From a virus: a DNA stretch of 20,796 nucleotides. The DNA lies in the IMG/VR virus record IMGVR_UViG_3300007345_000381, positions 1 to 20,796 of that record; one strand, written 5' to 3'. Position numbers and translations under genes: made by a program. The first letter of the stretch is position 1. Every line of letters begins with the position of its first letter. The notes under the pieces are model-generated. The model was not told where the DNA came from. It made no database searches and was given only the letters and a program-made list of their open reading frames with translations. Below are positions 1-20,796 of this stretch, in pieces.

Positions 1-633
1 GCGAAAGGAAAATCCAAGCGCACATTTGGAAAAGGTAAAAAGGTAAATGTGGAACAGTTACTGGCCGCTCCCGTATCGCGCACCGATTCAACCACAATCG
101 AAACTTTCGCGGCTGAAATCAAAAGCATTCATGCGGAAATGGTCAAAGGCCAATTTGAACAGGTAAAAGCATTCTCGGAAATGGGCGCGCGTTTCCTGAA
201 AATCAAAAAAGCGATCATGATTGAAAAGGATTTCAAGGATGAAAAATCGGCTGATACTGAATTCGGGAATCGCTTGAAACTTCTCGGATTGGGTACGGAC
301 GTTATCAACCGTCCAACGCGCCAAGCATACATCGCTCTGTCTGGCAAACTGACTCAAGCGAAAAAGTTTGTTTCGGATGCGGTAACAGCATTCGCAAATG
401 ATCCAAAGAATGCGGACAAGGTAACTAAAGCAACCGCGAACGACTACGCGCAATTGAAACTGACAGCGCCAGTACTCGCAAAACGCATGGGGCTTCTCGG
501 TTCCACCGAATCAAAACCGGCTGTTGATACGCTCGCAAAAATTGTTGAGAACGTACAGAATCGCGTTGAAAAGTTGGAAGATGTTTCAATCGCTCAAGTG
601 ATCGAAGCATTGCAGAAAATCCAAGATGCGTAA
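1..633 (+). CDS. Hypothetical phage protein, probably 5'-truncated by the window edge
   Basis: I do not recognise this protein with confidence. The reading frame is open from base 1 to the TAA at 631-633. It may therefore be the 3' part of a longer gene, or it may start at the GTG at 49, which has a modest AAGG five bases upstream and follows a stop in another frame at 44-46. GTG starts are rare here, so I favour a truncated gene. The first 16 residues, if translated, are Lys/Gly-rich. From residue V17 the protein is helical and charged, with a region (EMGARFLKIKKAI, then EFGNRLKLLG) loosely like DUF3102-type small DNA-associated proteins; that similarity is weak. The stop codon lies inside a copy of the palindromic motif and is followed by a UUCG terminator, so this is the last gene of its operon. 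Confidence 0.7.
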   Translation, partial: AKGKSKRTFGKGKKVNVEQLLAAPVSRTDSTTIETFAAEIKSIHAEMVKGQFEQVKAFSEMGARFLKIKKAIMIEKDFKDEKSADTEFGNRLKLLGLGTDVINRPTRQAYIALSGKLTQAKKFVSDAVTAFANDPKNADKVTKATANDYAQLKLTAPVLAKRMGLLGSTESKPAVDTLAKIVENVQNRVEKLEDVSIAQVIEALQKIQDA

Positions 634-647
634 AAATATTTTACACT
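627..647 (+). promoter_or_regulatory. Palindromic motif copy 1
   Basis: Arms TGCGTAA (627-633) and TTACACT (641-647) flank a 7-base A/T centre. The left arm contains the stop codon of the preceding gene and the motif sits 10 bases before the UUCG terminator. Unlike most copies it has no start codon just downstream, so it is probably not simply a translation signal. Confidence 0.6.
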
Positions 648-656
648 GAATCAATG

Positions 657-680
657 CCCCACTTCGGTGGGGTTTTTTTT
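657..680 (+). terminator. Rho-independent terminator with UUCG tetraloop
   Basis: A 6-bp stem CCCCAC/GTGGGG (657-662 and 667-672) closes a TTCG loop and is followed by eight T residues (673-680). It ends the operon of the first gene. Confidence 0.93.
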
Positions 681-722
681 CGTCTGGATTTTTTTTTGGA
701 ATTACTATCATCTACTATCACG

Positions 723-746
723 TGTCTGAGTGCCTGAGTGCCTGAG
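723..746. repeat. Three tandem 8-bp repeats (TGYCTGAG)
   Basis: TGTCTGAG, TGCCTGAG and TGCCTGAG follow each other without gaps. Just upstream, TACTATCA is repeated at 703-710 and 713-720. These lie between the terminator and palindromic motif copy 2, in what must be the regulatory region of the next gene. No convincing -35/-10 pair could be found here, so the repeats may be binding sites for a regulator, but that is inference. Confidence 0.55.
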
Positions 747-759
747 CGCAAAATCGTAA

Positions 760-780
760 TGCGTAAAAATTTATTACACA
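760..780 (+). promoter_or_regulatory. Palindromic motif copy 2
   Basis: TGCGTAA (760-766), centre AAATTTA, TTACACA (774-780). It is followed within 3 bases by the Shine-Dalgarno AGGAG and then by the ATG at 795. Confidence 0.7.
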
Positions 781-794
781 TAGGAGTGTGAAAA

Positions 795-1010
795 ATGTCA
801 TTAGTTCTAGATTACCCATCAAAGAAGAGTCTTAAAGAGTGTATCGGTCAGCCGTTAGTGTACAGCGATCCGTCTGCCGATATTTTTGGTGCGAAGGATT
901 ATTCCAACGCGACTGTCTATGGTTCCAACCGTCCGTACCTTACCGGTCACAAGCGCGAGTTTTTTGCGAGTGTGGTCATTAAGGATGGTTTGATTGTAAA
1001 GGTGTCTTAA
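795..1010 (+). CDS. Small hypothetical protein (71 aa)
   Basis: Unrecognised, but very likely a real gene. It begins with ATG about 8 bases after an AGGAG that directly follows palindromic motif copy 2. It opens MSLVLDYPSKKSLKECIGQP and has a central segment SNRPYLTGHKREFFASV. My recollection is that short proteins with this opening and a TGxxREFFA segment occur in several unrelated phages without known function. There are no membrane segments or cysteine pairs. It is the first gene of a two-gene unit; the next gene begins 2 bases after its stop. Confidence 0.85.
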   Translation: MSLVLDYPSKKSLKECIGQPLVYSDPSADIFGAKDYSNATVYGSNRPYLTGHKREFFASVVIKDGLIVKVS

Positions 1011-1011
1011 T

Positions 1012-1257
1012 ATGTGGAAGTTTAGCTTTGGTGCGCTCGCATTGCGGGTGCTGTTTGGGTTCTTTGTGTTGCTTGGTCTGTTCGTGTTCGTGGTTGGGTT
1101 ATCGCTTGCGTTTACCCGTCCTGAGAACCTGTCAGTGTGGCACAGTGTGTTTGATTGGGTCGTTCCCTTCATCGGGTTCGTGTTTAGTTTCTGTTCTCTG
1201 TTCGTGTTCACACGGATTGAGGTCTGGAAGTGTGTAGAAGTATCACTTGACAAGTAG
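1012..1257 (+). CDS. Small membrane protein, two transmembrane helices
   Basis: An 81-residue protein with two strongly hydrophobic stretches, about residues 8-33 and 47-67, joined by a short polar loop (TRPENLSVWHS). It ends in a charged tail, SLDK. It is probably an inner-membrane protein of the infected cell. No signal peptide cleavage site or lysis motif is seen, and it lies outside any lysis cassette, so I would not call it a holin. It starts 2 bases after the previous stop, which suggests translational coupling. Its last codons overlap the -35 box of the next promoter (1247-1252). Confidence 0.8.
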   Translation: MWKFSFGALALRVLFGFFVLLGLFVFVVGLSLAFTRPENLSVWHSVFDWVVPFIGFVFSFCSLFVFTRIEVWKCVEVSLDK

Positions 1258-1275
1258 TCAATAGTGTGAGACAAT
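1247..1275 (+). promoter_or_regulatory. Sigma70-like promoter P1
   Basis: A perfect -35 TTGACA (1247-1252), a 17-bp spacer and a -10 GACAAT (1270-1275). The region shares two blocks, TCACTTGACAA and GTCAATAGTGTGAGA, with promoter P2 at 2669-2697. TTGAC and GTCAA form a small inverted repeat overlapping the -35 box, a possible operator. A start near 1282 would give a leader with a 9-bp hairpin (1287-1295 with 1302-1310) and palindromic motif copy 3 before the GP88-like gene. Confidence 0.75.
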
Positions 1276-1318
1276 AGTTGCATGGTTGGGAAGTGTCTGT
1301 TCACTTCTCAGCCAGTAA

Positions 1319-1339
1319 AGCGTAAAAATTTATTACACA
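1319..1339 (+). promoter_or_regulatory. Palindromic motif copy 3
   Basis: AGCGTAA (1319-1325), centre AAATTTA, TTACACA (1333-1339). It lies about 50 bases downstream of promoter P1 and 18 bases before the ATG at 1358. Here the motif is within the transcribed leader if P1 is used. Confidence 0.68.
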
Positions 1340-1357
1340 TCAAATGGAGATGTTGAT

Positions 1358-2098
1358 ATGAAATTACTTAATACATCAAACGGCAACACAAAGATTGCCA
1401 AGTCGTCTAAGTCTAAACTGGGTACAGACAAGGTGCGCATCGCGTCTCTGTCGATGATACCCAACATCCATCTGTGTCCATCGCAGGAAATTGCAGGCTG
1501 TCGAGAGGCGTGTCTAGTTAGTGCAGGGCGTGGAAGGTTTGACAATGTGGCAGAGGGTCGCAGACGGAAGACCGATTGGTTCATGGGTGATCGTGACGGG
1601 TTCGTTGTGCAGTTGCGCAAGGAAATGACATCGTTCATCAAGACGTGTGATCGTCAGGCTGTCAAGCCAGTGTTCCGCCTCAATACGATTTCCGATATTC
1701 AGTGGGAGCGATTGATTGATATCAAGGGTGAATTTGGTGATGCATTTCTGTACGACTACACCAAACTTGCAGGGCGTTTGGGCAAGACTCCAGACAATTA
1801 CAGTCTGATGTTTTCATTCAGTAATGCCAGTAAGTATCGCAATCAGCTATCGCTTGCCATGCGTAGTCACACGGACACACCAATTGCTGTGGTGTTTGAC
1901 TGTGATATTCCTAAGACATTCTTGGGACGGCCTGTCATCTTTGGTGATGATTCCGATATCGTTAACGTGCAGTCTGGCCGTGTGGTCATCGCACTGAAAG
2001 CGAAAGGTCAGGCCAAACAAGATACGTCTGGCTTTGTGGTGCGTGATCCTGAGTTGGTTCAGCGTGGGTATGGTATTGATCTGATTGCAGTAGCGTAA
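1358..2098 (+). CDS. GP88-like phage protein (gene product 88 family)
   Basis: This 246-residue protein resembles the phage 'gene product 88' family, first named in mycobacteriophage L5 and found in many phages; its biochemical role is not established. Supporting features are the N-terminal NTKIAKSSKSK segment and the cysteine cluster at C40, C48 and C52 (CPSQEIAGCREACL). SAGRGRFDNV follows, then VFRLNTISDIQWE and FLYDYTK, all in the expected order. The cysteine spacing suggests metal or cluster binding, but this is inference. The start is ATG at 1358 after GGAG at 1346-1349. Promoter P1 and motif copy 3 lie directly upstream, and its stop codon is embedded in motif copy 4. Family assignment is from memory of motifs. 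Confidence 0.78.
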   Translation: MKLLNTSNGNTKIAKSSKSKLGTDKVRIASLSMIPNIHLCPSQEIAGCREACLVSAGRGRFDNVAEGRRRKTDWFMGDRDGFVVQLRKEMTSFIKTCDRQAVKPVFRLNTISDIQWERLIDIKGEFGDAFLYDYTKLAGRLGKTPDNYSLMFSFSNASKYRNQLSLAMRSHTDTPIAVVFDCDIPKTFLGRPVIFGDDSDIVNVQSGRVVIALKAKGQAKQDTSGFVVRDPELVQRGYGIDLIAVA

Positions 2099-2112
2099 AA
2101 ATATTTTACACA
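2092..2112 (+). promoter_or_regulatory. Palindromic motif copy 4
   Basis: AGCGTAA (2092-2098), centre AAATATT, TTACACA (2106-2112). The left arm holds the stop codon of the GP88-like gene, and the right arm is followed by AGGAG for the next small gene. Confidence 0.68.
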
Positions 2113-2126
2113 TAGGAGAAATGAAC

Positions 2127-2288
2127 ATGAAGAAATTTATTATTTGGGAGGATGCTTCTGTCGTGAACAAGTACATCGTGGAAGCAGAGACAGAAGAACG
2201 TGCCAGAGAAATGGTAACTGAGGGTGAAGTCGCGCCAGATGAGCAGGACTTCAAAGAATTTGAAATTGTAGAAGTTTTGGAGAAATAA
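2127..2288 (+). CDS. Very small acidic hypothetical protein (53 aa)
   Basis: ATG at 2127 lies 8 bases after AGGAG (2114-2118); an in-frame ATG at 2121 is too close to that signal. The product starts MKKFIIWEDASVVNKYIVEA and continues with a run rich in Glu. The pattern, a short beta-like start followed by a helix with ETEERAREMV, is typical of small phage accessory proteins that I cannot name. It is sandwiched between motif copy 4 and the next gene, which starts 2 bases after its stop. The good ribosome binding site and tight packing support it. Confidence 0.75.
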   Translation: MKKFIIWEDASVVNKYIVEAETEERAREMVTEGEVAPDEQDFKEFEIVEVLEK

Positions 2289-2290
2289 AC

Positions 2291-2662
2291 ATGACTGAAT
2301 TTTATGTAACAACACAATGCTTAGAGAACTATGGCGCACATGGTGGCACAGGTAAGTTTGCGGACGATCAAAGTTATTGGAAGTTCAAGTCAGGCACAGA
2401 CTATATCGTGTCTGGATTGGACAGTCGCCAAGATGCTATGGCATTCGTTGCGTCCATCTGTATGTATAACGGCATCGGATGGAAGGAGTTCCCGTCTGAG
2501 TGCATACCGATGGATGAGTGGGAATCTAAGTGGGACATGAGCAATGAGCACCATGTGGAGTACCGTGACTTCAAGTTGGAGTATGTACAGCGTGTCGATC
2601 CTCGCACCTTTGATAAGGCTAAAGAGGAACGCAGGATGCGTATGACTCTGGGTGACTTTTAG
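2291..2662 (+). CDS. Conserved hypothetical phage protein (123 aa)
   Basis: The start is ATG at 2291, 8 bases after GGAG and 2 bases after the preceding stop. The N-terminal part has a distinctive pattern: FYVTTQCLENYGAH, then GKF, YWKFKSGTDYIVSG and DAMAFV. I recall similar uncharacterised proteins in other phages, with no function assigned. The C-terminal third is charged (KAKEERRMRMTLGDF). Aromatic residues and the single QCLENYGAH block suggest a small folded domain; I see no catalytic motif. Promoter P2 begins just after its stop. Confidence 0.82.
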   Translation: MTEFYVTTQCLENYGAHGGTGKFADDQSYWKFKSGTDYIVSGLDSRQDAMAFVASICMYNGIGWKEFPSECIPMDEWESKWDMSNEHHVEYRDFKLEYVQRVDPRTFDKAKEERRMRMTLGDF

Positions 2663-2668
2663 TGTCAC

Positions 2669-2697
2669 TTGACAAAGGGTCAATAGTGTGAGATACT
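2669..2697 (+). promoter_or_regulatory. Sigma70-like promoter P2
   Basis: -35 TTGACA (2669-2674), a 17-bp spacer, -10 GATACT (2692-2697). The -35 region and spacer closely repeat promoter P1, including the TTGAC/GTCAA inverted repeat. The predicted start is near 2704, only about 28 bases before a strong terminator, so most transcripts should end after about 50 nt. Confidence 0.75.
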
Positions 2698-2731
2698 ATA
2701 CAGGCTGAGAGATCACACCAGTTCCCTCATT

Positions 2732-2755
2732 GCCCCACTTCGGTGGGGCTTTTTT
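2732..2755 (+). terminator. Rho-independent terminator with UUCG tetraloop
   Basis: A 7-bp stem GCCCCAC/GTGGGGC (2732-2738 and 2743-2749), TTCG loop and six T residues. It is nearly the same hairpin as at 657-680 and 20488-20510. It lies between promoter P2 and the next gene, so it may act as an attenuator. Confidence 0.93.
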
Positions 2756-2760
2756 AATGC

Positions 2761-2781
2761 GGCGTAAAAATTTATTACACA
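2761..2781 (+). promoter_or_regulatory. Palindromic motif copy 5
   Basis: GGCGTAA (2761-2767), centre AAATTTA, TTACACA (2775-2781), then AGGAG and ATG at 2795. It begins 6 bases after the T-run of the terminator, so a transcript for the next gene must either read through or start at or near this motif. Confidence 0.7.
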
Positions 2782-2794
2782 TAGGAGAATAAAT

Positions 2795-3154
2795 ATGTAT
2801 GAAGTTTATCAGCTACCGTTTGAGGTGGCAGAGCGTTTGATGGAAGAGAAATCTACCAGTCCATTCATGTACCGTGGTTTGCAGTATTCTGACTCACCAT
2901 ATGAGTACACGAAGCAAGTCGCTCAGAAATTGTTTGAGAAGAATGGGTATCGTGCCGTGGCTCGCTTCAATGTGAACTCACTGGACGATGTATTCAGTGC
3001 ATCTGGTATGGGGGATGAGTCAGTGATTGAACGTCTCACTACGATGCACACAGTGAGCGTGGGTGACATCATCCGTGATGTGGAGTTGGATGATTACTTT
3101 ATCGTGAACCCAATGGGGTTTGATTTCATGGGTAAGTTAAGGAGAGTTGTATGA
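2795..3154 (+). CDS. Hypothetical protein (119 aa)
   Basis: Not recognised. The ATG at 2795 has AGGAG 7 bases upstream, right after motif copy 5. The product is a soluble alpha/beta-looking protein. It has an N-terminal helix (LPFEVAERLMEEK) and a segment rich in Tyr and Ser (YRGLQYSDSPYEYTKQ). The C-terminal part (TVSVGDIIRDVELDDYFIVNPMGFD) reads like a small beta barrel. No cysteines or catalytic motif are evident. It shares an ATGA overlap with the next gene and the two are surely co-translated. Confidence 0.83.
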   Translation: MYEVYQLPFEVAERLMEEKSTSPFMYRGLQYSDSPYEYTKQVAQKLFEKNGYRAVARFNVNSLDDVFSASGMGDESVIERLTTMHTVSVGDIIRDVELDDYFIVNPMGFDFMGKLRRVV

Positions 3155-3381
3155 GTGACTTCAGAGAAGCGATGGCTATCGTTGAGCCGTATGCCGTGGA
3201 GAATGGTTGGGTGTTCAAGACTGGAGATGGTGTCGCTACGAGTACTCCGGATATGCTGATTGCCTTAGAGAATATGGTACAGCAAGAGGAGAATGATGAG
3301 TTACCAGATGAGATACGTCCTGCGTATCGTGTGGTGATGCACTCATTCGGTAAGTTGTTTGAACCCGTAGAAGAGGAGTAA
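3151..3381 (+). CDS. Hypothetical acidic protein (76 aa)
   Basis: Not recognised. ATG at 3151 overlaps the previous stop (ATGA) and is preceded by AAGGAG at 3139-3144. The 76 residues are acidic overall (QQEENDELPDE, then EPVEEE at the C-terminus) with two predicted helices. No motif is visible. Small acidic early proteins of this kind are common in phages and often bind host proteins, but nothing here shows a target. A terminator-like hairpin follows at 3409-3437. Confidence 0.8.
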   Translation: MSDFREAMAIVEPYAVENGWVFKTGDGVATSTPDMLIALENMVQQEENDELPDEIRPAYRVVMHSFGKLFEPVEEE

Positions 3382-3405
3382 TTTATATTTGAGACTGCGC
3401 TTTTA

Positions 3406-3492
3406 ATGAGTGTCCTGATCTTGGGACACTTATTTTTGCGAACATTAGAGTTGGTAATTAACTGGTTACGTCCTGCCAAGAAAAAGCAGTGA
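3406..3492 (+). CDS. Possible tiny membrane peptide (28 aa)
   Basis: An open frame encodes MSVLILGHLFLRTLELVINW followed by a basic tail ending KKKQ, which looks like a single transmembrane helix with a positive C-terminus. The frame is open further upstream to a stop at 3379-3381. If translation began at an ATA at 3385, a GAGGAG at 3374-3379 would be well placed and the product would gain FETALL. The ATG itself lacks a good ribosome binding site, and the coding sequence overlaps a terminator-like hairpin, so this remains doubtful. Confidence 0.35.
   Translation: MSVLILGHLFLRTLELVINWLRPAKKKQ
3409..3437 (+). terminator. Probable rho-independent terminator
   Basis: A 7-bp stem AGTGTCC/GGACACT (3409-3415 and 3424-3430) with an 8-base loop is followed by TATTTTT. 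It is weaker than the UUCG terminators but well placed after the two-gene unit at 2795-3381. Confidence 0.6.
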
Positions 3493-3517
3493 CAATACTT
3501 ATGTAAGGAAATGAACT

Positions 3518-3799
3518 ATGAAAAGAGTTGATCTATTGAAGATGCAGTTGATGAACAGCAAAGGCCGTTTCTTCACTGCTGAGTGGAAGGGTCGTGTCGG
3601 TGACATGATCAAAGCAAACTTCAAAGTGACTGCGATTGAGGGGGTCAGTGATGACTCAATCTCCTGTCGCATCTTTGTACCGGCATACAAGCGTCACTAT
3701 GTGATGACGTTCTTTGTGAATGCCAAGGGGGACTGCACTTATATTGCGAGTGACAAGTCGAAGTTTGAGATGTCTGGACAGCAGGCATTTAAGTTCTAA
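3518..3799 (+). CDS. Hypothetical basic protein (93 aa)
   Basis: ATG at 3518 follows TAAGGA by 8 bases. The product is basic and begins with an amphipathic helix (MKRVDLLKMQLMNSKGRFF). The following segment looks beta-rich, with alternating hydrophobic residues (KANFKVTAIEG, SISCRIFVPAYKRHYVMTFFV). SKGRFFTAEWKGRVGDMIKANFK resembles the start of small phage proteins with an SH3-like barrel that may bind nucleic acid, but I cannot assign a family. It is a single-gene unit followed by the long inverted repeat. Confidence 0.8.
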   Translation: MKRVDLLKMQLMNSKGRFFTAEWKGRVGDMIKANFKVTAIEGVSDDSISCRIFVPAYKRHYVMTFFVNAKGDCTYIASDKSKFEMSGQQAFKF

Positions 3800-3811
3800 T
3801 TAATGATGGGG

Positions 3812-3832
3812 TGTGTAATATTTTTTTACGCA
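3812..3832 (-). promoter_or_regulatory. Palindromic motif copy 6 (reverse orientation)
   Basis: TGTGTAA (3812-3818), centre TATTTTT, TTACGCA (3826-3832). Read on the minus strand it matches the usual asymmetric consensus, with GCGTAA on the left. It forms the outer left arm of the long inverted repeat. Confidence 0.65.
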
Positions 3833-3956
3833 TCACTAAGGGTATCTCGCTACTGCTCACTGTTATGCATGACAGCGCAGGTGCGTATCGGGAGGTTCGT
3901 AGCCTCTGCGGGTAGCAATGTAAATGCTGTGACTATTTGTCAGGTATCCTTAGTGA

Positions 3957-3977
3957 TGTGTAAAAATTTATGACACA
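3957..3977 (+). promoter_or_regulatory. Palindromic motif copy 7
   Basis: TGTGTAA (3957-3963), centre AAATTTA, TGACACA (3971-3977, one change from the other copies). It forms the outer right arm of the long inverted repeat and precedes the ATG at 4003. Confidence 0.65.
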
Positions 3978-4002
3978 TCACTTTTAACTGAGGAAATAAA
4001 CT

Positions 4003-4227
4003 ATGAGTAAACATATTCGTGTGAAAGTAACGTGTGAGATTGAGTTTGACTTGATGGATCTTCATGAGAATGTAGCGTATGAGATTCGTGAGGCTGAAGG
4101 ACTCGATGAGTTTGATGCGATTGAAGATGAACAGATCATCCGATACATTGAGGCTCAGGATGTGTATGAGTTGAATGATGTATTCAGCATCGTTGATGCT
4201 GACATTCAGGAGGTAATCGTAGAATGA
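4003..4227 (+). CDS. Hypothetical acidic protein (74 aa)
   Basis: ATG at 4003 follows AGGAA (3991-3995) by 7 bases and lies downstream of motif copy 7. The protein is strongly acidic (GLDEFDAIEDEQIIRYIEAQD) after a beta-strand-like start MSKHIRVKVTCEIEFDL. The alternating hydrophobic pattern of this start resembles that of the 61-residue protein at 17177-17362, so the two may be distant relatives. Function unknown. It opens a chain of five overlapping small genes ending at 4865. Confidence 0.8.
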   Translation: MSKHIRVKVTCEIEFDLMDLHENVAYEIREAEGLDEFDAIEDEQIIRYIEAQDVYELNDVFSIVDADIQEVIVE

Positions 4228-4382
4228 GTAAGCCAACCGATCTTGAGATGCTTGAGCTAGCGTTTGACGTGCTTGAGGTGATGGACGTACAGCATGAGTT
4301 TGAAGACTTCTGTGTCGTCCATGTACCGAAGGATGTCATGGATATGTGGAATGAAGCACAGAGGGAGAGAAACAATGCCTAA
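4224..4382 (+). CDS. Very small hypothetical protein (52 aa)
   Basis: ATG at 4224 overlaps the previous stop as ATGA; CAGGAGG at 4207-4213 lies about 10 bases upstream. The peptide begins MSKPTDLEMLELAFDVLEVM and ends in a polar helix (DMWNEAQRERNNA). It is acidic and probably a short helical bundle. No family recognised. It overlaps the following gene by 8 bases, as expected in this translationally coupled cluster. Confidence 0.75.
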   Translation: MSKPTDLEMLELAFDVLEVMDVQHEFEDFCVVHVPKDVMDMWNEAQRERNNA

Positions 4383-4569
4383 GTACAGCAATCTGTATGA
4401 CATTGCGTTTGAGGTTGTCTCGCATACCGGCGATGGCTCAGACATCACTGGTGACATGGTGAGAACAGCCATCTTAAAAAAGTTATCTGATCTATCGGAC
4501 GTTGAGATCATGGAGCATATTGGGTTCTGTGATTGTTATGAAATTGAGGAGAGCAATGATGAAAATTGA
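4375..4569 (+). CDS. Small hypothetical protein (64 aa)
   Basis: The start is taken at ATG 4375, preceded by the purine-rich AGGGAGAG, rather than at an in-frame ATG 81 bases upstream that would lie deep inside the preceding gene. The product begins MPKYSNLYDIAFEVVSHTGD and has a helical middle (VRTAILKKLSDLSDVEIMEH) with a short acidic tail. GDGSDITGDMVRTAI looks like a helix-capping turn rather than a catalytic motif. Unrecognised. Confidence 0.77.
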   Translation: MPKYSNLYDIAFEVVSHTGDGSDITGDMVRTAILKKLSDLSDVEIMEHIGFCDCYEIEESNDEN

Positions 4570-4693
4570 AGAAGTGTTTAATGTATTAGCAGAAGTTGAT
4601 GTTGACGCTGAACTAATTGAAGTTTTTCATGAGAGCGGAGACATCTGGGTAAGAATATCCAACGTGGAAATCGAGGAGGTTGAACATGACTAA
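4559..4693 (+). CDS. Very small acidic protein (44 aa)
   Basis: ATG 4559 is 7 bases after AGGAG (4547-4551); the adjacent ATG at 4556 is also possible. The product starts MKIEEVFNVLAEVDVDAELI and remains acidic to its end (VEIEEVEHD). The hydrophobic alternation FHESGDIWVRISNVEI suggests a beta hairpin. Unknown function. It overlaps both neighbours by 8-11 bases. Confidence 0.72.
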   Translation: MKIEEVFNVLAEVDVDAELIEVFHESGDIWVRISNVEIEEVEHD

Positions 4694-4865
4694 GCAAGAA
4701 GTATCCGTGCAGTTTGACTTGATCTTTAGGTCAGCGAAAAATGCATACGAAATGATTAACAAGACAGGTGACTACGAGTCTGACCGCTTGGACACAGCGG
4801 CAGGTCACGCCCAAGAATTATTGAGAGCCTTGGAAGCTTTCAAGAAGCATGAGCTTGACAAGTAA
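4686..4865 (+). CDS. Small helical hypothetical protein (59 aa)
   Basis: ATG 4686 lies 6 bases after GAGGAGG (4673-4679); an upstream in-frame TTG is less likely. The protein reads as two amphipathic helices (VQFDLIFRSAKNAYEMINKT and RLDTAAGHAQELLRALEAFK) and ends HELDK. It could be a small helical-hairpin binding protein, but no family is recognised. Its final codons contain the -35 box of promoter P3, so the gene end and promoter are physically fused, as at promoter P1. Confidence 0.77.
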   Translation: MTKQEVSVQFDLIFRSAKNAYEMINKTGDYESDRLDTAAGHAQELLRALEAFKKHELDK

Positions 4866-4883
4866 TTTTTTATTCACTAAAAT
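4855..4883 (+). promoter_or_regulatory. Sigma70 promoter P3
   Basis: -35 TTGACA (4855-4860), 17-bp spacer, -10 TAAAAT (4878-4883). This is the best promoter seen in the window. An inverted repeat ATTGT/ACAAT (4882-4886 and 4891-4895) overlaps the -10 box and expected start, a likely operator position. It would drive the DUF932 gene and perhaps everything downstream. Confidence 0.85.
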
Positions 4884-4924
4884 TGTAAACACAATATTAT
4901 CATTAGCTATTGGAGCAATACATT

Positions 4925-5833
4925 ATGAGCGTATATCAAGACTTTAACGGAATCCTTCCACTTTCTGAAGTAGCACCATCACTGGTGTTTGAACCTAAGC
5001 GTGAGGCATTGCGTCACAATGGACTGCTTGTGAAGGATAAGTTCGCAATCATCAACCCTACCATTGGTGACATTGATCCACTGACTGGTCTGCCCAAGGG
5101 TGAGGTCATGCAGGTTGTAGGTAATAACCATGTGGCTAACGCTTACACCATCATGTGGGATTCCATGCGTGAGGGTATCGAGTTGTCTGGTCTGGATACA
5201 TCACAGATCAAGATCAAGTTCCTTATCGCACCGGATGGTGGTTCGTATTCGGCTGACATCATCTTCAAGCAGTATGAGTTTGAGCCTGCTGTGGGTGACG
5301 TACACTCAATGCGTTTCCGTATCTACGCTTCACATGACATGACGTTCAAGCATCACATCCAGTGTGGCCTGTTCCGCTACTGGTGTAGCAATGGGCAAGC
5401 GTCTATCGCTGAGAAGCTAGAGGTGTCAGCTAAGAACACACAGTCTGCTGATCCAGAGAAGCTAGGCCGTATCGTGGCAGACTTCCCTGCTCGCCTTGAG
5501 GCTGAGGCTGAGTTGTACAAAAACATGATGGCAACACCCTTGTCCAAGGATCGTGCTATGGAGTTCATTCGTGAGAATGTAGCTACCTATCGCATTGCAT
5601 CTGGTATCAAGATCAATCAGAAGTCTGTCGAGGAAGGTGCTCGCATCTGGAATATGTACAACAACCTTGGCGACACAGGCTACCGCTTGTTCAATGTCAT
5701 CACTCACATCGGCACTCATGTGACTGGCCGTGAGGGTACGAACATGGCACGGAAGCAAGCCATCATTGAGCAAAAAGCACAGGCTGTCGTTGATCTGCCT
5801 GAGTTCAAGCAACTGGTTGGCCTCGCGGCTTAA
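4925..5833 (+). CDS. DUF932 family phage/plasmid protein
   Basis: A 302-residue protein of the DUF932 family, widespread in phages and plasmids. Its molecular function is not established to my knowledge. The supporting features are the N-terminal GILPLSEVAPSLVFEPKREAL, the central segment YEFEPAVGDVHSMRFRIYAS and the hallmark CGLFRYWCSNGQAS (compare CTNGL/CSNGM blocks in the family). A long helical C-terminal half follows. The start is ATG 4925, 9 bases after TTGGAG, not the TTG at 4910. It has its own strong promoter (P3) and is followed by a hairpin at 5843-5867. It is probably highly expressed early in infection, which is inference from promoter quality. Confidence 0.8.
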   Translation: MSVYQDFNGILPLSEVAPSLVFEPKREALRHNGLLVKDKFAIINPTIGDIDPLTGLPKGEVMQVVGNNHVANAYTIMWDSMREGIELSGLDTSQIKIKFLIAPDGGSYSADIIFKQYEFEPAVGDVHSMRFRIYASHDMTFKHHIQCGLFRYWCSNGQASIAEKLEVSAKNTQSADPEKLGRIVADFPARLEAEAELYKNMMATPLSKDRAMEFIRENVATYRIASGIKINQKSVEEGARIWNMYNNLGDTGYRLFNVITHIGTHVTGREGTNMARKQAIIEQKAQAVVDLPEFKQLVGLAA

Positions 5834-5842
5834 CTTAAATGA

Positions 5843-5870
5843 GTGGTCTGGGATTGTCCTAGGCCACTTT
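5843..5870 (+). terminator. Terminator-like hairpin after the DUF932 gene
   Basis: GTGGTCTGGG (5843-5852) pairs with CCTAGGCCAC (5858-5867) allowing two G-U pairs, with a 5-base loop. Only TTTACTT follows, so termination may be partial or the hairpin may protect the mRNA end. Confidence 0.5.
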
Positions 5871-5892
5871 ACTTACATCAGAGGAAATAAAC

Positions 5893-6099
5893 ATGGCTAA
5901 GTATTACAGTGACAATGAGATCGTTGAGTTTGTAAAGAATATCGGTGACAGCAAAGAGTCATACGAATGGGTTGCAAGTCTAGTTGCTGAGCGTTTTGAG
6001 CGGAAAGATAAACAACGTGAGCATATCAATGCCCGTCTCAATGAGGCCGCTAATATCATTGGGCATAACACAATCTCAGAGTGCATGCAGTATGAGTGA
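5893..6099 (+). CDS. Small hypothetical protein (68 aa)
   Basis: ATG 5893 lies 6 bases after GAGGAA. The product is a charged helical protein: MAKYYSDNEIVEFVKNIGDS, then a long helix with VAERFERKDKQREHINARLNEAANII. It could form a coiled coil. No family recognised. It overlaps the next gene by 8 bases and opens a set of closely overlapping genes running to 9954. Confidence 0.77.
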   Translation: MAKYYSDNEIVEFVKNIGDSKESYEWVASLVAERFERKDKQREHINARLNEAANIIGHNTISECMQYE

Positions 6100-6286
6100 T
6101 CTACATGACATGGCGGATGAGCGTAAGCGTAGCGACACATCACTGATCAACTTCATGCACAACCACAAGGTATCTGTGCGTTGGGTTGGTCGGTCATGGA
6201 CAGCTTCAACTGAGGACTACATGGGTGTGGGTAGTAGCATTCGCTCTGCCCTACTTAATCTTGAAAGGAGTATGTATGGTAGATAA
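6092..6286 (+). CDS. Small hypothetical protein, paralogue of the gene at 6455-6682
   Basis: ATG 6092 is embedded in the end of the previous gene (TATGAG). The 64-residue product has a block SDTSLINFMHN-VSV-W-A-TE-Y-G-GS-R-AL--L-R. The same block recurs in the protein at 6455-6682, which also begins M(S/P)DL. By eye nearly half of about 46 aligned positions are identical, so the two are tandem paralogues now separated by a zinc-ribbon gene. The shape (strand VSVRW, strand, then helix RSALLNLERSM) suggests a small beta-beta-alpha domain. The function is unknown. Confidence 0.78.
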   Translation: MSDLHDMADERKRSDTSLINFMHNHKVSVRWVGRSWTASTEDYMGVGSSIRSALLNLERSMYGR

Positions 6287-6467
6287 CGTAGGAAGAGAGG
6301 TGCACTGCCTAGCATGTGACCATGTGTACCCTGAGACATGGCCGTTAGCTAGGTCTTGTCCTGCTTGTGACAACAGGGACATGGAGAATACAGTGTACCT
6401 ACAAACACAGGAAGATGATGATGGCCTTCATGACAATAGCGGAGAATATGCAGTATGCCTGATCTAA
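6276..6467 (+). CDS. Small zinc-ribbon protein (63 aa)
   Basis: ATG 6276 is 5 bases after AAGGAG. Two CxxC pairs, CLAC (residues 11-14) and CPAC (residues 28-31), are spaced as in rubredoxin-like or DksA/TFIIS-style zinc ribbons. The tail after residue 33 is acidic (QEDDDGLHD). It probably binds one zinc ion and may contact nucleic acid or protein; nothing fixes the target. It lies between two paralogous genes and overlaps both. The C-terminal end (YAVCLI) is hydrophobic and contains a fifth cysteine. Confidence 0.8.
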   Translation: MVDNVGREVHCLACDHVYPETWPLARSCPACDNRDMENTVYLQTQEDDDGLHDNSGEYAVCLI

Positions 6468-6682
6468 ACGAGATGTCTCGGATATGGAAAGAACTGTCCG
6501 AAGAACAAAAGCGCAATCCCAGTGACACAACATTGGTGAACTTTATGTTCAACGATAATGTATCTGTGACCAGAAAGAATGGTATCTGGATTGCGGAGGT
6601 AACAGAAACATACAAGGGTACGGGTAGCACACCCCGTGAAGCACTGAAGCAACTCAAAAGGAAGATAGATAATGTCAAATGA
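6455..6682 (+). CDS. Small hypothetical protein, paralogue of the gene at 6092-6286
   Basis: A 75-residue protein starting MPDLNEMSRIWKELSEEQKR. The SDTTLVNFMFN-VSV-W-AE-TE-YKGTGSTPREALKQLKR block matches the protein two genes upstream. It carries about 8 extra residues near the N-terminus and a basic C-terminus (KRKIDNVK). The ATG at 6455 overlaps the end of the zinc-ribbon gene by 13 bases. The retained core and diverged surface suggest an old duplication kept by selection. No function can be assigned. Confidence 0.8.
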   Translation: MPDLNEMSRIWKELSEEQKRNPSDTTLVNFMFNDNVSVTRKNGIWIAEVTETYKGTGSTPREALKQLKRKIDNVK

Positions 6683-7592
6683 AATAAACGGTGTACACAT
6701 GGAATCTCTAGTAGATTCTTATCTTAACTCCCGTGACTTCAACCGCGTGACTGCATCACAGGATCAGTATCGGTATTGGATGCGTGTCTTCTCTGAGACT
6801 AGATGGAATGGCAAAGCGATACGCAACCTCAAATACAATGAGGTAACTGCACCTCAAGCACAGGAGATCTATGACATCTTATCTGACCGGGGTGTCACCT
6901 TCGCCAATCGCATTACCGCTGTGGTGCGTAAGATGTACAACTACGGCATGAAGTATGGTCACGTTGACGCTAACCCATGGTCAATGATTCAGACTGAAAC
7001 ACCCAAGCCACGAAAAGTAATGTGGCAGAAGGAAGATGTTCAGATGTTCTTGGACACTGCGTACAGTAGCTTCAAGACCCGTGGCATTGGTCTCATTGCG
7101 CACATGGCATATGAATGGGCACAGCGTATTGGTGACATGAGAATGCTAACATGGGATAAAATTGACTTTGAAAACAAGGTCTTACATCTGGAACAGTCAA
7201 AGCGTCGAGCAGTTGTTCATCTTCCTATTTCAGATAATCTTTTCAGTATGCTTCAGCAACAGAATGGGGAGTTTGATTGGCAACCGTATGTCGCACCAAA
7301 TGTTAACGCCCGTACTGATTCTGGCTATGCACCTTATGGACTGGAGGTAGTATCTCGTGTTGCAAAGAAAGTTATTATTGAGGCTGGCATTAATCCAGAG
7401 CTACGACTGGCTGACCTTAGACGCACAGCGACAACAGAAATGGTTGAAGCAGGCGTGGGTATTGCCCAGATCATGCAGGTCACGGGACATCAGTCCCCGC
7501 AGTCAGTGACACCTTATATGAAAAATACCTTGACAGGAGCTAAGAATGCGCTTACGCTCCGCTCTGCACACACGGCAGGTGAAACATTATGA
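6672..7592 (+). CDS. int: Tyrosine recombinase / phage integrase family protein
   Basis: A 306-residue site-specific recombinase. Residues 1-110 form a SAM-like core-binding region. The catalytic domain has R152 (QRIGDMRMLTW), K177 in the beta hairpin (SKRRAVVHLP), R250 (ADLRRTATT), H273 (TGHQS) and the nucleophile Y282 (TPYMK). The usual His of the HxxR box is Ala247, a departure from the classical pentad, though this position tolerates substitution in some members. AAAGGAAG lies 6-8 bases before ATG 6672. It overlaps its neighbours at both ends, so it is co-expressed with the primase instead of standing beside an obvious attachment site. It could catalyse integration, genome-dimer resolution or another recombination; no attP is visible. 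Confidence 0.9.
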   Translation: MSNEINGVHMESLVDSYLNSRDFNRVTASQDQYRYWMRVFSETRWNGKAIRNLKYNEVTAPQAQEIYDILSDRGVTFANRITAVVRKMYNYGMKYGHVDANPWSMIQTETPKPRKVMWQKEDVQMFLDTAYSSFKTRGIGLIAHMAYEWAQRIGDMRMLTWDKIDFENKVLHLEQSKRRAVVHLPISDNLFSMLQQQNGEFDWQPYVAPNVNARTDSGYAPYGLEVVSRVAKKVIIEAGINPELRLADLRRTATTEMVEAGVGIAQIMQVTGHQSPQSVTPYMKNTLTGAKNALTLRSAHTAGETL

Positions 7593-8383
7593 ATATAGTG
7601 TCTGCTTTTATTGACACGTTAGATTTACATGTCGATGCAACGTACAGAGGCAACTGCCCTATCTGTTATGGCAAGAACACATTCACAGTTACACGTGACC
7701 ACAGTAATGTTATCTACAATTGCTACAAGAATAGCTGTGGCATTTCAGGTAAGCGCAGGCAACTGTTACATGCTGATGAGATCATTGCCCTACACCAGAG
7801 AGAAAGTGCCCCTGAGAGCTATTCTGAGCAGGATCTATGTACCTATACAGTGCCTGCCTTTATGGTTCCCTACACAGAGGTGTATGCCCCCATAGATCCT
7901 ACGTTTTTAGATAGGTATGGCATTGACCCACACACTGTGCGCTACGATGTCAGGCAAGACAGGCTAGTGTTTCTTGTCTACACCAAGCAGGGACTACTTG
8001 TTGATGCAGTAGGCAGAGCATTGACTAAGCGCATCCAACCTAAGTGGATACGATATGCGTCATCACCTGTTCCTTACACCAATGGAGATGTGAGTAAGTA
8101 CGCAGTGATTGTTGAGGATGCAATCAGTGCATATGTTGTAGGTGAAATGTTTGGTGACATCTGTACTGGCGTGGCACTACTGGGCACACAGCTAACAGGT
8201 TTTCACAAGCGGTATATACAAAAGCATTATGACAATGTTATCGTGGCACTCGATCCTGATGCACGAGACAAGACGATCAAGATTGCAAGGGAGTTAGACT
8301 GCAAGGCACTGAACCTCAGTGATGACTTGAAGTACAAACGAACTGATGACTTAGATAAATTAGCGGAGATGTTATATGCATAG
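7589..8383 (+). CDS. DNA primase (zinc-finger and TOPRIM, no helicase domain)
   Basis: This 264-residue protein would make RNA primers for lagging-strand synthesis. A zinc-binding domain at the N-terminus has C23, C26, C45 and C50 (CPIC and CYKNSC). A DnaG-like segment follows (DRLVFLVYTKQGLLVDAVGRAL), and then the TOPRIM fold with E176 (IVEDAISAYV) and D222/D224 (VALDPDA). Unlike T7 gp4, primase and helicase are separate: the helicase gene is about 2.2 kb downstream. The start overlaps the recombinase stop as ATGA, and the end overlaps the next gene by 8 bases. Confidence 0.88.
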   Translation: MNIVSAFIDTLDLHVDATYRGNCPICYGKNTFTVTRDHSNVIYNCYKNSCGISGKRRQLLHADEIIALHQRESAPESYSEQDLCTYTVPAFMVPYTEVYAPIDPTFLDRYGIDPHTVRYDVRQDRLVFLVYTKQGLLVDAVGRALTKRIQPKWIRYASSPVPYTNGDVSKYAVIVEDAISAYVVGEMFGDICTGVALLGTQLTGFHKRYIQKHYDNVIVALDPDARDKTIKIARELDCKALNLSDDLKYKRTDDLDKLAEMLYA

Positions 8384-8684
8384 GCGAGGCGGTTACAATG
8401 TTCCTTGGACTGAGGAAGAGATTGAGACAACAGTCCGAATGTACAAAGAGCACAAGACCAACCATGAGATTGGTTGTGCCATTGGCAAGACAGGGGATGC
8501 TGTTAAAACTAAGCTAGGTAAATTGCGTAAGCAGTTTGACTTAGCTCCAAGGAGTCAGGCCCTTCTGAAAAAAGGAAATAAAAAAGTCCCTCCGAAGGGG
8601 GTGTCACCATTTGAGCGTGACTGGCAAGGCTCTGTGCCATGCGGTCACTGGATGATCACGAAGCCATGGAAGAAAGCATCATGA
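8376..8684 (+). CDS. Myb/SANT-like helix-turn-helix protein
   Basis: A 102-residue protein. Residues about 10-54 (PWTEEEIETTVRMYKEHKTN, then EIGCAIGKTGDAVKTKLGKL) form a three-helix Myb/SANT-like DNA-binding domain. The spaced Trp, acidic helix 1 and recognition-helix pattern GDAVKTKLGKLRKQ support this. The C-terminal part is basic and ends DWQGSVPCGHWMITKPWKKA, a conserved-looking tail of unknown role. Likely a phage DNA-binding or regulatory protein. It overlaps the primase gene by 8 bases and the next gene by 4. Confidence 0.78.
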   Translation: MHRRGGYNVPWTEEEIETTVRMYKEHKTNHEIGCAIGKTGDAVKTKLGKLRKQFDLAPRSQALLKKGNKKVPPKGVSPFERDWQGSVPCGHWMITKPWKKAS

Positions 8685-8797
8685 GTTATCCCAAGACAAA
8701 GTGTATGCACTGCGATAAAGATGCAGTGGCAGTTGAGGCAGGCACATTCTTTTACTGTGCTGTCTGTTGGATTAAACAAATGAGGAAACAGGCATGA
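8681..8797 (+). CDS. Tiny zinc-ribbon protein (38 aa)
   Basis: ATG 8681 overlaps the previous stop as ATGA, and the TGA at 8795-8797 overlaps the next ATG. The peptide carries CMHC (residues 8-11) and CAVC (residues 26-29), a minimal zinc ribbon, with a basic C-terminal helix (WIKQMRKQA). The two knuckles and the tight fit between neighbours make it a credible gene despite its size. Role unknown. Confidence 0.75.
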   Translation: MSYPKTKCMHCDKDAVAVEAGTFFYCAVCWIKQMRKQA

Positions 8798-9048
8798 GTA
8801 AAGTACCTTATGTTGAGCGTCCTATGTTATGGCAGGCCGAAGGCATAGGGCTGACAGGTGAGTGTGCTTACTTGTGGGCACTGTTCCTAGCCAATGAAGC
8901 TGACATGGAAGATAATACTTTTGAGTATGCCAAGTGGAAGACAATGGTGGATGAACTTACCCCTAAGCCCGGTAAGCCTGTTCCTGCCGCTGTGTATTAC
9001 TACGATCTAGAGGAGGAAATGAAGAAATATGTAAAGGTGGACACGTAA
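8794..9048 (+). CDS. Hypothetical protein (84 aa)
   Basis: ATG 8794 overlaps the zinc-ribbon gene stop (ATGA) and has AGGAAACAGG just upstream. The product begins MSKVPYVERPMLWQAEGIGL, with a hydrophobic middle (CAYLWALFLANEADME) too short to be a sure membrane helix, and ends in a charged helix (YYYDLEEEMKKYVKVDT). No family recognised. Confidence 0.77.
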   Translation: MSKVPYVERPMLWQAEGIGLTGECAYLWALFLANEADMEDNTFEYAKWKTMVDELTPKPGKPVPAAVYYYDLEEEMKKYVKVDT

Positions 9049-9245
9049 TGTGTGGTGGGATATATGAAGAGGATTTTGAAGATGCTCCAAGGAAGGACAA
9101 CAAAGTTTCCAAGAAGGAGAAACATCGTCGTGTGGAATCTGGAGATGGAGGGATGAACGATTTAAAGTTCACCACTGCCGCAGATTTCATGAAGGAACAA
9201 CAGGAAGACCCGTACTATTATCCGGGCAGTGATCCACAGGAGTGA
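9048..9245 (+). CDS. Hypothetical charged protein (65 aa)
   Basis: Starts at ATG 9048, sharing one base with the preceding TAA (TAATG). It is rich in Lys, Asp and Glu (EEDFEDAPRKDNKVSKKEKH), probably disordered in its first half. A second possible start is ATG 9153, which has GGAGGG close upstream and would give a 30-residue peptide beginning MNDLKFTTAADFMKEQQEDP. The full-length start fits the coupling pattern of this region better. Function unknown. Confidence 0.68.
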   Translation: MCGGIYEEDFEDAPRKDNKVSKKEKHRRVESGDGGMNDLKFTTAADFMKEQQEDPYYYPGSDPQE

Positions 9246-9248
9246 AAG

Positions 9249-9497
9249 ATGAGAGGTTGGATTAACTTAGGTAGCTTTGCTTACGGCTTGTTGGATAGCA
9301 CTAAGAATGCACTCAAAGATGCGCCGATAGAATATAAGTTTCTGTTGAGTAACACCCTAGCCGCAATGTGGTGCATTGCATTTGGCATCTATACAGCAGA
9401 GCTATTGTTTATCGGGTACAACATTATTGGGCATACAGTGTTGATAGCCTGTGTTTTTTTTACTTGGTTTGTTTTTAAAAGTGGGAGTGATACATGA
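9249..9497 (+). CDS. Small membrane protein, two transmembrane helices
   Basis: ATG 9249 lies 6 bases after AGGAG. Residues 1-30 are polar and amphipathic (LDSTKNALKDAPIEYKF). Two hydrophobic segments follow, about residues 31-55 and 58-77, then a short tail ending SGSDT. It is probably inserted in the inner membrane with a helical cytoplasmic N-terminus. It is not placed in a lysis cassette, so its role is open. ATGA overlap with the next gene. Confidence 0.78.
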   Translation: MRGWINLGSFAYGLLDSTKNALKDAPIEYKFLLSNTLAAMWCIAFGIYTAELLFIGYNIIGHTVLIACVFFTWFVFKSGSDT

Positions 9498-9781
9498 TTA
9501 AGTTTGAATACAAACCGAATGTAATCAACACCCCCTTTGGGGCACTTGATGATCCTCCAGTGGAGAGCGTGACCATGACACTGGGCGGTGATGTCTCCTG
9601 GGAGGAGGCAGTCTGTGAATTCCACAACGTCCTACGTGCGGCAGGGTATGTGATCCCGTATGACTTTGAGGATGATTATGTAGACTGTTCAGATCCTCCT
9701 CACATGGACAAGAGGGGATCACTAGGTGATCGACAGCCTGAGTGGGCTAATCGTATGTGTGATGAGGAGAGGAACACATGA
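9494..9781 (+). CDS. Hypothetical acidic protein (95 aa)
   Basis: ATG 9494 overlaps the previous stop. The protein starts MIKFEYKPNVINTPFGALDD, contains a helix with EEAVCEFHNVLRAAGYVIP and an acidic stretch DFEDDYVDCSDPP, and ends in a polar tail. The pattern of a strand, then a helix followed by GY(V/I)(I/L)P occurs in several small phage proteins of unknown function. No catalytic motif seen. It overlaps the HTH gene by 4 bases. Confidence 0.78.
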   Translation: MIKFEYKPNVINTPFGALDDPPVESVTMTLGGDVSWEEAVCEFHNVLRAAGYVIPYDFEDDYVDCSDPPHMDKRGSLGDRQPEWANRMCDEERNT

Positions 9782-9954
9782 GTAACTATTGGCAGAACCA
9801 CAACACACGGAAGCTAGATCCAGAAGACGTAGTCCTCATCAGAGAGTTACACAAAGAGGGTCTGAAGTTGCAGGTCATTGCAGATAAGTTTGAGGTAACA
9901 AAAACAAATGTCAGCAAGATCGTGAACAAGAAAATCTGGGGTCATGTGGCATGA
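9778..9954 (+). CDS. Small helix-turn-helix DNA-binding protein (58 aa)
   Basis: ATG 9778 overlaps the preceding stop as ATGA. Residues 14-55 form a compact HTH: LDPEDVVLIRELHKEGLKLQ, then VIADKFEVTKTNVSKIVNKK. This matches the pattern of resolvase-like HTH domains and DNA-binding modules of homing endonucleases, with a turn at KFEVTK and recognition helix TNVSKIVNKK. It is the last gene before a gap with two inverted repeats, so it might bind there and act as a local regulator; that is inference. Confidence 0.8.
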   Translation: MSNYWQNHNTRKLDPEDVVLIRELHKEGLKLQVIADKFEVTKTNVSKIVNKKIWGHVA

Positions 9955-9963
9955 ACAGGGGAA

Positions 9964-10061
9964 ATGCATAGTATTCCTATGCATCCTTAACATGTCGCAA
10001 ACCTTATGTGCGGAAAAGTGGAATAGGTTAACATTTAATGAGCATAAAAGTGTGGTTTGTG
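9964..10061. other. Gene-free region with two inverted repeats
   Basis: The 134-bp gap at 9955-10088 holds a perfect 8-bp inverted repeat, ATGCATAG/CTATGCAT (9964-9971 and 9977-9984, 5-base loop). It has no T-run after it. A second, longer pairing is CGCAAACC (9996-10003) with GGTTTGTG (10054-10061), extended inward by TTATG/CATAA (10004-10008 and 10043-10047) across a 6-base bulge. The sequence is A/T-rich and no convincing promoter boxes were found. It may be an operator and leader for the helicase operon, or an origin-type region. Confidence 0.55.
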
Positions 10062-10088
10062 TAGACTTAAATGAACAGGAGAATACAG

Positions 10089-10406
10089 ATGAAACTCAAT
10101 GAATTGATCGACAAGCTGAGTGATAACGAGTACGTGCAAGAGGCACTGTATGAAGTGTCAGACGCTGTCTTTTTAGAGAAGTTATGGGACACACGTCAGA
10201 GGTTCATCAATGAATATATCCACGTGAAGAACGGGAAAACACGAAACATCTTTGTGCTCAATGATCTTGAGCAGGATGCATTTGAGATTAGCAGACGCAT
10301 TGAAGCGGCTGACATGCTCATTGACGAGTTCAAGCCTAACCATGTACCATTCGACTTCGACGGTTTCCCATGGTGGGATGATGAGGAGGATGGATTGGAT
10401 GACTAA
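10089..10406 (+). CDS. Hypothetical protein (105 aa)
   Basis: The start is ATG 10089, 7 bases after AGGAG; the in-frame ATG at 10071 lies before that signal. The protein begins with a helix (MKLNELIDKLSDNEYVQEAL), has a Trp/Arg-rich middle (LWDTRQRFINEYIHVKNGKT) and ends very acidic (FPWWDDEEDGLDD). Unrecognised. It is the first gene of the helicase-polymerase operon and its acidic tail overlaps the next start. Confidence 0.8.
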   Translation: MKLNELIDKLSDNEYVQEALYEVSDAVFLEKLWDTRQRFINEYIHVKNGKTRNIFVLNDLEQDAFEISRRIEAADMLIDEFKPNHVPFDFDGFPWWDDEEDGLDD

Positions 10407-10572
10407 GCACTGGCGTGACTCCATGAACGAGCGCAACCAAGACTGGATGAGCAGTCGTGAGAAGCCAAAAGAAATTGTAACTAAAGTTCCAACACAGAAG
10501 TATCGTGATAACTGGGACAGAATCTTTGGAGATAAGAATGGAACTGGCACTACTGAAGAGCCTACTGAATAA
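10399..10572 (+). CDS. Small hypothetical protein (57 aa)
   Basis: ATG 10399 lies 9 bases after AGGAGG (10384-10389), better placed than the ATG at 10390, which touches that signal. The product is polar and Trp-containing (MTKHWRDSMNERNQDWMSSR), then basic, ending DNWDRIFGDKNGTGTTEEPTE. It is probably mostly disordered. It overlaps the helicase start by 35 bases, so translation of the two is coupled. Function unknown, perhaps a partner of the helicase by position. Confidence 0.68.
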   Translation: MTKHWRDSMNERNQDWMSSREKPKEIVTKVPTQKYRDNWDRIFGDKNGTGTTEEPTE

Positions 10573-11749
10573 GAAGTTCTACGATGAGTACAGGGGCGAC
10601 AGATGCCCGCATCGTTTGTTCAGCAAGGAAATGGGTAAGATCAAGACACTGATTGATCATGCAATGGATAAGTACAAGCGTGACTTAACAGTGAGTGAGA
10701 TCGAGGGATTGTTCTTAGCTAATGAGAAAGGTCTTACTACTTCTGAGATTGATGAGTACAAAGCACACTTCAATAAGATGAAGTATGAAGACCCTGTCGG
10801 TTCTGATGTAGCCAATGAGATTCTATCCAAGCTATTCCAGAAAGATGTGGGGTCACAACTGTATGCCCTGTCGTTTGATTACGTGAATAACAAGGATGTT
10901 AACCTTGAGCCACTACGTAAGATACTCAACAATCATCGTGAGGATTTCTTACCTGACTTAAACATTGAATGGGAAGACATCTCCCTTGAGACATTACTTG
11001 AGAAGGATGATGAAGAGGCACGATGGAAGTTCAACTTACCTACACTTGCACAGCATGTTGAGGGTGTGAATGCAGGACATCTAGTCGTAGGTGGTGCTCG
11101 CCCCAACACAGGTAAGACATCCTTCCATGCGTCACTGATTGCTGGACCCAACGGCTTCGCATCACAGGGTGCCAAGTGTGTTGTGCTCTGTAACGAGGAA
11201 GCCTATCACCGTGTTGGTACACGTTACCTGACAGCGTTGACTGGTATGACCATGAAGGAGATCAGGAAGAATCCCCATGAGGCACATGCTCGTTGGAACA
11301 AGCTAAGTTCCAACATCAAACTCAAGGAATCTACCGGGCAGAATATGAACTGGGTTGAGCAGGTATGTAAGGCGTACAAGCCAGACATCGTCGTGTTAGA
11401 TATGGGAGACAAGTTCGCTCAGGATCAATCGCATGAGGGACTCAAGCTCTGTGCCATTCACGCTAGACAGATAGCCAAGGAATATAACTGTGCAATCTTC
11501 TACATGTCACAGCTAAGTGCTGAGGCAGAGGGACGTACTAATCTTAACCAGTCTATGATGGAGGGTAGTAAGACAGGTAAGGCCAGTGAAGCTGACCTGA
11601 TGCTACTTATAGCTAAAGATCCTCCGGTTGAAGGTATGGAAGATGACGGGTTTACTCGACATATTAACATCGCAAAGAACAAACTAACCGGGTGGCATGG
11701 TAGGATTACTTGTAATCTTAACTACTACATAGGAAGGTATGAGGTGTGA
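10538..11749 (+). CDS. Replicative DNA helicase, DnaB/RecA-like (SF4)
   Basis: A 403-residue ATPase that should unwind the phage replication fork as a hexamer. Walker A is GARPNTGKTS (residues 186-195), the catalytic Glu pair follows at CNEE (E220/E221), Walker B ends at D288 (DIVVLDMGD) and the Gln sensor is in FYMSQLS (Q325). The N-terminal 150 residues are helical and presumably mediate oligomerisation or primase contact. The start is ATG 10538, 6 bases after GGAG, inside the end of the preceding gene. It is shorter than bacterial DnaB (about 470 residues) and lacks the fused primase of T7 gp4. It shares a GTGA overlap with the next gene. Confidence 0.9.
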   Translation: MELALLKSLLNKKFYDEYRGDRCPHRLFSKEMGKIKTLIDHAMDKYKRDLTVSEIEGLFLANEKGLTTSEIDEYKAHFNKMKYEDPVGSDVANEILSKLFQKDVGSQLYALSFDYVNNKDVNLEPLRKILNNHREDFLPDLNIEWEDISLETLLEKDDEEARWKFNLPTLAQHVEGVNAGHLVVGGARPNTGKTSFHASLIAGPNGFASQGAKCVVLCNEEAYHRVGTRYLTALTGMTMKEIRKNPHEAHARWNKLSSNIKLKESTGQNMNWVEQVCKAYKPDIVVLDMGDKFAQDQSHEGLKLCAIHARQIAKEYNCAIFYMSQLSAEAEGRTNLNQSMMEGSKTGKASEADLMLLIAKDPPVEGMEDDGFTRHINIAKNKLTGWHGRITCNLNYYIGRYEV

Positions 11750-12240
11750 TTGAAATTATTGTATCGGATGAGGTATTGTTAGAAGCAAGGAAGCAGGCAG
11801 TCGAAATGGGCAAGCTTAATAACAGCATTACCAAAGGACAAGGTAATGTGGCGGGCTTCGTTGGCGAGCTTGTAACTGCGGAGCTACTCAATGGGACACA
11901 AAAAAATACGAGAGACTATGACATTGTATTAGTTAATGAGGAGACAGTGGACGTAAAGACAAAGCGTACATCTGTCAGACCGTTACCGCATTACGATTGT
12001 AGTGTGGCTAAATTAAGTGGACATCAACAATGTGATTATCTTGCATTTGTTCGCGTAAAGAATGATTACAGTGTCGCTTGGTTTCTCGGCATGATACCAA
12101 GGCTTCAGTACTATGAGATAGCTAGGTACATGAACAAGGGTGATGTAGATCCAGATAACGGATATGTTGTGAAGTCTAGTTGCTACAATTTATCCATTGA
12201 TGAATTATGGAAGGTATCAATACATGCGAGTAGTACTTGA
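11746..12240 (+). CDS. Small PD-(D/E)XK nuclease-like protein
   Basis: A 164-residue protein starting at GTG 11746, overlapping the helicase stop. The motif set of the PD-(D/E)XK nuclease fold is visible: E41 in a helix (FVGELVTAELLNG), D59 (YDIVLV) and D69-x-K71 (TVDVKTK), followed by strands (YLAFVRV and VAWFLGM). It resembles the protein at 19764-20261 in all these elements, so the two look like paralogues. A role in phage recombination, host DNA breakdown or junction processing is plausible from its position between helicase and polymerase, but activity is not proven. Confidence 0.75.
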   Translation: MIEIIVSDEVLLEARKQAVEMGKLNNSITKGQGNVAGFVGELVTAELLNGTQKNTRDYDIVLVNEETVDVKTKRTSVRPLPHYDCSVAKLSGHQQCDYLAFVRVKNDYSVAWFLGMIPRLQYYEIARYMNKGDVDPDNGYVVKSSCYNLSIDELWKVSIHASST

Positions 12241-14275
12241 CGTAGAGAACACTGTCACTAAGACAGATGGCAAGCTACATTTAGATCCATTCACACCGAC
12301 TAACACGTTAGTCATGATCGGCTTACTGGTTGAGGGCGAACAGCCCAAGCACTACACGTTTGATCATAGCGAGTACGATTGTAAGTACGAATACAGAAAG
12401 AGTGACTGTGAAGAGATACAAGCACTGCTAGATAAGACAACACTATTGATCATGCACAATGCTAGCCATGATCTTCAGTGGATCTGGGAGACCAACTTCC
12501 AGTACGAGGGTGCTGTGTGGGATACCATGCTAGGTGAATACATCCTACAGCGTGGACAGAAACAACCACTGTCATTGGAAGCATGTGCTGAGCGGCGCGA
12601 TCTACCAATCAAGAAGCAGGACACACTCAAGAAGTATCTCAAGGACGGGTACACAGTAGATAAGATTCCTTACGAGGAGTTGAAGGAATACTTGTACGGT
12701 GACCTTGAGACAACTATGGCTTTGTTCTACGAGCAACAGGCTGACTACAGGGACGATGCCAACAGAGGTCTTGTACCTGTCGCTGAACTAACCATGGATA
12801 CTACTAAGGTGCTGACAAACATCTACCGCACAGGATTTCAGGTAGATACGGAGGCACTGGAGCAGGTACGTGAAGAGTTTGAGGCAGAGAAATTATCACT
12901 TATACGTGATTTAAATGAGTCTGTTGCATTACTCATGGGCGACACTGCGGTCAACCTCAACTCACCTGAGCAGTTATCTTGTGTAATCTACTCACGCAGG
13001 CCACTGAACAAAACGCAATGGGCCAATGACGCTGATCCATATATGAGTCCTACTGACTTCAAACGATTCGTAAATGAATCAAGTGTTCCAGTGAGACGCA
13101 CTAAAGCTGTCAAGTGTCCTGACTGTAAGGGCAACGGCACATTCTTCAAGCAGAAGAAAGATGGCAGTAACTACAAGAATGCAACTAAGTGTGGCACCTG
13201 TACTGGCAGGGGCTATGTATTAAATGAACTACCTAAACTAGCAGGGCTGAAGTTCAATGCACCCAGTGCTAAGTGGCACAGTGCGAATGGATTCAGTACA
13301 AGTAAAGATAAACTGGAGTACTTACGTAATGTCTCAGTCAGTAAAGGAATGCAAGAAGCCGCATCTTTCTTATCTAAACTCACCAGACTTTCGGCGGTCG
13401 ATACATATCTTTCTAGCTTCGTGGATGGTATCAATATATTTACTAAGCCAGATAGCAAGCTTCATGTACGGCTTACTCAGCACATGACATCCACAGGCAG
13501 GTTCTCAGGGCGTGACCCTAACATGCAGAACATGCCACGTGGCGGTACATTTCCTGTAAAACGGGTATTCATATCCCGATTTGCAGGAGGTAAGATCATG
13601 GAGGCTGACTTCGCTCAGCTAGAGTTCAGGGTAGCGGCGTACCTGTCGCAGGATGAGGTAGCAATCAAAGAAGTCACGGAGGGTTTTGATGTCCACTCAT
13701 ACACAGCACAAGTCATTTCGGAAGCGGGTCAGGCAACTGGCAGGCAGGAGGCGAAAGCACATACATTCGCCCCACTCTACGGAGCAACAGGATACGGAAG
13801 AACATCTGCTGAAGCACGGTACTACGAGCACTTCACTGAGAAGTACAAAGGAATTGCCCGATGGCACAGAGAGTTAGCAAAGGAAGTCCTTACGTACAAG
13901 AAGATCACTACGCCTAGCGGTAGGGAGTTTGCATTCCCTGATGTGAAGCGCAGGAAGAATGGGACAGTGACTAACTTCACAGCGATTAAAAATTATCCTG
14001 TGCAATCGTTTGCTACTGCTGACATTGTACCTACAATACTATTAGAGATACAGAAACGCATGATTAATTTGCAATCCTGTATCGTTAACAGTGTGCATGA
14101 CTCAATTGTTATTGACATACATCCTGATGAAGAGGCACAGGTAATAGGTGTAATTGAGTCAGTTAATGGTGACCTGAAGGAAATCATTGACAATAAATTT
14201 AAAATAAATTTCAATGTACCCCTTTTATTAGAGGCTAAACTTGGTGTAAACTGGCTTGAACAACAGGAGGTCTGA
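12224..14275 (+). CDS. Family A DNA polymerase with exonuclease and DnaJ-type zinc-finger insert
   Basis: The replicative polymerase, 683 residues from ATG 12224 (GGAAGG 9 bases upstream). The 3'-5' exonuclease has D6/E8 (LDVEN), D83 (NASHD) and YLYGDLETT. The polymerase has motif A D462 (MEADFAQLEFR), motif B R507-x3-K511-x3-F515-x3-Y519-G and motif C H625-D626 (SVHDS). The motif B aromatic residue is Phe, as in E. coli Pol I F762, not Tyr as in T7. Between the two halves are paired CPDCKGNG and CGTCTGRG boxes (C298, C301, C323, C326), like the DnaJ cysteine-rich domain. This insert is known to me from HMO-2011-type phages. The gene overlaps the upstream nuclease gene by 17 bases. Confidence 0.95.
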   Translation: MRVVLDVENTVTKTDGKLHLDPFTPTNTLVMIGLLVEGEQPKHYTFDHSEYDCKYEYRKSDCEEIQALLDKTTLLIMHNASHDLQWIWETNFQYEGAVWDTMLGEYILQRGQKQPLSLEACAERRDLPIKKQDTLKKYLKDGYTVDKIPYEELKEYLYGDLETTMALFYEQQADYRDDANRGLVPVAELTMDTTKVLTNIYRTGFQVDTEALEQVREEFEAEKLSLIRDLNESVALLMGDTAVNLNSPEQLSCVIYSRRPLNKTQWANDADPYMSPTDFKRFVNESSVPVRRTKAVKCPDCKGNGTFFKQKKDGSNYKNATKCGTCTGRGYVLNELPKLAGLKFNAPSAKWHSANGFSTSKDKLEYLRNVSVSKGMQEAASFLSKLTRLSAVDTYLSSFVDGINIFTKPDSKLHVRLTQHMTSTGRFSGRDPNMQNMPRGGTFPVKRVFISRFAGGKIMEADFAQLEFRVAAYLSQDEVAIKEVTEGFDVHSYTAQVISEAGQATGRQEAKAHTFAPLYGATGYGRTSAEARYYEHFTEKYKGIARWHRELAKEVLTYKKITTPSGREFAFPDVKRRKNGTVTNFTAIKNYPVQSFATADIVPTILLEIQKRMINLQSCIVNSVHDSIVIDIHPDEEAQVIGVIESVNGDLKEIIDNKFKINFNVPLLLEAKLGVNWLEQQEV

Positions 14276-14276
14276 T

Positions 14277-15155
14277 ATGACAACAGACGTAGCTACACTA
14301 AATACTGCGAACTTCGCAGAGATGGCGCAAGCCATGGGCATGGGTGCTGACATGAACAGTGGCCCATCTAAAGCATCTACACTTCCACGATTACGGATAT
14401 GGAACTCCGCAGTCATGGGGCAGGTAGAAGTCAAGGGTAAGATGAAGAACATGGAGGTTGTACCTGCTGGTATGTACCGTCTTCAACTACCAGACGAGTC
14501 ATTCATCTATGCGGAGAGCGTAGAGATCCGTGTGTTTGTACAGCGTTTTATGTACAAGCGTTACAACTCAGACGAGAAGTCTTATGTCAAGACCATCATG
14601 GCTGAAGATCTTAATGGTGATCTGAAGGACAACACAGGCAAGTTCAACTGTGGTAAGCCTGCTGGCTACATTGCAGACTTCCAAGCTCTCCCTGATGACA
14701 CAAAGACACTGATCAAGCAGATCAAACGTGTCCGTGTGCTCATGGGCGAAGTTAAACTAATCAATCCCGTTGACGCTGAGGGTAATGAAGTTGCGGCGGA
14801 TGTATCCCCATTCATCTGGGAGATTGATAACCGTGATGCCTTCAAGACGATGGGCGAACCATTCACACAGCTAGGAAGGCAGAAGCGTTTACCTGTACAG
14901 CACTGGATTAAGTGTGGCTCAGAGGAACGTAGCTTGCCTACAGGAGCATCTTTCTTCCTGCCTACCCAAGAGCTTGACCTGAGTAATAATGTCGAGCTAC
15001 AGGAAGCTGATCAGCAACGCTTCTCTGACTTCATTGAGTGGATTGGTAACTACAATCAATACATCGTTAACTCATTCAATGAGAAGAACGTGCCTCAAGC
15101 ATCTGATGAAGATGCTAAGTTAGTTGATGAGTTCATTGAATTCGATGGGGATTGA
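14277..15155 (+). CDS. Candidate single-stranded DNA-binding protein (292 aa)
   Basis: The start is ATG 14277, 6 bases after CAGGAGG and 1 base after the polymerase stop. The protein has a beta-rich middle (GMYRLQLPDESFIYAESVEI, KRVRVLMGEVKLI, SPFIWEIDNRD) and a strongly acidic C-terminal tail (SDEDAKLVDEFIEFDGD). An acidic tail on a beta-rich protein beside polymerase and exonuclease is what T7 gp2.5 and bacterial SSB show, where the tail contacts replication partners. I see no decisive OB-fold signature, so the assignment rests on tail, composition and position. It is otherwise a conserved-type replication accessory protein. Confidence 0.6.
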   Translation: MTTDVATLNTANFAEMAQAMGMGADMNSGPSKASTLPRLRIWNSAVMGQVEVKGKMKNMEVVPAGMYRLQLPDESFIYAESVEIRVFVQRFMYKRYNSDEKSYVKTIMAEDLNGDLKDNTGKFNCGKPAGYIADFQALPDDTKTLIKQIKRVRVLMGEVKLINPVDAEGNEVAADVSPFIWEIDNRDAFKTMGEPFTQLGRQKRLPVQHWIKCGSEERSLPTGASFFLPTQELDLSNNVELQEADQQRFSDFIEWIGNYNQYIVNSFNEKNVPQASDEDAKLVDEFIEFDGD

Positions 15156-15157
15156 TC

Positions 15158-16033
15158 ATGAATCATCCTTCTGAGATAAAGATACACCGATATCTTGAGG
15201 ATGTACGTAAGGCGAAACGTGGCATGAGCAGTGCCACTATCGCTCGCATTGTAAGGGACGTACAGGAAGCTGTTGAGAAACAGTTCAATCAGAGTGAGCG
15301 AAAGTTCACATTACGTATGTCTAACATCGGTAGACCTTACTGCCAGTTATGGTTTGATAAGAACAAGCCAGAAGAAGGCATTGACATGCCCGCTAACTTC
15401 CTGATGAACATGATGATTGGTGACATTGTGGAAGCTGTCTTCAAAGGAGTGTTGACAGAGGCAGGTGTGGATTTCAGTGATGGCTTCAAGTCTACCCTCA
15501 CCGTAGGTAAGCATAAGATTGATGGCACACATGACTTGATCATGGATAAGCGTGTAGATGATATCAAGTCTGCATCACCGTGGTCATACAAGAACAAGTT
15601 CAAGGACTATGAGACACTCAAAGCTCATGACTCCTTTGGCTACATCGGTCAGCTTGCAGGGTACTCCAAGGCTCTAGGTGTAGAACCCGGTGGATGGTGG
15701 GTACTGAACAAGGCAACAGGCGAATTCAAGTATGTGTCTGCATGGGACATGGCTGTCGATAGGCAGGACATCTTGGATGACGTTGAAGATAAGGCAGATA
15801 AGCTAGCTCAGAATAAGTTTGAGCGTTGCTTTGAGCCTGTTGAAGAAACATTCCGCAAGAAACCAACCGGCAACAAAATCCTCGGTGAGGAATGTGGTTG
15901 GTGCAAATACAGATACAAGTGCTGGCCCTCCCTTAAAGAGCTACCCTCACTGGCATCACAGGCAAAAGAACCGCCTATGGTTGCATACATTGAGATAGCT
16001 GATGAATATAAAGAGAAGCAAGACAAGAAGTAA
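15158..16033 (+). CDS. Cas4/RecB-like exonuclease with Fe-S cysteines
   Basis: A 291-residue PD-(D/E)XK exonuclease of the Cas4/AddB-like type. The catalytic set is D126 (GTHDLIMD), D135-x-K137 (VDDIKSA) and Q165 (YIGQLAGY). One cysteine near the start (C62, SNIGRPYCQLW) and three near the end (C246, C249, C255 in CGWCKYRYKC) form the four-cysteine iron-sulfur clamp of this family. It likely resects double-stranded DNA for recombination or degrades host DNA, filling the place of T7 gp6. ATG 15158 follows GGGG by 7 bases and lies 2 bases after the previous stop. The 3' end overlaps the endonuclease gene by 32 bases. Confidence 0.85.
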   Translation: MNHPSEIKIHRYLEDVRKAKRGMSSATIARIVRDVQEAVEKQFNQSERKFTLRMSNIGRPYCQLWFDKNKPEEGIDMPANFLMNMMIGDIVEAVFKGVLTEAGVDFSDGFKSTLTVGKHKIDGTHDLIMDKRVDDIKSASPWSYKNKFKDYETLKAHDSFGYIGQLAGYSKALGVEPGGWWVLNKATGEFKYVSAWDMAVDRQDILDDVEDKADKLAQNKFERCFEPVEETFRKKPTGNKILGEECGWCKYRYKCWPSLKELPSLASQAKEPPMVAYIEIADEYKEKQDKK

Positions 16034-16469
16034 CGCAATCAAGCACGGCTATCGTTCTGGGCTAGAACAGACAGTTCTCAAATCATTGCAGGACAGAAAG
16101 TGTAATGCCAAGTACGAATGCCTGAAGATAGAATGGGAAGAACTAAACTATCGGACATATACACCGGACTTCTTATTACCAAATGGAATATTGATAGAGA
16201 CTAAAGGTAGGTTCACTACTGAGGACCGGAAGAAACATCTGGAGATACAGAAGCAACACCCAACCCTTGACATCCGATTTGTATTCACCAATAGTAAAGC
16301 TAAGATTCGTAAAGGATCTAAGACATCATATGGAATGTGGTGTGATAAGTATGGCTTCCTGTATGCGGACAAGGATGTCCCACAGGAATGGATAACGGAA
16401 AAGAAAAAACCCGCCAAGGTTATGCCTAGTGAGTTTGTACAGTTCCCATTAAAAAAAATCAAAAGGTAG
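16002..16469 (+). CDS. T7-type endonuclease I (Holliday junction resolvase)
   Basis: A 155-residue homologue of T7 gp3, which cuts branched DNA and four-way junctions as a dimer. The active-site set of T7 endonuclease I is present in order: E22 (YRSGLEQ), D56 (YTPDFLLPNG), E66 and K68 (IETKGRF). The later block (RKKHLEIQKQHPTLDIRFVF, then KGSKTSYGMWCDKYGFLYAD) also matches closely. T7 gp3 is 149 residues, so this is full length. It starts inside the exonuclease gene with no strong ribosome binding site, implying translational coupling. It resolves replication and recombination intermediates before packaging. Confidence 0.95.
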   Translation: MNIKRSKTRSNAIKHGYRSGLEQTVLKSLQDRKCNAKYECLKIEWEELNYRTYTPDFLLPNGILIETKGRFTTEDRKKHLEIQKQHPTLDIRFVFTNSKAKIRKGSKTSYGMWCDKYGFLYADKDVPQEWITEKKKPAKVMPSEFVQFPLKKIKR

Positions 16470-16476
16470 TTATACA

Positions 16477-16848
16477 ATGAGTGATGAAGTAAAAGATAAA
16501 AAACATTCAATGTTTGGGATTGATATTGAGCCTGAATTTGTTGATGGCGTATGGACAGGTAATGTCTCTGCCGGTATGTACGAAGAGTTAGCGGGGGACT
16601 TATCAGATGAAGATATTTCTCAGCTACGTAGTGTGTGTGGCATGATGGCCTGTACACTAATGCTTATGGAAGAAGACCCAGAGTTCCTAACGTATGTTAA
16701 GTCATACTTTGCAGAAAAGTTTGCTGACTACTCCGACGATGAATACGAAGTAGACCTAGAAGAAAATAAGCCTACTGTATTTACTCGCAGTAAAGATGGC
16801 AAGGTTATCACATTAGATTTCAATACGAAGACACATGGGAGTGCATGA
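16477..16848 (+). CDS. Hypothetical acidic protein (123 aa)
   Basis: ATG 16477 follows the endonuclease gene by 7 bases, with AAAAGGTAG about 8 bases upstream. The protein is acidic throughout, with a helical middle rich in Met and Cys (LRSVCGMMACTLMLMEEDPE) and a C-terminal beta-like part (PTVFTRSKDGKVITLDFNTK). It could be a small globular inhibitor or regulator; no family recognised. Its TGA overlaps the next ATG by one base. Confidence 0.8.
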   Translation: MSDEVKDKKHSMFGIDIEPEFVDGVWTGNVSAGMYEELAGDLSDEDISQLRSVCGMMACTLMLMEEDPEFLTYVKSYFAEKFADYSDDEYEVDLEENKPTVFTRSKDGKVITLDFNTKTHGSA

Positions 16849-17177
16849 TGAGTGAGTCAGAGAGCATTGAAAAGATTCAATCTGTAGGTGATGTATTTGA
16901 TGATGTCCTTGAAGATGAAGACGATAGATTTTTTGATGAGGTAGACAGACCAGAGCATTACAACTCCGGTTTGATCCAGACGTTTGATTACATCTGTGAC
17001 GTGATGCGTTCCCTGCATCCCCTAGCTCCCATGTGGGGCTGTCAATGGCAGTGCTTGAAGTACTTAGGTACTCGCCTGTGGAGTAAGGGTGACCCTATCA
17101 CAAATGCCAAGAAGGCACGTTGGTATCTTGACAGGATGATCGAGATGATGGAAGAGACAGAAGGGAAACACTGGTAA
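16848..17177 (+). CDS. DUF3310 protein (T7 gp1.7-like region)
   Basis: ATG 16848 lies 6 bases after GGGAG (the adjacent ATG at 16845 is also possible); 109 residues. The second half shows the DUF3310 pattern: DRPEHYNSGLIQTFDYI, then CLKYLGTRLWSKG and NAKKARWYLDRMIEMME. This domain occurs in T7 gp1.7, a nucleotide kinase acting on dTMP/dGMP, and in many phage proteins. Whether the isolated domain is a kinase is not clear. Its place just before ribonucleotide reductase fits nucleotide metabolism. The first 35 residues are an acidic, probably flexible extension. Confidence 0.78.
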   Translation: MSESESIEKIQSVGDVFDDVLEDEDDRFFDEVDRPEHYNSGLIQTFDYICDVMRSLHPLAPMWGCQWQCLKYLGTRLWSKGDPITNAKKARWYLDRMIEMMEETEGKHW

Positions 17178-17362
17178 TGTCACAAGAGATTCAAGTAAAA
17201 GTTGACTTAGAATTCAATGTAGATATAACTGAGGTTTCGCCCGGACAAAGGCATGAAGATGGAATCACAGAAATTGTCACCGAAGTACTCGATTCATGTG
17301 TCTATGACATTCCGGGTGCGGAACTCAAGAAGTGCCAAATTTCTATTGAAGGAATTGATTAA
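17177..17362 (+). CDS. Small hypothetical protein (61 aa)
   Basis: The ATG at 17177 shares a base with the preceding TAA (TAATG), and the gene ends sharing a base with the next start. It begins MSQEIQVKVDLEFNVDITEV, a two-strand pattern similar to the start of the protein at 4003-4227, and ends KKCQISIEGID. Likely a small alpha/beta domain. Position inside the reductase operon hints at nucleotide metabolism or its control, but nothing in the sequence proves this. Confidence 0.76.
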   Translation: MSQEIQVKVDLEFNVDITEVSPGQRHEDGITEIVTEVLDSCVYDIPGAELKKCQISIEGID

Positions 17363-19134
17363 TGGACATCGTGGATTACCTAGGAATAAAAATAGATCTA
17401 GATAGGGATGCTGATCTTGGCGATCAAGCACTAGCCCTGCTACGAGATTACTACATGTTAGACTCAGAGTTGTACGCACAACAGGCGTTTGCACGTGCCT
17501 CTGTTGCTTATTGTGAGGGAGACTATGACTTCGCCCAACGTATTTATGATTATGCTAGTAAGCGTTGGTTTATGTTCGCTAGTCCTGTCCTTTCAAACGC
17601 ACCGGCTAGAGACGCTGAGCCAAAAGGATTGCCGATCTCTTGCTTTCTTACTTATGTTTCTGACACTCTTGAGTCTCTCATCAGCCATAATGCTGAAGTT
17701 GCATGGCTATCCGTAAAGGGTGGTGGTGTCGGTGGACACTGGTCTAATGTAAGACCTGTCAGTGACAAGGCACCGGGAGTGATCCCATTCATGAGAGTCG
17801 TAGACTCACAGATGACTGCATACAAACAGGGCAAGACCCGTAAAGGTTCGTATGCGGCATACCTAGATGTGTCTCACCCTGAGATACTTGAGTTCATTAA
17901 CTTCAAGTTACCTACAGGTGGGGATGCTAACCGCAAGTGTTTCAACTTGTTTAATGCAGTAAATATTACAGATGCTTTTATGGAGGCAGTACAAAATGGA
18001 GAACAATGGGAATTACGATGCCCTGATTCAGGAGCTATCAGAGCTACAATCCAAGCTAGAGAACTGTGGCAAAGAATACTTGAAGCTCGCTTCAGAACAG
18101 GTAGCCCTTACCTCAACTTTATCGACACAGCCCAGCGAGGGTTACCGGATTCTCAAAGAGCACTTGGACTCACAATTAATGGCAGTAACTTGTGCAATGA
18201 AATCCATCTCGCTACATCTGAAGAACGTACAGCAGTCTGTTGCCTCTCCTCAGTCAACCTTGAAAAGTGGGACGAGTGGCGAGACACCGGAATGGTTCAA
18301 GATTTGGTCAGACTCTTGGACAACGTCCTTAAATTCTTTATCCGCAATGCTCCGGAAGAGTTAGAGAAGGCTAAGTTCAGTGCGTACATGGAAAGATCAA
18401 TTGGTCTTGGAGCAATGGGCTTTCACGGTTACTTGCAAAGCAAAGGAATTGCTTGGGAATCTTGGCAGGCGGCTAGTGAAAACTACCAGATGTTTAAACG
18501 CATCAAGGAGGATGCTCTTAAATCAACCTACAACCTTGGTAAGGAAAGGGGTGAAGCACCTGATATGGCAGGCACAGGGCGGCGTAATGCTCATCTACTT
18601 GCGATTGCTCCGAATGCTAACTCGTCTATCATATGCGGGTGCTCAGCATCTATTGAGCCTATCAAGTCGAATGCGTACACGCACAGAACACGTGCAGGTG
18701 CGCATCTGGTTAAGAACAAAGCACTAGAGCAGATACTGGAGGAGCATGGTGAAAATACAGAAGCCACATGGAAGTCGATCATTGCGAATGAAGGCTCTGT
18801 CCAGCATCTGGATTTCCTCAGCGATCATGAGAAGGGCGTTTTCAAGACAGCCTTTGAACTTGATCAAGCGTGGGTTGTTGAACACTCGGCTAAGAGACAG
18901 GAGTTTATCTGTCAAGGGCAGTCAGTGAATCTGTTCTTCCCATCTGGTTCACCTAAACCCTACGTCAACTCTGTGCATATCAAAGCATGGAAGGGTGGAC
19001 TCAAGGGACTGTACTACTTACGTACTAATGCAGGGGTATCTGCTGATAAAGTGGGTGCATCAGTGGAACGTGTAGCACTTAAAGACTTTACCGTAGATGA
19101 GGATGGAGATGAGTGTATCTCCTGCCAAGGCTAA
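17362..19134 (+). CDS. nrdA: Class I ribonucleotide reductase large (alpha) subunit
   Basis: This 590-residue subunit reduces ribonucleoside diphosphates to deoxy forms for phage DNA synthesis. Active-site residues are clear: disulfide pair C94 (GLPISCFL) and C293 (CCLSSVNL), N276/C278/E280 (SNLCNEIHL), the radical-relay tyrosines Y551/Y552 (GLYYLRT) and a C-terminal C585-x-x-C588 redox tail. It lacks the N-terminal ATP-cone of E. coli NrdA (about 760 residues), so it should escape dATP feedback inhibition, a common feature of phage enzymes. It overlaps its neighbours by one base at both ends. The small subunit starts at 20536, about 1.4 kb away, rather than next to it. Confidence 0.96.
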   Translation: MDIVDYLGIKIDLDRDADLGDQALALLRDYYMLDSELYAQQAFARASVAYCEGDYDFAQRIYDYASKRWFMFASPVLSNAPARDAEPKGLPISCFLTYVSDTLESLISHNAEVAWLSVKGGGVGGHWSNVRPVSDKAPGVIPFMRVVDSQMTAYKQGKTRKGSYAAYLDVSHPEILEFINFKLPTGGDANRKCFNLFNAVNITDAFMEAVQNGEQWELRCPDSGAIRATIQARELWQRILEARFRTGSPYLNFIDTAQRGLPDSQRALGLTINGSNLCNEIHLATSEERTAVCCLSSVNLEKWDEWRDTGMVQDLVRLLDNVLKFFIRNAPEELEKAKFSAYMERSIGLGAMGFHGYLQSKGIAWESWQAASENYQMFKRIKEDALKSTYNLGKERGEAPDMAGTGRRNAHLLAIAPNANSSIICGCSASIEPIKSNAYTHRTRAGAHLVKNKALEQILEEHGENTEATWKSIIANEGSVQHLDFLSDHEKGVFKTAFELDQAWVVEHSAKRQEFICQGQSVNLFFPSGSPKPYVNSVHIKAWKGGLKGLYYLRTNAGVSADKVGASVERVALKDFTVDEDGDECISCQG

Positions 19135-19400
19135 TGAGTAGAAAGAAACAATTACATATCTCAATAGGACCAATAGAGCACGTGAGCACAGAGAAAGATA
19201 GAAGTCACAATGAGCTAGTCTGCTCTGTGTGTCACTGCGAGTTCGACATTGAACTTGAAGGGGGGATTGATGGATACTTAGGTATCCTCCCCGTAGCCTT
19301 CTGCGCAATGTGTTATTCAGGTATGGATGAATTCTTCACACAGCTACACGGTTGTTACGATGATGAACACGAAGGGTATGAAGATCACGATGAAGATTAA
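19134..19400 (+). CDS. Small zinc-ribbon-like protein (88 aa)
   Basis: ATG 19134 overlaps the reductase stop (TAATG), with AAGG just upstream. CSVCHCEF (residues 37-44) and CAMC (64-67) form a likely zinc-binding pair of knuckles, with an extra cysteine, C42. The C-terminal tail is rich in His, Asp and Glu (GCYDDEHEGYEDHDED) and may bind metal too. It lies directly after NrdA, whose redox tail is CxxC, so a glutaredoxin-like role comes to mind. However, the two knuckles fit structural zinc better. Function unknown. Confidence 0.75.
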   Translation: MSRKKQLHISIGPIEHVSTEKDRSHNELVCSVCHCEFDIELEGGIDGYLGILPVAFCAMCYSGMDEFFTQLHGCYDDEHEGYEDHDED

Positions 19401-19710
19401 CGGTATACACATGAACGACAGAGGAAAGCCAGTAGATCGTTTTGATTTGGAAGATGCGATCATGAAAGCATGGCGTACATCCGATGACATCAAGGCTTTC
19501 TATACGTCCGCTGAGCACATGAATGAGGATCAGGTAATGAATGCCCTTATGGGGTTAGAGATCTTCTCTGAGATGCGCTTTAACGAGCTATGGAATACAT
19601 ATGAGAAGTGCATACATAACGGGGTATTTGATGACAGCACGAAACGTGAAGCAGAAATTGCTAAAGCTATGGATGAAGTTACTCAAGGCTTCGGCCAAGA
19701 GAAGCTCTAG
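19390..19710 (+). CDS. Hypothetical helical protein (106 aa)
   Basis: The start is uncertain: ATG 19390 (MKINGIHMNDRGKPVDRFDL) is chosen, with in-frame ATGs at 19378 and 19411 also possible; AAGGG at 19372-19376 is the nearest ribosome signal. The body is helical: RFDLEDAIMKAWRTSDDIKA, then EHMNEDQVMNALMGLEIFSE and FNELWNTYEKCI. I recall similar small helical proteins with LEDAI and MNALLGL blocks in T4-like phages and cyanophages, without function. It overlaps the zinc-ribbon gene by 11 bases. Confidence 0.75.
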   Translation: MKINGIHMNDRGKPVDRFDLEDAIMKAWRTSDDIKAFYTSAEHMNEDQVMNALMGLEIFSEMRFNELWNTYEKCIHNGVFDDSTKREAEIAKAMDEVTQGFGQEKL

Positions 19711-19777
19711 AAAGATTGCTAAGATAGAATCTAAGCTTATCAAGTTAGAACTGGAGAGGAATAATGATTCGTGTTGA
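19673..19777 (+). CDS. Possible tiny basic protein (34 aa)
   Basis: An open frame from ATG 19673 encodes MKLLKASAKRSSRKIAKIES followed by KLIKLELERNNDSC, a strongly basic helix. It bridges the 53-base gap between two larger genes and overlaps both, in the style of this genome. It has no clear ribosome binding site, so it may be spurious. Confidence 0.3.
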   Translation: MKLLKASAKRSSRKIAKIESKLIKLELERNNDSC

Positions 19778-20261
19778 TTTTACTGACGATGACTTGCAAT
19801 CTTGTAAGCACAAAGGAGAGGAGACTGTTCGTATCTGTCGAGGACAGGGTGCTAAACCCAGACTTAAAGAAGGCACTGAATCAATTAAGCGGGAGCAAGG
19901 CAATGAGATGGGATTTCGTGGCGAGTTAGCTTTCGCTAAACTATATAACTTGCCACCTACGGATGTTACTGTTGATGCTGACGATGGCATTGATTATGTT
20001 ATGCCAGACGGTAGAACGGTTGACGTTAAGCTTTCTACTTACAAAAATGGCAATCTTATATTCGACAGCTTTGATAGGTTTAAATCTGACATCGCAGTCT
20101 TAGCGTATGGTGCGTACAATGATACTTATGTAGATGTCGCAGGATGGATATCTAAAGAAGACTTCATGACAGAATGCTATGAAAGAAACTTCGGATATGG
20201 AACACGAAAAGTTGTCGATAAAAAGGCACTGCGCCCAATGGAGGAGTTACATGAGTATTGA
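19764..20261 (+). CDS. Second small PD-(D/E)XK nuclease-like protein
   Basis: ATG 19764 follows GAGAGG by 5 bases; 165 residues. The nuclease signature is E54 (FRGELAFAKLYN), D77 (GIDYVMPDG) and D87-x-K89 (TVDVKLST), then strands IAVLAYGAY and YVDVAGWIS. The order and spacing match the protein at 11746-12240, which has FVGEL, YDIV and TVDVKTK. Both begin with a strand followed by D, a helix and a Lys/Gly-rich segment. It sits between the two reductase subunit genes, unlike typical reductase operons. The C-terminal extension is charged (RKVVDKKALRPMEELHEY). Confidence 0.75.
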   Translation: MIRVDFTDDDLQSCKHKGEETVRICRGQGAKPRLKEGTESIKREQGNEMGFRGELAFAKLYNLPPTDVTVDADDGIDYVMPDGRTVDVKLSTYKNGNLIFDSFDRFKSDIAVLAYGAYNDTYVDVAGWISKEDFMTECYERNFGYGTRKVVDKKALRPMEELHEY

Positions 20262-20457
20262 TTTTGATGAAGAGTTTGACCTAGTAAAAGCGTTGCGTGA
20301 GGCGCAAGCACTTGAAATGGTTGAAGAAACAGAAAATGGGTGGCAGACTAAGGTAGTACCAGATGCCCTGTCACAGAAAGCCGCAAAAGAAATTGTTGAT
20401 TTACGTCAACAAGTTAACGAACTTCGCAATAGATTGGCTAATAAATCAGTTGACTAA
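20251..20457 (+). CDS. Small coiled-coil protein (68 aa)
   Basis: ATG 20251 lies 4 bases after GGAGGAG and overlaps the nuclease gene by 11 bases. The protein starts MSIDFDEEFDLVKALREAQA and ends in a heptad-like helix (EIVDLRQQVNELRNRLANKS), a probable short coiled coil for dimerisation. I recall no family name. It is the last gene before a strong terminator. Confidence 0.78.
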   Translation: MSIDFDEEFDLVKALREAQALEMVEETENGWQTKVVPDALSQKAAKEIVDLRQQVNELRNRLANKSVD

Positions 20458-20487
20458 TTTCCCTCGATGAGTATAACTACCCTTGGT

Positions 20488-20510
20488 GCCCACTTCGGTG
20501 GGCTTTTTTT
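20488..20510 (+). terminator. Rho-independent terminator with UUCG tetraloop
   Basis: A 6-bp stem GCCCAC/GTGGGC (20488-20493 and 20498-20503), TTCG loop and seven T residues. It separates the operon ending at 20457 from the reductase small subunit. A lone TACAAT (20515-20520) could be a -10 box for that gene, but no matching -35 box is present. Confidence 0.92.
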
Positions 20511-20535
20511 ACTGTACAATAAACGGAGTGGTGGA

Positions 20536-20796
20536 ATGCCATTGCTACAAGAATCAAAGACTTATAAGCCGTTTCTATATCCATGGGCTGTGGAAAAGGC
20601 TATCTCACATGAGAAGGTACACTGGGGTGAATGGGAAGCTAAGCTACAGGATGATGTAGCACAGTGGAACAACGGGAAGTTAACTGATGTCGAAAGAAAC
20701 CATATTACACAGATCCTTAGACTCTTTACGCAGTCGGATGTCCAAGTTGGAACAAACTACTTGGAATCTTACATACCTAAATTTAAAAATAACGAA
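20536..20796 (+). CDS. nrdB: Class I ribonucleotide reductase small (beta) subunit, 3'-truncated by window end
   Basis: The 87 visible residues begin MPLLQESKTYKPFLYPWAVE at ATG 20536, 7 bases after GGAG. They continue with a block typical of phage NrdB: VHWGEWEAKLQDD, ITQILRLFTQSD, then VQVGTNYLESYIPKFKNNE. D68 in FTQSD is the likely first metal ligand; the later Glu and His ligands lie beyond the window. The subunit would carry the di-metal centre and tyrosyl (or equivalent) radical that activates NrdA. It is separated from nrdA by five or so genes and a terminator, so it must have its own transcription start or depend on read-through. Confidence 0.88.
   Translation, partial: MPLLQESKTYKPFLYPWAVEKAISHEKVHWGEWEAKLQDDVAQWNNGKLTDVERNHITQILRLFTQSDVQVGTNYLESYIPKFKNNE

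Follow-up and report, generated by a model that had tools for sequence, protein, structure and literature searches.

The long inverted repeat and its loop

The stretch of viral DNA analyzed here, which we call the window (20,796 bases), belongs to a phage of the HMO-2011 type: the DNA polymerase that it encodes shares 60% identity with those of Puniceispirillum phage HMO-2011 and Roseobacter phage CRP-1. It also encodes a tyrosine integrase, a DnaB-type helicase and a ribonucleotide reductase. In the early region, a long inverted repeat lies between two genes of unknown function on the same (+) strand, one encoding 93 aa upstream (3518–3799, from the list of open reading frames) and the other encoding 74 aa downstream (4003–4227). 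A sigma-70-type promoter, predicted at 2669–2697 on the + strand, likely serves the operon that contains the element. An open frame at 3803–3973 (56 aa) spans the whole element and was rejected as a gene; by eye it lacks a ribosome-binding site, and it has no credible protein match.

On the + strand, the left arm of the repeat (3810–3847) pairs with the right arm (3942–3979) over 38 positions, with 31 Watson-Crick pairs, 4 G-U pairs and 3 mismatches. Within the arms, ATCACTAAGGGTATC (3832–3846, + strand) and GGTATCCTTAGTGAT (3943–3957, + strand) form an inner stem of 15 pairs, two of them G-U, or of 16 pairs when 3831/3958 is counted; in the predicted RNA fold, the 16 pairs between 3831–3846 and 3943–3958 have pairing probabilities of 0.99–1.0. 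A preliminary description of this DNA had claimed 37-base arms paired over their full length with few mismatches and 16 unbroken inner pairs with two G-U pairs, and both claims hold. All four transitions between the arms leave a G-U pair on the transcribed + strand and none leaves an A-C mismatch, an outcome with a chance of 1/16. Compared with shuffled controls, the predicted fold of 3810–3979 is far more stable on the + strand (−75.5 kcal/mol, z = −7.6) and on the − strand (−54.2 kcal/mol, z = −7.8), with 0 of 200 shuffles as good in either case. No other inverted repeat in 965 kb of related phage loci scores nearly as high (25 here, 18 at the next different locus). The repeat is a genuine and exceptional feature.

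The whole of this folding signal resides in the long stem, since shuffling the left arm loses about 29 kcal/mol. The hairpins predicted in the 94-nt loop (3848–3941, + strand) are no better than those of shuffled sequence. Folded alone, 3847–3942 is about as stable as its own shuffles (z = −0.41); when only the loop is shuffled and the stem is kept, 94 of 300 shuffles are as good as the native sequence, so that the greater stability characteristic of a structured RNA is not found in the interior (z = −0.43). The loop had previously been drawn as a branched structure with a bulged 8-bp stem (3849–3856 with 3908–3916) and hairpins, and the unlike sequences of its helices were taken to make chance unlikely. 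That stem has a predicted pairing probability of 0.001–0.003, and a fold constrained to contain it is about 4 kcal/mol less stable; the argument from unlike helices fails because the strong z-score stems from the long stem alone. According to these folding calculations, a branched RNA inside the repeat is not supported.

An independent gene for a small noncoding RNA, working as a regulator or decoy under framing operators, would be structured, intergenic and bordered by operators on both flanks, and the element has these properties. However, no good promoter or terminator lies at its bounds, its interior fold is not significant, the searches described below found no copy elsewhere, and Rfam 15 yielded no match at the gathering threshold for either the whole window or the element alone. 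The best Rfam match, MIR4371 with 26.5 bits versus a threshold of 110, is a resemblance between long hairpins. We consider such a gene very unlikely.

A stem-loop in a phage with replication genes and an integrase could also be a replication origin, as had been suggested, or an attachment site. Against an origin, the GC skew is positive to either side of the element, with no switch. Against an attachment site, there is no tRNA or tRNA-like match (a search for tRNA and tmRNA genes returned none), though the HMO-2011-type phage CRP-3 integrates at the 3′ end of tRNA-Met (PMC6918029). The integrase gene lies 2.7 kb from the element, and near relatives do without the insert. Either function is scarcely credible here.

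A palindromic motif of the early genes

Each arm consists, in its outer half, of one copy of a palindromic motif, GYGTAAAAATNTNTTACAC, which we call M. The window contains seven copies with up to two mismatches, all within 628–3976, where 0.00 are expected from shuffles. On the + strand, M occurs at 628–646, overlapping the first gene's stop codon ahead of a terminator; at 761–779, upstream of the start at 795; at 1320–1338, upstream of the GP88-family gene (1358); at 2093–2111, overlapping the preceding gene's stop codon and upstream of the start at 2121; at 2762–2780, upstream of the start at 2795; and at 3958–3976, in the outer right arm, where the copy GTGTAAAAATTTATGACAC sits within a longer palindrome, AGTGATGTGT..ACACATCACT. 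The outer left arm holds M′, which reads GCGTAAAAAAATATTACAC on the − strand (3813–3831). Five of the seven copies end 9–26 nt before a start codon, commonly as ACACATAGGAG, and the ribosome-binding sites in these contexts are of the plain TAGGAG type.

Six of the seven copies are oriented along the genes, and only M′ is reversed. The preliminary description had placed two facing operator-like motifs at the ends of the element. Both are present at the arms, but they are oppositely oriented and, relative to the other copies, point apart rather than towards each other. Two of the copies stand in longer arrays: at 1247–1338, a strong sigma-70-type promoter is followed by a 5′ hairpin (1247), M and a ribosome-binding site, and at 2669–2780, a strong sigma-70-type promoter is followed by a terminator-like hairpin (2732–2749), M and a ribosome-binding site.

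As an RNA hairpin, forward M contains a C-A mismatch, and as DNA it is near-symmetric, which argues that M is a DNA site rather than an RNA site. Its near-perfect palindromic sequence suggests a dimeric binder. Any copy of M, being nearly palindromic itself, can pair with any other, and two copies lying close together therefore already account for much of the long stem. The inner stem does not follow from them. The centers of M′ and M are 145 bp apart, which is no whole number of helical turns, so DNA looping between them is not specially favored.

A repressor system is expected in this phage, since it carries a tyrosine integrase and a temperate lifestyle is documented for its relative CRP-3; that lifestyle, with the integration of CRP-3 at tRNA-Met, also makes an immunity system plausible (PMC6918029). 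No repressor gene was identified in the window, where a 58-aa protein (9778–9954) gave a sub-threshold HTH match only.

The related phage locus L014 contains eight copies of another palindrome, GYGTAGGATTTTCCTACRC (up to two mismatches), and none of M; the window, conversely, contains none of GYGTAGGATTTTCCTACRC. The two palindromes replace each other one to one at syntenic sites before the GP88 gene, before the gene at 2121 and after the 93-aa gene. Between the window and L014, the proteins are 50% identical for GP88, 98% for the gene at 2121–2288 and 91% for the 93-aa gene. The set-wise swap of both half-sites, with genes that are little changed, argues for two repressor specificities, and GYGTAGGATTTTCCTACRC is probably the second operator specificity. 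The term operator-like is thus well supported, since the palindrome is phage-wide and a relative has exchanged its specificity across the whole set of sites. The individual sites in L014 (1912, 1937, 2793, 2914, 3201, 3938, 5289 and 8784) partly match the positions of M in the window. Beside two tandem operator copies, L014 also has dense nested palindromes and repeats (TTTGCGTGTCC) at 1700–1960, which may be a regulatory region or an origin lying ahead of the gene homologous to the first one in the window.

Among known systems, the nearest analogue of the M family is the ESAS sites of Cluster K mycobacteriophages. As described (PMC3203893), ESAS are imperfect inverted repeats found many times across the non-structural region, just ahead of ribosome-binding sites and start codons; almost all share one orientation, with one inverted exception in some phages, and RNA pairing is unsupported. 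The same paper reports that the ESAS/SAS consensus differs between subclusters, and the authors judge these to be DNA-binding sites of different specificities. The M family has the same characteristics: many copies in the non-structural region (seven, with 0.00 expected), association with starts in one orientation (5/7 within 9–26 nt, 6/7 along the genes) and a set-wise difference in specificity (eight GYGTAGGATTTTCCTACRC and no M in L014, the reverse in the window). In contrast to M, which is an AT-rich palindrome of 19–21 bp, ESAS are described there as 17-bp half-sites with a 4–13 bp spacer and a separate 13-bp GGGATAGGAGCCC box; the hosts are different, and in the available text no ESAS pair surrounds a long insert (PMC3203893). 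The Cluster K consensus, with its 13-bp GGGATAGGAGCCC box beside 17-bp repeats, is absent from the M sites. By this analogy, M would work like ESAS but is no member of that family.

Two other repeat families bear a looser likeness. The stoperators of Cluster A mycobacteriophages are also genome-scattered repressor sites with phage-specific immunity types, but their descriptions present them as asymmetric and bound by a monomeric repressor (PMC6550527, PMC9283540), whereas M is a near-perfect palindrome. The 17-bp palindromic repeats of Cluster O mycobacteriophages are likewise short, dyad-symmetric, present in many copies and often intergenic, but they number more than 30 genome-wide, many inside genes, with one specificity across the cluster (PMC4351075). 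M has seven copies, all of them in the early region, and two specificities occur among relatives.

The same intergenic slot in relatives

The presence of the insert aside, the slot after the 93-aa gene contains one palindrome in each of the window, L007, L014 and L017. L007, whose 93-aa protein is 100% identical to the window's, has one reversed M; L017, whose 93-aa protein is 61% identical, has one reversed M followed by an unrelated hairpin of about 60 nt; and L014 has one palindrome of the GYGTAGGATTTTCCTACRC form where the window has M′. In L007 and L014, the palindrome is directly followed by the next ribosome-binding site, without the insert, and in L014 the gene that follows is the homologue of the 74-aa gene. 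The insert, together with a second M, is present only in the window and in one contig that is 99.97% identical. The insert is accessory and, judging from these loci, intergenic pieces are exchanged in these phages like the surrounding small genes.

The termini of the insert, searched as exact end patterns, have no further copy in 2.9 million viral contigs or 84,980 bacterial genomes, and the core hairpin strings, also searched as exact patterns, occur nowhere else in viral or bacterial genomes, a rarity that holds for close copies only because exact patterns miss diverged homologues. Sensitive blastn of the core against phages and plasmids returned nothing significant, and blastn and nhmmer against all related loci returned the same phage alone. 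Several candidates were rejected. Among 32 stem-pattern matches in viral contigs, all but the same phage lack the extended stem or a similar core; M copies paired at a distance of 108–138 bp yielded the same phage and two unrelated matches; and L007 5351–5470, a seeming moved copy with a high fold z-score, lies in coding sequence and is unrelated.

A small mobile element with terminal inverted repeats had also been put forward; it would be MITE-like and inserted beside an operator, and the empty slots of L007, L014 and L017 fit this part of the proposal. The rest of the evidence opposes it: the termini have no second copy in the collections searched, no target duplication is visible, the arms differ at 7 of 38 positions, and the unrelated hairpin in the L017 slot looks more like a mosaic exchange of intergenic pieces. 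We judge a mobile element to be extremely unlikely.

Hairpins are found between other genes of these phages. An intergenic hairpin of about 60 nt, absent from the window, is common to L017 304–362, L017 4685–4746 and L016 5878–5936; it reads TTAG(T/C)CACCTGCC, a variable apical stem and ATCGGT..GACTA, with a conserved CCTGCC/ATCGGT part and differing apical stems. L014 7305–7390 and L060 3293–3375 share a homologous intergenic stem-loop (common GGTAGGTATTACCTGACCCTGTTTACC) whose outer stems differ; in L014 it sits between homologues of the window genes at 4925 and 5893, and a short hairpin takes that place in the window. HMO-2011, CRP-1 and CRP-345 have in common long, AT-rich hairpins between genes, built around ACTTGATACTTTAGTGAAAGT (L018 1–60, L018 1185–1260, L019 975–1045 and L020 802–875). 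The hairpins share TTGATACTTTAGTGAAAGTGTTATATAAC-like sequence, in which by eye TTGATA and TATAAC are placed like promoter hexamers; they may be promoter-operators, and long palindromes in this group may therefore often be promoter-operator DNA.

An alternative is that the element works mainly as RNA. A long hairpin in a polycistronic early transcript would be a substrate for cleavage by a double-strand RNase (RNase III, for example) or would shield mRNA ends, and would thereby set the levels of downstream genes. Stems of this length are sufficient for double-strand RNases, and the RNase III sites of phage T7 are long irregular hairpins between the genes of a polycistronic early transcript. 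Several observations favor such a role: the arms are 37–38 nt long and fold with the stability given above, all of their transitions are G-U on the transcribed strand, same-strand genes lie on both sides downstream of a sigma-70-type promoter, and other intergenic hairpins exist in relatives (L016/L017; L014/L060), some with different stems around conserved parts. Unlike the T7 sites, however, the outer stem here consists of operator copies, which account for it. The loop folds no better than shuffles, and no homologue was found in the searches described, hence no covariation; L007 and L014 lack the stem. A mainly RNA-based role is possible, though unlikely.

A proposed two-operator control region in the early operon

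We favor, with a probability of roughly 55%, an intergenic two-operator control region in the early operon of an HMO-2011-type phage. The M copies, both of those at this element among them, would be the targets of a candidate regulator encoded by the phage, most likely a repressor acting as a dimer, and its binding would turn the early operon down from sites scattered through the early genes, usually just upstream of a ribosome-binding site. At this element, an insert of about 120 bp would separate two operators, with its ends forming the inner stem of 15–16 bp. The readthrough transcript is predicted to fold into one long hairpin as well, which may mark a processing or stabilizing point in the mRNA.

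Two properties of the stem bear on this two-operator reading. An operator does not need the inner stem, which counts against it; this stem may act as an RNA hairpin or as a cruciform. The four arm transitions that all preserve pairing on the + strand are a weak sign of selection as RNA and speak against a pure operator reading. In a combined arrangement, the insert would be the gene of an undescribed phage RNA, and its closing stem would double as operators, serving as DNA for the repressor and as RNA for an RNase or another partner; we regard this combination as decidedly unlikely.

Under the two-operator reading, the long inverted repeat is a striking composite in a single phage and not evidence for a new RNA class. 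The broader finding would be a control system of multiple operators in marine HMO-2011-type phages, whose specificity comes in at least two exchangeable forms. The M and GYGTAGGATTTTCCTACRC palindromes would provide a sequence handle with which to predict immunity groups from metagenomic data and to track down the regulator.
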